A stretch of 64,000 nt of DNA from positions 5,580,001-5,644,000 of the forward strand of contig NC_014666.1 of assembly GCF_000166135.1 (NCBI RefSeq). The letters are read 5' to 3'. Below the pieces are notes generated by a model, which saw only the letters and a list, made by a program, of their open reading frames with translations, was not told where the DNA came from and did no database searches. Origin of the DNA: Pseudofrankia inefficax. Lineage in GTDB: Bacteria > Actinomycetota > Actinomycetes > Frankiales > Frankiaceae. The position numbers and the translations under genes are program-made. Positions 1 through 64,000 of the stretch are shown one piece after another (the stretch's first letter is position 1; each line of letters begins with the position of its first letter).

Positions 1-1458
1 GCCGCGGCCCAGCCGGCAGCGGCCATTACGGCCCTGGGCCCGGACGGCACCGCGGCGGCGGACCGGACTCGCTTTCTGTGGCCCGAAGTGGCGCCCGAGA
101 CGGCGGCCGTCAGCGACGCCGCGGCCGGCCAGCCCGGCGACGCCGCCGCGACCGCCCTGATCACACCGGGCACGACCCGGACGAGCGAACCACCGAGCGC
201 GGTCCAGGGACCGCCGACTCGGACCAGACGGTCCCCGCGCCGGCGGACGGTCGTGCCGATCGTGGTGGTCGTGGTCGTCCTCGCCGTCGCGGCGGCGGTC
301 GTCCTGCCGCGGACCCTCGGCGGCAAGGAGACGAAGACGCCCGTCCAGGCCCAGGCCACGCTCGCGCCAGCCGGCCCCACCGCTCCCCCGACGGTCCACC
401 CCGCGGCCGACTCCGGGCCGCTGCCGACGCCCACCCCGCCCTCGTTCCCCGTCGTCGCCATCGCGGGGACCGGGCAGGCCGGGTTCGCCGGCGACGGCGG
501 CCCCGCCGCCCAGGCTCAGCTCGACCATCCGTACGGGCCGGCGATGGACGGCTTCGGCAACCTCTACTTCGCCGACTTCGACAACAACCGGGTCCGCCGG
601 ATCAGCCCGGACGGCACGATCACCACCGTCGCGGGCAACGGCCAGCCCGGGTTCTCCGGCGACGGCGGCCCCGCGACCGCCGCCATGCTGAACAAGCCGG
701 TGGCCGTCGCGATCGGCCCCGGCGGGACCCTCTACATCGTCGACACGTTCAACATGCGGGTCCGCCAGGTCAGCCCCGACGGGATCATCCAGACGATCGC
801 CGGCTCGGGCGAGCGCCCGTGGAACCCGGCGGACGACGGCGGCCCGGCGACGAACGCCGCCCTGTGGTACCCGAGCGGCATCGCCATCGACAGCGCCGGC
901 GACCTGTTCATCGCGGACAACGGCAACGACATCGTCCGCCGGGTCGGCGTCGACGGGATCATCACCACGGTCGCGGGCCGGTTCGGCTACGGGTCGTGGG
1001 GTGACGGCAAGCCGGCCACCCAGGCCATGATCAGCAAGCCGTTCAACGTCGCCCTCGACCGCCAGGGGCGGATCTACATCGCCGACTCCTACAACCACAA
1101 GATTCGCCGGATCGGTCTCGACGGGGTGATCGAGACGATCGCCGGCACCGGCGTCGCCGGCTACTCGGGCGACGGCGGGAAGGCGACCGCGGCGACGCTG
1201 CGAGACCCGCGCGGGGTCACGGTGGACGCGGCCGGCAACGTCTACATCACGGACTCCGGCAACAACCGCGTCCGCAGGATCGACACAGCCGGGATCATCA
1301 CGACGGTCGCCGGCACCGCGCCGCCCGGGTCCAAGAGCACGGACACCTCCGCCACCGCGCTGCGCCCGGACGGGCCGGTCGCGGTGGACAACGCGGGCCA
1401 CCTCTTCGTCGCCAGCCGGGCGCAGAACCGGATCGTCCGGATCGATCTGTCTGGATGA
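1..1458 (+). CDS. NHL-repeat receptor, C-terminal part of a probable Ser/Thr kinase (5' end outside window)
   Basis: The frame is open from base 1, so the gene starts upstream; the GTG at 88 is only the first internal start. What is visible is a Pro/Ala-rich linker, one membrane helix (about codons 81-103, Val-rich after an Arg-rich stretch), a Pro/Thr stalk, and then about six NHL repeats. Each repeat reads roughly [15 protein letters not shown], then NLYIAD..NNRVRR, then G.ITTVAG. The repeats should form a beta-propeller outside the membrane. The next two genes have the same second half behind an N-terminal kinase, so a kinase domain upstream of the window is inferred, not seen. The ligand is unknown. 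Confidence 0.8.
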   Translation, partial: AAAQPAAAITALGPDGTAAADRTRFLWPEVAPETAAVSDAAAGQPGDAAATALITPGTTRTSEPPSAVQGPPTRTRRSPRRRTVVPIVVVVVVLAVAAAVVLPRTLGGKETKTPVQAQATLAPAGPTAPPTVHPAADSGPLPTPTPPSFPVVAIAGTGQAGFAGDGGPAAQAQLDHPYGPAMDGFGNLYFADFDNNRVRRISPDGTITTVAGNGQPGFSGDGGPATAAMLNKPVAVAIGPGGTLYIVDTFNMRVRQVSPDGIIQTIAGSGERPWNPADDGGPATNAALWYPSGIAIDSAGDLFIADNGNDIVRRVGVDGIITTVAGRFGYGSWGDGKPATQAMISKPFNVALDRQGRIYIADSYNHKIRRIGLDGVIETIAGTGVAGYSGDGGKATAATLRDPRGVTVDAAGNVYITDSGNNRVRRIDTAGIITTVAGTAPPGSKSTDTSATALRPDGPVAVDNAGHLFVASRAQNRIVRIDLSG

Positions 1459-1578
1459 CGCCTACGGGTCCGGGGCATTCAGACCGCCCGCGCCGAGCGA
1501 GATCGACAGTCGGATCGACACAGCCGAAGCCGAGCGAAAGGGCCGACCGGATGGCCGCGCAACACAGGGAGCGGTGCC

Positions 1579-3927
1579 GTGGCGGTCGTTGACCGTGCGC
1601 GGGTGGCCGCCGCGCTGCTGGGCTACACGATCGGCGCCGAGCTCGGCGCGGGCGCGTTCGGCCTCGTGCTCGCCGCCCACCACCAGGACCTCGACCGCCA
1701 GGTCGCCGTGAAGGTCCTCGTCAACGCCGAGCCCCAGGCCGCGGCCGAGTTCCGGGCCGAGGCCCGGCTGCTGGCCCGCCTCGACCACCCGCACATCGTG
1801 CGCACCTACGACTACGTGGCCCGCGGCGACCTGTGCCTGCTGGTCATGGAGCTGCTCGGTGGTGGCACCCTCTCGGGCCGGCGGCTGCGCCCGGATGCCT
1901 CGTGCGCCGTCATCCTGGCGCTGGCCGACGCGCTCGCGGCGGCGCACGGCCACGGGGTGCTGCACCGGGACATCAAGCCGGCCAACGTCCTGTTCACCGA
2001 GGCCGGCCAGCCCAAGCTCGCCGACTTCGGCATCTCCAAGGTGATCGAGGGGTCCGCCTCCACCGCCAGCCGGGTCATCGGCACCCCGAAGTACATGGCG
2101 CCCGAGCAGATCACCGGCGGCCGACTGAGCCCCGCCACCGATCTGTACGCGCTGGCCGCCGTCCTCTACGAGCTGCTGTCCGGCACGTCCCTGGTGCCAC
2201 CCCGGGTGCCGCTGCCGGTGCTGCTGCGCCACCACCTCGAGGTGATCCCCCCGCCGCCGCCCGGGGTGCCCAAGCCGCTGGCCGACATGGTCATGCGCAG
2301 CCTGGCCAAGCGCCCCGAGGACCGCCACCCGGACGCGCGCGCGTTCGGCGCCGACCTCGCCCGCGCCGCCACGAAGGTCTTCGGCCGCGGCTGGATCGAC
2401 CGGTGCGGCGTCCCGATCCGGATCTCCGACGACCTGCGCTCCCTCACCACCAGCCGGCTGAGCGCGCTGGCCGGTGGCGTCGGGACGACGGGCGGCCGGT
2501 CCCGGCCCCGGCCGCTGGCGTGGGCCGGGGTGGGCGCCACCGCGGCGCTGCTGGTGGTCACGCTCGGCGCCGGCGCCGCCGCGGGCGGCGGGGTCGGCTG
2601 GGCGGTCTGGGGCGGGAAGCCCGCGGCGACGCCCACTCCCCCGCCACCGCCACCCGCGTGGCAGCCGGCCAACCTCGCGCTCGGAACGATCACCTCGGTC
2701 TTCGGCACCGACGGCAGCGGGTTCGCTGGCGACGGCGGCCCGGTGACCTTCGCCGAGTTCAACTCGCTGGGCGGCATCACGCTGGACCTGAAACGCGGCT
2801 ACTTCTACATCGCGGACTACTACAACGAGCGCGTCCGGCGCGTCGACCACAACGGCATCATCACGACGGTCGCCGGCAACGGGATCGCCGGGTTCGCCGG
2901 CGACGGCGGCCAGGCCACCAGCGCCCAGCTCGACTCGCCCACAGACGTCGCCGTGGCCGCCGACGGCTCGATCTACATCGCCGACAGCGCCAACAACCGG
3001 GTTCGGCACGTCGACACCCACGGGATCATCACCACGGTCGCGGGGACCGGAACCGGAGCCAACGGCGGTTACAACGACCCGATCGGCGATGACGGGCTCA
3101 CGTACGCCGGTGACGGCGTGCCGGCCACGAAGGCCATGCTCAGGTCGCCCAACGACCTAGCGGTCGACGGCCGGGGCAACCTCTACATCGCCGACGGCGA
3201 GAACGAGCGGGTCCGTCGGGTCGACACCCACGGCATCATCACCACGGTCGCGGGCAGCGGGGTCGAGGCCGGCGGCGACGGCGACGGCCCCGCGACGGAC
3301 GCCTTCTTCAAGTACACCGAGGGGCTGACGATCGGCCCGGACGGCAGTCTCTACGTGGGCGACCAGGGCAACAGCCGGATCCGGCGCATCACCCCCCAGG
3401 GAAGGATCATCACGATCGCCGGGACGGGAACGCGTGGGTACTCGGGCGACGGCGGCCCGGCCACCAAGGCGCAGATCGACTCGACCGGCACCGCCATCGC
3501 CGTGGACTCGGCGGGCAATGTCTACTTCTCCGACCAGTCCCGGGTTCGCCGGGTCGACACCCATGGGGTGATCACCACCGTCGTCGGGACCGGCGAGTCC
3601 GGGTTGGCCGGTGACGGCGGACCGGCGGTCAAGGCCAAGATCGGGCTGGCCTACGGACTGGTGCTCGACGACAAGCAGGGAATCCTGTACCTGTTCGACA
3701 CGGTCGGCGGCCGGATGCGGGCCGTCCGCGTCGCGCCGCCCCCGTGCACGGCCCCGCCCTGCCCGTCGGCTACCGCCTCGTCGCCGGCGCGCCCGACGGC
3801 CCCGCCGTCGGTCAGCCCGACCGCACCGCCGACCCCCACCGTGACCGCGACCCCCACCGTGACCGCGACCCCCACCGTGACCGCGAGCGCCTCGCTGCCG
3901 ACACCGCTGGCCGCGGCGAGCTCCTGA
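1579..3927 (+). CDS. Receptor-type Ser/Thr protein kinase with extracytoplasmic NHL repeats
   Basis: This is a 782-residue PknB-type kinase with an outer sensor. The kinase domain (about 10-275) has the glycine loop GAGAFG (23-28), the ATP-binding Lys45 in AVKVL, HRD at 129-131 with KPAN, DFG at 149-151 and GTPKYMAPEQ, so it looks catalytically complete. One membrane helix lies near 312-342, followed by a Pro-rich stalk and about six NHL units (365-725), each near 60 residues. The tail is Pro/Thr-rich and ends in a PTVTAT triplication. The GTG start matches that of the paralogue at 3945 ([10 protein letters not shown]). NHL propellers bind proteins or sugars; the signal here is unknown. Confidence 0.92.
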   Translation: MAVVDRARVAAALLGYTIGAELGAGAFGLVLAAHHQDLDRQVAVKVLVNAEPQAAAEFRAEARLLARLDHPHIVRTYDYVARGDLCLLVMELLGGGTLSGRRLRPDASCAVILALADALAAAHGHGVLHRDIKPANVLFTEAGQPKLADFGISKVIEGSASTASRVIGTPKYMAPEQITGGRLSPATDLYALAAVLYELLSGTSLVPPRVPLPVLLRHHLEVIPPPPPGVPKPLADMVMRSLAKRPEDRHPDARAFGADLARAATKVFGRGWIDRCGVPIRISDDLRSLTTSRLSALAGGVGTTGGRSRPRPLAWAGVGATAALLVVTLGAGAAAGGGVGWAVWGGKPAATPTPPPPPPAWQPANLALGTITSVFGTDGSGFAGDGGPVTFAEFNSLGGITLDLKRGYFYIADYYNERVRRVDHNGIITTVAGNGIAGFAGDGGQATSAQLDSPTDVAVAADGSIYIADSANNRVRHVDTHGIITTVAGTGTGANGGYNDPIGDDGLTYAGDGVPATKAMLRSPNDLAVDGRGNLYIADGENERVRRVDTHGIITTVAGSGVEAGGDGDGPATDAFFKYTEGLTIGPDGSLYVGDQGNSRIRRITPQGRIITIAGTGTRGYSGDGGPATKAQIDSTGTAIAVDSAGNVYFSDQSRVRRVDTHGVITTVVGTGESGLAGDGGPAVKAKIGLAYGLVLDDKQGILYLFDTVGGRMRAVRVAPPPCTAPPCPSATASSPARPTAPPSVSPTAPPTPTVTATPTVTATPTVTASASLPTPLAAASS
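3834..3890 (+). repeat. 18-bp tandem repeat encoding PTVTAT
   Basis: About three copies of an 18-bp unit (CCCACCGTGACCGCGACC) in the 3' end of the kinase gene, encoding a Thr/Pro-rich tail. In frame, so copy-number change would only alter tail length. Confidence 0.8.
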
Positions 3928-3944
3928 CGACCTGAGGGATCCCC

Positions 3945-6314
3945 GTGCCCGCCATCGACCGCGCGCGTGTGGCCGCCGCGCTGCCCCGTTACGCCCTCGG
4001 CGAGCAGCTCGGCTCCGGCTCGTTCGGCCTGGTCCTGGCCGGCCGGCACCTCGACCTCGACCGCGCGGTGGCGGTGAAGGTCCTGCCGATCGACGACCCG
4101 GCGAACGGTCCCGCGCTCGACGCGGCGTTCCGGGCCGAGGCGCGGCTGCTCAGCCGGCTCGATCACCCGCACATCGTCCGGATCTACGAGTACATCGGGC
4201 AGGACGAGTTCTGCCTGCTCATCATGGAGCTGCTCGGCGGCGGCACGCTCGCCCAGCACCGGCTGCCGGCCGCCTCGGCCTGCGCCGTCGGGCTCGCACT
4301 GGCCGACGCGCTCGGCCACGCCCACGCCCACGGCGTGCTGCACCGCGACATCAAGCCCGACAACATCCTGTTCAGCGTCGCGGGCCAGCCGAAGCTCACC
4401 GACTTCGGCATCGGCCGGGTGTTCGTGGACACCTCCGCCTCGACCAGCCACCTGGCCGGCACGCCCCGGTACATGGCGCCCGAGCAGATCACCGGCAAAC
4501 ACCTCGGCCCGGCCGTCGACCAGTACGCCCTCGGCGTCGTCCTCTACGAGCTGCTCGCCGGCAGGCCGCCCTTCCACTCCGGCCTGCCGGTGCCCGAGCT
4601 CCTGCGCCACCATCTGGAGGAGGCCCCGCCCGCCCTGCTCGGGGTCCCCACGCCCGTCGCCGACGCCGTGATGCGGGCCCTGGCGAAGGCCCCGGCGGAC
4701 CGGCACCCGGACGTCGGCGCGTTCGGTGCCGCGCTCGCCGACGCCGCCGCGGTGGCCTATGGGCCGGACTGGCTGTCCCTCACCGGCCTCATCGTCCGGT
4801 TGCAGGGAGCCAAGGACGGCCAGCAGCCCCGTCAGCAGCCCGACTCCGAAGGCCATGTCTTCAGGCCGGCCACGGCTCAGCTGGACACGCCGCCGACCTA
4901 CCTGACCGTCCCCCCGCCGTCCGAGCCGGCCGTGGCCTGGGCCGCCTCGACGGACCAGCGGACGCGCCCGCAGGAGGCCACCGACGTCAGCGCCGGCTTC
5001 ACGACGGCGGCCGGAACCGGCGCCGCGGGTACCGGGCTCGGCGAGCCGTCGGGGCCCACGGGCCTTGAGGCCAGCCGGGCCGAGGACAGCCACCCCTTCG
5101 CCGGCACCCCGTTCGCGGACCGCCGGTTCGGCCTGGCACGGCTGCGGCGGCGGCCGGCCCTGCTCGCTCTCGCCGCCTCCCTCGTCGTCGTAGCCGTGGC
5201 CGTCACCGGCGTCGTGCTGGCCACGGCCGAGGGCAAGCCGACGGCCGGGGCCGCCGTGGTGGTGACCTCGCCGACCGCCAGCCAGGTCACTGGGGGCGGC
5301 GTCTCCGGCCCGATCGCGATCCCGACGCAGTTCAGTGGGTGGGCCGCCGGAGCGGGCGGCGTTCTCTACTTCTCGGACAAGGCGAGTAGCCGGATCTTTC
5401 GCCGCGGCCCGGACGGGAAGGTCAGTGTCCTCGCCGGCACGGGTATCCGGGGATCGAGTGGCGACGGCGGGCCGGCCACGGCGGCCATGCTGAACGGCCC
5501 GACCGGCCTGGCGCTGGGCCCCAAGGGGGATCTCTACGTCCTCGACGGCGACCGCGTGCGGCGCATCGCCACGTCCGGAAAGATCACGACGGTCGCCGGT
5601 GGCGGTTCCGACTCGGGTCCCAGTCCGACCGGGCCGGTCCCAGCGACGTCGGCGTCTCTCGGCTTCCTGTTCGAGGACATCGCCGTCGACACGAACGGTG
5701 ACGTCTACTTCGCGGACACGTCCGTCCTCTACAAGGTCGACGCCGCGGGCACGCTGACGCACGTCGCCCGCGTCGGCGGTACCGACTCCGTCGTCACACC
5801 CCTGCCCGGTGAGACCGACCCCGACGCGGGTCTGACCATGCTCACCAACGGTTATCTCGGGGGCCTCGCCGTCCACGACGGTCGTGTCTACGCCGCGGAC
5901 TACCCCAACAACATGATCTTTGTTCTGAACACGGACGGATCGAAATCGCCAGTCGCCGGGACCGGGCAGAAGGGGTATTCGGGGGACGGCGGCCTGGGAA
6001 CCAAGGCGTCGCTCAACCTGTCCAGCCTGGCCCCCTACAAGACCTCGACCCTGGCGTTCGACAGCGCCGGCGACCTCTACATCACCGACGCCGGTAACTA
6101 CCGGGTTCGCCGCGTCGACATTCACGGAATCATCACGACGGTCGCGGGCAATGGCTTCGGCTCATACACCGACGGCCAGAAGGCCGTCACGCAGCCGTTG
6201 TACGGGCCGGACAGAATCGCGCTGGCCGACGACGGCTCACTTCTCATCGAGAACGGCACGGAGATCGCGCGTGTCGACGCCAGCGGAAACATCGCGACGG
6301 TCCAGAAGCTCTGA
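3945..6314 (+). CDS. Receptor-type Ser/Thr protein kinase with extracytoplasmic NHL repeats (paralogue)
   Basis: A 789-residue paralogue of the preceding gene, starting 17 bp after its stop with GAGGG as ribosome site before GTG 3945. The kinase has GSGSFG (23-28), Lys45 in AVKVL, HRD 133-135, DFG 153-155 and [10 protein letters not shown], all intact. A longer juxtamembrane linker (about 285-400) leads to a membrane helix near 404-428. The outer part (445-789) has NHL-like units that are less regular than in its neighbour: several lack the GDGGPAT loop, and the fourth is interrupted. It is probably co-transcribed with the gene at 1579. Duplication and divergence of sensor propellers is inferred. 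Confidence 0.92.
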
Positions 6315-6436
6315 TCGAGCCGCGTCGGTCGCCGGCCAGCGCCGATGGTAGGTTTGATTTTCGGACTCACTCGACGCCGAGTCCGGCCGGCGAGCGCGCC
6401 AGGGCGCCCCGGCCCGCGCGGAGGGAGCCGATCGCG

Positions 6437-6877
6437 ATGGCCCAGAGCGGGCGGGAGTGCTCGATCGCGAACGCGCTCGCGGTCGTGGGCGAGCGGTGGG
6501 CGCTGCTGGCGCTGCGCGAGATCAACCTCGGCGTGACGAAGTTCGACCAGATCGCCCGTAACACCGGCGCGAGCCGGGACATCCTGGCCGCCCGGCTACG
6601 GGCGCTGGTCGCGGCGGGCGTCGTCGAACGCCGCCAGTACCAGGACCACCCGCCCCGCTTCGAGTACGTGGCGACCGAGTCGGGCGTGGCGCTGCGGCCG
6701 GTGCTGCACGCGCTGATGGCGTGGGGCGATCGGTACGCGACCGAGGGCGAGCCGCCGACCGTGCTGGCGCACGAGTGCGGCGCCGAGCTGCACACCCAGA
6801 CCGTCTGCGCGCACTGCGGCGGGCAGGTCGCCTGGGGCGAGAACACCCGCGCCCTGCGGCTCGGCGCGGTGCGCTGA
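6437..6877 (+). CDS. HxlR-family transcriptional regulator
   Basis: A 146-residue winged-helix regulator of the HxlR/MarR-like group. The CSIANALAVVGERWALLALREI start and the FDQIARNTGASRDILAARLRALVAAGVVERR recognition region are typical. The C-terminal CGAELHTQTVCAHCGG segment has Cys pairs (C-x2-C plus an upstream Cys) that could bind metal or sense thiol state; that is inference. The ATG at 6437 has GGAG nearby. The thiolase gene follows 114 bp downstream, with two matching 15-bp inverted repeats in the gap that are good candidate sites for this protein. Confidence 0.9.
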   Translation: MAQSGRECSIANALAVVGERWALLALREINLGVTKFDQIARNTGASRDILAARLRALVAAGVVERRQYQDHPPRFEYVATESGVALRPVLHALMAWGDRYATEGEPPTVLAHECGAELHTQTVCAHCGGQVAWGENTRALRLGAVR

Positions 6878-6910
6878 CCCGCGGTCGTCACCAAGGTCAC
6901 AACCGAGTCA

Positions 6911-6925
6911 GTTGCGATTTCCAAC
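6911..6925. promoter_or_regulatory. Candidate operator 1 upstream of the thiolase gene
   Basis: GTTGCGATTTCCAAC, a GTTG-N7-CAAC inverted repeat between the HxlR gene and the thiolase gene. It matches the second site 46 bp further on in length, end sequences and spacing. Confidence 0.5.
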
Positions 6926-6956
6926 CCACGCGGGGTACACCAGTACCAGGCAGTGA

Positions 6957-6971
6957 GTTGGATTCTCCAAC
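6957..6971. promoter_or_regulatory. Candidate operator 2 upstream of the thiolase gene
   Basis: GTTGGATTCTCCAAC is a perfect inverted repeat (GTTGGA-TTC-TCCAAC) ending 20 bp before the thiolase ATG, so a bound protein would block initiation or early elongation. Binding by the adjacent HxlR protein is inferred. Confidence 0.55.
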
Positions 6972-6991
6972 TGTCAACGGAGGAGGCCATC

Positions 6992-8191
6992 ATGCGGGAC
7001 GCCGTCATCATCGACGCGGTGCGCACCCCGGTCGGTCGCGGCAAGCCGGGCGGGGCGCTCGCCGGGGTACACCCCGTCGACCTGCACGCGCACGCGATCC
7101 GCTCCCTCGTCGAGCGGACGGGCATCGACCCGGCGCTCGTCGACGACGTGATCGGCGGGACGGTCGGGCAGATCGGCGAGCAGGCCGGCAACAACGCCCG
7201 GTGGGCCGCGCTCGCCGCCGGACTGCCCGAGAGCGTCCCGGGCGTGACCGTCGACCGCCAGTGCGGCAGCAGCCAGCAGGCGATCCACTTCGCCGCGCAG
7301 GGCGTGATCGCCGGCGCCTACGACGTCGTCATCGCCTCCGGCGTCGAGTCGATGAGCACCGTGCCCATCGGCAGCTCGTCCGCCGGCCGGGACGCCTCCG
7401 GGCCGGGCGTCGCCGCCCGCTACCCCCAGGGGCTCGTCCCGCAGGGCATCTCCGCCGAGCTGATCGCGCGGCGCTGGGACCTCTCCCGCACCCGGCTCGA
7501 CGAGTTCGCCGCCGAGAGCCACCAGCGCGCGGCCGCCGCCTGGGCCGACGGCCGTTTCGACGCGGAGGTCGCGCCGCTGAAGGCCCCCGCGCCCGACGGC
7601 TCGGGCTCGCTGGTCCAGGTGACCCGCGACCAGTCGATCCGCCCGGCGACGACGGTCGAGGTCCTCGCCGGGCTGCGGCCGGCGTTCCGCACCGACGCCT
7701 GGGCCGCCCGCTTCCCCGAGCTGGACTGGCGCATCACGGCTGGCAACTCCTCGCCGGTCAACGACGGCTCCGCCGCGGTCCTGATCACCGACAGCGAGAC
7801 CGCGGCCCGGCTAGGGCTGCGGCCCAGGGCCCGGCTGCACAGCTTCGCCGTCGTCGGCGACGACCCGCTGCTGATGCTCACCGGCGTCATCCCCGCGACG
7901 GAGAAGGTCCTGCGCCGGGCCGGCCTGAGCCTCGCCGACATCGATGCCTTCGAGGTCAACGAGGCGTTCGCGAGCGTCGTGCTGGCCTGGCAGGCCGAGA
8001 CGGGGGCCGACCTGCGCCGGGTCAACGTCAACGGCGGCGCCACCGCGATCGGCCATCCGCTGGGCGCCAGCGGCGGGCGTCTCATGACGACCCTGCTGTC
8101 GGTCCTGGAGCAGACCGGCGGGCGCTATGGCCTGCAGACCATGTGCGAGGGCGGCGGCATGGCCAACGCCACCATCATCGAACGGCTCTGA
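6992..8191 (+). CDS. Thiolase (acetyl-CoA acyltransferase)
   Basis: A 399-residue thiolase II family enzyme, which condenses acyl-CoA with acetyl-CoA or cleaves 3-ketoacyl-CoA with CoA. The nucleophile is Cys91 in DRQCGSSQQ; the GHPLGASG motif gives the His (about 354) and CEGGGMANA the second Cys (about 384). The C-terminal NVNGGATAIGHPLG block is complete and the length is normal. ATG 6992 follows GGAGGAGG and is chosen over an upstream GTG at 6953 that lies inside the candidate operator. It may serve fatty-acid or polyketide-like beta-oxidation together with the SDR genes downstream. Confidence 0.93.
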   Translation: MRDAVIIDAVRTPVGRGKPGGALAGVHPVDLHAHAIRSLVERTGIDPALVDDVIGGTVGQIGEQAGNNARWAALAAGLPESVPGVTVDRQCGSSQQAIHFAAQGVIAGAYDVVIASGVESMSTVPIGSSSAGRDASGPGVAARYPQGLVPQGISAELIARRWDLSRTRLDEFAAESHQRAAAAWADGRFDAEVAPLKAPAPDGSGSLVQVTRDQSIRPATTVEVLAGLRPAFRTDAWAARFPELDWRITAGNSSPVNDGSAAVLITDSETAARLGLRPRARLHSFAVVGDDPLLMLTGVIPATEKVLRRAGLSLADIDAFEVNEAFASVVLAWQAETGADLRRVNVNGGATAIGHPLGASGGRLMTTLLSVLEQTGGRYGLQTMCEGGGMANATIIERL

Positions 8192-8222
8192 CCTCGTACG
8201 ACCCGCAGCCCTCGGCTTCGAA

Positions 8223-8260
8223 GACGAGCGGCCGTCCTGATCTCAGGGCGGCCGCTCGTC
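8223..8260 (+). terminator. Intrinsic-type terminator hairpin after the thiolase gene
   Basis: An 18-bp stem (GACGAGCGGCCGTCCTGA paired with TCAGGGCGGCCGCTCGTC, one G-U) around a 2-base centre, 31 bp after the stop. There is no long T-run, as is common in actinobacteria. Confidence 0.75.
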
Positions 8261-8376
8261 CTGTGCGGCACCGGCTCAGCTCCCTGATCCCAGCCTCGAC
8301 GGCTACCATGCGCACATCACCTGAGCGCGGATTTACCCCCATTTCGCGTGACAGCTGAACCCCGTCTTCGTGGATC

Positions 8377-9333
8377 GTGGAGGCCGTCGTGGTCGAAGTG
8401 CCCGTGCAGCGACGCTGGAGCGCGGTCGATGTCCCTGACCTGACCGGGAAGTCGGCCGTCATCACGGGAGCCAACTCGGGGATCGGCTTCGAGACGGCCA
8501 AGGTCCTCGCGAGCCGCGGCGCGACGGTCGTGCTGGCCTGCCGCAACCCGTCCCGGGCGCAGGACGCGCTGGACCGCATCCGCGCCCTGACCCCCGACGC
8601 CGACGTCTCCACGCTGGAGCTGGACCTCAACTCGCTCGCCTCGGTGCGCAAGGCCGCCGACGCGCTGCTGGCCGACCGCCCGGTCATCGACCTGCTCATC
8701 AACAACGCCGGCGTGATCATGCTGCCGCACGGCCGGACCGAGGACGGCTTCGAGCAGCACCTCGGGATCAACCACCTCGGGCACTTCGCCTTCACCGGGC
8801 TCGTGCTCGGCGCCGTCCGGGCGGCCGGCGCCGGCCGGGTCGTGACGGTCGGCAGCAACGGGCACCGGATGGGGAAGCTCGACTTCGAGGACCTCGACTT
8901 CACGCAGGGCTACAAGCCGCTGCGGGGCTATGGCCGTTCGAAGCTCGCGAACCTGCTGTTTTTCTACGAGCTGGACCGTCGGCTCACGGCGGCGGGCCTG
9001 TCGACCCGGTCGCTCGCCGCGCACCCCGGCGGAGCGAACACCGACGCCGGCGGCTTCGGCGGCGACAGCGCGGTGCAGCAGCGCCTCAAGCGGTTCATCG
9101 ACCACGTCCCGAACCCGATCGTGCACCCGGCGCACAAGGGCGCCCTGCCGATCCTGCGCGCGGCGACCGACCCGGCGGCGAAGGGCGGCACCTACTACGG
9201 CCCGTCCGGCCTGCTGAAGATGACCGGACGCCCGGTCGTGACCTCCTCCAACGCGGCGTCGCGCGACGCCGCCGTCGCCGCGCTCCTGTGGGACCACTCG
9301 GAGCGGCTGACCGGGGTCACCTACTCGTTCTGA
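8377..9333 (+). CDS. Short-chain dehydrogenase (retinol dehydrogenase/WWOX-like)
   Basis: A 318-residue classical SDR that oxidises or reduces an alcohol/ketone with NAD(P). The cofactor motif TGANSGIG is at residues 30-37; ACRN after beta-2 (with Arg) suggests NADP. NNAG is near 109-112 and the catalytic YGRSK has Tyr185 and Lys189. The length and the LAAHPGGANTD loop are like bacterial homologues of retinol dehydrogenases. GTG 8377 is used; GTG 8392 is an alternative. It lies between two strong terminators, so it is probably its own transcript. The substrate cannot be told. Confidence 0.88.
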   Translation: MEAVVVEVPVQRRWSAVDVPDLTGKSAVITGANSGIGFETAKVLASRGATVVLACRNPSRAQDALDRIRALTPDADVSTLELDLNSLASVRKAADALLADRPVIDLLINNAGVIMLPHGRTEDGFEQHLGINHLGHFAFTGLVLGAVRAAGAGRVVTVGSNGHRMGKLDFEDLDFTQGYKPLRGYGRSKLANLLFFYELDRRLTAAGLSTRSLAAHPGGANTDAGGFGGDSAVQQRLKRFIDHVPNPIVHPAHKGALPILRAATDPAAKGGTYYGPSGLLKMTGRPVVTSSNAASRDAAVAALLWDHSERLTGVTYSF

Positions 9334-9340
9334 CCGCGTC

Positions 9341-9375
9341 GAACGGCCGGTGATCGCTGCGATCACCGGCCGTTC
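9341..9375 (+). terminator. Terminator hairpin after the SDR gene
   Basis: A perfect 17-bp inverted repeat (GAACGGCCGGTGATCGC and its complement) around a single T, starting 7 bp after the stop. In RNA the loop would open to 3-5 bases. Confidence 0.8.
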
Positions 9376-9412
9376 GCGTCCCGGCTACCAGGTCCGCTAG
9401 TCTGTGCATCAT

Positions 9413-9432
9413 GGATCAAAGATCAATGATCC
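9413..9432. promoter_or_regulatory. Inverted repeat upstream of second SDR
   Basis: GGATCA-N8-TGATCC with a further GATCA inside, in AT-richer sequence just before the tandem repeat. It may be an operator or promoter element; the evidence is only the symmetry. Confidence 0.35.
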
Positions 9433-9442
9433 GTCGCCCTGG

Positions 9443-9514
9443 CGGAGCCGGTCGCGGTGACGGAGCCGGTCGCGGTGACGGAGCCGGTCGCGGTGACGGA
9501 GCCGGTCGCGGTGA
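9443..9514. repeat. Four perfect 18-bp tandem repeats in the leader of an SDR gene
   Basis: Four identical copies of CGGAGCCGGTCGCGGTGA with no spacers, ending 29 bp before the GTG of the next gene. Each copy carries a GTGACGGAG-like element, and the real ribosome site GAGGTGAGAGG follows. Copy number could vary by slippage and alter leader length. Confidence 0.9.
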
Positions 9515-9543
9515 CGGAGACCTCGCGGAGGTGAGAGGTCCTC

Positions 9544-10326
<783 letters not shown>

Positions 10327-10407
10327 GATCCGGTCTCCAGGGACGCCCCAAGGCGCCCCGACCCGCGACATCCGCCCCGAAACGCCCTGTGGTGGTTGGA
10401 TGGCTTC

Positions 10408-10824
10408 ATGGTCCGTCACCGGTTGGCCCGACCGAGCCCGCGTCTGGTGACGGGGGCGTTCCTGGTCAGCGGGGTGACGCACCTGGTCCGGCCGTCGGTC
10501 TTCACCTCGGCGATCCCGCCGGCGCTGCCGCGCCCGCGCGACATCGTCTACCTCAGCGGGGCCGCCGAGCTGGTCTGCGCGGTCGGGCTCCTGACGAAGG
10601 CGCGCTGGGCCGGCCCGGCCAGCGCCGCCCTGCTGGTCGGGGTGTGGCCCGGGAACCTGCAGATGGCGCTGGACGCCACCTCCAGGGTCCGCCAGCGTGG
10701 CGCCCAGCCTCTCGACCTCGCGCTCGCCGCGCTGGCCTGGGCCCGGATGCCGCTGCAGGTCCCGATGATCCGTGCGGTGCTGTCCAACGCCGGGCCCGTC
10801 GTCGACGCCCCCGAGAAGTCCTGA
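10408..10824 (+). CDS. DoxX-like small integral membrane protein
   Basis: A 138-residue hydrophobic protein with about four membrane segments (FLVSGVTHLVRPSVF, IVYLSGAAELVCAVGLL, GPASAALLVGVWP, LDLALAALAWARM). The GxxHLxxP and YLSGAAEL motifs fit the DoxX/DUF4267-like group, whose biochemical role is poorly known. ATG 10408 is preferred to TTG 10396. The stop is 8 bp before the next gene, so the two are probably co-transcribed. Confidence 0.7.
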   Translation: MVRHRLARPSPRLVTGAFLVSGVTHLVRPSVFTSAIPPALPRPRDIVYLSGAAELVCAVGLLTKARWAGPASAALLVGVWPGNLQMALDATSRVRQRGAQPLDLALAALAWARMPLQVPMIRAVLSNAGPVVDAPEKS

Positions 10825-10832
10825 GCCCACCC

Positions 10833-11924
10833 ATGGCCGAGGTCGACGGCTTGTGCGCACCGGGGTTCGGCCCCGTGCGCGCGGCACTCGCCGAACTGCT
10901 CGCGACGCAGGACGTGGGCGCGTCCGCGGCCGTGTACGTCGACGGCGAACCGGTCGTCGACCTGTGGGGCGGGTACGCGGACGAGGCCAGGACGGTCCCG
11001 TGGCGCCGCGACACGATCGTGAACGTCTTCTCGACCTCGAAGACGATCACCGCGTTGTGCGCGCTGATGCTCGCCGACCGCGGGGAGCTGGACCTGGACG
11101 CGCCGATCGCGCGCTACTGGCCGGAGTTCGCCGCGGCGGGCAAGGAGCGGGTCCTGGTCCGCCACGCGCTCGCGCACACCGCGGGCCTGCCGACGCTGCA
11201 CGCGGGGCGCACCGCCGCGTACCTCTACGACTGGCTGGCCGTGACCGCGCAGCTCGCCGCGCAGGAGCCCGAATGGGAACCGGGGACCGACGCCGGCTAC
11301 CACGGCCTCACCCAGGGCTTCCTGGTGGGCGAGGTCGTCCGCCGCGTCACCGGCCATACGCTCGGCGCCTTCGTCGCGGCCGAGGTCGCCGGCCCGCTGG
11401 GGGTGGACTTCCACATCGGGCTGCCGGCCGAGCTCGATGCCCGGGTCGCACCCGTCATCCCGCCGCCGTCCGACCTGGCGGAGCAGCCGGACGAGGCTGA
11501 GACCGAGGACGAGAGCGGCGGCCCGAGGTTCCACGCCCTGGACGCGAACACACCGGCCTGGCGCCGCGCCGAGATTCCCGCCGCGAACGGCCACGGGAAC
11601 GCCCGGGCGGTCGCGGCCGCGCTGTCGGCGCTCGCCTGCGGCGGCGTCAGCCAGGGAAAGCGGCTGCTGTCCGCGGCTGGCTGCGCACGCGCCTGGGAGC
11701 AGCAGTTCCACGGCGTGGACCGCGTCCTGGGCGGCCCCAGGGCTCGCTACGGCATGGGGTTCCGCCTGGAGGGCTCGACCTGTTCGTGGGGCGGCTGGGG
11801 CGGCTCCCTCGCCCTGTTCGACCCGGATCGCCGGATGGCCGTCGCCTACGCGATGAACCGGATGCGCGACGCGGACACCCGCGGCCTCGAGATCATCACG
11901 GCCGTCTACGAGTCGCTCGGCTAA
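10833..11924 (+). CDS. Beta-lactamase-fold serine hydrolase (EstB/class C-like)
   Basis: A 363-residue protein of the beta-lactamase/esterase family. STSK at 67-70 gives the nucleophile Ser67 and Lys70; YHG near 155 stands in the place of the Tyr of the class C YxN motif. The N-terminus (GFGPVRAALAELL, then VYVDGEPVVDLWGGYAD) is typical of cytoplasmic carboxylesterase members; there is no signal peptide, so an antibiotic-resistance role is unlikely. An acidic loop (about 208-230) is an insert. It follows the DoxX gene closely and its stop overlaps the convergent gene by 4 bp. Confidence 0.88.
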   Translation: MAEVDGLCAPGFGPVRAALAELLATQDVGASAAVYVDGEPVVDLWGGYADEARTVPWRRDTIVNVFSTSKTITALCALMLADRGELDLDAPIARYWPEFAAAGKERVLVRHALAHTAGLPTLHAGRTAAYLYDWLAVTAQLAAQEPEWEPGTDAGYHGLTQGFLVGEVVRRVTGHTLGAFVAAEVAGPLGVDFHIGLPAELDARVAPVIPPPSDLAEQPDEAETEDESGGPRFHALDANTPAWRRAEIPAANGHGNARAVAAALSALACGGVSQGKRLLSAAGCARAWEQQFHGVDRVLGGPRARYGMGFRLEGSTCSWGGWGGSLALFDPDRRMAVAYAMNRMRDADTRGLEIITAVYESLG

Positions 11925-12295
11925 CCGCCGCCCGACGCGACCGGCCGGCGCCGAGTGGGATCGTGGCGCGGCCGCTGACTGGGCGCCGCGGTCGTGGTCG
12001 CCGCCGAGCTGGCCGAGGTCGGGTCCACCGTGGGTTCGGCCGGCATGGTGGCGGTACCGGACGAGGCCGACACGGCGGGGCTGGTCGGGGACGGCACCGC
12101 CGACGGGACCGGTGGCTCGGCCGGGGACGGGGACTCCACCCGGTCGACGGGGACGGCCCGGGGCACGTCCGCGTCCGGCGGGAGCGCGTGTTGGACGCTG
12201 AACCACGAGACCAGGACGGCCAGCCCGGTCGCCAGCATCCACAGAGCTACGCGACGCAGCGACCTGGCCACGCGGGCATGGTACATGGCGGACAT
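11921..12295 (-). CDS. Small membrane-anchored protein, Ser/Pro/Ala-rich, unknown
   Basis: I do not recognise this 124-residue protein. It has a basic start, one membrane helix (ALWMLATGLAVLVSWF, about 17-32) and a low-complexity Pro/Ser/Thr/Ala outer tail, so it is probably a single-pass protein with an exposed tail. ATG 12295 is used; ATG 12286 is equally possible. It is divergent from the two-component system (29 bp between starts) and may share its promoter region. Confidence 0.6.
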   Translation of the reverse strand: MSAMYHARVARSLRRVALWMLATGLAVLVSWFSVQHALPPDADVPRAVPVDRVESPSPAEPPVPSAVPSPTSPAVSASSGTATMPAEPTVDPTSASSAATTTAAPSQRPRHDPTRRRPVASGGG

Positions 12296-12324
12296 TCGGG
12301 GCAGTGAGCGCTACCGTCCGCGCT

Positions 12325-13032
12325 ATGGCGACAGTGCTCGTGGTCGAGGATGATCCGGCGGTGCGGGCGGCGCTCGTGCGTCACCTGACCGCCGCCGGGC
12401 ACGCGGTGCGCAGCGCGGGCGCCGCGCTGGACGCGGTGCGTGAGGTCACCCAGGTCGGGTGCGACCTGGTGCTGCTCGACCTCGGGCTGCCCGATCTCGA
12501 CGGCGCGGTCGCGCTGCGCATGCTGCGCGGCGTGACGGACGTGCCGGTCGTGGTCGCGACGGCCCGCGACGACGACGCCACGATCGTGCGGCTGCTCAAC
12601 AGCGGCGCCGACGACTATCTGGTCAAGCCGTTCACGCCGCAGCACCTCAACGCCCGGGTCGCCGCCGTGCTGCGCCGGGCGCGGCCCGGGCAGCACGCCG
12701 GCGACCTGGGTGAGGCGGCGGTGAGTCCCCCGCTGCGGGTGGGCGAGCTGGCCGTCGACATACCCCGCCGGGCCGCGACGTTGGCCGGCGCGCGGCTCGA
12801 CCTCACCCGGCGCGAGTTCGACCTGCTGGCCTACCTCGCCGCCCGGCCGGGCCTGGTGGTCGGGCGGGGCGAGCTGCTGACCGCGGTGTGGCACCAGGCC
12901 TACGGCGGTGACCAGACCATCGACGTCCACCTGTCGTGGCTGCGGCGCAAGCTGGGCGAGACCGCCGCGCGCCCGCGTTACCTGCACACGGTGCGCGGGG
13001 TCGGCGTCAAGCTCGAGGCGCCCGAGTCATGA
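12325..13032 (+). CDS. OmpR/PhoB-family response regulator
   Basis: A 235-residue response regulator. The receiver has ED at 8-9, phospho-acceptor Asp52 in LLDLGLPDLDG and Lys in YLVKPF (about 102). The C-terminal winged helix (about 138-232) shows DLTRREFDLLAYLAARPG and HLSWLRRKLGE...YLHTVRGVGVKL. ATG 12325 is chosen because MATVLVVEDD is the usual start. The stop overlaps the kinase gene by 4 bp (ATGA), so the two are translationally coupled partners. Confidence 0.95.
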   Translation: MATVLVVEDDPAVRAALVRHLTAAGHAVRSAGAALDAVREVTQVGCDLVLLDLGLPDLDGAVALRMLRGVTDVPVVVATARDDDATIVRLLNSGADDYLVKPFTPQHLNARVAAVLRRARPGQHAGDLGEAAVSPPLRVGELAVDIPRRAATLAGARLDLTRREFDLLAYLAARPGLVVGRGELLTAVWHQAYGGDQTIDVHLSWLRRKLGETAARPRYLHTVRGVGVKLEAPES

Positions 13033-14453
13033 GGGGCGAGCTGATCCGCCTCGCGATCGCGGTGACGTCGATGGTGGCGCTGGCCTTCCTGGTCCCGCTC
13101 GCGCTGATCGTGGCCCAGACGGCCCACGACCGGGCTCTCGCCCAGGCGGAGCGAACGGCCGCCGAGCTCGGCCCGGCCGTGGCGATCACCACCGACCGGT
13201 CCGCCCTGGAACGGGCGCTCGCCGCGAGCCAGGGAGGCGCCGACGGCCTGGCCGCGGTGCACGTGCCGGACTCGGACGGCACGCTGACCACGATCGGCCC
13301 GTCGCACGTCGGGCCGGACCAGCTGGCCGTCGTGACGATGAGCGGCCAGGAGTCGGTGGTCACCGTGCCGGGCGGCTCGGTGCTGCTCGGCCCGGTGGCG
13401 GTGAGCGGCGCGCGCATCGCGGTGGTCGAGGTGTTCGTGCCCGTGTCGGCCATGAGGCAGGGGGTGCGCGCGGCCTGGCTGGTGCTCGGCGGCCTGGCGG
13501 CGACGCTCGTAGCGATCTCGGTGGTGGTCGCCGACCGCCTGGGCAACCGGATGGTGCGGGCCACCCGGGCGCTCGCCTTCACGGCGCGCCGGCTCGGCGC
13601 GGGCGACCTGAACGCCCGCGTGCCCGCGTCGCGGGGCGGGGCTCCGCCGGAGGTGCGGGACGCGGCCGTCGCGTTCAACGCCATGGCCGACCGGGTGCGC
13701 CAGCTCGTCGCCGCCGAGCGGGAGCTGGCGGCCGACCTGTCCCATCGGCTCCGGACGCCGCTGACCGTGCTGCGGCTCAACACCGCGGCGCTCGGCGGGG
13801 CCGAGGCGGCCGACCAGGTCCAGCTGGCCGTCGACCGGCTGGAGCACGAGGTCGACCAGATCATCCGCGCGGCCCGCGACCGCGGCGCCAGCGGGCCGGT
13901 CGCGGTCGGCTGCGACGCGGCGGAGGTGGTGCGCGACCGGGTCGACTTCTGGTCGGTGCTCGCCGAGGACCAGGGCCGCCCCTGGCGGCTGGCCGGGGCC
14001 GGCGACAGCGCGCAGGTGCCCGTCGCCAGGGCGGAGCTCGCCGCCGCCCTCGACGCGCTGCTGGGCAACATCTTTCACCACACCGGCGAGGGGGTGGCGT
14101 TCGCGGTCGCGCTGCGGGTCACGGCGGGCGCCGCGACGATCAGGGTCGCGGACGCGGGGCCCGGGATCGCGGACCCGGCCGAGGCCATGCGGCGGGGCGC
14201 CGGCGCGGGCGGCGCGGGCTCGACCGGGCTCGGCCTGGACATCGCCCGGCGGGTCGCCACGTCGACCGGCGGTGAGCTGACGATCGGGCGCTCCCGGCTG
14301 GGCGGCGCGGACATCCGGCTGCGGCTGCGCACGGGAGCCGGCCAGACGGCGGTACGCCCCCGGCGGCAGTCACGCCGGCAGGCGCGCCGCCACGCCGTCG
14401 TCCCGGCGCGCCGGACACGCGGTGGCTCGGGCGGTTCCCTAAGCCAGCCCTAA
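13029..14453 (+). CDS. Membrane sensor histidine kinase, partner of the adjacent response regulator
   Basis: A 474-residue kinase with helix 1 at about 8-30, an outer sensor of about 120 residues, helix 2 near 150-170, a HAMP segment (ARRLGAGDLNARVP), the H-box DLSHRLRTPLTVLR with His239, a weak N-box (LLGNIFHHTGEG), DAGPGI and GLGLDIARRVATSTGG. The N-box Asn sits in an unusual LLGN context, but the rest is complete. The short Arg-rich C-tail has no known role. The signal sensed is unknown. Confidence 0.93.
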   Translation: MRGELIRLAIAVTSMVALAFLVPLALIVAQTAHDRALAQAERTAAELGPAVAITTDRSALERALAASQGGADGLAAVHVPDSDGTLTTIGPSHVGPDQLAVVTMSGQESVVTVPGGSVLLGPVAVSGARIAVVEVFVPVSAMRQGVRAAWLVLGGLAATLVAISVVVADRLGNRMVRATRALAFTARRLGAGDLNARVPASRGGAPPEVRDAAVAFNAMADRVRQLVAAERELAADLSHRLRTPLTVLRLNTAALGGAEAADQVQLAVDRLEHEVDQIIRAARDRGASGPVAVGCDAAEVVRDRVDFWSVLAEDQGRPWRLAGAGDSAQVPVARAELAAALDALLGNIFHHTGEGVAFAVALRVTAGAATIRVADAGPGIADPAEAMRRGAGAGGAGSTGLGLDIARRVATSTGGELTIGRSRLGGADIRLRLRTGAGQTAVRPRRQSRRQARRHAVVPARRTRGGSGGSLSQP

Positions 14454-14766
14454 GAGACCTTCTCGGCTCCCTCAGGCCGGGCGGTGGCGGCCTACCGGCC
14501 GGTTAGCGTCGACGACGAGCCCACATCGAGGACGTCCCCCCACGATGTGCTCGAAGCACCGCTTCACCGGCTGAGCGGTCAGGCGGCGGCCACCCGGCCG
14601 TCGCCCGCGTCGGCGGCGTCCTTCCCTCCCCCCCGGGGACGCCGTCGCCCCGGCCCGGCGGCGTCCTCACCTCCCCCCCAAGGACGCCGCCGGCCCGGCA
14701 CCGGCACCGGCACCGGTGCCGCTGCCGCTGCCGCACGAACTTCTGCCCTACGAACCTCGGGTTCGG
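14454..14766. other. Intergenic region between convergent genes
   Basis: No gene. It holds a pair of hairpins with 45-bp period (14614-14689) and a GGCACC/GCTGCC hexamer run near 14697-14734. These probably act as transcription barriers between the convergent kinase and DUF3237 genes. Confidence 0.6.
14614..14689. terminator. Two tandem hairpins with C-rich loops (45-bp period)
   Basis: CGGCGTCC at 14614 pairs with GGACGCCG at 14637, and the same pair recurs at 14659 and 14682. Each stem is 8 bp with a 15-base C-rich loop. Location between convergent stops suggests a bidirectional terminator. Confidence 0.6.
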
Positions 14767-15264
14767 TCACGTCACGCGGTAGAGGCTCAGCACCACCCGC
14801 CGGGGCTCGCGCCGGCCGACGCCAATCGCGACCGTCCGGTTGAGGTGCAGCCAGGCCGGCGCGCCGGTGGTGAAGCGCACGATGGTGCGAAAGACATACG
14901 CGTCCGGCTCGATGGGTTCGCCGCGGGCCAGCCGCGCCATCACCTCGGGCGGGCCGTGACGCAGGCCGTCGCTGCGGACTTCGATCAGCGCCCCGTCGTC
15001 GGCGCGGATGACGTAGTGCGCGGCGATGTCCAGGACGCCGTCGGCCCGGGCCACCTGCCAGTCGACGCCGCCCTCGACCAGGGTCCCGTTGAGCTCCGGG
15101 CCGCGCACGGTGCCGCCGGCGAGCGGGACGAACCGGCGCTCGCCGTAGGCGGCCTGGCCGAGTGAGACGACCGCGCCGACGTCGCAGCGCACCTGCGCCA
15201 TCGGCAGCAGCGGCGGCGGGGGTGGTAGCTCGGCCGGTGCGGCGGGCTCGGGGGTGCTGCTCAC
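14767..15264 (-). CDS. DUF3237 (UPF0311) family protein
   Basis: A 165-residue protein of the DUF3237 family, a small beta-barrel group with no proven enzyme activity. Family marks are RRFVPLAGGTVRGPELNGTL, GGVDWQ, LDIAAHYVIRADDGALIEV.S.GLRHGP and the YVFRTIVRF stretch. GTG 15264 gives an N-terminal Pro-rich extension; an internal ATG (MAQVRCDVG) would give about 145 residues. It is divergent from the monooxygenase operon and might belong to the same catabolic function, but no operator is seen on its side. Confidence 0.75.
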   Translation of the reverse strand: MSSTPEPAAPAELPPPPPLLPMAQVRCDVGAVVSLGQAAYGERRFVPLAGGTVRGPELNGTLVEGGVDWQVARADGVLDIAAHYVIRADDGALIEVRSDGLRHGPPEVMARLARGEPIEPDAYVFRTIVRFTTGAPAWLHLNRTVAIGVGRREPRRVVLSLYRVT

Positions 15265-15418
15265 GGGGCGTGAGCCTAGGAGCGGCGAGCCGGATCGCCC
15301 GTCGTTCGGTTCCGCTGAGCGGAAGGCCGGAGCGGCCGGGCCCGGAGCTCGCCGGGTCGTGAGCCGCCCCTCAAGTTGACCCGACCAGGCCCGAGGACGT
15401 CTACTGTGACCTGGTCTC

Positions 15419-15428
15419 TGATATATCA
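15419..15428. promoter_or_regulatory. GntR-type operator, monooxygenase promoter
   Basis: TGATATATCA, a perfect 10-bp palindrome in sequence that is otherwise very GC-rich, 18 bp before the monooxygenase GTG. The context CTCTGATATATCAAT recurs (in part) at 18898 and 19474 around the GntR and flavin reductase genes. Confidence 0.7.
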
Positions 15429-15446
15429 ATCCGGAGAGGGGCGAAC

Positions 15447-16829
15447 GTGTCCGCTGGGCGCGACGACCAGATCACCCTGGTCGCTTTCATGCAGGCGTCG
15501 AACGTGTCGGTGTACTCGGGCTCCTGGCGGTACCCGAGCTCCGCGCCCGACTTCCTCGACCTGCGCTACTACCAGCGGATCGCGCGCGTGCTCGAGGAGG
15601 GCACGTTCGACCTGATGTTCTTCGACGACCGCCTGGCGATGCCGGCGATCTACGGCGGCTCCCCCGCCGAGGCGGTCCGGTACGGCGCCCGGCCGGTCAA
15701 GCTCGACCTGACCGCCGTCCTGGGCGCTGCCGCGGCGGCGACGACCCACCTGGGCCTGGGTGCCACCTACTCGACGACCTACTACCCGCCGTTCCACGTC
15801 GCGCGGACGTTCGCCACCCTCGACCACCTCAGCGGCGGCCGGGCGGCCTGGAACGTCGTCACGTCGGTCAACGACGCCGAGGCGCGGAACTTCGGGGTCG
15901 AGCAGCACCTCGCCCACGACGAGCGCTACGACCGCGCCGAGGAGTTCATCGAGGTCGTCACCCAGCTGTGGGACTCCTGGGAGGACGACGCGATCCTGTT
16001 CGACCAGAAGTCGGGCGAGTTCGCCGACCCGGCCAAGGTCCACGAGATCGACTACCAGGGCAAGTACTTCAACGTCCGCGGACCGCTGACGGTCCCCCGC
16101 TCGCCGCAGGGGCGCCCGCCGATCATCCAGGCCGGGCAGTCGGGCCGTGGGCAGCAGTTCGCCGCCAAGTGGGCCGACCTGATCTTCACCGCCGACCCGA
16201 GCCAGGCCGTCGCGCAGGAGCACTACAAGGGCCAGAAAGAGCTCATCGTCGCCGCGGGGCGCGACCCCAAGGCCGTGCGGCTGCTGCCGATGGTGTACGC
16301 CGTGGTGGGTGAGACCGAGACGATCGCCCGCGAGAAGGAGAACATCCTGCTCAACGAGCTCGTGCACCCGCTGGCGTCGCTGACGCTGCTCTCCGAGCTC
16401 ACCAACCACGACTTCTCCGGCTACTCGCTCGACGACGAGGTCACCGACGAGCTGATCAACTCGATCTCCGGCATCCGCGGGCTCGTCCAGGGCGTGAAGC
16501 GCCACCTGGGCGGTGGCAAGGTGACCCTGCGGACGCTGGCCAACCACCGGGCCACCCTGCTGCAGGGCCCGCGGTTCGTCGGCACCGGCGAGCAGATCGC
16601 CGACCAGATGCAGGACTGGTTCGAGACCTACTCCTGTGACGGCTTCGTGCTCGCCGCGACCCACTTCCCCGGCGCGTTCGAGGACTTCGTCCGGCTCGTG
16701 GTGCCCGAGCTGCGCAAGCGCGGGCTGCTGCGCACCGAGTACGCCGGCTCGACGCTGCGCGAGAACCTGGGGCTGGCCCGCCCCGCGAGCAGCTTCGCGC
16801 CGACGGCAGGCGAAGCCGCCGATGCCTGA
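15447..16829 (+). CDS. FMNH2-dependent monooxygenase (NtaA/SnaA/DszA family)
   Basis: A 460-residue luciferase-fold monooxygenase of the NtaA/SnaA/SoxA(DszA) group, which uses reduced flavin supplied by a separate reductase to attack C-N or C-S substrates. Typical stretches are FDLMFFDDRLAMP, LGLGATYSTTYYPPFHVARTFATLDHLSGGRAAWNVVTS, and PPIIQAGQSGRGQQFAAKWAD. Length is normal. GTG 15447 follows GGAGAGGG. The CoA transferase gene overlaps its end by 8 bp. A flavin reductase gene lies at 18937, under the same operator type, and is the likely partner. The substrate is unknown. Confidence 0.9.
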   Translation: MSAGRDDQITLVAFMQASNVSVYSGSWRYPSSAPDFLDLRYYQRIARVLEEGTFDLMFFDDRLAMPAIYGGSPAEAVRYGARPVKLDLTAVLGAAAAATTHLGLGATYSTTYYPPFHVARTFATLDHLSGGRAAWNVVTSVNDAEARNFGVEQHLAHDERYDRAEEFIEVVTQLWDSWEDDAILFDQKSGEFADPAKVHEIDYQGKYFNVRGPLTVPRSPQGRPPIIQAGQSGRGQQFAAKWADLIFTADPSQAVAQEHYKGQKELIVAAGRDPKAVRLLPMVYAVVGETETIAREKENILLNELVHPLASLTLLSELTNHDFSGYSLDDEVTDELINSISGIRGLVQGVKRHLGGGKVTLRTLANHRATLLQGPRFVGTGEQIADQMQDWFETYSCDGFVLAATHFPGAFEDFVRLVVPELRKRGLLRTEYAGSTLRENLGLARPASSFAPTAGEAADA

Positions 16830-18069
16830 CCCGACGGAGTCCCAGCCGGCCGGGCCACGGCCGGCTGGGGGGCGGCCGGGCGCCATGCTCGGCGGCATCC
16901 GGGTCCTGGACATGGCGTCGCTCGCCGCGGCGCCGCTGGTGGCGACCTACCTCGGCGAGTTCGGCGCCGACGTCATCAAGATCGAGCAGCCGCGCGGCGG
17001 CGACCCGATCCGCGGCTGGGGCGCGCGCAAGGACGGCGTCGGGCTGATGTGGAAGAGCGTCAGCCGCAACAAGCGCTCGGTGACCGTCGACCTGCGGCTG
17101 CCCGAGGGGCAGGAGCTGGTCCGCCGGCTCGCGGCGACCTGCGACGTCGTCGTCGCCAACACCCGCCCGCGGACCCTGACCCGCTGGGGGCTGGACTACG
17201 CCCGGCTGCGCGAGGTCAACCCCCGGATCGTGATGCTGCACGTGACCGGCTTCGGGCTGACCGGGCCGAAGGCGGACCGGCCGGGCTTCGGCACCCTCGG
17301 GGAGGCGATGAGCGGCTTCGCCCACGTCACCGGCGAGGCCGACGGGCCGCCGACCCTGCCCCCGTTCATGCTCGCCGACGGGGTCGCGTCGCTGAACGCC
17401 GCCTACGCGGTGCTGACGGCGCTCTACCACCGCGACGTCCACGGCGCGGACGGCCAGCTGATCGACGTGAACCTGATCGACCCGCTGGCCCGGCTGCTGG
17501 AGCAGTCGGTGCTCGCGTACGACCAGCTCGGCACCGTCCAGCGCCGGTCCGGCAACCGCTGGGACATCTCGGCGCCGCGCAACACCTACCGCACCAAGGA
17601 CGACCGGTGGCTGGCCATGTCGGGCAGCGCGCCGACGGTCGCGCTGCGGATCTTCCACGCCATCGGGCGGTCGGACCTCGCCGCGGACCCCGACTTCGCG
17701 GATCCGGTGCGCCGGCTGACGCGGGCCCGTGAGGTCGACGAGGTGGTGGCCGAGTGGGTCGCCGGCCAGACCCTCGACGCGGCGATGGCGGTCTTCGAAC
17801 GGGCCGAGATCGCCGCGGCGCCGGTCTACGACGTCGTGGGGCTGCTCGAGGACGAGCAGACGGTCGCTCGGGAGGTCTTCCGGCGGGTCGAGGACGCGGA
17901 GCTCGGCTCGATGCTCGTGCAGGGGCCGGTGTCGCGGTTCTCCGACCACGTGGGCGTCGTCGACAGCCTGGGCCCCCGGCTCGGCGAGCACACCGACGAC
18001 GTGCTCGGCGAGCTGCTGGACCTGTCCGCGGCCGACCTGGCCGGGCTGCGGGAGCGTCAGGTCATCTGA
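16822..18069 (+). CDS. CaiB/BaiF-family (class III) CoA transferase
   Basis: A 415-residue class III CoA transferase that moves CoA between carboxylic acids. Family features are GIRVLDMASLAAAPLVATYLGEFGADVIKIEQPRGGD, the SRNKRSVTVDLR segment and a nucleophile Asp expected in the LADGVASLNAAYAVL region (Asp near 179). ATG 16822 overlaps the monooxygenase stop by 8 bp, implying coupling. It probably activates the acid produced by, or fed to, the monooxygenase step; this is inferred from the gene order. Confidence 0.9.
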   Translation: MPDPTESQPAGPRPAGGRPGAMLGGIRVLDMASLAAAPLVATYLGEFGADVIKIEQPRGGDPIRGWGARKDGVGLMWKSVSRNKRSVTVDLRLPEGQELVRRLAATCDVVVANTRPRTLTRWGLDYARLREVNPRIVMLHVTGFGLTGPKADRPGFGTLGEAMSGFAHVTGEADGPPTLPPFMLADGVASLNAAYAVLTALYHRDVHGADGQLIDVNLIDPLARLLEQSVLAYDQLGTVQRRSGNRWDISAPRNTYRTKDDRWLAMSGSAPTVALRIFHAIGRSDLAADPDFADPVRRLTRAREVDEVVAEWVAGQTLDAAMAVFERAEIAAAPVYDVVGLLEDEQTVAREVFRRVEDAELGSMLVQGPVSRFSDHVGVVDSLGPRLGEHTDDVLGELLDLSAADLAGLRERQVI

Positions 18070-18886
18070 CCGCGCCGGCGCCGGTCCCCGAGGCGGGGCC
18101 GGCGCCGGCCACCGGCTCGGCGCCGAACAGCCGGGAGACCAGCAGCTGACCGGCGCTGACCACGTGCTCCTCGGACACCCGGCGGGCCCGGGCCGCGTTG
18201 CCGGCGGCGAGCGCGTCGACGATGTCGTCGTGCTCCCGCAGGGCGCAGCCCACCTGCTCGGGAACCATGTCGAAGAACGACCAGGGGATGATCCGCCCGG
18301 TCTGGCGGATCAGCGCGATCAGCCGCACCGAGTGGCTCGCGCGGTTGATCGCCCGGTGGAACAGGAAGTTCGCCGTCTTCAGGTCGCCGCCGGCCTCGAC
18401 CGCCGTGCGGACGTCGGCCGCGAGCCGGCGCACCTCGGCCAGGTCCGGCCCGGAGATCCGTTCCGCCGCCCAGGCGGCCGCGGCGCCCGAGAGCAGGGCG
18501 ATCAGGGCGAAGTTGTCCTCCACGTCGCGCTGACTCAGGCCGACGACGGTGACCCCGCTGCGGGGCGCGACGTGGACCAGTCCCTCGAACTGCAAGGTCA
18601 GGCAGGCCTCGCGGACCGGGGTCCGGCTGGTGCCCAGCCAGGCGGCGGTCTCGTCCAGGTCGATCCGCGTGCCCGGCCGGAACCGGCCGCTCATGATCTC
18701 GTCACGGAGCACATCGGCCACCCGGTCCCGCGCGGTCGCGCCCAGCCGCAGCCGGCGCGGGCCGCCGGCCGCCTCGTCGCCGGCCTGGCCGTCACCCGCC
18801 GGCGCGGAGGTCACGGCCAGGCTCGGGCCCGCCGCCATCCGGGCGGGTCCGCTGTCAAGCGGATGTGAGTGACTGGGCGTTGACAC
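18062..18886 (-). CDS. GntR-family regulator with FCD domain
   Basis: A 274-residue regulator. The winged helix (about 48-118) reads VADVLRDEIMSGRFRPGTRIDLDETAAWLGTSRTPVREACLTLQFEGLV, and the FCD domain (125-260) has the helical set with Asp/His metal-type residues (FLFHRAINRASHS, LREHDDIVDALAAGN..A). It should be a repressor released by an acid or CoA-ester effector. GTG 18886 is used; ATG 18838 gives a shorter form. Its 3' end overlaps the CoA transferase by 8 bp. Palindromic sites at 15419, 18898 and 19474 are its probable operators. Confidence 0.9.
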   Translation of the reverse strand: MSTPSHSHPLDSGPARMAAGPSLAVTSAPAGDGQAGDEAAGGPRRLRLGATARDRVADVLRDEIMSGRFRPGTRIDLDETAAWLGTSRTPVREACLTLQFEGLVHVAPRSGVTVVGLSQRDVEDNFALIALLSGAAAAWAAERISGPDLAEVRRLAADVRTAVEAGGDLKTANFLFHRAINRASHSVRLIALIRQTGRIIPWSFFDMVPEQVGCALREHDDIVDALAAGNAARARRVSEEHVVSAGQLLVSRLFGAEPVAGAGPASGTGAGAVR

Positions 18887-18897
18887 GGCGATCAGCG

Positions 18898-18907
18898 TAT
18901 ATCAGAG
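18898..18907. promoter_or_regulatory. GntR-type half operator upstream of the regulator gene
   Basis: On the minus strand this reads CTCTGATATA, the same ten bases as the left part of the site before the monooxygenase; the right half is degenerate (CGC). It lies 12 bp before the GntR start, consistent with weak autoregulation. Confidence 0.5.
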
Positions 18908-18936
18908 TCGAGCCGACCTCACCCGGCTCGGCCCGC

Positions 18937-19422
18937 TCAGGCCACGTCACCGATCAGGTGGAACCGGCGCCGGAAGTAGAGGGCCGGCGGGTCGTCGTTC
19001 ACCGAGACCCGGCCCACCCGGCCGAGCAGGATCGAGTGGTCCCCCGCCGGCTGCACCGCGTGGGTGACGCAGCTGAGCGTCACGCAGGCCCGGTCGAGGA
19101 CCGGCAGCCCGTGCTCGTCGGACTGGAAGCCGGCGTCCGCGAACTTGTCCGCTCCCCTGGTCGCGAACCGGACGGCGAGGCCCGCGTGCTCCGGTGGCAC
19201 GACGTGCACGATGAACCGCTCGGCCGTCTCGAACACCGGATGGCACTCCGCCGTCGCCGCGAGGCAGACGAGCACGAGCGGTGGGTCCATGGAGACCGAG
19301 CAGAACGAGCTGGCCGTGAACCCCCACCACCGGCCGTCGCCGTCCGCCGTCGTCACGATCGTCACGCCGCTGGGGAACAGGGCCATGGCCTCCCGGAAGA
19401 GCCGGGGCGTCTGGTCCGTCAT
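18937..19422 (-). CDS. Flavin reductase (HpaC-like)
   Basis: A 161-residue flavin reductase of the FMN-binding split-barrel family, which gives reduced flavin to a monooxygenase. Family marks are LFPSGVTIVTT, WWGFTASSFCSVSMDPPLVLVCL, FIVHVV and HSILLGRV. ATG 19422 has GAGG 8 bases upstream; GTG 19455 and a start at 19491 are possible but run towards or into the operator. It is in the same direction as the GntR gene (50-bp gap) and has its own TGATATATCA site. It is the likely partner of the monooxygenase at 15447. Confidence 0.88.
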   Translation of the reverse strand: MTDQTPRLFREAMALFPSGVTIVTTADGDGRWWGFTASSFCSVSMDPPLVLVCLAATAECHPVFETAERFIVHVVPPEHAGLAVRFATRGADKFADAGFQSDEHGLPVLDRACVTLSCVTHAVQPAGDHSILLGRVGRVSVNDDPPALYFRRRFHLIGDVA

Positions 19423-19814
19423 GCCCGCCTCGGGGGCGTCTGCCGCACTCGTCACCGGATCAGCCTGGCAAATTGATATATCAGGTGTCAAGTGAAGCCA
19501 TCCCGGGTTGGCCAGCGGCCCCGGGTCCAGCGGTCAGGCAGCGATCAACGGGTGCCGGCGATCAACGAGCGGCGCTGTCGGCCGGCGGCCGGCGGCGAGC
19601 GCGCAGGCCGGCGATAAGAATCGTCCATTTAATCAGAAAGAATCAATCAAGCACTCTTCAGCCCACCGACCACGCGCGTGGCAAGAACTGGCCACCCCTA
19701 CTGGGCCACCCCTACAGAAACCCGGCGGGACCCGCACGATAGCGTTCATTACGACGCTACGTAAAGAATTTGTTACGGCCCGGTGCTGCCCCACCCGACA
19801 GGAGACAGCGCGTC
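19423..19814. other. Divergent intergenic region, flavin reductase / solute-binding protein
   Basis: No gene. It contains the operator at 19474, an unusually AT-rich stretch at about 19612-19660, and CGTAA-N8-TTACG at 19760-19777 close to the lipoprotein start. Promoters for both flanking genes are expected here. Confidence 0.5.
19474..19483. promoter_or_regulatory. GntR-type operator, flavin reductase promoter
   Basis: TGATATATCA, identical to the palindrome at 15419; on the minus strand CTGATATATCAAT (13 bases) is shared with that site. It lies 52 bp before the chosen start of the flavin reductase. Confidence 0.7.
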
Positions 19815-21080
19815 ATGAACCTACGCCGACTGCCCGCGCGGACAAACACAGTCGTCACCGCCGCCGTGGTGCTGGGGTCGTCCATTCTTCTCGCCGGCTG
19901 TGGCGCGTCGTCGACCAGGAGCGCCGACGGCGCCGGGTCCTGCCCGACGCGGACGCCGGGCGTGACGGCGGGCTCCGTCAAGATCGGCCTCATCTACCCC
20001 GACACGGGACCGACCGCCGTCGCGGCCACCTTCAAGGGGACGCGCAGCGCGGTCCAGGCCCGCATCGACCAGCAGAACGCCAGCGGCGGCGTCGGCGGCC
20101 GCAGGATCGACGTCGTCTGGGGCGACGACGAGTCGGATTCCGGGAAGTTCACCGCGGAGGCCCACGACCTCGTCGACACCGAGGGCGTCTTCGGCCTGGT
20201 CGCGCAGTCGATCGTCGTGGACGGCTCGGCCCCGTGGCTGCAGGCCCAGGGCATCCCGGTGACCGGGACGGCCACCAGCGCCAGCTGGAGCACCCACCCG
20301 AACCTGTTCCACTTCGGCAACGTGTTCAACCCGGGCAGCGCCTCGACCATCGGCGACTACGTGAAGGCGCAGGGTGGCACGAAAGCGCTGGTCGTCATCG
20401 ACTCGAGTACCGCGACGTCGCAGAACCTCGCGGCCCAGTTCACCCCCAGCCTGCGCAGCCGGGGGATCCAGGTCGTCGGCGAGGTCCCCTTCACCGACGG
20501 GCTGACGAGCCCGTCGCACGTCGCGCACGAGCTGGCTGACGCGGGCGCGAACACCCTCGTGGCCGCGACCCAGGCCAGCACCTTCATCGACATCTACACG
20601 CAGGCGAAGGCACTCGGAATCACGCTCGCCGCCGCGCTGAGCGCCACCGGCTACGACCCCGGCCTGCTCACCCAGCGCGGCGGCGACATGGCGGGGATCT
20701 CGATCATTTCCGGCTACTCCGCGGTCGACTCGCCGGCGATGCTCGCCTATGACCGGGCGATGAGCACCTACGCGCCGGAGCTCGCCGACCCGAGAGACGA
20801 CCTGGCGCTCGCCGGCTACGTCGCCGCCGACGAGATGATCCAGGGCCTTCGCCTGGCGGGAACGTGTCCAACCCGGGAAGCATTCATCCAGAATCTGCGA
20901 AAGGTGACGAATTTCACCGGTGCCGGTCTGGTCGCCCCGGTGGACCTCAGCAAGCCGCTGGAGCCGGACAACTGCTTCAACTTCGTGAAGGTCGACCACG
21001 CAGGCCGCGCCTTCACCTCGGTACCGCCGCCGGCGGCTCTCGACAAGAACGGCTTCTGGTGCGGCGCGCCGCTCACGTAG
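19815..21080 (+). CDS. ABC transporter solute-binding lipoprotein (branched-chain amino acid type)
   Basis: A 421-residue type 1 periplasmic-binding protein (LivJ-like) anchored as a lipoprotein: signal helix 13-26 and lipobox LLAGC with Cys29. The mature part starts VKIGLIYPDTGPTA, then ARIDQQNASGGVGGRRIDVVWGDDESD, both usual for the family. ATG 19815 follows GGAGA. No permease or ATPase gene is nearby, so it must use a transporter encoded elsewhere. Position beside the monooxygenase cluster suggests that it binds that pathway's substrate, but no GntR-type site is seen directly before it. Confidence 0.9.
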   Translation: MNLRRLPARTNTVVTAAVVLGSSILLAGCGASSTRSADGAGSCPTRTPGVTAGSVKIGLIYPDTGPTAVAATFKGTRSAVQARIDQQNASGGVGGRRIDVVWGDDESDSGKFTAEAHDLVDTEGVFGLVAQSIVVDGSAPWLQAQGIPVTGTATSASWSTHPNLFHFGNVFNPGSASTIGDYVKAQGGTKALVVIDSSTATSQNLAAQFTPSLRSRGIQVVGEVPFTDGLTSPSHVAHELADAGANTLVAATQASTFIDIYTQAKALGITLAAALSATGYDPGLLTQRGGDMAGISIISGYSAVDSPAMLAYDRAMSTYAPELADPRDDLALAGYVAADEMIQGLRLAGTCPTREAFIQNLRKVTNFTGAGLVAPVDLSKPLEPDNCFNFVKVDHAGRAFTSVPPPAALDKNGFWCGAPLT

Positions 21081-21236
21081 CGACCGGCGGGCCACCGCGG
21101 ACATACCGTGGCAATGCGATGCTCCGTCCGCGGAGATCGCGAAAGCCTGGAGGTCGCGGCCAGCGGCACCGGCAGCACTGGCCGGCCACCGGACAGCGGA
21201 CGGCCACCGGACAGGCCACCGGCAGAGGAGGCAGCA

Positions 21237-21995
21237 GTGCGCTTCGCCGCGCTTGGGGACAGCTTCACCGAAGGCGTCGGCGACGAACGGGCCGACGGAA
21301 GCCCCCGGGGCTGGGCCGACCTCGTCGCGGCCGGGCTGGCCACCCACCACCCGGCGGAAACCTGGTATGTCAACCTCGCGATCCGCGGCCGGCTGCTCGA
21401 AGCGATCGTGACCGAACAGCTCAACGCCGCCCTGGCCCTCGACCCGCTTCCGACGGTCGTGACCATCAACGGCGGCGGGAACGACATGATGCGCCCCGGA
21501 GCCGACCTCGTCCGGCTCATCTCCCTGCTCCTGGACGCGGTCGACCGGTGCCAGCGGGCCGGGGTCACCCCGGTCCTGCTGGCCGGCGCGGACCCGTCCG
21601 ACCGGCTCCCGTTCGGCCGCGTGCTGCACCGCCGGGCCGCCGAGCTGACCGACGCGACCGCCAGGCTCGCCCAGGAGCGCCGCGTGCTGTTCGTCAACGC
21701 CTTCGGGGACACGGAGATCCGCGCGCCGAAGTACTGGTCGGAGGACCGGCTCCATCTCAACCCGTTCGGCCACCAACGGGTCGCGGGCCTCGTGCTGGCC
21801 GCCCTCGGCGCCGAGGCACCCGGGCCGGCACCGCTCGCCGTGGAGCCACCGTCGCCCGGTCCGCTCGCGGAGGCGCGGTACTACTGGCGGCACGTCCGTC
21901 CGTGGATGACGCGCCGGCTCACCGGCCGCTCCTCGGGCGACGGGCGCACGGGGAAGCACGCGGGCTGGACCCTGATCGAGCCCGCGGCGGTCTGA
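21237..21995 (+). CDS. SGNH/GDSL hydrolase
   Basis: A 252-residue esterase of the SGNH group. Block I is RFAALGDSFTEG with Ser9, block III INGGGNDMM provides Gly/Asn, and block V WSEDRLHLNPFGH provides the Asp-x-x-His pair; all catalytic residues are present. GTG 21237 lies 7 bases after AGAGGAGG, much better than starts further upstream. There is no signal peptide, so it acts in the cytoplasm. The upstream DNA has three GGCCACCGG copies. The C-terminal 50 residues, basic and Trp-containing, are outside the family core. Confidence 0.9.
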   Translation: MRFAALGDSFTEGVGDERADGSPRGWADLVAAGLATHHPAETWYVNLAIRGRLLEAIVTEQLNAALALDPLPTVVTINGGGNDMMRPGADLVRLISLLLDAVDRCQRAGVTPVLLAGADPSDRLPFGRVLHRRAAELTDATARLAQERRVLFVNAFGDTEIRAPKYWSEDRLHLNPFGHQRVAGLVLAALGAEAPGPAPLAVEPPSPGPLAEARYYWRHVRPWMTRRLTGRSSGDGRTGKHAGWTLIEPAAV

Positions 21996-22034
21996 CCGGC
22001 GCCGCCGCCGGGGGACGCGGCGGCGCCCGCCGGG

Positions 22035-23324
22035 CTAGGCGGGGGTGAACGTGACGGGCAGCGTGGCCAGGCCGCGGACCCAGATCGCCGGGTTCCAGAC
22101 GAGGTCCTCGGCGGGCACGGCGAGGGTCAGGTCCGGCAGCCGGTCGAGGAGCACCTCGACGGCGGTCTGCGCGACCACCTCGGCGAGCTCCTGCGCGGGG
22201 AACGGGCAGCGGTGCTCGCCGTGGCCGAAGGTCAGGTACGCCTGGTTGCCGCCGGGGCCGGCGGCGCTGTCGGGGCGGACCTCCGGGTCGTTGTTCGCCG
22301 CGGCGACGCTGAGCACCAGCATGTCGCCGGCCTGGATGCGCTGGCTGCCGAGCTGGCCCGTGCGCACCGCCCAGCGGCCGGTGAAGTTGGCGACCGGCGG
22401 GTCCTCCCAGAGGACCTCGGACATCGCCTGCCCGACGCTGCGGCGCCCGCCGGCCAGCGACGTCGCGAACCGGGTGTCCGCCAGCAGCAGCCGCAGGGTG
22501 TTCCCGATCCAGTACGCCACCGGCTGCTGCGCGGAGGCGATGACCGCGAAGAGATCCTGGAGCGCCTCGTCGTCGGTGTAGGCGGCCCGGTGGCGCAGCA
22601 GCCGGGAGATCGTGTCGAAGCCTTCCCCCTGACGCCGCTGCTCGATGAGCCGGGTCATCAGCCCCATGAGCCGGCCGTAGGCGGCCAGTGCGCCCGCCCC
22701 GTGGTCGAACAGCGTCACCAGGTCGCGGACCAGCCCTGCGGTCTCCTCGGCCGGGATGCCGAAGGTGTTCGCCATCACCTGGACCGGGATCAGGTGCGCG
22801 TACATGTACATGAGCTCGGCCTGGCCACGGTCGGCGAACGTGTCGATGAGCTCGTCGGCGACCCGTTCGCACCGGTCGCGGATCTCGAACAGGTCGACGG
22901 CGGCGAGCACGTCGTGGATGGCGTCGGAGCGGCGGGTGTGCTCGGCGCCGGTCACCCACGTGATCGAGTCGCCCTTCCCGACGGCCGTCCGCATCGGCCA
23001 GTCCGGGGGGACGAGGTCCCAGGCGTTCCAGCGCGCCGAGTCGCGGTCGTAGAGGTCGCTACGGCCGGCCACGAAGTGCGCCTCCCGGTAGCCCAGGACC
23101 AGCCAGGCCGGGATGTCGCCCTCCAGCAGGACGGGCGCGACCGCGCCGTACTCGGCGCGCAGCCGGCGGTATAACACGTCGGCGTCCTGACTGATCGAGT
23201 CTCCGTACAGACGAGCGGCGCCGTCATGCGCCGGGTAACGCGCCGCGACCACCTCGGCCCGCTGGTCGGCCGGGACGGTCCGGACACCGGCGTTCGCCGC
23301 GGCCTCGGTCGTCAGATCGGTCAT
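22035..23324 (-). CDS. cvnE: Conservon-type cytochrome P450 lacking the ExxR arginine (CYP157-like)
   Basis: A 429-residue P450. The haem loop FGHGEHRCPFPAQELAE gives the ligand Cys373. Two usual features are changed: the K-helix reads SEVLWEDPPV, so the Arg of ExxR is Trp, and the I-helix reads VIASAQQPVAYWIGN without the acid/Thr pair. Loss of ExxR is a known property of Streptomyces CYP157 proteins, which lie in conservons. ATG 23324 is preferred over the start at 23387. It is the last gene of a run from CvnA (30270) on the same strand. Whether it is catalytic or a sensing partner is unknown. Confidence 0.88.
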   Translation of the reverse strand: MTDLTTEAAANAGVRTVPADQRAEVVAARYPAHDGAARLYGDSISQDADVLYRRLRAEYGAVAPVLLEGDIPAWLVLGYREAHFVAGRSDLYDRDSARWNAWDLVPPDWPMRTAVGKGDSITWVTGAEHTRRSDAIHDVLAAVDLFEIRDRCERVADELIDTFADRGQAELMYMYAHLIPVQVMANTFGIPAEETAGLVRDLVTLFDHGAGALAAYGRLMGLMTRLIEQRRQGEGFDTISRLLRHRAAYTDDEALQDLFAVIASAQQPVAYWIGNTLRLLLADTRFATSLAGGRRSVGQAMSEVLWEDPPVANFTGRWAVRTGQLGSQRIQAGDMLVLSVAAANNDPEVRPDSAAGPGGNQAYLTFGHGEHRCPFPAQELAEVVAQTAVEVLLDRLPDLTLAVPAEDLVWNPAIWVRGLATLPVTFTPA

Positions 23325-23426
23325 CACGTCATCTCCCCCTGCGCCCTGGTCCTGGCGCCGCGCTCCTGTGGCAATGTCGGCGATCATGCCAGGTCGCGCG
23401 CAACGGGGTCGGCAGGGTCACCCGGG

Positions 23427-24419
23427 CTACGACACGCTGACCTGGAGATCGTCAGGCCAGGCCGCCCGCCCGCTCCGGCCCACGGCCGCCGGCAGGGCGG
23501 ACCGGACCGGCGGCGGGGCCGCGGTGACCGTCGGTGGCCACCGCAGGACCGCCGACGCCTCCGGCAGTGGCGTGGCGGGCCGGTCCGGCCCGGCGGGCCG
23601 ACCGGTCAGGTAGTGGGCGACGATCCCGGCGACGTCGTGCAGCGCGGCGCCGGTGAACAGACCCGGCCGGTCGGTGGCCACGACGTGCAGGCGCAGCCCG
23701 GCCACCGGGACGCGCTCCCAGCCGAGGCAGGGCGACGTGTGCCGGGCGATCTGGGACGGCAGCCCCCAGACGTTGGACCAGTCGGCCGACCGGATCAGGA
23801 CGACGCGCAGGTCCGACGGCCCCGGCTGGTAGGCCGCGAAGGCGCGCAGCGCCGAGGTGTAGACGTCGATCGCGTCGAGGATGTGCTCCTCGTAGCGGTT
23901 CGGGTCGACGGCTCCCAGGGCGCGGGCGATCCGGGCGCCCTGGGCGGCCAGCGGCGCGCCGTGGTCGACCCCGCAGCGGCAGGCGCCCTGCCAGCCGCAG
24001 GCCAGGTGCCGCATCCGGGCCAGCTCGCGGACCGCGAGCACCGAGTCGGCCGACAGCGGCGGATGGCCGGCCAGCGGCAGCACCGTGTCGAGCAGGATCA
24101 CCGGGCCGACCGGCTGGCCGAGGCCACGCAGCAGCCGGGCCAGCTCGTAGGCGACCAGGCCGCCCGAGCCGTAGCCGGCGAACTGGTAGGGCCCGAACGG
24201 CTGCGCGGCCAGCACGTGCGGCAACTGGTGTACGGCCATCGCCAGGACGTCGTCGAGCGGGCGGCGCTCGCCGCCGCGGCCGGGCAGGTCCAGGCCTCGG
24301 CACGGCACCTCGGGGCCGAGGGCGCCCGCCAGCGGCAGGCCCGGGTGTGGAGGCCCTTCCAGCCCGCCGACGAGGAACAGCGGGGCGGGACGGCCTCTGG
24401 TCAGACGGGCCGGGTCCAT
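23427..24419 (-). CDS. Thioesterase-fold alpha/beta hydrolase, probably inactive
   Basis: A 330-residue protein resembling NRPS/PKS thioesterases over residues 1-230. The nucleophile elbow, normally PYxxxGYSxGGLVAYE, here reads PYQFAGYGSGGLVAYE: the Ser position is Gly and a Ser follows one place later. The usual GxHF motif near the end reads PGLFTGAALHD, so the catalytic His is Leu. A CGWQGACRCG insert (about 143-152) has three Cys. This suggests a binding rather than enzymatic role. ATG 24419 overlaps the previous gene by 19 bp. The C-terminal 60 residues are Pro/Ala-rich. Confidence 0.75.
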   Translation of the reverse strand: MDPARLTRGRPAPLFLVGGLEGPPHPGLPLAGALGPEVPCRGLDLPGRGGERRPLDDVLAMAVHQLPHVLAAQPFGPYQFAGYGSGGLVAYELARLLRGLGQPVGPVILLDTVLPLAGHPPLSADSVLAVRELARMRHLACGWQGACRCGVDHGAPLAAQGARIARALGAVDPNRYEEHILDAIDVYTSALRAFAAYQPGPSDLRVVLIRSADWSNVWGLPSQIARHTSPCLGWERVPVAGLRLHVVATDRPGLFTGAALHDVAGIVAHYLTGRPAGPDRPATPLPEASAVLRWPPTVTAAPPPVRSALPAAVGRSGRAAWPDDLQVSVS

Positions 24420-25234
24420 TCGACGCCGACGCACCCCGCCGCGACCCGGCCCAGGCCCGCTGCCTTCGCGACCGCGAACGCGGCGGCCGCGGCCGACGAC
24501 CCGGGTGTGGCCGCCCGCGCGCGCGGGCTGGCGGGAGACGGGTAGGGGACCCGGACGGCCGTGGACAGGCCCATCCGGCCGATGAGCAGGGTCACTCGGT
24601 TGCCGCGGGCGCGCACCGCGGCGCGCCACTCGGTGGGAATGGTGTGCGGGAGCCGCTCGATCCCGACCCCGCCGCCGCGCGGATGGACCAGGTCCAGGAG
24701 ACGGGGGCCGATCCGCACCGACCAGCCGGCGACGAGCGGCGGCTGGTCACGCAGCGAGGTGTGCAGGGCCAGGCCGGTCGCGAGCGCGTGCGAGAGCACC
24801 GGGTCGACCAGCTCCCCGGGCAGCAGGGCCGCCGGGTCGCGGTGCACGGCCGGGTCGGTCATGATCAGGTCGTCGTCGTCATCGACGACCAGGAGTGGCT
24901 CGGGCCGGCAGCCCGCCAGCGCGGCGAGCCCGCCGTCGACGAGGTGCGCGTAGACGACGGTCCGCCCGCCGGCGAGCTCCTCCTCGGTCAGGATCGGGGG
25001 CGCCACCGTCACCGCCGACGGGCCGCAGCCGGCGTGCATCAGCTGCACCCGGCGTACCCGGCGTTGCGGGTAGCGCCGCAGGACCAGCGACGTCGGGTCA
25101 CCGCCGGCCAGGTCGCCCTCCTCCAGGCAGAGCTGGCACCGGTACCGGCCCGGGTGCGGGCCGCAGCGCAGCTCGTCGAGCAGGTCGGCCGGCAGCAGGC
25201 TCGCGACGAGCGGGTCGACGCGCAGGTCACGCAT
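24401..25234 (-). CDS. Unknown conservon-associated protein with a Cys/His zinc-like N-terminus
   Basis: I do not recognise this 277-residue protein. Near the N-terminus YRCQLCLEEG followed about 30 residues later by LMHAGC gives a CxxC...HxxC set that could bind zinc. The middle has an acidic strand (LLVVDDDDDLIMTDP) and a C-terminal Ala-rich helix (SSAAAAAFAVAKAAGLGRVAAG). It overlaps both neighbours (8 bp upstream, 19 bp downstream), so it is surely part of the conservon transcript. A link to GTPase signalling is only by position. Confidence 0.7.
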   Translation of the reverse strand: MRDLRVDPLVASLLPADLLDELRCGPHPGRYRCQLCLEEGDLAGGDPTSLVLRRYPQRRVRRVQLMHAGCGPSAVTVAPPILTEEELAGGRTVVYAHLVDGGLAALAGCRPEPLLVVDDDDDLIMTDPAVHRDPAALLPGELVDPVLSHALATGLALHTSLRDQPPLVAGWSVRIGPRLLDLVHPRGGGVGIERLPHTIPTEWRAAVRARGNRVTLLIGRMGLSTAVRVPYPSPASPRARAATPGSSAAAAAFAVAKAAGLGRVAAGCVGVEWTRPV

Positions 25235-25898
25235 CGCCGCCGCCTCCCGTCACCATGCCGCCCCCCGCCACGATGCCGCCAGGGCGCTCGCCGGCCAGCG
25301 GGTGGTGGACGAGGTCGCCCAGCTCGCCGGACGCGGCCCCGGCGGGCGCGGCCACCCGGGCCGCGGTCAGCAGCGCCTGCGCCGCCGGCACCCACTCCGC
25401 GCCGGGCGCGCCGAGCATGCCCCCGATCGCGGCCCACTGGTCGACGATGTGGGCGAGCATGGCCGCGACGTAGGGCGGCATCCGGACGACGACGGCGGGC
25501 AGCAGGGTGCCGGCCGGGTACTCGGCCTGGATGAGCTGGCGCCGGTCCACCGCCACCTCGAACTCCAGGCCCGGCTCGTCGTCGCCGCCGTCGGGCAGCG
25601 GGAGCGCGAGGTCGACCAGCTCGGGCACGTCCCGGGCCAGCGGCAACGCCTCCCGCCCAGCGCGCAGCAACGCCTGGGCCATGGCCAGCCACGGCGACGC
25701 GCACCCGCTCATGATCGCGAAGATGGTGTTCCAGTCGTCGACCAGGTGGGCGAGGCCGCCGGCGGTGTAGGGCGGCATCCGGACCGTCACGGCGGGCAGG
25801 ACCGTGCCGGGCGGCAGGCCGGCCCGGATCAGGTGCACCCGGTCCACGTACAGCTCGGCCTCGACCGTCTCCAGCCAGGTGGCGGCCACGGTCAGCAC
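25227..25898 (-). CDS. Unknown protein made of two tandem homologous domains
   Basis: A 223-residue protein that I do not recognise, built from an internal duplication. Repeat 1 (about 13-85) has LYVDRVHLIRAGLPPGTVLP, VRMPPYTAGGLAHLVDDW and ALLRAGREAL. Repeat 2 (about 114-185) has VAVDRRQLIQAEYPAGTLLP, VRMPPYVAAMLAHIVDQW and ALLTAARVA. No signal or membrane helix is present. GTG 25898 overlaps the upstream small gene by 7 bp, and its end overlaps the next by 8 bp, so it is translationally coupled within the conservon. Confidence 0.7.
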   Translation of the reverse strand: MLTVAATWLETVEAELYVDRVHLIRAGLPPGTVLPAVTVRMPPYTAGGLAHLVDDWNTIFAIMSGCASPWLAMAQALLRAGREALPLARDVPELVDLALPLPDGGDDEPGLEFEVAVDRRQLIQAEYPAGTLLPAVVVRMPPYVAAMLAHIVDQWAAIGGMLGAPGAEWVPAAQALLTAARVAAPAGAASGELGDLVHHPLAGERPGGIVAGGGMVTGGGGDA

Positions 25899-26149
25899 CC
25901 TTCCGCCGTGAGCCGCGCGGCAGTGTTCTGGCGACTGGTCTGGCGCCTGTTCTGGCGACTGGTCTGGTGACGCCGCGGCGGGGTCAGGGCCGCGTCACGC
26001 GCCAGCACCACCAGATTCGCCCGGGCCCCGGAGGCCGGCGCCGGCGTGTGGTCGGGCCCGTCCGCGCCAGCCGCCGCCGTGGTGGCCACCGCGGCGGAAC
26101 TGGCCGCGGCACCGGTGATCAGGGCGCGGCGGGACAGCGCGGACGGCAT
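25892..26149 (-). CDS. Small protein with a twin-arginine-like export signal
   Basis: 85 residues: SRRALITGAAASSAAVATTAAAGA resembles a Tat signal (two Arg before a hydrophobic Ala-rich core), followed by a short basic tail rich in Gln/Arg/Thr. The tail is encoded by a 24-bp direct repeat (25925-25967). It starts 3 bp after the GTPase stop. It may be a real exported peptide, or the remains of a longer exported enzyme that lost its catalytic part. Confidence 0.5.
   Translation of the reverse strand: MPSALSRRALITGAAASSAAVATTAAAGADGPDHTPAPASGARANLVVLARDAALTPPRRHQTSRQNRRQTSRQNTAARLTAEGC
25925..25967. repeat. 24-bp direct repeat within the small Tat-like gene
   Basis: GTTCTGGCGACTGGTCTGG occurs at 25925 and again at 25949, with a period of 24 bp. 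In frame on the minus strand it encodes the repeated RQ(N/T) tail. Confidence 0.75.
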
Positions 26150-26152
26150 GGG

Positions 26153-26773
26153 TCAGCTCCTCGTTGGAAGTGGGCTGCCGGCGGCGCGCGCCTCCTCGGC
26201 GAGCGTCGCCTCCAGGGCGTGGCGCACCAGGGCGACGAGCGCGGACCGGGTCGACGGCTGGTTGCGCGCGTCGCAGGTCAGCACCGGGTGGTCGATGTCG
26301 AGCGCGCCGCGGACGTCGCCCAGCGGGTGGACGGTCGCGCCCTCGAACTGGTTGACCGCCACGACGAAGGGCAGCTTGCGGTCCTCGAAAAAGTCGATCG
26401 CCGCGAAGCTGTCCTCCAGCCGCCGGGTGTCGGCGAGCACGACCGCGCCGACGGCACCGAGGGTCAGCTCGTCCCACATGAACCAGAAACGGTCCTGGCC
26501 GGGCGTGCCGAACAGGTAGAGCACGACGTCCTGCTCGGGCAGCGTGATCCGGCCGAAGTCCATCGCCACGGTCGTCGTCGTCTTGCCGGCGACTCTGGAG
26601 GTGTCATCGACGCCGACCGAGGCCGCCGTCATGTGCGCCTCGGTCCGCAGCGGGGGAATCTCGCTGATGGACCCGACGAACGTCGTCTTCCCGACGCCGA
26701 ACCCGCCGGCGACGATGATCTTCAGGGGGATGGTGGTGGGCTCGGTATCTGGTCTAGAGCCGCTGTAGGCCAT
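26153..26773 (-). CDS. cvnD: Conservon small GTPase-like ATP/GTP-binding protein CvnD
   Basis: 206 residues. P-loop GGFGVGKTTFV near the start, DFGRI and LFGTPGQDRFWFMW for the switch/DxxG region (FGTPGQ variant usual for CvnD), and VAVNQFEG in place of NKxD. This matches the MglA/Ras-like proteins of actinobacterial conservons, thought to act with CvnA-C as a membrane signalling complex like a prokaryotic G-protein system. ATG 26773 overlaps the DUF742 gene by 20 bp. Confidence 0.93.
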   Translation of the reverse strand: MAYSGSRPDTEPTTIPLKIIVAGGFGVGKTTFVGSISEIPPLRTEAHMTAASVGVDDTSRVAGKTTTTVAMDFGRITLPEQDVVLYLFGTPGQDRFWFMWDELTLGAVGAVVLADTRRLEDSFAAIDFFEDRKLPFVVAVNQFEGATVHPLGDVRGALDIDHPVLTCDARNQPSTRSALVALVRHALEATLAEEARAAGSPLPTRS

Positions 26774-27131
26774 CGAGGACCTTTCGGAGCAGTTCGGAGT
26801 CGGGCCGCCAGTCGGGGCGCTCGGGCCGATGCACCGCGACGAAGCCGGCGGAGGCCATGTCTGCGACCAGCACCTGCGCGACGCCCAGGGGCAGATCGAG
26901 ATGGGCCGAGATCTCCGCCACCGACTGGAGGTGGCGGCAAAGGAAAGCGATCTCGCGCTGCTCGGGAGGCATGGACGGGCTGCGCGCGGCACCCAGGCCC
27001 CGGCTGGTGGTGGCCACCAGGGCGACCATCTCCAGCGTCGAGGTGGGACGGGTCCGCCCGCCGGTCACGGCGTACGGGCGCACGACCGGACCGGCTTCCT
27101 CCTCGGGCAGCTCGTCGTCGCCCCGGGACAC
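26754..27131 (-). CDS. cvnC: Conservon DUF742 protein CvnC
   Basis: 125 residues with the DUF742 signature VRPYAVTGGRTRPTS near 17-31 and a winged-helix-like core (EIAFLCRHLQSVAEISAHLDLPLGVAQVLVADMASAGFVAVH). Conservon DUF742 proteins interact with the roadblock and GTPase partners. It starts 9 bp after the CvnB stop and overlaps CvnD. Confidence 0.95.
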   Translation of the reverse strand: MSRGDDELPEEEAGPVVRPYAVTGGRTRPTSTLEMVALVATTSRGLGAARSPSMPPEQREIAFLCRHLQSVAEISAHLDLPLGVAQVLVADMASAGFVAVHRPERPDWRPDSELLRKVLDGLQRL

Positions 27132-27140
27132 CGCAGGCTC

Positions 27141-27533
27141 CTACGCGGTCGCGCGGATCGGTGGAGTCAGCGCCTGACCAGCCCTGGTCACCAGCCGCGC
27201 CATCTCGAAGGCGATCAGCCCCGGGTCGGCGGTCCCGGCGGCGGAGACGGCCAGGCACGCGCCGTCGCCGATCGCGGAGACGAACAGGTAGCCACTGTCC
27301 ATCTCGACGATCGTCTGGCGGACGTCGCCGCCGTCCATGTACCGGGACGCGCCGAGCGCCAGCGAGCGGAAGCCGGAGGCGACGGCGGCGATCTGGTCGC
27401 CGCCCTCCCGGCTGAGTGCCGCCGAACGGGCGAGCTGCAGGCCGTCGGCCGACAGCGCGACCGCCCAGTGGACGTCGGCGATCCGCCGCTCCAGGTCGTT
27501 CAGCAGGAAGTCGAGGTTACCGGTGGGTGGCAT
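27141..27533 (-). CDS. cvnB: Roadblock/LC7 domain protein CvnB
   Basis: 130 residues of one roadblock/LC7 fold: LDFLLNDLERRIADVHWAVALSADGLQLARS, then GGDQIAAVASGFRSLALGASRYMDGGDVRQTIVEMDSGYLFVSAIGDGACLAV. Such proteins regulate the GTPase, as MglB does for MglA. ATG 27533 has AAAGGA six bases upstream and overlaps the CvnA gene by 17 bp; the ATG at 27551 has no ribosome site. Confidence 0.95.
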   Translation of the reverse strand: MPPTGNLDFLLNDLERRIADVHWAVALSADGLQLARSAALSREGGDQIAAVASGFRSLALGASRYMDGGDVRQTIVEMDSGYLFVSAIGDGACLAVSAAGTADPGLIAFEMARLVTRAGQALTPPIRATA

Positions 27534-30270
27534 CGCCAGTCCTTTCGTCATCGCGGGCCGCGGGCAGTCCCTGCCCCTGCTGGAAACCGGCGCGGAACGA
27601 GGTCACCAGCCGTCGGGCCTTGTCCGGGTCGGGCTCGTTGCGGGCCGGGCCGCCGGGCGCGGGTACCGGGCGGCCGCCGCGCAGCGCCTCGGAGAGGTTC
27701 GCGCCTCGCCGCCGATGGGGCAGGTGGCCCAGCGGCGGGTCCCCCGGCACCGGCCGGACCGCGCGGGGTGCCGGGAGGTCCGGAACGGGGACGGGCAGGT
27801 GCGCAGCGGGGACAGGCCTGGGTGGCACCGACCGGGTTGGGGGCGGCGGTGGCGGTGGCGGCACGGCCACCGGTCGGGGCACCGCCCTCGGGGCGGCCGG
27901 CGGCGGAGCCGGTAGTGGAGCGGTCGGCGGCGACTGGGGCGCCACCGGCACCGGGCCGCGGGTCCAGTCGGCGGCGACCATGTCGAAGACGGGCAGCCCG
28001 TCCGTCCGGCCGCCGGGCGCTCCGGCCGGGGCACCGTTCCCAGGGCCATGCGGCCCACCGTTGGGAGCGCCGTTCGCAGCGCCGTTGGGGGCGCCGTTGC
28101 GCGCGGGCGGCGGGGCGAAGAAGGCGGCTCGGACCACCGCGGCCTCCGGCACGTCGTCGGCGTCGGCGAGCGGCCTGGGCCGCCGGTCGACCGGTCGGTC
28201 GTCCAGACGGTCGGCCGGTCGAGGCTCCTCGTACACGCCGCTCGGCCAGACCTCCTCGCCGGGCCGGCCGCGGATCGGCATCGGCGGCAACGGCGGCTCC
28301 TCGTAGCCGGCGCCGACCATGTCCAGCCGGTCGAACGCGTTCATCCGGGCCAGCGCGGCCTTCAGCGGCTCGTCGTCCGGCACGTCCGGGGTGTCGACGA
28401 GGTCGGCCTCGGCGAGCACGTTCGACGGCAGCAGCGCGATGGCGGTCACGCCGCCGTACGGGTTGCGGGCCAGCTGCACGGTGATCTGGTGGCGGGCCGC
28501 GAGGTTCGCGACGACCCACAGGCCGAGCTTGTCGCCCTCGGACTCGGAGTTGAACGGCGGCGGGTCGGCCAGCCGGCGGTTGAGCTCGGCCATCGTCGCG
28601 GGGGCGATGCCGACGCCGCGGTCCTCCACCTCGACGGCGACCCCGGTGCCGACCCTGCTGCTGGTGACGAGCACCGGCGTGCGTTCCGGGGACATCTGGC
28701 AGGCGTTCTCGATCAGCTCGGCGAGCAGGTGGATCAGGTCGCCGACGACCGGGCCGACGAGCCGGTCGTCCACGGTGGTGGACGCCTCGACCCGGGTGTA
28801 GGACTCGACCTCGGCGACCGCGGCCCGCATCGAGTCGATCACCTTGACGGGCGACCGGAACACCCGGGACGGCCGGCCGCCGGACAGCGCGATCTGGCCC
28901 TCGACCTCGCGGCGCATGCGGGTCGCGAGGTGGTCGAGGCGGAACAGCCGCTCCAGCATGTCCGGGTCCTGCTGGTCGCGCTCCAGGTCGGTGATCAGCT
29001 TGAGCTGGCGGTGGATCAGGGCCTGGCTGCGGCGGGCCAGGTTGCGCATCGACGAGGACAGCGAGTGCTGGGCCGCGACCTCCGTCGCCGAGTTCACGGC
29101 GGCGGTGTAGACGTCGTGCAGCGCCCGGGCGACGTCGCCGATCTCGTCGTCGGACTCCAGGTCGGAGTTGTCGTCGAAGTCCTCGGCCAGTGGCCGGCGG
29201 GCCCGGATCGCGGCGGTCACGGCGGGCAGCCGCTCCTCCGCGACAGCCACCGCGCCCTCCCGCAGCGCCCGCAGCTGGCGGACCAGCCGCTGGGCGATCA
29301 CCACGGACACGCCGATCGCGACGGCCATGATCGCGGCGGCGGCGAGCGCGACCAGCCAGGCCCGCGCGGTGGCCGCGGAGGCCAGCGAGCTGCTTCGGTT
29401 GGTCAGGTCGGTGGTGATCTGCGCCTCGACGGTGCGGAGACGGTCGATCTCCGTGGTGACCGTGGCCTTCCACACCTCGGGATCGATGTCGATCGCCTGG
29501 CCGGACTGGGCCTCGGTCAGCACCTTGTCCCGGATCGCGACCGCGGGCGTCCTGGCCGGCGCGACCTGCTGGTCGTAGAACTGGCGCTGCCCGCTGTCGG
29601 CCGCGGCGTTGAACTGCGACAGCCAGGCGGCCTCGCCCCCGACCGCCGCCCGGATTCGGGCGACGTTGTCGGCGACCTGGTCGTGCAGGAACACCGTCAG
29701 CGCGACGTAGCCGCGCTGCTGGGCGACCTGCTCGGTCAGGTTCGAGATGGCGGTCAGCGCGGTGACCGTGCGGGCCACCTCCTGGTCGCTGGTGCCGACG
29801 CCGACCTGGGCCGCGGTCACGCCGAGCCAGGCCGCGACGATGCCGTTGTAGGTGTCACCGACCCCGCTGATGCCGGCCGTCTTCGCGTCGATGCTCTTGC
29901 GCACCACGGACAGCTGGCCCATCTGCTTCTCCGCCGTGGCCAGCGCGAGGCGCAGCCGCGGGTCGTCGGGGAAGCTGGCGGCCTGCACCTGGGCGAAGGC
30001 CTTGTCGACGGGCGGGCGGGCCGCGGAGTTGTCGGCCGAGCCGACGCGGTAGGCCGAGGCCACCCACGTCGAGGCCGTGTACCGCTCCTGCCCCAGCGCC
30101 CGGATGAGCCTGTTGACCTGGATCGTCAGCTCGGCCGCCGACCTGGTCCTGGAGGCCGCGTGCGCGGTGCGCACCTGCGCGGCAATCAGGAACGCGCTGA
30201 GCGCGACGACGGTGAGAAGCGGCACCACCAACGCGGCGGCGAGCCGGTACCGAACCGGCCATCGCTCCAT
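27517..30270 (-). CDS. cvnA: Conservon sensor kinase-like protein CvnA with NIT sensor
   Basis: A 917-residue membrane protein: helix 1 at about 10-32, an outer all-helical nitrate/nitrite-sensing-type domain (33-300), helix 2 around 310-335, a HAMP linker, a coiled dimer helix, and a HATPase domain (about 480-630; ELIENACQMSP and VEDRGVGI). The dimer region reads LDHLATRMRR, normal for CvnA proteins. The long Pro/Arg-rich tail (650-917) is disordered and binds unknown partners. ATG 30270 follows GAGGGGAG and replaces the GTG at 30291. Autokinase activity is not certain in this family. Confidence 0.93.
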   Translation of the reverse strand: MERWPVRYRLAAALVVPLLTVVALSAFLIAAQVRTAHAASRTRSAAELTIQVNRLIRALGQERYTASTWVASAYRVGSADNSAARPPVDKAFAQVQAASFPDDPRLRLALATAEKQMGQLSVVRKSIDAKTAGISGVGDTYNGIVAAWLGVTAAQVGVGTSDQEVARTVTALTAISNLTEQVAQQRGYVALTVFLHDQVADNVARIRAAVGGEAAWLSQFNAAADSGQRQFYDQQVAPARTPAVAIRDKVLTEAQSGQAIDIDPEVWKATVTTEIDRLRTVEAQITTDLTNRSSSLASAATARAWLVALAAAAIMAVAIGVSVVIAQRLVRQLRALREGAVAVAEERLPAVTAAIRARRPLAEDFDDNSDLESDDEIGDVARALHDVYTAAVNSATEVAAQHSLSSSMRNLARRSQALIHRQLKLITDLERDQQDPDMLERLFRLDHLATRMRREVEGQIALSGGRPSRVFRSPVKVIDSMRAAVAEVESYTRVEASTTVDDRLVGPVVGDLIHLLAELIENACQMSPERTPVLVTSSRVGTGVAVEVEDRGVGIAPATMAELNRRLADPPPFNSESEGDKLGLWVVANLAARHQITVQLARNPYGGVTAIALLPSNVLAEADLVDTPDVPDDEPLKAALARMNAFDRLDMVGAGYEEPPLPPMPIRGRPGEEVWPSGVYEEPRPADRLDDRPVDRRPRPLADADDVPEAAVVRAAFFAPPPARNGAPNGAANGAPNGGPHGPGNGAPAGAPGGRTDGLPVFDMVAADWTRGPVPVAPQSPPTAPLPAPPPAAPRAVPRPVAVPPPPPPPPTRSVPPRPVPAAHLPVPVPDLPAPRAVRPVPGDPPLGHLPHRRRGANLSEALRGGRPVPAPGGPARNEPDPDKARRLVTSFRAGFQQGQGLPAARDDERTGDATHR

Positions 30271-31085
30271 GTCCACTCCCCTCACCGGCACGCAAATGCC
30301 GCAAATCGGGCAGGCAATGCCGGAGCCGACCGCGAACGGTCGAAGGAGTCCCGAGCCGCAACAGGAATGGTCTCGGTGGGGCTATGGCCGCTGGCGCCTA
30401 CACGGACGGGGGACCACCGCGTGGGTGCCGAAAGCCGGCCCCGGCGTGGCCGAACATAACCGGTCACCAAACGTGCGCATAGGTCGCGGATGTGGCCAGA
30501 GTCCGCCAACTTTTCGTGACATGGCGTGACCCCGCCACCCGGGAGCGACGGCGGGCGGCCAGAACGACGCACGGCGGCGGCCCCGGCGAACCCCCAGCAC
30601 CGGTCGCCGGACGCCCGCGGAAGGCGCCCAGTTCACCGCTGCCGTCGATAGACAGTACGGAGAGTTAGACACCTTCGCGATGACGCAACGTTTGACAGGA
30701 AGCGGCCACCTCCGGCGTCAGCCCCCGAGCCGTGCGCCAATCCCAGGCCCCGGCCGCGACAGCCAAGGGCCCGACGGCGACAAACACGACAAACCCAACC
30801 CGGGAACGACCAGCTCCCACGCAGTGGGCGCGCCACGCGACACGCCGAGTACGGGGCGCAGTGACCCATACGTGGCGCGATCACGCCAGGTTGTCCTGAC
30901 CACGCCAATTACGGACCATAGGGATAGCACCGACCGGCGCAATCGCGGTACCGTCCGCGCACACCAAGCAGCTGGCCGTGGGCCAGCCACCACCGTCCCC
31001 TGCCCCGGAGCGCGGTGCGACGCAACACCGACCGTCGTCAGGACCAGACCAGACCAGACCACAACGACTCGTAGAAGAGCACCAA
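30271..31085. other. Large divergent intergenic region
   Basis: About 815 bp with no gene that I can support: the open frames here lack start signals or coding character. It should hold the promoters of the conservon (minus) and the LuxR-type gene (plus). Visible structure: a GGCG-N6-CGCC inverted repeat near 30870 and a short CCAGA pentamer run at about 31042-31060. Confidence 0.5.
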
Positions 31086-32078
31086 GTGAGCGACCTGGAC
31101 CTGGGGTTCCTCGGCCTCAGCCCCACCGGCCTCGCGATCTGGGAGCAGGTGGCGCTGCACCCGTTCTCGTCCGCCGACGCCATCGCCGAGCTGCTGGGCA
31201 CCACCTCCGAAGAGGTGGAGGCCGAGCTGCGCGCCCAGATGGAGCGCGGCCAGGTCCGCTGCGTCGGCGGCACGTGGGTCGCTCAGGACCTCGCGGCCTG
31301 GCTGGATGCCCTGCATGCCCGGGAGCAGGCCGAGCAGGCGACCGCCGCCGCCGCGCGGGCCCGGCAGCGCGCCGACCTGCTGCGCAGCCACCTGCCGTCG
31401 ATGCACCGCCAGGGCACCCGCAAGCTGGTCGGCGGCGACGGCAGCGAGATGATCAGCCACGCCGACGTGAGCGTCCGCATCGTCGAGCTCATCGAGCAGG
31501 CCACCCACAGCCTGCGCTTCATGCTGGCCGGCCTGATGAGCTTCGGGCAGAACACCCCGGTGATCGAGGCGATGATCCGCGCGGCCGGCCGCGGCGTCCA
31601 GCTCAGCAGCGTCTGGACGCCCGAGTGCATCGAGGCGGCGCGGCGCGGCGCGGCCGGGCGGCTCCCTCCGCTCGGCTGGGTCCGGTCCAACCCTGACGTG
31701 CCGTACCGCGCCGTCCTCAAGGACGACGAGTCGATCCTGGTCCAGCGCTTACCCAACGACCTCAGCAGCGGCGCTCTCGTGATCACCCACCCGCCGACCG
31801 TCGCCCTCTACGCCCAGCAGATCGACGCACTGTTCGCCGACGGGGAGCACCTCGTCCCGTCGGACCCGGCCGAGTTCCGCCAGCGCCAGAAGGACAGCCA
31901 GATCATCCAGCTGATCGCCGCCGGCACCACCAACAAGGGGATCGGCGCCCAGATCGGCTACTCCGAACGCACCGTCCAGCGACGGATCAGCGAGCTGATG
32001 GCGAAGTACGAGGCCAGCAGCAGGATCGAGCTGGTCGTCAAGGCCGGCGATCTCCTCCCTCCGTCTCAGTCAGCCTGA
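31086..32078 (+). CDS. Transcriptional regulator with TrmB-like N-terminus and LuxR-type HTH
   Basis: A 330-residue regulator. The N-terminus (10-65) is winged-helix/TrmB-like (SPTGLAIWEQVALHPFSSADAIAELLGTTSEEVEAELRAQMERG). The middle (about 125-260) has a phospholipase-D-like regulatory fold (VELIEQATHSLRFMLAGL). The C-terminus (265-320) is a LuxR-type HTH (IIQLIAAGTTNKGIGAQIGYSERTVQRRISELMAKYEASSRIELV). GTG 31086 is used. Similar Streptomyces proteins are pleiotropic regulators. It faces away from the conservon across 815 bp and could control it; this is not shown. Confidence 0.85.
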   Translation: MSDLDLGFLGLSPTGLAIWEQVALHPFSSADAIAELLGTTSEEVEAELRAQMERGQVRCVGGTWVAQDLAAWLDALHAREQAEQATAAAARARQRADLLRSHLPSMHRQGTRKLVGGDGSEMISHADVSVRIVELIEQATHSLRFMLAGLMSFGQNTPVIEAMIRAAGRGVQLSSVWTPECIEAARRGAAGRLPPLGWVRSNPDVPYRAVLKDDESILVQRLPNDLSSGALVITHPPTVALYAQQIDALFADGEHLVPSDPAEFRQRQKDSQIIQLIAAGTTNKGIGAQIGYSERTVQRRISELMAKYEASSRIELVVKAGDLLPPSQSA

Positions 32079-32158
32079 ATCGATGACCTGGCGGCCGGCG
32101 CCACCCCGGAACGGTGGCACAGCGTAATGACCCACGACGCAAAGCGAGGCTGACGAGG

Positions 32159-33031
32159 ATGAGAACGACGAAGCGACCCGAGCATCCCGTCCTCGTGGCC
32201 GCCCTGGCCGGCGGCGTCGCGGCGGCCACCGGCCTGCTCACGGCTGGGCCGGCCTCGGCCGCCGACGTCTCGCCGACCCCGCCCCCGCCGACGGCCACGG
32301 CGCCGGCGGGCACGCCGGACGACGCCCCGACCAGCATCACCATCCCCGCCTTCGTCCTGACGCCGGTCGCCTCGCCGGCCGCGACCAGCCCGGCCGCCGC
32401 AGGGACCGACGCGCCGGCCCCCAGCGTCGCGCCGACCCCGGACGCGTCCCGGACGCCTTCGACGCCGAACTCCCCCACCACCAGCGCCGCGCCCACCAGC
32501 CCGGCCCGGCCGACCATGCCGACCCGCCCGACGACCCCGGTCCGGCCGACGACCCCCGCCAGCCCGACCGACGCGCCCGTCGCCGAGCCCACCGCCGCCC
32601 CGACCACAAGCCCGGCCCCGTGGACGCCGACGGTCGTCGACAGCGGTCCGGCCGCCGAGCCCGCCGCCGGCGGCCAGGCCGCGGCCCCGACGAGCACCGG
32701 CTGGCCGAACCTGGCCCCGCCGTACAGCTCCGTGCCGACCGCGGGGCCCACGGCGGAGCCCACCGCCGGGCCCACCGCGACGCCCACGTCGGCGCCGGCA
32801 CCCGCCGCGGCTCCCGCGCCGTCGGCGCCAGCCGCGTCCGGCGCCGCCCAGGTCGTCCAGCGCGGCGACTCGCTGTGGACGATCGCCGCCCGCCACCTCG
32901 GCCCGGGTGCGACCGACGCCCAGATCGCGGCCGAGTGGCCGCGGTGGTGGGACGCCAACCGGGCCCTGATCGGCTCCGACCCGAACCTGCTGCACCCCGG
33001 CGAGCAGCTGCAGTCGCCGGCAGCGGCCTGA
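32159..33031 (+). CDS. Secreted Pro/Thr-rich protein with C-terminal LysM domain
   Basis: 290 residues. Signal peptide 1-35 (basic start, ALAGGVAAATGLL core, ASAA cleavage), a Pro/Thr/Ala low-complexity stalk of about 180 residues with PTAEPTAGPTA repeats, then one LysM-type domain (VVQRGDSLWTIAARHLGPG...WPRWWDANRALIGSDPNLLHPGEQL) that binds peptidoglycan. ATG 32159 gives a proper signal peptide; the GTG at 32114 would not. The pseudokinase gene starts 8 bp after its stop, so the two are likely one operon dealing with the cell wall. Confidence 0.88.
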   Translation: MRTTKRPEHPVLVAALAGGVAAATGLLTAGPASAADVSPTPPPPTATAPAGTPDDAPTSITIPAFVLTPVASPAATSPAAAGTDAPAPSVAPTPDASRTPSTPNSPTTSAAPTSPARPTMPTRPTTPVRPTTPASPTDAPVAEPTAAPTTSPAPWTPTVVDSGPAAEPAAGGQAAAPTSTGWPNLAPPYSSVPTAGPTAEPTAGPTATPTSAPAPAAAPAPSAPAASGAAQVVQRGDSLWTIAARHLGPGATDAQIAAEWPRWWDANRALIGSDPNLLHPGEQLQSPAAA

Positions 33032-33039
33032 CCGGTCCG

Positions 33040-34536
33040 ATGCCGCCACCGCGCGCCCAGACGGGCCAGCGCCCGCAGACCGGGCCCGCCGACCCGCCGC
33101 CGTCGGTGCCCGGGGTGGCGGCCCTCGGCCCGTCCTCGGGCGACGCGGGCGTCGGCCAGGACTGGGCCGGCACGTGGGAATCCGGCGACCTGCCCTGCAC
33201 GGTCCGGCTGACCCGGGTCCCGGCCGGCCCGGCCGACCGGGAGAACGCGACCGACGCCGCCCGCCGGCTCACGTCGCTGAACCATCCCCATCTGGTGCCC
33301 GTCCTGGCCGTCCTGGAGACCGACCGCGGCCTCGCCGTCGTCTCGGCCGCGGTGCCCGGCGCGGTGAGCCTGCGCCGGCTGCTCGCCCAGCGCGCGCAGC
33401 TGGAGCCGGGTGAGGCCGTCACGGTCGGCCTTCCGATCGCGCAGGCGCTCGCCGCGGCGCACGCGCTCGGCCTCGGGCACGGCAGCCTGACCGCGGCCGA
33501 CATCCTGCTGGAGCCGAACGGCCGGCCGCACCTCATCGGGGTCGGCATCGCCGAGCTCGCCGTCCCGCGGCCCGGGCCGGACCCGGTGACCGGGCCGGCC
33601 GACGTCTACGCGCTGGCCGGCCTGCTGCGCGACGCGATCAGCGGCGCCGCCGGCCCGGACGCCGCGGCGGTCGCCGTCGTCGCCGCGACCGCGCTGGTGC
33701 CGGAACCGGCCAAGCGGCCAACCGCCGCCCAGCTGGCCGACGCCCTGGCCCACAGCACCCGGCCCCTCCCGGTCCAGCTCGCCGCCGCGCCACCCACTCC
33801 GGCCCCCACGCCTCCAGCCCCGCCAGCCACACCCGCCCCGCCGGCCGCTCCCGTCGCGCCGCCTGCTCGCCCCCGTCCGGCGGGTGGCGCGACGGCTCCC
33901 GGGCCGCGCCCCCCGCGGCCACGCCAGCCCGCGGACAGCCCCGCCGACGCGCCCGTGAGCCTCACCTGGGCGCCGCGCGGGCCCACGGCGCGGGTGCGCC
34001 CCAGCCGTCGGCCGTCCGGGCGCCAGCTCGCCGTCGGGGCGGCGACCGTCGCGGCGGCGGTGATCGCCGTCGCCGTCATCGCCACCATCGTGGCGCACCT
34101 CGCCAGGCCCTCCGGTGGCTCCGGTGCCGCCGCGCCTCCGAGCCAGTCGGTCGAGCAGGCCTGGACCGGCATCCTCGCCGGGCTGGAGACCGCCCGCGGC
34201 CGGGCCTTCCAGCAGGCGGACCCGGCGGCGCTCGACAACGTCGACCAGAACGGCAGCGCTGTCTACAACGCCGATCTGGCCCTGATGCACGACACCACCA
34301 GCAGGGGGGCGCACGTCTCCCAGCTGACGACCCGCATCCTGGCGCTGCGGGTGCAGCAGACCAGCGCGGACCAGGTCTGGCTGGTGGTCACCGAGCAGAC
34401 CGGCGCGTACGACTTCCTCGGCGCCGACGGGTCGGTGCTCGCCCACCAGGACGCCGGTGCCCCCGCCCGCAGCAACGTCACCCTCGTGCGCACCAACGGC
34501 GGCTGGCGGATAGCCGAACGCGTCCCCGTCAGCTGA
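33040..34536 (+). CDS. Membrane-anchored Ser/Thr pseudokinase
   Basis: 498 residues. The N-terminal 250 residues follow a protein-kinase fold (LNHPHLVPVLAVLETDRGLAVVSAAVPG, then DVYALAGLLRDAI and KRPTAAQLADAL), but the catalytic residues are gone: HRDxKxxN reads GHGSLTAADI, DFG reads GVG, and no VAxK Lys is seen. A Pro-rich linker, a basic segment and one membrane helix (about 327-350) lead to an outer domain of about 140 residues. It may bind rather than phosphorylate, as the pseudokinase part of mycobacterial MviN does. It is coupled to the LysM gene. Confidence 0.82.
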   Translation: MPPPRAQTGQRPQTGPADPPPSVPGVAALGPSSGDAGVGQDWAGTWESGDLPCTVRLTRVPAGPADRENATDAARRLTSLNHPHLVPVLAVLETDRGLAVVSAAVPGAVSLRRLLAQRAQLEPGEAVTVGLPIAQALAAAHALGLGHGSLTAADILLEPNGRPHLIGVGIAELAVPRPGPDPVTGPADVYALAGLLRDAISGAAGPDAAAVAVVAATALVPEPAKRPTAAQLADALAHSTRPLPVQLAAAPPTPAPTPPAPPATPAPPAAPVAPPARPRPAGGATAPGPRPPRPRQPADSPADAPVSLTWAPRGPTARVRPSRRPSGRQLAVGAATVAAAVIAVAVIATIVAHLARPSGGSGAAAPPSQSVEQAWTGILAGLETARGRAFQQADPAALDNVDQNGSAVYNADLALMHDTTSRGAHVSQLTTRILALRVQQTSADQVWLVVTEQTGAYDFLGADGSVLAHQDAGAPARSNVTLVRTNGGWRIAERVPVS

Positions 34537-34875
34537 GTACCGCCCTCGCCGCGGCCCATAAGCTCGGCGAGCCGGCTCATTGTTAGTTTTTCTACGTTGA
34601 TGTCGATTTCATTAATAGGTATTGTCAACGATGGCCCTGCCTCGAGCCTCTCCGATCCCCTGACCAGCCCCGTCAGGGGAGCCCGCGGCAGGGCCGACCC
34701 CTGGGACGACACGGCCGGCCGGCAGGCCCTCGACGCCGTAGTGGATCTTCGACGCCCGAGAGCGGCGTACACCCAGGCGCGGGCACCCTCACTACGATGA
34801 GCAAGATCCTGTCCAGCGAGGACAGGCAGCGGCAGCCGTGCCCGCACGGTTCGTGTCGCCCAGAAAGGATCCACC
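34537..34875. other. Intergenic region with probable TetR-gene promoter
   Basis: No gene. The AT-rich block at 34580-34632 holds a promoter-like pair (34597-34625). A CCCCGTCAGGGG hairpin near 34667 could end the upstream operon. Confidence 0.5.
34597..34625 (+). promoter_or_regulatory. Candidate sigma-70-type promoter
   Basis: TTGATG, 17-base spacer, TATTGT. Flanking GTTGA and TCAAC arms at 34596 and 34624 make the element an inverted repeat as well, so a repressor could sit over the promoter. It would start transcription about 250 bp before the TetR gene. Confidence 0.45.
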
Positions 34876-35580
34876 GTGTCCGAAGGAACCGACCGCGTCG
34901 AGCAACGGGCGGCCATCCCGAACGCCACCAGGGGCTGGCAGGGCGCGCCCAGGAGCAAGCGGCGCGGAACCGGGCGCACCAGCCGGGGCCGCCAGACCCG
35001 GGACCAGCTGCTCGACGCGGCCCGCGTCGTGTTCGAACGCGACGGCTTCCTGCAGGCCCGGGTCGCCGACATCTGCGACGAGGCCGGCGTCTCGCACGGC
35101 TCCTTCTACACGTACTTCGTCTCCAAGGAAGAGATCTTCCGCACCCTCGTCGACTCGATCGAGCTCGATCTGCTCACCGTCGAGCCCGCGTCCGACAACG
35201 ACCACGACCCGGTCGAGCGCATCCGGGCGGCCAACGAGCACTACCTGCGGGCCTATGCCGCCAACGCCGGGATCATGCGGGTGATCCACCAGGTCGCCAC
35301 CATCGACGTCGAGGTCTGGCGCATCCGCTTCCAGCGCCAGGACGCCTTCGCGCACGCCATCGAGCGACGGATCCGCCAGCTCCAGGCCGACGGCCTGGCC
35401 GACCCGGCCGTCGAGCCCTACTACGCGGCCCAGGCGCTCGGCGGCATGGTCGCCTACTTCGCCGAGCTGCTGTTCAACGCGCACGACCCGGTCGAGGCCG
35501 ACCCCGACACCGCCATCGAGGCGCTCACCCGCATCTGGATCAACGCCCTCGGCATCGGCGACCGCGGCCCGCGCGCCTAG
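34876..35580 (+). CDS. TetR-family transcriptional regulator
   Basis: A 234-residue regulator with a basic N-terminal extension (1-40), then the HTH RQTRDQLLDAARVVFERDGFLQARVADICDEAGVSHGSFYTYFVSKEEIF and a helical ligand domain with two aromatic-rich segments. The GTG at 34876 follows AGAAAGGA. It is followed 31 bp later by a membrane protein gene, which may be its target or partner. Confidence 0.9.
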   Translation: MSEGTDRVEQRAAIPNATRGWQGAPRSKRRGTGRTSRGRQTRDQLLDAARVVFERDGFLQARVADICDEAGVSHGSFYTYFVSKEEIFRTLVDSIELDLLTVEPASDNDHDPVERIRAANEHYLRAYAANAGIMRVIHQVATIDVEVWRIRFQRQDAFAHAIERRIRQLQADGLADPAVEPYYAAQALGGMVAYFAELLFNAHDPVEADPDTAIEALTRIWINALGIGDRGPRA

Positions 35581-35611
35581 CGGTCCGCGGTCGCCGACAA
35601 GAGAGGACCGG

Positions 35612-36148
35612 GTGGACGCGCAGGACCGCCTAGACCGACCGGTCGCGGCCCGCCATGGGTGGCGCGCCGGCCTGCTGCTGCTCGCGCGCAACCCGGCCGG
35701 GTCGATCTACGGAACGGTCCTCGCCGACTCGGTGCTCGCGGTCGAGGCGGAACGCCAGACGACGCTGCGCGACCTGATCTACGCCGAGCTCGTCACCGTG
35801 ATCATCTACTGGCTCGCCCACGTGTACGCCGAATTCCTCGGCTCCCAGCAGGGTGTCGGGCGTCGGGGCTGGCCGCGCCGGCTGGCCGAGACCATGTCCC
35901 ACGAGTGGTCGCTGGTCACCGCGTCCTTCGTCCCGCTGCTCGCGGTCCTGCTCGCGTCGGCCGCCGGCGCGTCCGTGCAGACCGCGTCGCTCGCCGGCAT
36001 GTGGACGGGCGTCGGCGCGCTGGTCCTGTGGGGCGAGATCGCCGGCCGCCAGAGCGGCAGCGGCACCTGGGCCTCGCTGGCCTACGGCCTCGTCTCGGGC
36101 GCGTTCGGCGTCGCCCTCATCCTGCTGCGGGTCCTGCTGCTGCACTGA
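35612..36148 (+). CDS. Unknown integral membrane protein
   Basis: A 178-residue protein with about four membrane segments (around 24-46, 60-80, 105-125 and 155-176). The second contains IYAELVTVIIYWLAHVYAEFLG and the third SLVTASFVPLLAVLLASAAG. Many actinobacteria have a similar protein next to a regulator; no function is known. GTG 35612 follows AGAGGA. It is probably co-transcribed with the TetR gene. Confidence 0.75.
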   Translation: MDAQDRLDRPVAARHGWRAGLLLLARNPAGSIYGTVLADSVLAVEAERQTTLRDLIYAELVTVIIYWLAHVYAEFLGSQQGVGRRGWPRRLAETMSHEWSLVTASFVPLLAVLLASAAGASVQTASLAGMWTGVGALVLWGEIAGRQSGSGTWASLAYGLVSGAFGVALILLRVLLLH

Positions 36149-36247
36149 CCCCGCCGGACAAGCCGCGCACCGGGCGTGTGATCGCCCCGAGCGCGAGACC
36201 CGACCATCGACACGTTGACCGCGATACGTGTTGATCAATTGCGGGTA

Positions 36248-37768
36248 CTACCGGACGGCCTCGCCGGAGCCGGCCGCCAGCTCGTCGCCCACCCGCGGTG
36301 CCGGTGTGGCGGGGGTCGCGGGTGGCTCCGGCACCGCGGCCACGGCGTGGCGCGGCCGCAACAGGACCGTGGCCAGGACGATGCCGGCCGCGACACAGCA
36401 GGCGGCGACCAGCAGGCCGAGCCGGTCGCCGCCGACGAGCGCCGACACCGGGTCGTGACCCGCCCTGGTCAGGGTCGCGGTGCGGCCCGCCGCGACCGTG
36501 CCGAACACCGCGAGGCCGATCGCCGCCGAGACCTGCATGGAGACGTTGACGATGCCCGACGCCAGGCCGGCGTCCGCCGGGGGGACGTCGGCCAGCGCCA
36601 GCGTCGTCAGCGGGACGAACGCGCCGCCGCCGCCGAGGCCGAGCATCACGGTGACGATCAGCAGGCGCGGGAAGTACGGCGTCCCCACCCCGCCGGTCGC
36701 GAACAGGACCAGGCCCGCCAGCATGATCGTCATACCGGCGACCAGGACCCGGTACGGCCCCAGGCGGGCCGTCAGCCACCGGGCGAGCCCGAGGGACATG
36801 ACGGCGACGACCCCCGTCTGGGGCAGGAACGCGGCACCGGTCGCGACCGCGCCGTAGCCGAGCACCCGCTGCAGGTAGAGCGCCCCGAAGAAGAAGTAGC
36901 CGTACATGCCCGCGGCCATCACCGCGCGCACGGCGCTGCCGGCGATCAGGCTGCGCTGGCGCAGCACCCGTGGCGGCAGCATCGGGTCGGCGACGCGCGC
37001 CTCCCAGCCGGCGAAGGCGGCGAGCAGCACGACGGCGACCGCGCCGGTTGCGAGGGTGCGCGCCGAGCCCCAGCCGACGTCCGACGCCCGCACGATCGCG
37101 TAGATGCCGATGATCAGGGCCGCCGTGACGAGGACGGCGCCCAGCACGTCGATCCGAGGCCGGGTCGCGCTGCCGTCGCCGCGGCGCCGGTCGAGCAGCA
37201 GCACCCCGCCGGCGAGCGCGACGATCCCGATCGGCACGTTGATCGCGAAGATCCAGTGCCAGTTGAGGGCCTGGGTCAGCAGGCCGCCGACGATCAGGCC
37301 GAGCGAGCCGCCGCCGATCGACACGAGCATGTAGCGGCCGATGGCGCGGGCGCGCTCGGCCGGGTCGGTGAACTCGGCGACGACGATCGCGAGCACCGAG
37401 GACGACGCGAACGCGCCGCCCGCCCCCTGCACGAACCGGGCCGCGACGAGCGTCGCCACCGAGTCGGCGAGGGCGCAGCCGATCGAGGCAACGGTGAAGA
37501 CGGCGATGCCGCCGAGGAACAGCTGGCGACGCCCGATCAGGTCACCGAGCCGCCCGGCGACGAGCAGCAGGCTGCCGTAGGTGATCAGGTAGCCGTTCAG
37601 GGTCCAGGTGAGGTCGGCCTGGGTCACGTGCAGGTCGGTCTGGATCGCGGGCAGCGCGACGTTCACGACCGTGGTGTCGAGCATGACCATCAGCTGGGCC
37701 AGCAGGACGACGATCAGCGCCAGCCATCGGCGTGGGTCCGGGCCCGCCGTCGGATTAATGTCGCTCAT
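36248..37768 (-). CDS. MFS drug exporter, DHA2 (EmrB/QacA) family
   Basis: A 506-residue transporter with 14 predicted membrane helices. Motif LMVMLDTTVVNVALPAIQTDL in helix 1, TWTLNGYLITYGSLLLVAGRLGDLIGRRQLFL (motif A) and the GGALGxxxGG-like segment are typical of proton-driven multidrug efflux. ATG 37768 lies directly after a perfect palindrome with an embedded TATAGT, so the mRNA may have almost no leader. It is divergent from a MarR-type gene, the usual layout for a repressor/exporter pair. Confidence 0.93.
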   Translation of the reverse strand: MSDINPTAGPDPRRWLALIVVLLAQLMVMLDTTVVNVALPAIQTDLHVTQADLTWTLNGYLITYGSLLLVAGRLGDLIGRRQLFLGGIAVFTVASIGCALADSVATLVAARFVQGAGGAFASSSVLAIVVAEFTDPAERARAIGRYMLVSIGGGSLGLIVGGLLTQALNWHWIFAINVPIGIVALAGGVLLLDRRRGDGSATRPRIDVLGAVLVTAALIIGIYAIVRASDVGWGSARTLATGAVAVVLLAAFAGWEARVADPMLPPRVLRQRSLIAGSAVRAVMAAGMYGYFFFGALYLQRVLGYGAVATGAAFLPQTGVVAVMSLGLARWLTARLGPYRVLVAGMTIMLAGLVLFATGGVGTPYFPRLLIVTVMLGLGGGGAFVPLTTLALADVPPADAGLASGIVNVSMQVSAAIGLAVFGTVAAGRTATLTRAGHDPVSALVGGDRLGLLVAACCVAAGIVLATVLLRPRHAVAAVPEPPATPATPAPRVGDELAAGSGEAVR

Positions 37769-37796
37769 GAGATAGTCACTATAGCGTGACTATCTC
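37769..37796 (-). promoter_or_regulatory. Palindromic operator overlapping the MFS promoter
   Basis: Perfect 11-bp arms GAGATAGTCAC and GTGACTATCTC around TATAGC. On the minus strand it includes TATAGT at 37783-37778 as a good -10 box, with TGTCGG 17 bp upstream as a weak -35. The palindrome ends at the base before the ATG. A bound MarR would cover the promoter. Confidence 0.75.
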
Positions 37797-37805
37797 GAGG
37801 CCGAC

Positions 37806-37849
37806 ACCACCCCGGCTCTATAACCACCCCGGCTCCACGACCACCCCGG
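37806..37849. repeat. Three ACCACCCCGG direct repeats, 17-bp period
   Basis: ACCACCCCGG at 37806, 37823 and 37840, in the divergent promoter region. The first two copies share CTC after the core. The 17-bp period is near 1.6 turns, so these may be activator or sigma-factor sites rather than a phased array. Confidence 0.65.
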
Positions 37850-37857
37850 GCACATAA

Positions 37858-37877
37858 CCATCAACAGATCTTGATGG
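37858..37877. promoter_or_regulatory. Inverted repeat before the MarR gene
   Basis: CCATCAA-CAGATC-TTGATGG with perfect 7-bp arms, 27 bp before the MarR ATG. The sequence is unrelated to the palindrome at 37769, so two different regulators may act here. Confidence 0.6.
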
Positions 37878-37904
37878 GCATGGTCATGTTACGCTCGGAC
37901 AGCC

Positions 37905-38423
37905 ATGGCACTCTCGATGAGTCCTGTCGGCCCGAGCCCGGTCGACACGGACACCCCGGTCAGCGCGGCCACCCTGAGCGCCCTGGTTACTCAAAGTGAC
38001 GACACTGCTTCGGTGGACGCCCAGAGCCCGGGTGCGCTCGTCCTGATGACGCGGCTGAGCCGGCAGGTCTACCAGGCCGCCACCGAGGACATCCTCGGCA
38101 TGAGCCTCAAGCAGTTCGTGCTGCTCAACCAGCTCCACGAGGACACCGGCGTGCCCCAGCAGCAGCTGGCCGAGTACCTCTGCCTGGGCGCGAACATCCT
38201 GGTGCTGCTGCTCAACACCACCGAGTCGGCGGGCTGGGCCGAGCGCCGCCGCGACCCGGCCGACCGGCGCCGCCACCTCGTCCACCGCACCCCGGCGGGC
38301 ACGGCCGCGGTCGCCCGCGCCGAGGAGGCGATGGACAGCGTCGAGCACAGCGTCCTCGGCAACCTCTCCCCCGCCGAGCGCACCGTCCTGCGCGGCCTGC
38401 TCGCCCGCGCCCTCGGCGACTGA
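37905..38423 (+). CDS. MarR-family transcriptional regulator
   Basis: A 172-residue MarR-type winged helix. An N-terminal extension of 40 residues precedes the dimer helix (VLMTRLSRQVYQAATEDILGMSLKQFVLLNQLHEDTGVPQQQLAEYLCLGANILVLLLNTTESAGWAERRRDPADRRRHLVHRT), with the usual DPxDRRRHLVxxT wing. It probably represses the divergent MFS exporter and is released by a drug-like ligand. ATG 37905 is used; ATG 37917 is possible. Confidence 0.92.
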   Translation: MALSMSPVGPSPVDTDTPVSAATLSALVTQSDDTASVDAQSPGALVLMTRLSRQVYQAATEDILGMSLKQFVLLNQLHEDTGVPQQQLAEYLCLGANILVLLLNTTESAGWAERRRDPADRRRHLVHRTPAGTAAVARAEEAMDSVEHSVLGNLSPAERTVLRGLLARALGD

Positions 38424-38457
38424 GCCCGCCTCGGCGATCTGGTCGCCTGGCGGGGCG

Positions 38458-39531
38458 ATGGCGCGCTACAACTTCGACATGACGACCGCGACACCGCGCA
38501 CGCCCACGCCAGGAGCCGAGCCGGCCTCGGGACTCGGGCCCCTCGGCGCGCCGCCGCCGTTCGACCTGGAGATGGCCGCGGCGCTGGAGGCGCTGGCCGG
38601 TGTGCTGCCGACGGCGATCACGCCGGAGATGATCCCGCTGATGCGCGGCCGCCCCCAGCTCGGGCCGACGAACGAGGAGCTGGCCCGCGGCGGGGCCTTC
38701 ACGATCAGCGAGGTCGCCGTGCCCGGCCCGGCGGGCGCGCCGGAGGTGGGGCTGCTCGTCTGCCGGCCGACGGCCGCGACGATCGAGGCGGCCGGGGCCG
38801 ACCCGGCCGCGGCCCAGCCGGTGATCTACCACGCGCACGGCGGCGGCATGATCATCGGGGATGCCCGCTCCGGGCTGCCGGACATCCTCGACTGGGCCGA
38901 GGACCTCGGCCTCGTCGTCGTGTCCGTCGACTACCGGCTCGCGCCCGAGAACCCACACCCGGCCCCGGTGGAGGACTGCTACGCCGGCCTGCTCTGGACC
39001 GCGGCGCACGCCGCCGAGCTCGGCGGCGACCCCGAGCGGCTGCTCGTCGCCGGCCTGTCCGCCGGTGGCGGCCTCTCCGCGGCGCTGGCCCTGCTCGCCC
39101 GCGACCGCGGCGGGCCGGCGCTGATCGGCCAGGTCCTGATGTCCCCGATGCTGGACGACCGCAACGACACCCCGTCGGCGGTCCAGCTGGCCGGCCTGGG
39201 CGTCTGGGACCAGTCGTCGAACGCGACGGGGTGGGGCGCCCTGCTCGGCGACGCGGCCGGCGGCGCCGACGTCTCGCCGTACGCCGCGCCCGCCCGGGCC
39301 ACCGACCTGTCCGGCCTGCCCCCGGCCTACATCGACGTGGGCTCCGCCGAGACCTTCCGCGACGAGGACGTCGCCTACGCGTCCCGGCTCTGGCGGGCCG
39401 GCGGCCAGGCCGAGCTGCATGTCTGGCCCGGCGCCTTCCACGGCTTCGACCTGCTCGCCCCGCAGGCCGCCCTGACCCGCCAGGCCAAGGCCGTCCGCCT
39501 GCAGTGGCTCACCCGGCTGCTGGCCCGGTAG
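38458..39531 (+). CDS. Alpha/beta hydrolase, hormone-sensitive lipase (HSL/GDXG) family esterase
   Basis: A 357-residue esterase. The oxyanion motif HAHGGGMIIGD, VVSVDYRLAPENPHPAPVEDCY, the nucleophile GLSAGGG (Ser in GxSxG), Asp in DVGSAETFRDEDV and His in FHGFD make a complete triad. It acts on acyl esters in the cytoplasm. ATG 38458 follows GGCGGGG; ATG 38479 is an alternative. It lies 34 bp after the MarR gene and may be part of the same detoxification unit. Its end overlaps the convergent HPr-kinase-like gene by 23 bp. Confidence 0.9.
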   Translation: MARYNFDMTTATPRTPTPGAEPASGLGPLGAPPPFDLEMAAALEALAGVLPTAITPEMIPLMRGRPQLGPTNEELARGGAFTISEVAVPGPAGAPEVGLLVCRPTAATIEAAGADPAAAQPVIYHAHGGGMIIGDARSGLPDILDWAEDLGLVVVSVDYRLAPENPHPAPVEDCYAGLLWTAAHAAELGGDPERLLVAGLSAGGGLSAALALLARDRGGPALIGQVLMSPMLDDRNDTPSAVQLAGLGVWDQSSNATGWGALLGDAAGGADVSPYAAPARATDLSGLPPAYIDVGSAETFRDEDVAYASRLWRAGGQAELHVWPGAFHGFDLLAPQAALTRQAKAVRLQWLTRLLAR

Positions 39532-40447
39532 CCGGGCCCGGCCCCGCGGTCCCGGGAGCCGCGCCCACGGCGAAGTCTGCGATCAGCCGGCTGGCCTCGT
39601 CCAGCGCGGTGGGCCGGTGCGGGTAGTCCAGGGTGGCGAAGGTCACGCCCCGCATCCAGCGAGTGAGGAAGTCGAACTCCCGAGCCGCGTCTCCGACCGG
39701 TATCAGGGCGGTCCGCATCAGGCCCGCGCGCAGCAGGAGCAGGCCGTCGACCGGCCGCATCACCGCCAGCGCGGCGGGCGCGGGGCCTCCCGTCGCCCGA
39801 TCGGGTTCAGGCCGGCTGTTCACCAGGATCACCGCCGCCACCGGCACCGGGCGGTCGGCCGGCCCGGCGAGCGGATGGCGGCTCTTCGTGCCGTAGCGCG
39901 GCAGTGGGATGCCGCCGTCGAGACCGAGCAGCTTCCCGGCATCGTCCCAGAGCCGGACCTCGCGGCTGCACGACAGCACCTGGGCCTCGCCGCCGGCCAG
40001 TCGCAGCACCGCCGCGTCGTCCCCGAGCAGCGGCCAGCCCAGCCGGCGGTGCAGTGCCGTGCTCAGCGTGGACTTCCCGGCCCCGGACCGGCCGACCAGG
40101 AGCACGGAGCCGGTCGGGCCGACCAGCGTGGCCGCGTGCAGCACCGGTGTGCCCGAGCCGGAGGCCAGCGCCCACGGAATGACGGCCGCGACGAAGTGGT
40201 CCGCCTCGGCTTCGCTCGGCGCCCGGGCCGGCAGATGCCAGCTGACCCGCCGGCCAGCGTGCAGGGTGTACGCGGCGAGGCCCTCCGGCACGACGACCCG
40301 GTCGTTGCCGCCCGCCGCGTGGACCTCCAGCGGCCCGCGCCGGGTGCTCAGCCGGGTCAGCAGCGCCCCACGCGGCGCCGGCACCGGGGTACCGCGCACG
40401 ACGACCGTCGGCAGGTCCCCCCCGCCGCCCCGGCCGCCGCCACCCAT
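39509..40447 (-). CDS. HPr kinase-like protein of the lasso-peptide locus
   Basis: 312 residues from the only ATG. Walker A is GRSGAGKS (119-126), with LLGDDAAVL as the expected catalytic Asp region and RHPLAGPADRPVPVAAVILV later. Such kinases in paeninodin-type lasso clusters phosphorylate the C-terminal Ser of the precursor. Family N-termini seem to be encoded upstream of this ATG (codons at about 40510-40448 read YRFGAVEVRSDVALPG), but no ATG/GTG/TTG is in frame there. A rare start such as CTG 40516 is possible. The precursor gene is 161 bp upstream. Confidence 0.8.
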   Translation of the reverse strand: MGGGGRGGGGDLPTVVVRGTPVPAPRGALLTRLSTRRGPLEVHAAGGNDRVVVPEGLAAYTLHAGRRVSWHLPARAPSEAEADHFVAAVIPWALASGSGTPVLHAATLVGPTGSVLLVGRSGAGKSTLSTALHRRLGWPLLGDDAAVLRLAGGEAQVLSCSREVRLWDDAGKLLGLDGGIPLPRYGTKSRHPLAGPADRPVPVAAVILVNSRPEPDRATGGPAPAALAVMRPVDGLLLLRAGLMRTALIPVGDAAREFDFLTRWMRGVTFATLDYPHRPTALDEASRLIADFAVGAAPGTAGPGPATGPAAG

Positions 40448-40538
40448 CAGGTACTCGTCGTAGCCAGGCAGGGCGACGTCGGACCGGACCTCGACCGCGC
40501 CGAAGCGGTAGCACAGCGGTGCCCGGCCGGCGGCGGCG

Positions 40539-40572
40539 ACAGACCCCCGGGGCGCTGGCCCCGGGGGTCTGT
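40539..40572 (-). terminator. Strong hairpin between lasso precursor and kinase genes
   Basis: A 15-bp perfect stem (ACAGACCCCCGGGGC and its complement) with a 4-base loop, 36 bp after the precursor stop. It would end or attenuate most transcripts so that the precursor is made in excess over the kinase, a common arrangement in RiPP clusters. Confidence 0.7.
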
Positions 40573-40608
40573 GTGACGCGGCCCGCTGCGACCGGACGTC
40601 GTCCTGGG

Positions 40609-40767
40609 TCAGCTCGGCTGCGCGATCTGGATGATGGCGTCCAGCAGCAGGCCGGGCTGGCCGGCCGTCCGCACCGCGAGGCTGCCATGCTCGGTCAGGC
40701 TGGGCTTCTGGTAGGCACGCCGCGCGGCGATATGGCCCTCGGCGGTGCCGGTCTTCTCGGCGATCAT
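40609..40767 (-). CDS. Lasso-peptide precursor (52 residues)
   Basis: ATG 40767 follows GGAGA at a 5-base spacing. The leader (1-35) carries YQKPSL at 19-24, the YxxPxL motif read by the leader-binding protein, and ends in T34-A35 with Thr at the penultimate place as in other lasso precursors. The core (36-52) is GQPGLLLDAIIQIAQPS. Gly1 and Asp8 fit an eight-residue macrolactam ring; the last residue is Ser. The cyclase gene ends 85 bp upstream, and the HPr-kinase-like gene is downstream. The ring size, cleavage point and phospho-Ser are predictions. Confidence 0.88.
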   Translation of the reverse strand: MIAEKTGTAEGHIAARRAYQKPSLTEHGSLAVRTAGQPGLLLDAIIQIAQPS

Positions 40768-40852
40768 CACACTCTCCAGGATCGACTACGGATACTGCAG
40801 ACAGTAATGCTTAGTGACCTGTCGGTTGCAGAGAGTAGCAGCGCGGGTCGCC

Positions 40853-42676
40853 TCAGAAGCGCACCCCGCTCCGCGCGAGCCACATGTCCAGGCCGACCAG
40901 CTGCCACAGAGCCACCAGCCCGTGCTGCGGGTCGGGAGGCTGCCGGCCGTCGCGGGCCGCCGCCACCGCTGTCGTCCACGCGGCCTTGGCGATCCCGAGG
41001 TCCACCCACCCGTCCGCGACCAGCGGTCCGCCAGCCAGCAGGCCCATCCCGCCGGCCTCCTCGACGGCGTCGACCAGCTCCAGGTCGAAGTGGGCCTTGC
41101 CCCGCCGGGTCCGCACCGACTCGGGCAGCACGTCGGCGGCCGCCGCCCGCAGCACCGGCTTGGTCTCCCCCGGCCGGTACATCGTCAGGCCCGGGGTCGA
41201 CAGGGCGACCTCGATCACCCGGCGGTCGTGGAACGGGTGGCGCCAGTCAACGCCCGCGCCCGTGTAGATCGTCCGCGCCGTGTCGAGCAGCGGCAACGAC
41301 GCGCGCACCACCGCGAGCCGCCACCGCTCCCGCTGGTCGTAGGACCGAAACAGGGCGGCGTCGGCGGCGTCCGCGGCGGCGAACCGGCCGTCGAGGTCCA
41401 GCCCGCGCAGGCGTGCCGGCCGGATCCACGGCAGGGTCAGGCGTTCACCCGCGATGCCGCGGGGAAACGGAGCGAGCGCGTGGCGGCGCGCGACGGCAAG
41501 CCTGGTCCGTACCGACCTGGGGCTGATCCCGGCGCCCGTCTGCCGCCAGAGCGGGCCGAGCCGGCCGGCCCGCCACAGGTCGGGCCAGTGGCTGCGCCAC
41601 CCGGTGAGCCAGTCGTCGCCGCCCTCCCCCGACACCAGCACGTCGAGGCCCTCCTGGCGAGCGGCGGTGCCGACCGCCTCGGTGAGGGCGAGGTTGGGCC
41701 GGGGCGGCATGTCGAGGGTGTCGGCTGTCCACTGCCGCCAGCGGTCCCAGTTGTACGGCTCCGGCTTGACCCGCAGCACGGCCGTGCCGGTGTGCTCCTC
41801 GACCGCGTCGACCCACCGGGACTCGTCGTGTGACCGGCCCGGGAACACCATGCTGATCGGCACGACCCGGGCCGGGCCCCCGTCCCGGGCCGCCAGCCGG
41901 CTCGCGATCCCGGTGATCGTGCTGGAGTCGAGGCCGCCGGACAGCCCGATGGCGACCGGTGCCCGCGCCGTCGCGTCGTGGACCGCGGCCTCCAGCGCCG
42001 TGCGCAGTTCCCGGGCGGCGACGGGCAACGGGGCGGCGCGCAGCGGCGGGACCACCGACAGCAGCGAGGTGAAGGGCCGGCGCGACGGGGCTCGGCCCGG
42101 GGCCACCTCGAGCACGTGGCCGGCGGGCACCCGCTCGACCCCGAGCAGCAGCGTCTCGTGCAGGGAGGTCAGGTCGCGGGTCAGCGTCTCGGCCAGCACT
42201 GCCTCGTCGACCCGCAGCGGGATCCCGGCGGCCCGCAGCTGGGCCGGCTCGGTGCCGAACAGCAGCCGCTCGCCGGTGTGGTGCACCACCAGCCGGCGCA
42301 TCGAGTGCGGGGAGCGGGCCAGCACCAGCCGGCTGGTGGCCGGGTCGAACACGGCCAGCGCCCAGTCGCCGAGCAGGTGGTCGAGGCAGGTCAGGCCGTA
42401 TCGCCCCCAGGACTCGACGACCCGGCCGGACACCCCGCCGCTGCCAGGTCCGCCCGTGGACCAGCCGTCGACGACGGCGAGCAGCCCGTTCGGCGGGTGC
42501 GCGAGGTCGGCGGCGGCGCCGAGGCCCGGCCCGGGCGCCGCGGCGACGGCCAGCACTCCCGCGGCCTGCAGGTGGACCGGGCCGCCGGCCGGGGTAGCCG
42601 ACGCGGCGAGCATGGTCGCGGCCAGCTCGGTCGAGCCCGGCTTGCCGTCCAGGCGGAGCTCTCCGCAGAAGCTCAT
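40853..42676 (-). CDS. Lasso-peptide cyclase (asparagine synthetase-like, LasC/McjC)
   Basis: A 607-residue protein of the asparagine synthetase B family. The glutaminase half lacks an N-terminal Cys (it starts MSFCG, so Cys is at position 4), hence no glutamine use. The synthetase half has the PP-loop GLSGGLDSS (about 241-249), VSGEGGDDWLTGW, HPFHDRRVIEVALSTPG and RRGKAHF, all as in lasso cyclases, which adenylate the ring Asp/Glu and join it to Gly1. ATG 42676 follows GGAGG, better than the start at 42733. The exporter gene lies 82 bp upstream, and the precursor 85 bp downstream. Confidence 0.9.
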   Translation of the reverse strand: MSFCGELRLDGKPGSTELAATMLAASATPAGGPVHLQAAGVLAVAAAPGPGLGAAADLAHPPNGLLAVVDGWSTGGPGSGGVSGRVVESWGRYGLTCLDHLLGDWALAVFDPATSRLVLARSPHSMRRLVVHHTGERLLFGTEPAQLRAAGIPLRVDEAVLAETLTRDLTSLHETLLLGVERVPAGHVLEVAPGRAPSRRPFTSLLSVVPPLRAAPLPVAARELRTALEAAVHDATARAPVAIGLSGGLDSSTITGIASRLAARDGGPARVVPISMVFPGRSHDESRWVDAVEEHTGTAVLRVKPEPYNWDRWRQWTADTLDMPPRPNLALTEAVGTAARQEGLDVLVSGEGGDDWLTGWRSHWPDLWRAGRLGPLWRQTGAGISPRSVRTRLAVARRHALAPFPRGIAGERLTLPWIRPARLRGLDLDGRFAAADAADAALFRSYDQRERWRLAVVRASLPLLDTARTIYTGAGVDWRHPFHDRRVIEVALSTPGLTMYRPGETKPVLRAAAADVLPESVRTRRGKAHFDLELVDAVEEAGGMGLLAGGPLVADGWVDLGIAKAAWTTAVAAARDGRQPPDPQHGLVALWQLVGLDMWLARSGVRF

Positions 42677-42748
42677 GACATCGGCCTCCGGTGCGTGGCG
42701 CCACATCGGCCGGGACCACGCCGAGACGGACACCGAGTATGGATACTA

Positions 42749-42770
42749 AGAGTGTTAATCAAAGCACTCT
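42749..42770 (-). promoter_or_regulatory. Inverted repeat at the exporter/cyclase junction
   Basis: AGAGTG-N10-CACTCT across the exporter stop, followed by GTATGGATAC. On the minus strand TTGATT lies 17 bp before TACTCG, a possible promoter for the cyclase. It may also slow transcription from the exporter gene. Confidence 0.4.
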
Positions 42771-44576
42771 GTGTTCGGATCGCGAGGTGCTGGCGTCCGC
42801 GAGTCGCAGCGCGTCGCGGAAGTAGCCCTCGGTCTCGGCGAGCTCGCCTGGGCTGGCCAGCGCCGTCAGCCGACCGTCCTCAAGCACCGCGACCCGGTCG
42901 CAGCCGAGCACCGTGGACATCCGGTGGGCGATGACGATGACGGTGGTCGCCGGCCCGATCGTCGCCACCGCGGCGCGCAGCGCCTCCTCGGCGCGGGCGT
43001 CGAGCGCGCTGCTCGGCTCGTCCAGCACCAGGAGATCGGGCAGCCGGACCAGCGCCCTGGCCAGCGCCACGCGCTGGCGCTGGCCACCCGACAGCGCGGT
43101 GCCGTGCAGGCCGGCCGGATGGTCGAGACCGTCCGGCCAGGACGCCAGCTCCGGTCCGAGCCCGGCCCGGACCGCCGCCGCGCGGACCTGGGCGTCGCCG
43201 AGCCCGGAACGCAGGAACCGGATGTTCGCCGCGACCGTGCCCGTGATCAGCGTCGGCTGCTGCGGCACCACCCCCACCCGGCCAAACCACTCCCGCGGGT
43301 CGACGTCGGCCCGGTCGACCGGCCGGTCACCGGGGCCGACGAGCACCTGGCCCCTGCTCGGTTCGAGCAGGCCGAGCAGCACGCCGGCGAGGGTGGTCTT
43401 GCCGGCACCGCTGCGCCCGACCACGCCAAGCCGCTCGCCCGGCCGCAGCGTCAGCTCGATGCCGGTCAGCGCGGGCCGGGCCGTGCCCGGGTAGGTCACC
43501 TCGACGCCGGCGAGCCGGATCGCGCCGGCGTTGGGGCAGGACCGCCCCCCTGGGGCTCGGCCGGTCGCCCAGCGGTCCAGGTGCTCCTCGACGCGGTCCA
43601 GGTGGGTCAGCCGTTCCCGCAACTGGTGCGCGGTGGCGCCGAGAGCGGAGGCCTGGCCGAGCGCGCGCATCACGAGCAGCGTGACGAGCCCGACGGTGCC
43701 CAGCGGCAGCTCGTCGAGCCAGAGCACCAGCAGCAGGACGGCGATGAGCGCGAGCACCGCGAGGTCGCGGGCCAGCCGCGGGGTGACGGTGGCCCGGAAC
43801 ATCGTCTCGCCGTGCAGGCGGCCGGCCCGCCCGGACGCCTGGGACAGCGCCTCGGCCGCCTCGTCGACGACACCGAACACCCGCAGCTCGGCGGCGACGG
43901 TCGTCGTCTCGGTCAGCGCCGTGCCCAGCGCGCTCGCCGCCTCGACCGCGCGCCGGTTCACCGCCTGGGTGTGCCGGCCGGCCAGGCGGACCGATCCGAG
44001 AACGGCGGCGACCACGACGGCCAGCGCGCTGGTGGCCAGCGGGCTCACGGCGAAGGCCGCAACGGCGAACGCGCCGAGGCGCAGGGCGGCGGCCACCGCG
44101 TCGCCGCAGCGCTCGGCGCCGAGGGAGATCTGCGCGGCGTCGCCGAGCGCGAGCTCCTGCAGTCGGCCGGTCGGCTCGGCCCGCTGCGCCGACCAGTCCG
44201 CGGCCAGGTAGTGGCGGGCCAGCCGGTCCCGGACCGACGTCAGGGCGGACGCGCCGATCCGACTGGTGACACGCGCGCACACGACGGTCGTCGCCGCCGC
44301 ACCAGCCGCGGCCAGCAGCGCCGCGCCAGCGAGCGTGCCTCGCGAGGATCCGAGCCAGGGGACCACCCGCGAGCCGCCCCGAGCCGACCCGGTCGCGAGC
44401 GTGATCATGAGGACCATCGTGAGCAGCTCCAGCAGGCCGGAGACCAGGCCGAGCACCGCCATGGTGGCCACCTGGCGAGCCGGGTGACGCACCCCGTCGG
44501 TGCTGCGCGACCACCAGTGACGGGCGCTGGCCAGCGCGCGCCGGAAGGTGGCCGCGCGGCGAGTGGGAGTGGCCAT
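42759..44576 (-). CDS. ABC transporter (exporter) of the lasso-peptide locus
   Basis: A 605-residue fused permease/ATPase (LasD/McjD type). The N-half has six membrane segments (about 40-315), and the ATPase domain (360-590) has Walker A GRSGAGKTT, signature LSGGQRQRVALARAL, Walker B LLVLDEPSSALD and HRMSTV. Length and arrangement fit a homodimeric exporter giving both export and immunity. It is the first gene of the lasso run on the minus strand. No separate peptidase C39 domain is present. Confidence 0.92.
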   Translation of the reverse strand: MATPTRRAATFRRALASARHWWSRSTDGVRHPARQVATMAVLGLVSGLLELLTMVLMITLATGSARGGSRVVPWLGSSRGTLAGAALLAAAGAAATTVVCARVTSRIGASALTSVRDRLARHYLAADWSAQRAEPTGRLQELALGDAAQISLGAERCGDAVAAALRLGAFAVAAFAVSPLATSALAVVVAAVLGSVRLAGRHTQAVNRRAVEAASALGTALTETTTVAAELRVFGVVDEAAEALSQASGRAGRLHGETMFRATVTPRLARDLAVLALIAVLLLVLWLDELPLGTVGLVTLLVMRALGQASALGATAHQLRERLTHLDRVEEHLDRWATGRAPGGRSCPNAGAIRLAGVEVTYPGTARPALTGIELTLRPGERLGVVGRSGAGKTTLAGVLLGLLEPSRGQVLVGPGDRPVDRADVDPREWFGRVGVVPQQPTLITGTVAANIRFLRSGLGDAQVRAAAVRAGLGPELASWPDGLDHPAGLHGTALSGGQRQRVALARALVRLPDLLVLDEPSSALDARAEEALRAAVATIGPATTVIVIAHRMSTVLGCDRVAVLEDGRLTALASPGELAETEGYFRDALRLADASTSRSEHRVL

Positions 44577-44874
44577 GGCGCCGAAGATAGTCAGTGGTGG
44601 TCACATAGTTACTCCACGTAGCGACCGTGTTGGCTTCCGAAGGACGTCGCAGCCTATGTCCCAGCCGGCCGACATAGGCCGACAAAAATCGGACCATGCC
44701 ATTCGGTGAGGAAACTCCATTACCTCGCCGAGACCCCTGTTCGGCCGGGAAGAGCGTTACCTTCGGCCCGGGAACAAAGTCCCGACAGCGCCGTGCGGGG
44801 GTTCCAGGTTTTCAGGCCCGCTGGCGCCCAGGTGCCGTTCTCATCAGTCCTGAACCGTGCAGAAGGGAACTGTC
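44577..44874. other. Divergent intergenic region, lasso exporter / secreted protein
   Basis: No gene. It holds two inverted repeats: CCTATGTC-N10-GACATAGG (44653-44678), with perfect 8-bp arms, and CGGTGAGG/CCTCGCCG (44704-44730, one mismatch). These are the best candidate control sites for the lasso transcript and the secreted-protein gene. Confidence 0.55.
44653..44678. promoter_or_regulatory. Inverted repeat, candidate operator for lasso exporter
   Basis: CCTATGTC, 10-base spacer, GACATAGG; perfect 8-bp arms. It lies 77 bp before the exporter start on one side and about 197 bp before the secreted-protein gene on the other. A second GGCCGACA copy overlaps the right arm. Confidence 0.5.
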
Positions 44875-45483
44875 ATGAAACTGTGGGCGAAACGCGCGAC
44901 TCACACTGCCGGGGTGCTCGTCGCCGCCGCCGGCCTGGCACTGGCCGCCTCGGCCCCCGCCTCGGCGGCGCCGCCGAACACCGCGACCGGCCTCAAGGCG
45001 ACCGGCCTCATCCCGGCGAACCCGCTGGTGGCCAGCGCCTTCCCGGGCACCTCGCCGAACCACGCCGCGAGCCTCAACCTGCCGCCGCTGCTCACCACCG
45101 GCGCCGTTGACACCGCGGCAGGACCGACCACCGCGAGCGCGACGGTCAGCGGACTGAACATCTCGCTTTCACCGCTCGCGAGCCTGACCGCCGGAACGCT
45201 TACGTCGAACTGCTCGTACAACTCCGTCACCGGTGTCGTCAGCGCCGACTCCAATATCGAGAACGGAAAGGTCGTGCTGCTCGGAACACCCATCTTCCTC
45301 ACGCCGCACCCGACCCCGAACACCACGCTCACCCTGCCCGGCCTGGCCACGCTCATCCTCAACCGGCAGACCACCGGGCCGGACGGCACGGTGACGGTCG
45401 ACGCATTGTCGGTCAGCCTCGTCAGTGGCCTGGAGAACGTCGTCCTCGCGACGTCCACCTGCAACGCGGCAACCCTTTCCTGA
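44875..45483 (+). CDS. Secreted protein, choice-of-anchor P-like
   Basis: 202 residues with a signal peptide (VLVAAAGLALAASAPASAA, cleavage about residue 32), then an all-beta Thr/Ser/Leu-rich body with GLKATGLIPANPL near the start and GLATLILNRQTTGPDGTVTVDALSVSL near the end. The latter is typical of the choice-of-anchor P group of actinobacterial exported proteins, whose role is unknown. Two Cys (about 108 and 198) may form a disulfide. ATG 44875 follows AGAAGGGA. It is divergent from the lasso exporter. Confidence 0.75.
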   Translation: MKLWAKRATHTAGVLVAAAGLALAASAPASAAPPNTATGLKATGLIPANPLVASAFPGTSPNHAASLNLPPLLTTGAVDTAAGPTTASATVSGLNISLSPLASLTAGTLTSNCSYNSVTGVVSADSNIENGKVVLLGTPIFLTPHPTPNTTLTLPGLATLILNRQTTGPDGTVTVDALSVSLVSGLENVVLATSTCNAATLS

Positions 45484-45594
45484 CCGACCGAACCGGTTCA
45501 CCGGCGCCACGCGCCACGCCGCGGCACAGGCTCGGCGTGGCCCACGTGGCGCTGGTGCCGGCGGTCGTCGCCGGGACAGGATAAATTGACGATC

Positions 45595-46269
45595 ATGACG
45601 GCGTTCTCGGGACCGGAGGTCGACGACGCGCTGGTGGCGGACGCTCCCGGCGAGGCGTCACCCACCTCGGCCGGGCCCGCCGTGGCCAGCGGGCGCACGT
45701 CGCGCCAGGCTGACCTGTTCGACGCCCTGCTGCGGATCTTCCTGGCCGAGGGGTTCGCGCGGTTCACCCTGGCCGAGCTGGCCGGCCGGCTGCGCTGCTC
45801 GAAGAGCACGCTCTACGCGCTGGCCCGCAGCAAGGAGCAGCTCGCCGTCGCCGTCGTCGGCCACTTCTTCCGCGCGGCCGCCGAACGGATCGAGCGTGAC
45901 GTCGCCCAGGTCGCGGCCACGAGCCCGGCCGACACCGTCGGCGCCTACCTGCGCGGGGTCGCCCGGGAGCTGCGGCCGGCGTCGGCCGCATTCCGCCACG
46001 ACCTGGCCGCGAACCCCGCGACCCGGGCCGAGTACGAGCGCAACACCCGGATCGCCGCGCGCCGGATTCGCGAGCTGGTCGCCGACGGCGTGACCGCCGG
46101 CGTGTTCGGCGGCGTCAACGCGACCTTCGTCGGCCAGGCGGCGACCGCGGTCATGGTGGCGATCCAGCGCGGGGACATCGCCGCCGCGACCGGCCTGTCG
46201 GACGCCGACGCCTACGCGGAGCTCGCTGACCTGCTGCGTCACGGCCTCGCCGGACCGCTCGGCGCCTGA
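45595..46269 (+). CDS. TetR-family transcriptional regulator
   Basis: A 224-residue regulator: HTH ADLFDALLRIFLAEGFARFTLAELAGRLRCSKSTLYALARSKEQL (about 36-80) followed by a helical ligand domain resembling TetR_C_33-like regulators (AFRHDLAANPATRAEYERNTRIAARRIRELVADGV). ATG 45595 is used; the TTG at 45586 sits at better distance from AGGA and may be the real start. No clear target neighbour is seen. Confidence 0.88.
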   Translation: MTAFSGPEVDDALVADAPGEASPTSAGPAVASGRTSRQADLFDALLRIFLAEGFARFTLAELAGRLRCSKSTLYALARSKEQLAVAVVGHFFRAAAERIERDVAQVAATSPADTVGAYLRGVARELRPASAAFRHDLAANPATRAEYERNTRIAARRIRELVADGVTAGVFGGVNATFVGQAATAVMVAIQRGDIAAATGLSDADAYAELADLLRHGLAGPLGA

Positions 46270-46386
46270 CCCACCGGCACCAGCGCGAGCCCCGTCACAG
46301 GCCCGGCAGGCACCAATGTGCTGCCGGCGCAACCGGTGCGCCCGAAGGAGGTTGTCGGGCTCGCCCCTTGCCCCCACCATGTGCCT

Positions 46387-46641
46387 GTGCCGACCTGCGA
46401 AGAAGTCGCCTCAATAGCCGATTCCGTCGACCGGGCCGCCCGCGCGCACGAGCTGATCGGGGGGAAGACCCCCCGGCCCGGCCAGCTGCGCGAGCTGCGG
46501 GCCAACGCGCTGCGGACCGCCATCGGCGAGGGCCGCGACGCGGCCGAGCTGGCGACCCGCCTCGGCGTGCGCGCCGCGGACATCGCCTGGATGACCAGCC
46601 TCGAGAAGCCCACCTGGCCAGTCCGGGCAACGACGCGCTGA
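46387..46641 (+). CDS. Small unknown protein with HTH-like helix pair
   Basis: An 84-residue Ala/Arg-rich helical protein; I do not recognise it. The segment DAAELATRLGVRAADIAWM resembles a helix-turn-helix. GTG 46387 is a guess; the frame is open further up to 46318. A Rho-independent signal is not seen, and the next gene follows 138 bp downstream. Confidence 0.4.
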   Translation: MPTCEEVASIADSVDRAARAHELIGGKTPRPGQLRELRANALRTAIGEGRDAAELATRLGVRAADIAWMTSLEKPTWPVRATTR

Positions 46642-46779
46642 CCCGGGCCGGTCGGCCGGCCCGTAGCTGGTCCAAACGTCCCGACGCCGCGCTACTTGTG
46701 GCGGCGGGCGTGGTGACGCCCACCGAGGATGCTGGAAGGGTCGGCAGCGCGCCGGCCCGACAGCGCCGAGGAGGGCCGA

Positions 46780-48308
46780 TGACCGGTGACGGGACCGCCA
46801 CCGCCTTCCAGGCCCGCCCGGCACCGCGGTGGGACCTGGCCGCTCTGCCGCCCGGCGAGGTCGTCGAGACGCACTCGGCGACGCTGACGTTCGTCGACGA
46901 CCTCGTCTACAAGGTCAAGAAGCCGGTCGACCTGGGCTTCCTGGACTTCTCCACCCGGGCGAAGCGCCTGGCCGCCTGCGAGCAGGAGGTCGCGCTCAAC
47001 CGACGGCTCGCGCCCGACGTCTACCTGGCCGTCGCCGACCTGGTCGACGACCGCGGCCGGGTCGTCGACCACGCGGTCGTGATGCGCCGGCTGCCCGAAC
47101 GGCGCCGGCTGACCTCCCTCATCCAGCGCGGCCAGCCCGTCGGCGCGGCGCTGCGGGCGATCGCCCGGCGGCTGGCCGCCTTCCACGCGGCCTGCGCGAC
47201 GTCCGAGCAGATCGCGGCCGCGGGCAGCAGCGCGACCCTCGCCGGCCTGTGGCGCGAGGGCGTCGACCAGGTCGCCCAGTACCGGGACAACATCCTCGAC
47301 GGCACGGTGATCGCCGAGATCGACCGGCTGTCCGCGCGATACCTCGCCGGCCGGGCGCCGCTGCTGCGCGCCCGGATGGCCGCCGGCCTGGTCCGCGACG
47401 GGCACGGTGACCTGCAGGCCGACGACATCTTCTGCCTGCCGGACGGCCCGCGGATCCTCGACTGCATCGAGTTCGACCAGCGGCTTAGGGTCGGCGACGT
47501 GCTCGGCGACGTCGCGTTCCTGGCCATGGACCTGGAACGGCTCGGCGCCCGCGCGGAGGCCGACCAGCTGCTCGGCTGGTACCAGGAGTTCGCCGGCGAG
47601 ACCCATCCCCCGTCGCTCGCGCACCTCTACGTCGCCTACCGCGCGTTCGTGCGGACGAAGGTGACCTGCGTCCGGGCCGGCCAGGGCGATCCCGACGCGG
47701 CCGACCTGGCCCGCCGGCTGGCCGACCTCGCGCTCGACCACCTGCGCCGGGGCCGGGTGCGGCTGGCGCTGGTCGGCGGCCTGCCCGGCACCGGCAAGTC
47801 GACGCTGGCCGGCCGCCTCGCCGACACGGAGGACGGCTGGGTGCTGCTGCGGTCGGACACCGTGCGCAAGGAGCTCGCCGGCCTGCCGACGGACCGGCCC
47901 GCGTCCCCGAAGCTGTACGAGGGCGGCCCGTTCCGCGGCCTGTACTCGCCGGCGGCGACCGAGGCGGTCTACGCCGAGCTGCTGCGCCGGGCCGGCCACG
48001 CGCTCGCCCGCGGGGACAACGTGCTGCTCGACGCCTCCTGGTCGGACGCGGCGGACCGGGCGGCGGCGGCCCGGCTGGCGGCGGCGGCACACGCGGACCT
48101 CATCGAGCTGCGCTGCGTGACGGCCCCCGAGGTGGCCGCGGCGCGGATCGCCCGCCGGGCGGCGGCCCGCACGGACGCCTCGGACGCGACGGCGGCGATC
48201 CACGGCGCACTGGCGACCCGGGCCGACCCGTGGCCGTCGGCGGCCGTCGTCCACACCGCGGCGCCGATCACCGAGGCGGCAGCGGCCGCGCGCCGCCGGC
48301 TGCACTGA
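46780..48308 (+). CDS. Bifunctional APH-like kinase / P-loop kinase (Rv2004c-like)
   Basis: About 509 residues from ATG 46780. The first half is an aminoglycoside-phosphotransferase-like fold (TFVDDLVYKVKKPVDLGFLDFST, VMRRLP, and DGHGDLQADDIFCL with Asp-His as the HGDxxxxN analogue). The second half is a gluconate-kinase-like P-loop domain with GGLPGTGKSTLAGRL. This fusion is known from Mycobacterium tuberculosis Rv2004c, a DosR-regulon gene of unclear substrate. It is next to a DevS/DosS-like kinase, which supports a hypoxia/redox stress link. Confidence 0.85.
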
Positions 48309-50123
<1,815 letters not shown>

Positions 50124-50133
50124 TCGCCCCACC

Positions 50134-51450
50134 ATGACCAGCGAGCCGACGTGGGTGCTACCGGCCCCGGAGTCGATCGCTCGGCGCGCGCCGTTCTCGG
50201 ACAACCCGGCGGTCGGCCGGCGCGGGCAGCGCACCCAGCAGCGCATCCTGGCCGCCGCGCTGCAGGTCTTCGGCGAGGGCGGCTACCACACCTCCAGCAT
50301 CGCCGAACTGGCCAAGCGCGCCGGCTGCTCGCGGGTGTCGTTCTACCAGTACTTCTCCAGCAAGGAGGACGTGCTGGGGCACCTGGCCGGGCAGGTCGCG
50401 CGGCAGGTCGGCGCCTCGGTCGAGGCGATGGCGCCGCTGACCCCGGACGCGGCCGGCTGGGCGACGATCCGCGAGTGGGTCCAGCGGTACGGCGACATCT
50501 ACGAGCACTTCGGCGCGGTCTTCCACGTCTTCGAGGGCGCGGCCAAGGAGACGGAGAGCCTCAGCGCCCTCAACGCGCAGGCCGCGGCGCTCAACATCGC
50601 GCTGATCCGCTCCAAGCTCACCTCGACGACGCTGGCCCCTCGCGAGGTCGACGCCGTCATCGGCCTGGTCCTCGCGACCACGGCCCGCTCGTGCTACTCC
50701 GCGAAGATCTTCCGTCAGGCCGCGCCGGAGGCCTACACGCGGGAGCGCCTCGACGACGCCATCGCCGACTTCATCCACCGGGCGTTCTTCGGCCTGCTGC
50801 CCGAGGTGAACGTGCACGGGCCCGAGGCCGCGGTGGCGCCGCTCATCGAGTTCGACCGGCCGGCCGCCGAGGCGCTGGCCAGGCGCGCGGCGCTCACCGA
50901 CGGCGCCCGGGCCAGCTATGACGCCCTGCTGACCGCCGGGCAGGAGGTCTTCGTCCGGCGCGAGTACCACGGCACCCGGATCGACGACGTGGTCGAGGCC
51001 GCCGGCGTCTCGCACGGCCTGTTCTACCGGTACTTCGCGAACAAGGCCGACTTCGCCCGGACCCTCGTCCTGACGGCGATGACCCCGCTGTCCAGCACCC
51101 TCGCCAAGATCCCCGCGCCCGCGCCCGGGACCGGGAAGGCCTGGTCGACGGCGACGCTGCGGGCCTGGCTGCGCACGTACAACGAGGTGCAGGTCTCCGA
51201 GGCCGGCGTCATCCGGATCTGGGTCGACGCGACCCTGCACGAACCGGCCCTCGGGACCGACGCGGCCGCCGCCCTGGACTGGGGCCGGCGCCATCTCGTG
51301 CACTTCCTGGCGCCGCGCGGCTTCGGTGACGTCGACGCGGACGCGATCGTGGCGATGGCCCTGCTGGACGCGTTCGGTGACGGTCGCCGCTCGGCGACGA
51401 CGCTGGAGGCCGCGGTCCACGTGATCGAGCGCGGCCTCCTGGGCCGCTAG
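50134..51450 (+). CDS. Fused double TetR-family regulator
   Basis: A 438-residue protein with two complete TetR units. Unit 1 (about 30-225) has the HTH QRILAAALQVFGEGGYHTSSIAELAKRAGCSRVSFYQYFSSKEDVL, and unit 2 (about 245-438) has SYDALLTAGQEVFVRREYHGTRIDDVVEAAGVSHGLFYRYFANKADF, each with its ligand-binding helices. TetR proteins are normally dimers of about 200 residues, so this may act as a single-chain dimer. ATG 50134 is 10 bp after GATAAT. It lies next to an amidohydrolase on the other strand; its target is unknown. Confidence 0.9.
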   Translation: MTSEPTWVLPAPESIARRAPFSDNPAVGRRGQRTQQRILAAALQVFGEGGYHTSSIAELAKRAGCSRVSFYQYFSSKEDVLGHLAGQVARQVGASVEAMAPLTPDAAGWATIREWVQRYGDIYEHFGAVFHVFEGAAKETESLSALNAQAAALNIALIRSKLTSTTLAPREVDAVIGLVLATTARSCYSAKIFRQAAPEAYTRERLDDAIADFIHRAFFGLLPEVNVHGPEAAVAPLIEFDRPAAEALARRAALTDGARASYDALLTAGQEVFVRREYHGTRIDDVVEAAGVSHGLFYRYFANKADFARTLVLTAMTPLSSTLAKIPAPAPGTGKAWSTATLRAWLRTYNEVQVSEAGVIRIWVDATLHEPALGTDAAAALDWGRRHLVHFLAPRGFGDVDADAIVAMALLDAFGDGRRSATTLEAAVHVIERGLLGR

Positions 51451-52652
51451 ACGCCGGCGGTGGCGTCGACCTTCGCGGGGTAGCCCATGAGGGTGGCGAG
51501 GTTGCCGCCCATGAACTTCGCGACGCGTGCCTCGTCGTTGTAGGCCAGCAGGTCGTCCGCGTACTTCGCCGGCTCCGCGAGGCCTTCCGGGTGCGGGTAG
51601 TCGGATCCGAACAGGACGTGGTCCTCACCGAGGAGCTCGGCGAGGTCGGCGTAGTTCTCCTCCCAGAACGGGGAGATGTAGATCGCGCGGCGGATCGCCT
51701 CGATCGGGTTCTCCGGGAAGTCCTGCGGCATCTTCTTGTACAGGTCCTTCAACGACTTCAGCAGCGGCGCGACCCAGCTGGCCCCGTTCTCGATGAACGC
51801 GACCTTCAGATCCGGGAACCGGGTCAACGCGCCGTGACAGACCAGCGCGGCCACCGAGTCCTCGACCGGGCGCCAGCCCGACAGCATCCGGAACGCCTGC
51901 GGCTGGAACGGCAGGAACTCGCTGTTGCTACCCATCCAGTCGTTCGTGTACCGCTCGTAGCCCGAGTCCGACGAGTGCATACCAACAACCAGACCGTTGT
52001 CGACGATCTTCTGCCACACCGGATCGAACTCCGGGAACCCGAACGAACGCGAACCCTCGAAACCAGGCACCGGCGCCGGGCGGATCAACACGACCTTCGC
52101 GCCGCGCTCGATCACCCAGTCCAGCTCCTCCAACGCCTTCTCCACGATCGGCAACGTGATCACCGGCGTCGTGAAGATCCGGTCGGCGTAGTTGAACTGC
52201 CACGTCTCATACAGCCACTCGTTCAGCGAGTGAACCACCGCGTGGATCGCCCGCGGATCATCCCGCAACCGCTCCTCCACCAGACTCGCCAACGTCGGGA
52301 ACATCAACGTCCGCTCGACACCCTGCTCGTCCAACAACTCCAGACGCGCGGCCGGCTCACGGAACGCCGGGATCGACCGCATCGGCTCACCGAAGATCTC
52401 CCGACGGCTCTTACCATCCGGATTGCCCTTCCGGTAGTACTCCTCCTGCGCACCCGGCCGAGCCACCACATCGAACGTCGGGTTCGGAATGTAGTTCGAG
52501 ATCTGCCCCCGAACCACGATCTTCGTCCGGCCCCTCACCTCGATGTAGTCGATCAGGCCCCTGTACCCGTCAGGCAGATGCCTCGTCAGAGCGTCACGCG
52601 TCTCGTACAGGTGGTTGTCAGCATCGAACACAGGAAACCTGGGACTGGTCAT
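51447..52652 (-). CDS. Amidohydrolase family 2 protein (ACMSD-like TIM barrel)
   Basis: A 401-residue metal-dependent hydrolase/decarboxylase. DADNHLYE replaces the HxH pair usual at strand 1, GMHSSDSGY carries a metal His, AALVCHGALTRFPDLKVAFIENGASWV is typical of the family, and LFGSDYPHPEG holds the catalytic Asp. ATG 52652 follows a promoter with TTGACG/CTATGG ending 7 bases earlier, hence probably leaderless. Frankia-type and mycobacterial genomes have many such genes for aromatic or steroid-like breakdown. It overlaps the double TetR gene by 4 bp at its end. Confidence 0.88.
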   Translation of the reverse strand: MTSPRFPVFDADNHLYETRDALTRHLPDGYRGLIDYIEVRGRTKIVVRGQISNYIPNPTFDVVARPGAQEEYYRKGNPDGKSRREIFGEPMRSIPAFREPAARLELLDEQGVERTLMFPTLASLVEERLRDDPRAIHAVVHSLNEWLYETWQFNYADRIFTTPVITLPIVEKALEELDWVIERGAKVVLIRPAPVPGFEGSRSFGFPEFDPVWQKIVDNGLVVGMHSSDSGYERYTNDWMGSNSEFLPFQPQAFRMLSGWRPVEDSVAALVCHGALTRFPDLKVAFIENGASWVAPLLKSLKDLYKKMPQDFPENPIEAIRRAIYISPFWEENYADLAELLGEDHVLFGSDYPHPEGLAEPAKYADDLLAYNDEARVAKFMGGNLATLMGYPAKVDATAGV

Positions 52653-52659
52653 ATCGGAA

Positions 52660-52688
52660 CCATAGGTCGTTTCTAACACCTACGTCAA
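52660..52688 (-). promoter_or_regulatory. Strong-looking promoter of the amidohydrolase gene
   Basis: TTGACG (52688-52683), 17-base spacer, CTATGG (52665-52660), and only 7 bases to the ATG at 52652. An AGGT-N10-ACCT inverted repeat lies inside, and could bind a repressor such as one of the TetR proteins nearby. Confidence 0.55.
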
Positions 52689-52704
52689 CGGACTAACAGT
52701 GGCG

Positions 52705-53223
52705 TCAGTCACGGAGGTCCCGGAACAGCGCGTAGGACGGGTCGGCGGTGTCCCGGCTGCCGCCGCCGGGCAGGTGGCCCGTCACCGGGCGGTCGAGCTC
52801 CCCGAAGTCCAGGACCCAGACCCGGTGGTCGACGGCCCACCGCCCGTCCCGCCGCGACCAGCGGTCCAGGTACCGGCCGGCGTACAGCTCCTCGGTGAAG
52901 CCGTCGCCCGCCGCGGACACCAGGCGCACGGTCACGTACGCCTCGCTGGCGGCCCGGTCGCCGGCGACCTCGATCCCGACCGTCGCGATCTGGTGGGAGT
53001 GCGCCAGGCGCCGCAGATGGTTGCGGGAGACCTGGTCGACGAAGTCCCGCCCGCGACCCTGGAAGATCCCCGGGCCGTAATCCGCGGTGCCGTCGTCGTG
53101 CCAGACGGCGTAGCCGAGCGGGTCGTCGCGCCGATCCATCGCCCGGCAGTAGTTGTGCAGCTGCTGGCGGATCGCCTCACGCGCCGCCAGCTCCTCCAAA
53201 GCCTCGATCTCCACCCCGGCCAC
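52705..53223 (-). CDS. SnoaL-like (NTF2-fold) protein
   Basis: A 172-residue NTF2-fold protein similar to the bile-acid 7-alpha-dehydratase/SnoaL_4 group: ALEELAAREAIRQQLHNYCRAMDRRDDPLGYAVWHDDGTADYG (with Tyr, Asp and His in the usual places), then AHSHQIATVGIEV and YAGRYLDRWSRRDGRWAVDHRVWVLDF. It may act as dehydratase or isomerase on a hydroxylated polycycle. GTG 53223 is used. The triple 15-bp-period repeat lies 27 bp upstream. It may work with the amidohydrolase, whose start is 53 bp downstream. Confidence 0.82.
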   Translation of the reverse strand: MAGVEIEALEELAAREAIRQQLHNYCRAMDRRDDPLGYAVWHDDGTADYGPGIFQGRGRDFVDQVSRNHLRRLAHSHQIATVGIEVAGDRAASEAYVTVRLVSAAGDGFTEELYAGRYLDRWSRRDGRWAVDHRVWVLDFGELDRPVTGHLPGGGSRDTADPSYALFRDLRD

Positions 53224-53249
53224 GCTCTCACGCCCGCCGGCCGGCGCCC

Positions 53250-53291
53250 CTGAAACCTGGGTGTCTGAAACCTGGGGGTCTGAAACCTGGG
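53250..53291. repeat. Three CTGAAACCTGGG repeats, 15-bp period
   Basis: Identical 12-bp units at 53250, 53265 and 53280 in the short gap between the SARP-type regulator stop and the SnoaL-like start. Direct repeats of this style are typical of SARP or LAL activator sites; the regulator encoded just upstream is a candidate binder. Confidence 0.6.
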
Positions 53292-53307
53292 CCCTGCGTA
53301 CGGCCGA

Positions 53308-56300
53308 CTACCGGACGGTGCCCAGCAGCGGGACCGCGGCCGGGCCGGCCGCCGCGCGGCAGCGGGCGGCGTCGGACGGGTGGCCGGCGTAGTCGAACAG
53401 CCGGCCGGCCGCCGTCAGCAGCTCGTGCGCGCGAGCCTGGTCGCCCTCGGCCTGGGCCAGCCAGGCCTCGGCCTCCTGGGTGGCCGCCTGCCAGGCGGTG
53501 CCCTCCCACAGCGCCGCCGACCGGCGCGCGGCGGCGAGATGCCGGCGGGCCCGGTCGAGGTCACCGGCCTGCGCCGAGACGATGGTCGCCGGCACGGCGA
53601 AGGCGACCGCGCAGAACAGGCACCCGTCGTCGACGCCGAGCGCGTCCTGCGCCTGGGTGACGACGGCGTAGGCGGCCGCCGTGTCCGGCGCGGCGGCGAC
53701 CATGGTGCCGTAGATCCGCTGCACCAGGTGGGCGGCGATCGGCGACCACCGGGCCATCGGCAATGCCCGCAGCAGCAGCCGGTTCGCCTCGGCGCCGTCC
53801 CCCAGCGCCAGCCGCGCCTGGGCGAGCCGCTGCAGCGCGTGCGCCTCGCCGGCGGTGGAGGCGACGTCACGGTGTCGGGCCACCGCCCTGGTCAGCCGCC
53901 GCTGGGCGAGGTCGAGGTCACCGGCCAGCAGCAGCGCCTCGCCGGCCAGGCACTCCGCGAACGCGACCGCCCTGGCCGCGCCGGCCGTCTCGGCTGCGTC
54001 CCGCAGCTGGTCGGCGAGCCGGACCACCTCGGCGTAGGGCGTCGAGCCGTAGAGCAGGTACTGGGCGATGCACAGGTGGGCGTCGAACACGGTCGCGGCC
54101 AGCGCCGGCAGCTGGCTGGTGCGGCGCAGCTCGGCCGTGAGCTGGGCGAAGAACTCACCGCGGTCGTGCGCGACCAGGCCGACGAGGGCGACCAGGTCGC
54201 ACACCGTCCGGTCGGTCTCGGCGGCCACGATCCGGCGGCGGGCCTCCTGGGCGATGGCGGCCGCCCGGTCCAGGTCGCCCGCGAAGTAGGCGAGCAGCCC
54301 GAGGGTCAGGCTGATGCTCGCGTCGGCGGGGCCAGAGCCCTGCTCCAGGCCGTCGAGCGCCGCGGCGGCGCCGTCCAGGTCGCCGGCCATGAGCAGGGCG
54401 CGGGCGAGGCGGGCCCGCAATGCCCGCGCGTCGTCCGGCGCGGCCAGCCCGATCGCCGCCCGGTAGGCGCCCGACGCTCCGGGGTCGGCGAGCACGGCGA
54501 GCAGGTCCGCGCGCAGCGCCAGCAGCCGGGCCAGCTCGTCGCCGGTGGCCTCGGCGTGCACCTGGTCGACCAGCGCGAGCGCGTCCCGGTAGGCGCCGAG
54601 CGCAGCCTCGGTCTCGGCGGCCCGCAGCGCGTACGGCACGGCGCGCGCACGTTCGCCGGCCTGGAGGAAGTGGTGGCCGACCCGCGCCGGCGCGGCCCCG
54701 AGCGCCGCGAGCCGTTCGGCGATCTCGCGGTGGATCGCGCGCAGCCGGTAGGGCGCCAGTCCGGCGAGCAGCGCGTCGCGGACGAGGTGGTGCCGGAACC
54801 GGAAGCCGGTGTCGGTCCGTTCGAGCGCGCCGCGCCCGATCAGTTCGTCGAGCACCACGCACGCCTCGGGCACCGGGCGGCCCGCGAGCGCGACCAGCTC
54901 GTCCAGGTCGAACGACCGCCCGACGACCGCCAGCCGCAGCAGCACGTCCCGGGCCGCGGCCGAGAGGCCGTCGATCGCGGCGGCGTCCACCGAGAACGGG
55001 TTCGCCGGCTCGGCGGCCGCCCGCCGGGCGAGCTCCAGCGCGGTGAACGGCAGCCCCTGGGACACCTGCCAGATGCGCTCGACCAGCGCCGCGCCGACCG
55101 GGCCGGACTCGGGTGCCGGCGACGCCGGACGCCCGGCCGCAGGCCGCAGCTGGCGAGCGACGAGCGCGGCGATCGCGGTCTCGTCGAGCGGCCCGAGGTC
55201 GACGGCGACGGCGATTCCCCGGGACAGCAGGCTCGCGCGCACCTCCGCGAACGCGGGCGGCGCGGCGGCGTCGCCCGGTGGCGCGCGGTGGGCGAGCAGC
55301 AGGACGACCGGCAGCCCGGCGAGCGACCTGGCCAGGTAGTGCAGCATCCGCAGGGTCGCGTCGTCCGCGTCGTGCAGATCGTCGACGACCAGCAGGGCGC
55401 CTGCCCGCCCCGGCGCGGCACGCTGCCCGCCCTCGGCCGCGTAGCGCAGCAGCTGGGCCGCGGCGACGAAGACCTGCTGATGGCCGCCCGCGCCGGCCCA
55501 GCTGAGGTCACGGCTCGACATCGCCCGCTCGACGCCCGCGCGGCAGTCGTCGTTGAGGTCCGCGAGCAGGGACGGATGCCGGCGGAACAGGTCGCTGAAG
55601 GCCTCCAGCAGCGGGCCGTAGGGCCAGCCGCCCTCGATCGGCGCGGCCGCGCCGAGGCCGACCCACCAGCCCGCGGCCGCGGCACGCCGGGCCGCCGCCG
55701 CGAGCAGCGCCGACTTGCCGACGCCGGCCACACCGCTGACCAGGACCACGCCGGCCTCCAGCGCCGGACCACCAGCGGACGCGTCGTACGCCCCGCCGCG
55801 GGCCGCGGAACGAGCCAGCAGCTCGTCCAGGAGACGCAGCTCGTCGTCGCGTCCGACGAGACCGTCGTCGGGCGGCGGGCCCGGCTCAATCTGTCCTGGT
55901 CCGGTCTGGGGCGCTTCGGTCCGGCCCGGCGCGTCCGGTGGCCGGGCCAGGATCTCGGCGCGCAGCGCGAGGGCCTCGGGGCTGGGGCCGACGCCCAGCT
56001 CGCGGCGCAGCGCCCGGTCCATCCGCCCGAACTCGCGCAGCGCCGCGTGCCGCTCGCCCCGGCCGGCCTGGCCGCGGATCAGCGCCAGGTAGGCCTCCTC
56101 GTCGGCCGGGTCCTCGGCGAGCAGCTCCTCCCACCGGCCGGCGGCGCGCAGCAGCCGGGCGTACAGCAGCCGCAGCCGGTCCCGCTCGTCCTGCGTCCAC
56201 TGCTCGTAGAGGTCATCGGGCAGCAGCGGCCCGCCGTAGGCGTCGGCGGCCGTGGCGGCTCCCACCGGGTCGGCGGCCAGGCGCGCCGTCTCGTCGCCGC

Positions 56301-56766
56301 TCTCCCGGCGCAGGGCCCGTTCGGCGAGGTCACGGAAGGCCCGGGCGTCGACGGTGACGTCCCGGTCGGGGCACAGCGCGAAGGTGTCGCCGCGCAGCTG
56401 GATCGCGTCCGGGCCGCCCAGTGCCCGGCGCGCATAGTGGGTCGCCTTGTGCAGCCGGGGCGCCGCCTCGTCGACCGGGACGCCTGGCCACAGCGTGGCC
56501 AGGACCTGCTCGCGGTGCAGCCGCCGGTCGGGCGCCAGGGCGAGCAGCTTCACCAGCGCGGCCGCCTGCCGGCGTCGCCACACCTGCGCGGGAACGGGCA
56601 CGCAGACGGTGGGTTCCGGACGCGGCCCGCCGGCCTTCGCCGCCCGGCCGGGGGCCACGGGCGGGCGGCAGAGCAGTACCTGAAAGCCGCCGAGCATCCG
56701 AATCCGAACCGCCGGGGGTGCGACGGCAACCGAACCCGAAGCCGAAATCGCTCGAGCCAACTCCAT
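53308..56766 (-). CDS. Large SARP-type regulator: BTAD, AAA (STAND) and TPR domains
   Basis: A 1152-residue regulator. The N-terminal winged helix (about 20-115) has an inserted Pro-rich loop; the BTAD (120-275) ends LRRELGVGPSPEALALRAEIL. A STAND ATPase follows (Walker A GVAGVGKS, Walker B LLVVDDLHDAD), then about 500 residues of TPR-like Ala/Leu helices. There is no C-terminal LuxR HTH, so DNA binding must be by the N-terminal domain, as in AfsR-like SARPs. ATG 56766 is the first sound start. Likely targets are the flanking SnoaL-like and VOC genes. Confidence 0.88.
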   Translation of the reverse strand: MELARAISASGSVAVAPPAVRIRMLGGFQVLLCRPPVAPGRAAKAGGPRPEPTVCVPVPAQVWRRRQAAALVKLLALAPDRRLHREQVLATLWPGVPVDEAAPRLHKATHYARRALGGPDAIQLRGDTFALCPDRDVTVDARAFRDLAERALRRESGDETARLAADPVGAATAADAYGGPLLPDDLYEQWTQDERDRLRLLYARLLRAAGRWEELLAEDPADEEAYLALIRGQAGRGERHAALREFGRMDRALRRELGVGPSPEALALRAEILARPPDAPGRTEAPQTGPGQIEPGPPPDDGLVGRDDELRLLDELLARSAARGGAYDASAGGPALEAGVVLVSGVAGVGKSALLAAAARRAAAAGWWVGLGAAAPIEGGWPYGPLLEAFSDLFRRHPSLLADLNDDCRAGVERAMSSRDLSWAGAGGHQQVFVAAAQLLRYAAEGGQRAAPGRAGALLVVDDLHDADDATLRMLHYLARSLAGLPVVLLLAHRAPPGDAAAPPAFAEVRASLLSRGIAVAVDLGPLDETAIAALVARQLRPAAGRPASPAPESGPVGAALVERIWQVSQGLPFTALELARRAAAEPANPFSVDAAAIDGLSAAARDVLLRLAVVGRSFDLDELVALAGRPVPEACVVLDELIGRGALERTDTGFRFRHHLVRDALLAGLAPYRLRAIHREIAERLAALGAAPARVGHHFLQAGERARAVPYALRAAETEAALGAYRDALALVDQVHAEATGDELARLLALRADLLAVLADPGASGAYRAAIGLAAPDDARALRARLARALLMAGDLDGAAAALDGLEQGSGPADASISLTLGLLAYFAGDLDRAAAIAQEARRRIVAAETDRTVCDLVALVGLVAHDRGEFFAQLTAELRRTSQLPALAATVFDAHLCIAQYLLYGSTPYAEVVRLADQLRDAAETAGAARAVAFAECLAGEALLLAGDLDLAQRRLTRAVARHRDVASTAGEAHALQRLAQARLALGDGAEANRLLLRALPMARWSPIAAHLVQRIYGTMVAAAPDTAAAYAVVTQAQDALGVDDGCLFCAVAFAVPATIVSAQAGDLDRARRHLAAARRSAALWEGTAWQAATQEAEAWLAQAEGDQARAHELLTAAGRLFDYAGHPSDAARCRAAAGPAAVPLLGTVR

Positions 56767-57082
56767 GGCTTGATTGTCGGCCGTCCTGCGGGCCTTCGAC
56801 CCGCGCCGAAGGTGCGGGGCCAGTCGCCTTCGCGACATCAACTGCCCAGGTCAGCGCCGCGCCGCCGCGGACCCGACGGCCGGCGGGGGGTCGCGCGGCC
56901 GCCGGGCCTGCACTTTCCCGCGCGTCTTCCCCGCGTCTTCCCTGACCGGTGCCGCGGCCTTCCCGCGGCAGGCCGGGCATCGGCCCGCGCGAGGAAGTGC
57001 GCGGGAAGCGCCGGTTCCTAGCGTCTGCGCCGTACCGCTTCGCCATCAGGGCCGGAGCGAACCCGAACGAGAGGCCACGTCC
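56767..57082. other. Divergent intergenic region, SARP regulator / VOC protein
   Basis: No gene. TTCCCGCGC near 56917 recurs inverted as GCGCGGGAA near 57000, about 80 bp apart, followed by CCTAGCGTC. These may be paired operator sites for looping. CCTAGCGTC also lies before the gene at 57625. Confidence 0.45.
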
Positions 57083-57484
57083 ATGACGTCCTTTCCCGCC
57101 GTCAACCACGTCGCCGTCACGGTGAGCGACCTCGCGACCAGCGTCCCCTGGTACAGCCGGCTGTTCGGCGCCGACCCGGTGCTCGACGAGGACACCGGGC
57201 CGTTCCACCACGTCGTCTTCGCGCTGGCCGGCGGCCAGCAGCTGTTCGGGCTGCACTACTTCCCGGGCAACGCCTGGGCGGGCGAGTTCAGCCCGCGGCG
57301 GGTCGGACTCGACCACGTGGCCTTCGGCTGCCTCAACCGCGCCGAGCTGACCGCCTGGCGGGACCGCCTCGACGGGCTGGACATCAAGCACGGCGAGATC
57401 GTCGACTCGCACTACGGCTCGGGCCTTGCGTTCAAGGACCCGGACGGCATCGCGCTGGAGTTCTTCGCCCCGCCTGCGGCGTAG
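57083..57484 (+). CDS. VOC-family (glyoxalase/dioxygenase-fold) protein
   Basis: 133 residues of one VOC module pair: VNHVAVTVSDLATSVPWYSRLFGADPV, FHHVVFALAGGQQLFGLHYF, VGLDHVAFGC and FKDPDGIALEFF. His near 8, His near 75 and Glu near 126 are placed as in metal-binding VOC proteins. ATG 57083 follows GAGAGG. It may be a dioxygenase, lyase or resistance protein. It is divergent from the SARP-type regulator, which may activate it. Confidence 0.88.
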   Translation: MTSFPAVNHVAVTVSDLATSVPWYSRLFGADPVLDEDTGPFHHVVFALAGGQQLFGLHYFPGNAWAGEFSPRRVGLDHVAFGCLNRAELTAWRDRLDGLDIKHGEIVDSHYGSGLAFKDPDGIALEFFAPPAA

Positions 57485-57624
57485 CCGGGCGGCAGCGGAC
57501 AGGTGGGCCACGTGGCGCGCGCGAGTTCGGCGCGTCGGCGGACCTAGCGTCGTGAGCTGGGCATTCCGCCCGGACACGTCGACGCCGCCGGGGGCCCTGC
57601 CGCCGGCGGCTGCTAGGGGGGACC

Positions 57625-58113
57625 GTGATCTTGTCACTGGCCGACGCGCGGCGGGTCATCGCGGCGGGCGAGCGGCGGGCGCACCAGCTCGGCCAGCCGA
57701 TGAACATCGCCGTCGTCGACCGGGACGGCAACCTGGTCTCCCACGTGCGCATGGACGGGGCGTGGACCGGCAGCGTCGACGTGTCGATCCGCAAGGCCGT
57801 CGACGCGTGCCGGTCCCTGCCTCGGCTGGCCAGTGGCCGGGTGTTCGACCTCGCGGCCACCGGCGCCCGCTGGGACTCCCCCAACGGCGGCCCGCGCCAG
57901 GACGACGCCCGCTCCGGTTCCGGGAGGGACGGAGGTTCTGGGAGGGACGGAGGTTCTGGGAGGGACGGCGGTTCCGGGAGGGACGGCGGCCCGGCCGCGG
58001 CCGGCGGCGTCCCGCTGCTGCGCGACGACGCCGTCGTCGGCGCCGTCGGCGTCAGCGGCGGCTCGCCCACCCATGACCAGGCCGTCGCCCAGGCCGCCGT
58101 CGCCGCGCTCTAA
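57625..58113 (+). CDS. GlcG/HbpS-family haem-degrading-like protein with repeat insertion
   Basis: A 162-residue GlcG/HbpS fold: LADARRVIAAGERRAHQLGQPMNIAVVDRDGNLVSHVRMDGAWTGSVDVSIRKA and VPLLRDDAVVGAVGVSGGSPTHDQAVAQAAVAAL. The family binds haem or small ligands. A (GSGRDG)4 insertion at about 97-121, encoded by a perfect-period 18-bp repeat, lies where the family has a loop. GTG 57625 follows GGGGGA. It is probably a separate transcript after the VOC gene. Confidence 0.82.
   Translation: MILSLADARRVIAAGERRAHQLGQPMNIAVVDRDGNLVSHVRMDGAWTGSVDVSIRKAVDACRSLPRLASGRVFDLAATGARWDSPNGGPRQDDARSGSGRDGGSGRDGGSGRDGGSGRDGGPAAAGGVPLLRDDAVVGAVGVSGGSPTHDQAVAQAAVAAL
57916..57987 (+). repeat. Four 18-bp tandem repeats encoding GSGRDG
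   Basis: GGTTCYGGGAGGGACGGM four times, with two variable positions only. In frame, so copy changes would only lengthen the loop. This is the third 18-bp tandem array in the window (others at 3834 and 9443). Confidence 0.9.
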
Positions 58114-58158
58114 CCTGCCGCCGGCGCCGCACCTGACCTGCCGCCGCCGCCGCACCTG
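58113..58158. repeat. 23-bp tandem repeat at the 3' end of the GlcG-like gene
   Basis: ACCTGCCGCCGGCGCCGCACC plus TG, twice with one mismatch, followed by a partial copy. It starts at the last base of the stop codon and fills most of the gap to the convergent deaminase. Confidence 0.7.
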
Positions 58159-58176
58159 ACCTGTTTGCTCCCTGGC

Positions 58177-59523
58177 TCAGGTCAGCGCGGCGCGGCGGGC
58201 GAACAGTTCCTCGGCGGCGGCCTGGGCTCGGGAGCGGATCACGGCCTCGTCGGCTGTGAGGAGCCTCCCGCCGGCGAGCAGCCGGCGGCCGTCGGCCCAG
58301 ACGCTGTCGACGTCCTGGCCCGACGACGAGAAGACCAGGTGCGCGGCCACATTGGCGTCTGCGCCCGACAGCAGCGGCGTCGTGTGCAGCTTGCGCAGGT
58401 CAACCATGATCACGTCGGCGCGCTTGCCGGGTTCGAGGCTGCCGGTGAGCTCGCCGAGGCCGAGGCAGCGGGCCCCCTCGATCGTCGCCATCGCGAGGAT
58501 GTCCCAGGGATCGCCCGCGGTCGGGTCCAGCCCGACCAGCTTCTGCAGCAGCGACGCGATCTTCACCTCTTCGAGGATGTCGAGCGAGTTATTCTCCTTC
58601 TCGCCGTCGCTGCCGATGCCGACGGTGACGCCCGCGGACCACAGCTTCGGGATCGGCGCCGGCCCGGACGCCAGCTTCATGTTCGAGGCGGGGCAGTGCG
58701 CGACTCTGGTGCCGGTCGCGGCGATCAGGTCGATCTCGGCGTCGTCGAGCCAGACACAGTGCGCGACGACGGCGCGCCCACCGTCCAGCGCGCCACGCCG
58801 GGCGATCTCCGCCAGCGGCCGGTGCCCGTACCGGCGTAGCGACTCCTCGACCTCCCAGCGGCTCTCGCTGGAATGCACGTGCAGGCCGGTGTCGTACTCG
58901 GCCGCGAGCGCGGACGCGTCGGCGAAGGCCCGTTCGGTGCAGTAGAAGAGGTGCTCCAGGCCGACCCAGGAGCGGACCCGGCCGTCGTACGACTCCCGGT
59001 GTTTCGCCAGCAGCGCGCGGGTCGACTCGATCGACTCGAAGTAGTCGTAACCGGTCTCGTCGGCCACGTACGGGACAAGGGTCGCCCGGATGCCGAGCTC
59101 CCCGGCCACCCGCGCCGAGCCGTCCAGGAACCGCCACATGTCCATGACGGACGTCGTGCCCGACCGCAGCGCCTCGGCGTAGCACAGCCAGCTCGCCGCC
59201 TCGGCGATCTCGGGGGTCAGCGCCCGGTGCGCGGGATCGACGTAGGTCTGCAGCCAGTCGAAGAGCGCGAGCCCTTCCGCGGTCCCGCGCAGCAGTCCGG
59301 AGTGCAGATGGCAGTTGTGCAGGCCCGGGAGCACCGCGAACCCGGTCGCGTCGATCACCTCGACGTCCGGGCCGGTGGCCCGCGGGTCGGCGTCGAGCTC
59401 CTCGACGGTCCCGACGGCGACGATCTCGACCCCGTCGAACAGCACCGACCCCGGCTGCAACAGCCACCGCCGGCGCTCCGGCGCCATCGGCAGCACGACC
59501 CCGCCCCGCAGCAACGTCCCCAT
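58177..59523 (-). CDS. TRZ/ATZ-family metal-dependent deaminase/hydrolase
   Basis: A 448-residue amidohydrolase similar to S-adenosylhomocysteine/8-oxoguanine deaminases. HNCHLHSG gives the HxH metal pair (72 and 74), GLHVHSSE the third His, AHCVWL the next and GIGSDGEKENNSLD the metal Asp. C-terminal LTGSLEPGKRADVIMVD is typical. It should hydrolyse an amino group from a purine- or triazine-like ring in the cytoplasm; the exact substrate is open. ATG 59523 is used. No operon partner is seen. Confidence 0.9.
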   Translation of the reverse strand: MGTLLRGGVVLPMAPERRRWLLQPGSVLFDGVEIVAVGTVEELDADPRATGPDVEVIDATGFAVLPGLHNCHLHSGLLRGTAEGLALFDWLQTYVDPAHRALTPEIAEAASWLCYAEALRSGTTSVMDMWRFLDGSARVAGELGIRATLVPYVADETGYDYFESIESTRALLAKHRESYDGRVRSWVGLEHLFYCTERAFADASALAAEYDTGLHVHSSESRWEVEESLRRYGHRPLAEIARRGALDGGRAVVAHCVWLDDAEIDLIAATGTRVAHCPASNMKLASGPAPIPKLWSAGVTVGIGSDGEKENNSLDILEEVKIASLLQKLVGLDPTAGDPWDILAMATIEGARCLGLGELTGSLEPGKRADVIMVDLRKLHTTPLLSGADANVAAHLVFSSSGQDVDSVWADGRRLLAGGRLLTADEAVIRSRAQAAAEELFARRAALT

Positions 59524-59634
59524 GACGCCTCATTCAGCCGAGCCGGCCGGACCCCGGCAAGCCTTCGGGGGCCTACTGCGTCGAACGCCACCCCCGCGAC
59601 CTGCCCGGAAACGTCGCTTGGAGAGGATTGCGGG

Positions 59635-60126
59635 ATGACCTCGAACCGGCGGGCCGCACGGATACACCGATCCGCCCTCCTGCTGGCCGCGGCCGCCGTG
59701 CTGAGCGTCGCGACGACGGCCTGCGGCTCGTCGGGCCCGGCGCCCCAGGCCGTCGCACCCTGCTCGCTGCTCACCCCCGCGGAGATCAGCGCCGCCGTGG
59801 GATCGACCTTCGGCCCCGGCAAGGCGCAGGTCTCCGTCAGCAACGCGAAGACCCTCGGCTGCTGGTTCTCCTCGCCGAAGGGCTACGCCAGCCTCTGGAG
59901 CTGGCGCGGCGCCGGGCCGGGCGCGAGGTCAGCCCCCAGCTGCGACAGGAAGATCGAACAGGCCGACGGCTCCGGGTATCGGGCCCTCGTCTGCACGAAC
60001 AGCGCGAACATCCAGACCGTCTACGTCTCCAAGGGCAACAACTACCTGAGCCTGGAGATCGGCGCCGACGCCCGGCCCGGCGCGGCCCGGACCCTCGGCA
60101 GGCTGGCCGCGACTCGCCTGCCCTGA
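59635..60126 (+). CDS. DUF3558-like lipoprotein
   Basis: 163 residues with a lipoprotein signal (helix about 14-27, lipobox ATTAC with Cys30), followed by PCSLLTPAEISAAVGSTFGPGKAQVS and LGCWFSSPKGYASLWSW, typical of DUF3558-like exported actinobacterial proteins, role unknown. Four further Cys may form two disulfides outside the membrane. ATG 59635 lies 8 bases after GAGAGGA. It is divergent from the deaminase gene. Confidence 0.82.
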   Translation: MTSNRRAARIHRSALLLAAAAVLSVATTACGSSGPAPQAVAPCSLLTPAEISAAVGSTFGPGKAQVSVSNAKTLGCWFSSPKGYASLWSWRGAGPGARSAPSCDRKIEQADGSGYRALVCTNSANIQTVYVSKGNNYLSLEIGADARPGAARTLGRLAATRLP

Positions 60127-60198
60127 CGCACCGGGGGGCTGATGATCCGTAGTCTGTCGGGAGACGGTCCCTGACCGCGAGCGTGAAGGGGGCAGGCC

Positions 60199-61776
60199 GT
60201 GACACGCCGGTTCAACACGTCGGGGCCGTGCCTGCCCGACCTGCACTACATGATCCCGGCTCTTACCCGCCTGCCCGCGGCTCCGGCACTGGTGGACGAG
60301 TCCGAGTACTTCGTCGTCCACGCACCCCGCCAGACCGGCAAGACGACCGCCCTGCGCGCGCTGGCCACCGAGCTGACCGCGAGCGGTAAGTATGCGGCGC
60401 TGCATTTCTCGTGCGAGGTGGCCGAATCCGCGGGCGATGACTATGTCGCCGCGCAGCAGGCGATCCTGCAAACGATCGAGCGACGCGCCCGGATCTCACT
60501 CCCCGAGGAACTGCGCCCGCGTTCCTGGGCGAAGACACCGGACATCGGGACGCTCGGAGGCGCGTTGACGGCTTGGGCCGAGGCCTGTCCGCGCCCGCTG
60601 GTGCTCTTCTTCGACGAGATCGACGCGATTCAGGGCGAGAGCCTGATCAACGTGTTGCGCCAGCTGCGCGAGGGCTTCAACGAGCGACCGGCGCACTATC
60701 CCGCGTCCATAATCCTGTGTGGCCTAAGGGACGTCCGCGACTATAAGGCCGCCTCGGGCGGTGACCCGAGCCGCCTCGGCACCGCCAGCCCGTTCAACGT
60801 CAAGGTGGAGTCGCTGCGCCTGGGCGACTTCACCGAGGACGAGGTGCGCAGCCTCTATGGCCAGCACACCGCCGACACCGGCCAGGAGTTCACCCCCGAC
60901 GCCCTGAGCCGGGCCTTCGAGCTGACGGCCGGACAGCCCTGGCTGGTCAACGCGCTGGCCCGCGAGGTCGTCCGGAACATGGCCGTGCCGGTGGACGTGC
61001 CCATCACCACCGCCCATCTGGACCGGGCCAAGGAACGGCTCATCCAGGCGCGTGCGACCCATCTGGACTCGCTCGTCGACAAACTCACGGAGCCCCGGGT
61101 CCGTCGAGTCATCGAGCCGATGCTCGCCGGTGGGCTGACGAAGGTCGATCCGTACGACGACGATCTCAGCTATGTCCGCGACCTCGGCCTGATCAAACAG
61201 ACCGACCCCGTCCAGGTCGCGAACCCGCTCTACCGGGAGGTCATTCCGCGGGTGCTGTCCGCCGGGGTACAGGCCAATGTGACGGCGAGCCCGAGCTCGT
61301 TCGTCCGCGCCGACGGCCGGCTCGACTTTCGCGGGATCCTTGAGTCGTTCGCCGACTTCTGGCGCGAGAACGGTGACATGCTCGCCGCCGCGCAGCTGTA
61401 CCGCGAGGCCGCTCCCCACCTGATCCTCATGGCCTTCCTCCAGCGGGTCGTGAATGGCGGGGGCTACGTCGACCGCGAGTACGGCGTCGGCCGCGGCCGG
61501 GTGGACCTGCTCGTGCGCTGGCCTTACCAAGACGCCGAGGCCAACGCGGCCCTGCAGCGTGAGGCCCTGGAGATCAAGGTTCACCGCCCCGACAAGGGCG
61601 ACCCCACTCGTGACGGCATCGGCCAGCTCGACGCCTACCTCGACGCCCTCGGCCTCGACACCGGCACCCTCGTCATCTTCGACCGCCGCCCGACCGCTGC
61701 CCCCATCGCCCAGCGCACTCAGTTCGGCATCGTCACCACCCCCCAGGGCCGCCCCGTCACGCTGCTCCGCGCCTGA
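60199..61776 (+). CDS. AAA ATPase with C-terminal PD-(D/E)XK nuclease-like domain
   Basis: A 525-residue protein. The ATPase part (about 20-330) has Walker A HAPRQTGKTT (41-50), Walker B LVLFFDEIDAI (about 131-141) and a winged-helix-like end. The C-terminal part (about 395-525) has a nuclease-like core: GRVDLLVRWP with Asp436, then LEIKVH with Glu457 and Lys459, and a Gln in GQLDAYLD. It resembles the mobile AAA-ATPase/PDDEXK group, thought to act in defence or element maintenance. GTG 60199 follows GAAGGGGG. It stands alone, with codon use like its neighbours. Confidence 0.85.
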   Translation: MTRRFNTSGPCLPDLHYMIPALTRLPAAPALVDESEYFVVHAPRQTGKTTALRALATELTASGKYAALHFSCEVAESAGDDYVAAQQAILQTIERRARISLPEELRPRSWAKTPDIGTLGGALTAWAEACPRPLVLFFDEIDAIQGESLINVLRQLREGFNERPAHYPASIILCGLRDVRDYKAASGGDPSRLGTASPFNVKVESLRLGDFTEDEVRSLYGQHTADTGQEFTPDALSRAFELTAGQPWLVNALAREVVRNMAVPVDVPITTAHLDRAKERLIQARATHLDSLVDKLTEPRVRRVIEPMLAGGLTKVDPYDDDLSYVRDLGLIKQTDPVQVANPLYREVIPRVLSAGVQANVTASPSSFVRADGRLDFRGILESFADFWRENGDMLAAAQLYREAAPHLILMAFLQRVVNGGGYVDREYGVGRGRVDLLVRWPYQDAEANAALQREALEIKVHRPDKGDPTRDGIGQLDAYLDALGLDTGTLVIFDRRPTAAPIAQRTQFGIVTTPQGRPVTLLRA

Positions 61777-61828
61777 TTGCGCCCTCGCGACCGGTTCTGG
61801 TGGGTCCCCCGGCCATTGCGCCACCCAC

Positions 61829-63178
61829 TCAAGCCGCCACGACCTCCGGAGCCTCCCAGGTTCCGGTGTAAAGCTGGTCGAGATCGCGGTGAAGTGGATT
61901 TCGGCGTGGCTGGCGCGCCGGATCGACGGAATACGGCGGCACGAAGCTCGGATGACTGTCGGAGCCCATCACGACGGCCCATTCACCCCGGTGGAGGACC
62001 CGGTGATGGAAAGGGCACAGCAGCACGGTGTTGCCGAGGCTGGTATCACCGCGAGCAGACCATGGGACGATGTGGTGGGCGTCGGCCCAGGGCGCTGGCT
62101 TCGGGCATTGCGGGAAGGCACATCCGCCGTCCCGGGCGACCAGCGCTCGGCGTAGCCAGGGCGGCACGATGCGACGAGTGCGGCCAAGTTCCAGGGGCAT
62201 GCCTTCCTTGGAGAGCAGGATGTGCGTCAGGTCCGCGTCGCAGCCGAGCCGTTCGAGCGCGGCACGGGAAAGCGGCAGCCCGTAGCCCGTGGTGGCCGGC
62301 GCGCCGCCCGACCGGCCCAGCAGCCCATCGACCGTCGTGAGGACGGTGAGGTGCGGACGGGTCCCTCTAGACAGCGGCAGGGTGCCCGCAGCCAGAACCC
62401 GTTCGATGAGCTCAACCAGGGCATCCGCCCGCAGCTGGGGAACCGTGCGGCGGTCCTCGGGGCTCTCGCCGAGGGGGCGAGGCCTGGCGAGTGGTTCGAG
62501 CGCGGCGCGTATCGCCGCTGCGGCCTCGGCGTCCAGGGTTCCGGTGACGCGAGTGGTTCCGTCGGGCTGGTCGGTGAGGTGCAACTCCCGGCGGCGGGCC
62601 TGATCGCCGTCGTCGCCAGGGTCGCTGCCAGGAGGGTGCAGCTCGTCGCGGATGCGGGCACGAATGGTCTTGCCGAGAATGGCGAGCTGGCCCGCGTCGA
62701 GAGTTTCGGCCTGGGCCAGCAGGAAGGTCTCGACCCAGTCGCGCTGTTCGGTCGGGGTGTCGGCGGGCAGGGAGTTCAGCGCGGCGACGATGGCGTCCGC
62801 CTGGCCATGGCTGATCGCGGCCCCGGTCAAGGCTGCGCCGACCCGGGGATAGGTCGTGTCGAGATCGCGGGCCAGGCCGACCGTGCGGCGGGCGTCCACG
62901 GCCCGCAGCTTGAGTTGCTGGCGCAGGAGATCTTCGACAGAGGGCAGACACTCGTCGCCGTACACCGGGTGCTGGTCGCGGCCCTGTATTTCGCGGACCG
63001 CGGCCAGCTTCAGCGCGGACAGCACCCGGGAGGCCCGCTCGGCGCGGTCCAGGAACTCCAGCGTCTCGATGTCAGTCAACGCCCACAGGTTCGCGCCAGT
63101 CAGTTTCTCAAGGGCGACGACCAGGTCATCCAACTCGGCGAGCGTGTGGTGTCGCGGACTCCTTACCCCAATCGACAT
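61829..63178 (-). CDS. DUF222 protein with C-terminal HNH nuclease (13E12 repeat family)
   Basis: A 449-residue protein. DUF222 (about 15-320) is followed by the HNH motif CAFPQCPKPAPWADAHHIVPWSARGDTSLGNTVLLCPFHHRVLH, with Cys pairs and His residues for metal and catalysis. This family (13E12 in mycobacteria) is abundant, often multi-copy, in actinobacteria and thought to be part of old mobile elements. ATG 63178 is preferred; GTG-type start at 63214 adds 12 Cys-rich residues. It is convergent with the AAA nuclease gene (52 bp). Confidence 0.88.
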   Translation of the reverse strand: MSIGVRSPRHHTLAELDDLVVALEKLTGANLWALTDIETLEFLDRAERASRVLSALKLAAVREIQGRDQHPVYGDECLPSVEDLLRQQLKLRAVDARRTVGLARDLDTTYPRVGAALTGAAISHGQADAIVAALNSLPADTPTEQRDWVETFLLAQAETLDAGQLAILGKTIRARIRDELHPPGSDPGDDGDQARRRELHLTDQPDGTTRVTGTLDAEAAAAIRAALEPLARPRPLGESPEDRRTVPQLRADALVELIERVLAAGTLPLSRGTRPHLTVLTTVDGLLGRSGGAPATTGYGLPLSRAALERLGCDADLTHILLSKEGMPLELGRTRRIVPPWLRRALVARDGGCAFPQCPKPAPWADAHHIVPWSARGDTSLGNTVLLCPFHHRVLHRGEWAVVMGSDSHPSFVPPYSVDPARQPRRNPLHRDLDQLYTGTWEAPEVVAA

Positions 63179-63673
63179 GCCACAACGAAAACACAGGGCC
63201 GAACAGCCGTCCAACCCGCATTATCCACAACCCCGTGCACACTATTTGACGGATCCCGAGAAACATGCGTCGCCGGATCGACCGGCTACCGCGGCCATGC
63301 GAAAGAAATATTGATTGACGAGTGGGAAACACCAGGATTCGGAGCACCGACCCTCAGAACCAGAAAACGGTGCCCTTCGACGGCGGGATTCCCGGCCAGC
63401 CCAAGCGCCGCGCAGTGCCGGGCCCCGCCGCCACCGCCGCCACCGCCGCCGCCACCGCCACGACCAGCACCAGCACCAGCACCAGCACCAGCACCGACGA
63501 GCCTGATCGCCTCCGCACAGAGATTTCTCAGCCATCTCCAAGGGTTGAGGCTCACCCTGGTGAGGTAGGCAACCGTTGCACGCGCACCGATGCGCCGACA
63601 GGCCCGGCTGGGCCCGGCGGCCTGGCGGCCTGGCGCGGGGACGGTCCGCGAGCAGCCGACGGAGGGACAGTCC
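63179..63673. other. Intergenic region with low-complexity runs
   Basis: No gene supported. It has CCGCCA-type runs (63420-63460), five or so CAGCAC hexamers (63465-63497), and nested inverted repeats at 63541-63574. The hexamer run gives long but meaningless open frames on both strands. Confidence 0.55.
63551..63564. promoter_or_regulatory. Palindrome upstream of the small Ser/Gly-rich gene
   Basis: CTCACC-CT-GGTGAG, nested between GGTTG (63543) and CAACC (63570). It lies about 110 bp before the ATG at 63674. It resembles a metal-regulator (DtxR-like) box only weakly. Confidence 0.4.
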
Positions 63674-63979
63674 ATGGCATCGCGCGACGCGGCGGCCCGG
63701 CCGTCCCGGGAGGACGGGCTGCGCCGGACGGGACGGGTCACGACCGGCGTGGTGGCCGCCAGTGCCGCCGCCGTGGTCACGTTCGGTCTCCTCGCCCACG
63801 AGCACAGCGCCGCCGCGGCCAGTACCTCCGGCACCTCCTCCAGCGACGACCAGACCGGCAGCGGAACCGGGACGACGTCCCAGGACGGGACGCTCCTCGA
63901 CAACAGCGGCGGCTCCGGCCTGGTCTCCGGCGGCAACGGCTCCGGCGGCACCTTTCACGGCCAGACGGGGGGCAGCTGA
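63674..63979 (+). CDS. Small Ser/Gly-rich membrane protein
   Basis: 101 residues: basic start, one membrane helix (VTTGVVAASAAAVVTFGLLA, about 23-42) and a Ser/Thr/Gly-rich tail (NSGGSGLVSGGNGSGGTFHG), so probably a single-pass protein with an exposed tail. ATG 63674 follows GGAGGGA. The next start codon comes one base after its stop (63981), so the two genes are coupled. In other actinobacteria such small proteins precede FMN-binding and ApbE-type genes; that link is an inference here. Confidence 0.7.
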   Translation: MASRDAAARPSREDGLRRTGRVTTGVVAASAAAVVTFGLLAHEHSAAAASTSGTSSSDDQTGSGTGTTSQDGTLLDNSGGSGLVSGGNGSGGTFHGQTGGS

Positions 63980-63980
63980 C

Positions 63981-64000
63981 ATGCCCGACCGAACTCCGCG
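63981..64000 (+). CDS. Start of a following gene (cut by window end)
   Basis: ATG 63981 one base after the previous stop; only MPDRTPR is visible. It is likely a coupled CDS, but its identity cannot be told. Confidence 0.45.

Follow-up and report, generated by a model that had tools for sequence, protein, structure and literature searches.

A probable kinase-tailored lasso peptide precursor in Pseudofrankia inefficax, with a pathway apparently divided between two chromosomal loci

The precursor gene and its surroundings

The window analysed here, a stretch of 64 kb, comprises positions 5,580,001-5,644,000 of the single 8,815,781-base contig of Pseudofrankia inefficax (G000). On the minus strand it carries, in this order, an exporter gene (D), a cyclase gene (C1), the precursor gene (A), a hairpin and a kinase gene (K). 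The features, in window coordinates, are as follows.

44857..45483, plus strand: gene for a choice-of-anchor-P secreted protein
42759..44576, minus strand: ABC exporter D
40853..42733, minus strand: asparagine-synthetase-like cyclase C1; the start used in relatives is the ATG at 42676
40831..40841, minus strand: CTGCTACTCTC, a possible promoter element upstream of A
40772-40777, minus strand: GGAGAG, resembling a ribosome-binding site (read by eye)
40609..40767, minus strand: lasso precursor A, 52 codons, identified by leader model, alignment and family profiles
40767, minus strand: ATG start of A; alternatively, translation might begin at the in-frame GTG one codon before it
40663-40767, minus strand: leader of A, MIAEKTGTAEGHIAARRAYQKPSLTEHGSLAVRTA, 35 amino acids
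40612-40662, minus strand: core of A, GQPGLLLDAIIQIAQPS, 17 amino acids
40609-40611, minus strand: stop codon of A, TGA
40539..40572, minus strand: perfect 15-bp hairpin with a 4-base loop, between A and K
39509..40510, minus strand: HprK-like kinase K; homology extends from at least 40510, upstream of the listed ATG at 40447

The original prediction described a 52-codon minus-strand reading frame, with GGAGA before its ATG, just after a lasso-type cyclase gene. The reading frame and its signals are as described, and it starts 85 bases past the stop codon of C1. The leader scores 21.0 bits with the NCBIfam model lasso_leader_L3, for which the cut-off is 19. When the window was cut into its 912 stop-to-stop pieces of at least 25 amino acids and these were searched with a profile from five other precursors (A and its 83%-identical relative having been left out), A ranked first of the 912 with E=2.7e-14, the next piece reaching E=0.043. 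Precursor reading frames beside related cyclase genes, proposed at the outset as a test, were found in six other genomes, namely Frankia sp. AgB1.9 (G002), Pseudofrankia asymbiotica (G004), G006, G008, Frankia sp. QA3 (G029) and Virgisporangium aliadipatigenens.

The seven aligned precursors have Y, P, G, Thr at -2 and Asp in common. The YxxPxL leader motif, which is YQKPSL in A, keeps its Y and P in all seven, as does Thr at leader position -2, so that the leader features first noted in A are upheld by conservation as well as by the model score. By the Thr(-2) rule, Asp stands at core position 8 in A and at position 8 or 9 in every member of the set, which supports the earlier assignment of Gly1 and Asp8 as the ring-forming residues. 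The core ends in Ser in five of the seven, A included (that of G006 ends in SG and that of Virgisporangium in AP), and Ser17 is the sole hydroxyl residue in the core of A. Taken together, A very probably encodes a new lasso peptide. The predicted product is a member of the kinase-tailored lasso peptides, with phosphorylation expected from the neighbouring genes. Upstream, CTGCTACTCTC occurs in exactly one copy, solely upstream of A, at five of the seven precursor loci (G000, G002, G004, G006 and G008); a variant lies upstream of A in G029, and the Virgisporangium precursor locus has none. A sigma-70 scan found nothing.

C1 is related to the cyclases beside the other six precursors. Whether it would group with true AsnB had been set as a further test; in the cyclase tree, a branch with support of 99.6/100 holds C1 and these six precursor-linked cyclases apart from the rest of the tree and separates C1 from the AsnB-like protein of the same genome (L001). 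C1 has Cys at position 4 and none at position 2, the place of the catalytic Cys2 of AsnB. In the same tree two further lasso cyclases were placed, on long branches, together with AsnB-like proteins, and C1 itself lies below every NCBIfam cyclase cut-off (132 of 525 bits for lasso, 126 of 267 for AsnB). For K, the residues H136, G151, G154, G156, K157, S158, D175 and D176 are invariant in six of six kinases, D175 not being among the invariant residues listed for a wider set of eight. A conserved His/P-loop/Asp-Asp motif is described for HprK-like kinases in excerpts of PMC10368454. Although K stays below its family cut-offs (HprK_rel_A 35 of 200 bits, Hpr_kinase_C 14.6 of 33.3), we predict from sequence that it is HprK-like and belongs with the kinases known to phosphorylate lasso precursors.

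The hairpin between A and K is more stable than expected (z -4.6; 0 of 200 shuffles) and has no T run. As a terminator it found no consensus match in a terminator scan; a role as attenuator or mRNA stabiliser is possible. Further along, at 36248-39531, an MFS efflux pump, a MarR-like regulator and an esterase/lipase-like gene adjoin the lasso genes; these neighbours are retained in G002 and partly missing in G001.

Leader-processing genes at the his locus

Profiles for B1 (RRE), B2 (leader protease), NT, C, A and K were run on the 64 kb, and K, A and C alone reach E 1e-3 or better; no B1, B2 or NT was thus found anywhere in the window, and B1 and B2 do not share a cluster with A. In the whole genome, Transglut_core3 (B2) occurs at two places and PqqD (B1) at three. 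The two places with both are lasso loci, L011 at 0.32 Mb and L012 at 6.14 Mb. L012 contains NT (PF14907), B1 (PF05402), B2 (PF13471) and a second cyclase, C2, with B1 overlapping B2 and B2 overlapping C2; its B1 lies about 0.52 Mb from A. Among lasso RREs of solved structure, TbiB1 (E 2.5e-15) and TfuB1 (7e-8) are matched by the B1 profile. These lasso genes (L012:3881-11027) are located between hisA and hisH and interrupt the his genes.

A motif scan found no precursor at L012. The curated leader model gives the precursors of G004, G006, G008 and G029 only 13.1-15.3 bits, below its cut-off of 19, and therefore misses most of the family, so the search for a second precursor was made with a family profile. 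In this genome the profile recovers the window copy alone, the next match being at E 0.15, and across genomes it finds one precursor each in 7 of 11. As it was built from the same seven precursors, those seven matches arise by construction, and it is the lack of others that is informative.

One-piece clusters and the split layout in related genomes

Matches to C1 at E 1e-40 or better occur in 7 of 146 related genomes. A single cluster holds NT, D, B1, B2, C, A and K in each of G004, G006 and G008, while G029 has six of the seven genes together and no close D. The complete cluster of G006 sits between hisA and hisH; that of G004 is beside hisA, hisH not being seen in the stretch examined. The two-locus split is common to G000, G001 and G002, in which C1 and the his-locus genes are at two places each and the window neighbourhood is syntenic. 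In G002, D, C1 and A run to a contig end and K is at the start of another contig. G001 keeps C1, B1, B2 and C2; A and K are absent, D is broken and NT is reduced to a 26-residue match. The C2 gene of G002 (L060:8494-10558) appears frame-shifted near its start in what is a draft assembly.

Selection on the genes of both loci

Between G000 and G002, dN/dS is 0.23 for C1, 0.19 for D, 0.29 for B1, 0.33 for B2, 0.29 for C2 and 0.43 for NT; the his genes give 0.13 (hisA), 0.25 (hisH) and 0.12 (hisD). C1, D, B1, B2, C2 and NT are thus under purifying selection between these genomes. For A the ratio is 0.87 (leader 0.54, core 1.55) over few sites, at which purifying selection is not clear. The two cores share the ring GQPGLLLD and Ser17 and differ at four tail residues, and the leader motif is the same in both.

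G001 still has an intact, conserved C1 (dN/dS 0.17 against G000) despite the loss of A and K, and gene retention therefore need not mean a working pathway. B2 of G001 has changed faster, with 13 versus 3 and 14 versus 3 unique changes (p 0.02 and 0.01, uncorrected for 13 tests), as has its hisD (8 versus 1 unique changes, p 0.04); the same test finds no faster change in its B1, C1 or C2.

Proposed pathway and alternatives

We consider it probable that 40609-40767 encodes a kinase-tailored lasso precursor, similar to those of paeninodin and pseudomycoidin, whose pathway is split over two chromosomal loci. In the excerpted literature, the leader is bound by B1, which passes it on to B2; the precursor is the substrate of HprK-like kinases, the C-terminal Ser being the site in paeninodin; the kinase can be accelerated by B1; and PsmN adds a hexose to the pseudomycoidin phosphate (PMC9266682, PMC8498205, PMC10368454, PMC5067487). 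From this published enzymology, the sole hydroxyl at Ser17 and the kept motif of K, we infer the following course. Precursor A would be made at the window locus, and its YxxPxL leader would be bound in trans by the his-locus B1 and B2, with B2 cutting after Ala35. C1, possibly together with C2, would then join Gly1 to Asp8. K would phosphorylate Ser17, probably on the precursor, the his-locus NT may add to the phosphate on Ser17, and D would export the product. A stronger form of this proposal is possible, though we hold it doubtful: an obligate two-locus pathway, left after two neighbouring his-operon clusters lost different genes, in which one precursor is served by both C1 and C2. If so, two diverged cyclases acting with a single precursor gene could give two products or form a mixed C1/C2 complex.

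It could be argued that A is a real precursor whose leader is removed by the B1/B2 pair of L011, at 0.32 Mb, and not by that of the his locus, since B1, B2 and C are present at L011 along with a precursor whose YxxPxL leader has the same Y-to-Thr spacing as A. We think this unlikely given how the two types of B2 are distributed among ten Frankiaceae genomes (G000-G008 and G029, which is not a random set, G008 and G029 having been added for their matching C1). The L011 type is present in all ten regardless of a window-type precursor, whereas the his type is present in seven, namely in all six with such a precursor and, as the exception, in G001, and is absent from all three that have neither the precursor nor a C1-type cyclase (G003, G005 and G007). 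Furthermore, in the three one-piece clusters it is the his-type B1/B2 that adjoins an A-type precursor, even though those genomes carry the L011 type as well. That the his-type B2 tracks the precursor is the main reason why the his-locus pair is assigned to A.

Both loci could also be the decaying remnants of a former cluster from which no peptide is made, as the state of G001 (no A or K, a broken D, a stub of NT), the frame shift apparent in C2 of G002 and the freely changing core of A would allow. Yet the reading frames of all eight genes at both loci are open in G000, six of them have dN/dS of 0.19-0.43 against G002, and these two genomes have the ring, leader motif and Ser17 in common; in G001, which has lost A, B2 was the only tested lasso gene to have changed faster (p uncorrected). 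We therefore regard general decay as quite improbable. Least likely of all, and in our view very improbable, is that no leader protease is needed, general proteases releasing the core on which C1 then acts alone. According to its title, one paper reports formation of pseudomycoidin in vivo without leader and leader peptidase, and the C-A-K trio of Virgisporangium also stands without nearby B1/B2; but excerpts of PMC5067487 state that the paeninodin B2 fails to cut without B1 and call B1 essential, and a dedicated B1/B2 pair is conserved elsewhere in this genome.

Origin of the two loci

The split probably arose when two cluster copies in the ancestor of the genus lost different genes, a history reconstructed from comparison of present-day sequences. 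In the gene tree C2 groups with the G004 cyclase with support of 100/100. The nearest cyclase to C1 by identity is that of G006 (66%), its tree placement being weak (71.8/64; 42.8/53). A relict cyclase start lies between NT and D of G004 (L061:9122-9777, minus strand). It fits C1 best, with a score of 83 against 50 for C2, 61 for the G004 cyclase itself and 62 for that of G006, where the maximum among shuffles is 46 and 0 of 200 shuffles do as well for any of the four cyclases. The intact cyclase of G004 is C2-like, and the presence of a C1-like relict in the same cluster suggests that two clusters were once side by side at the his site. A homologue of the choice-of-anchor-P gene of the window stands beside NT and hisA in G004 and G006, which fits a his-site origin of the window piece; no such homologue was found at the corresponding place in G001 and G002.

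The complementary gene content of the two loci would arise by chance with a probability of about 0.15 under a simple model of random loss of 6 of 14 copies, and complementarity alone thus proves little. One or both copies may never have been complete, which counts against the two-copy history. As for an empty site for the window piece, its neighbours are not together in the stretches of G004, G005 and G006. When upstream regions were compared, the his B1 region matched the NT-D regions of G004 and G006 with 1 of 300 shuffles as good in each case, and the D region of the G002 window locus matched both with 0 of 300. The D region of the G000 window compared with G004 gave 97 of 300 shuffles as good, and the region upstream of his B1 compared with those upstream of window D in G000 and G002 gave 195 and 117 of 300, neither being significant. 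A candidate relict B2 end in G004 is doubtful, as 15, 29 and 3 of 200 shuffles did as well for three B2 ends. Low-complexity stretches can also give tblastn E-values near 1e-7, and such values were therefore given no weight.

Relation to known systems

The closest comparison is with pseudomycoidin of Bacillus pseudomycoides (psmA, K, N, B1/B2, C, D), for which excerpts describe the same set of precursor, cyclase, kinase, nucleotidyltransferase and exporter and a core with a C-terminal Ser, the phosphate acceptor there and the one proposed here (PMC9266682, PMC8498205). Unlike that system, described in these excerpts as a single cluster, the genes here are actinobacterial, are divided between loci 0.52 Mb apart and include a second cyclase, and the precursor has a YxxP leader and a different core. 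Paeninodin (PadeK) and the precursors linked to ThcoK and SyanK likewise combine an HprK-like kinase, a C-terminal Ser and separate B1 and B2, as excerpted (PMC9266682, PMC5067487). The paeninodin-like precursors of Bacillota have a WxxP leader in place of YxxP, the core of A appears unrelated by eye, and the excerpts mention no two-locus arrangement for these systems. The one-piece clusters of G004, G006 and G008 hold orthologous NT, D, B1, B2, C, A and K, but with the seven genes together, one intact cyclase and other cores.

A lasso pathway needing an enzyme encoded outside its cluster is also known from the citrulassins, where excerpts of PMC12971885 identify that enzyme as a tailoring deiminase, whereas here it would be the leader-processing pair B1/B2. 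Unclustered lanthipeptide proteases are already in print (PMC8960859, as excerpted). Within the open-licence literature searched, we found no lasso pathway whose B1/B2 pair is encoded at a different locus, and to judge from these papers a layout that separates B1/B2 from A, C and D is not described. Genome mining by cluster looks for B1, B2 and C next to the precursor; a precursor with its processing pair half a megabase off would be taken for incomplete, or would be expressed in the absence of enzymes it needs. If the trans pairing holds, the system would let RRE-leader specificity between loci be tested in a natural setting, and would be a case of a doubled RiPP cluster made into one pathway by differential loss.

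Other lasso-like loci

L011 is a further lasso cluster (L011:7659-10982, genome 320.7-324.0 kb) with D, B2, B1, C and A, whose precursor has a YxxP leader, a Gly-rich tail and a likely core start of GRWGWGRD. In Virgisporangium aliadipatigenens, the C-A-K trio (L075:9998-12905) has no B1, B2 or NT within 10 kb on each side and is perhaps an independent second set lacking B genes; the sole Transglut_core3 gene of that genome belongs to a different lasso-like cluster, whose leader is of the WxxP type. Finally, a reading frame at 388.7 kb of the P. inefficax genome (L065:1489-1674) has a strong lasso leader, at 29 bits, followed by a Gly/Trp-rich tail without Asp or Glu. No B1, B2 or cyclase gene was found near it, and similar leaders occur in relatives.
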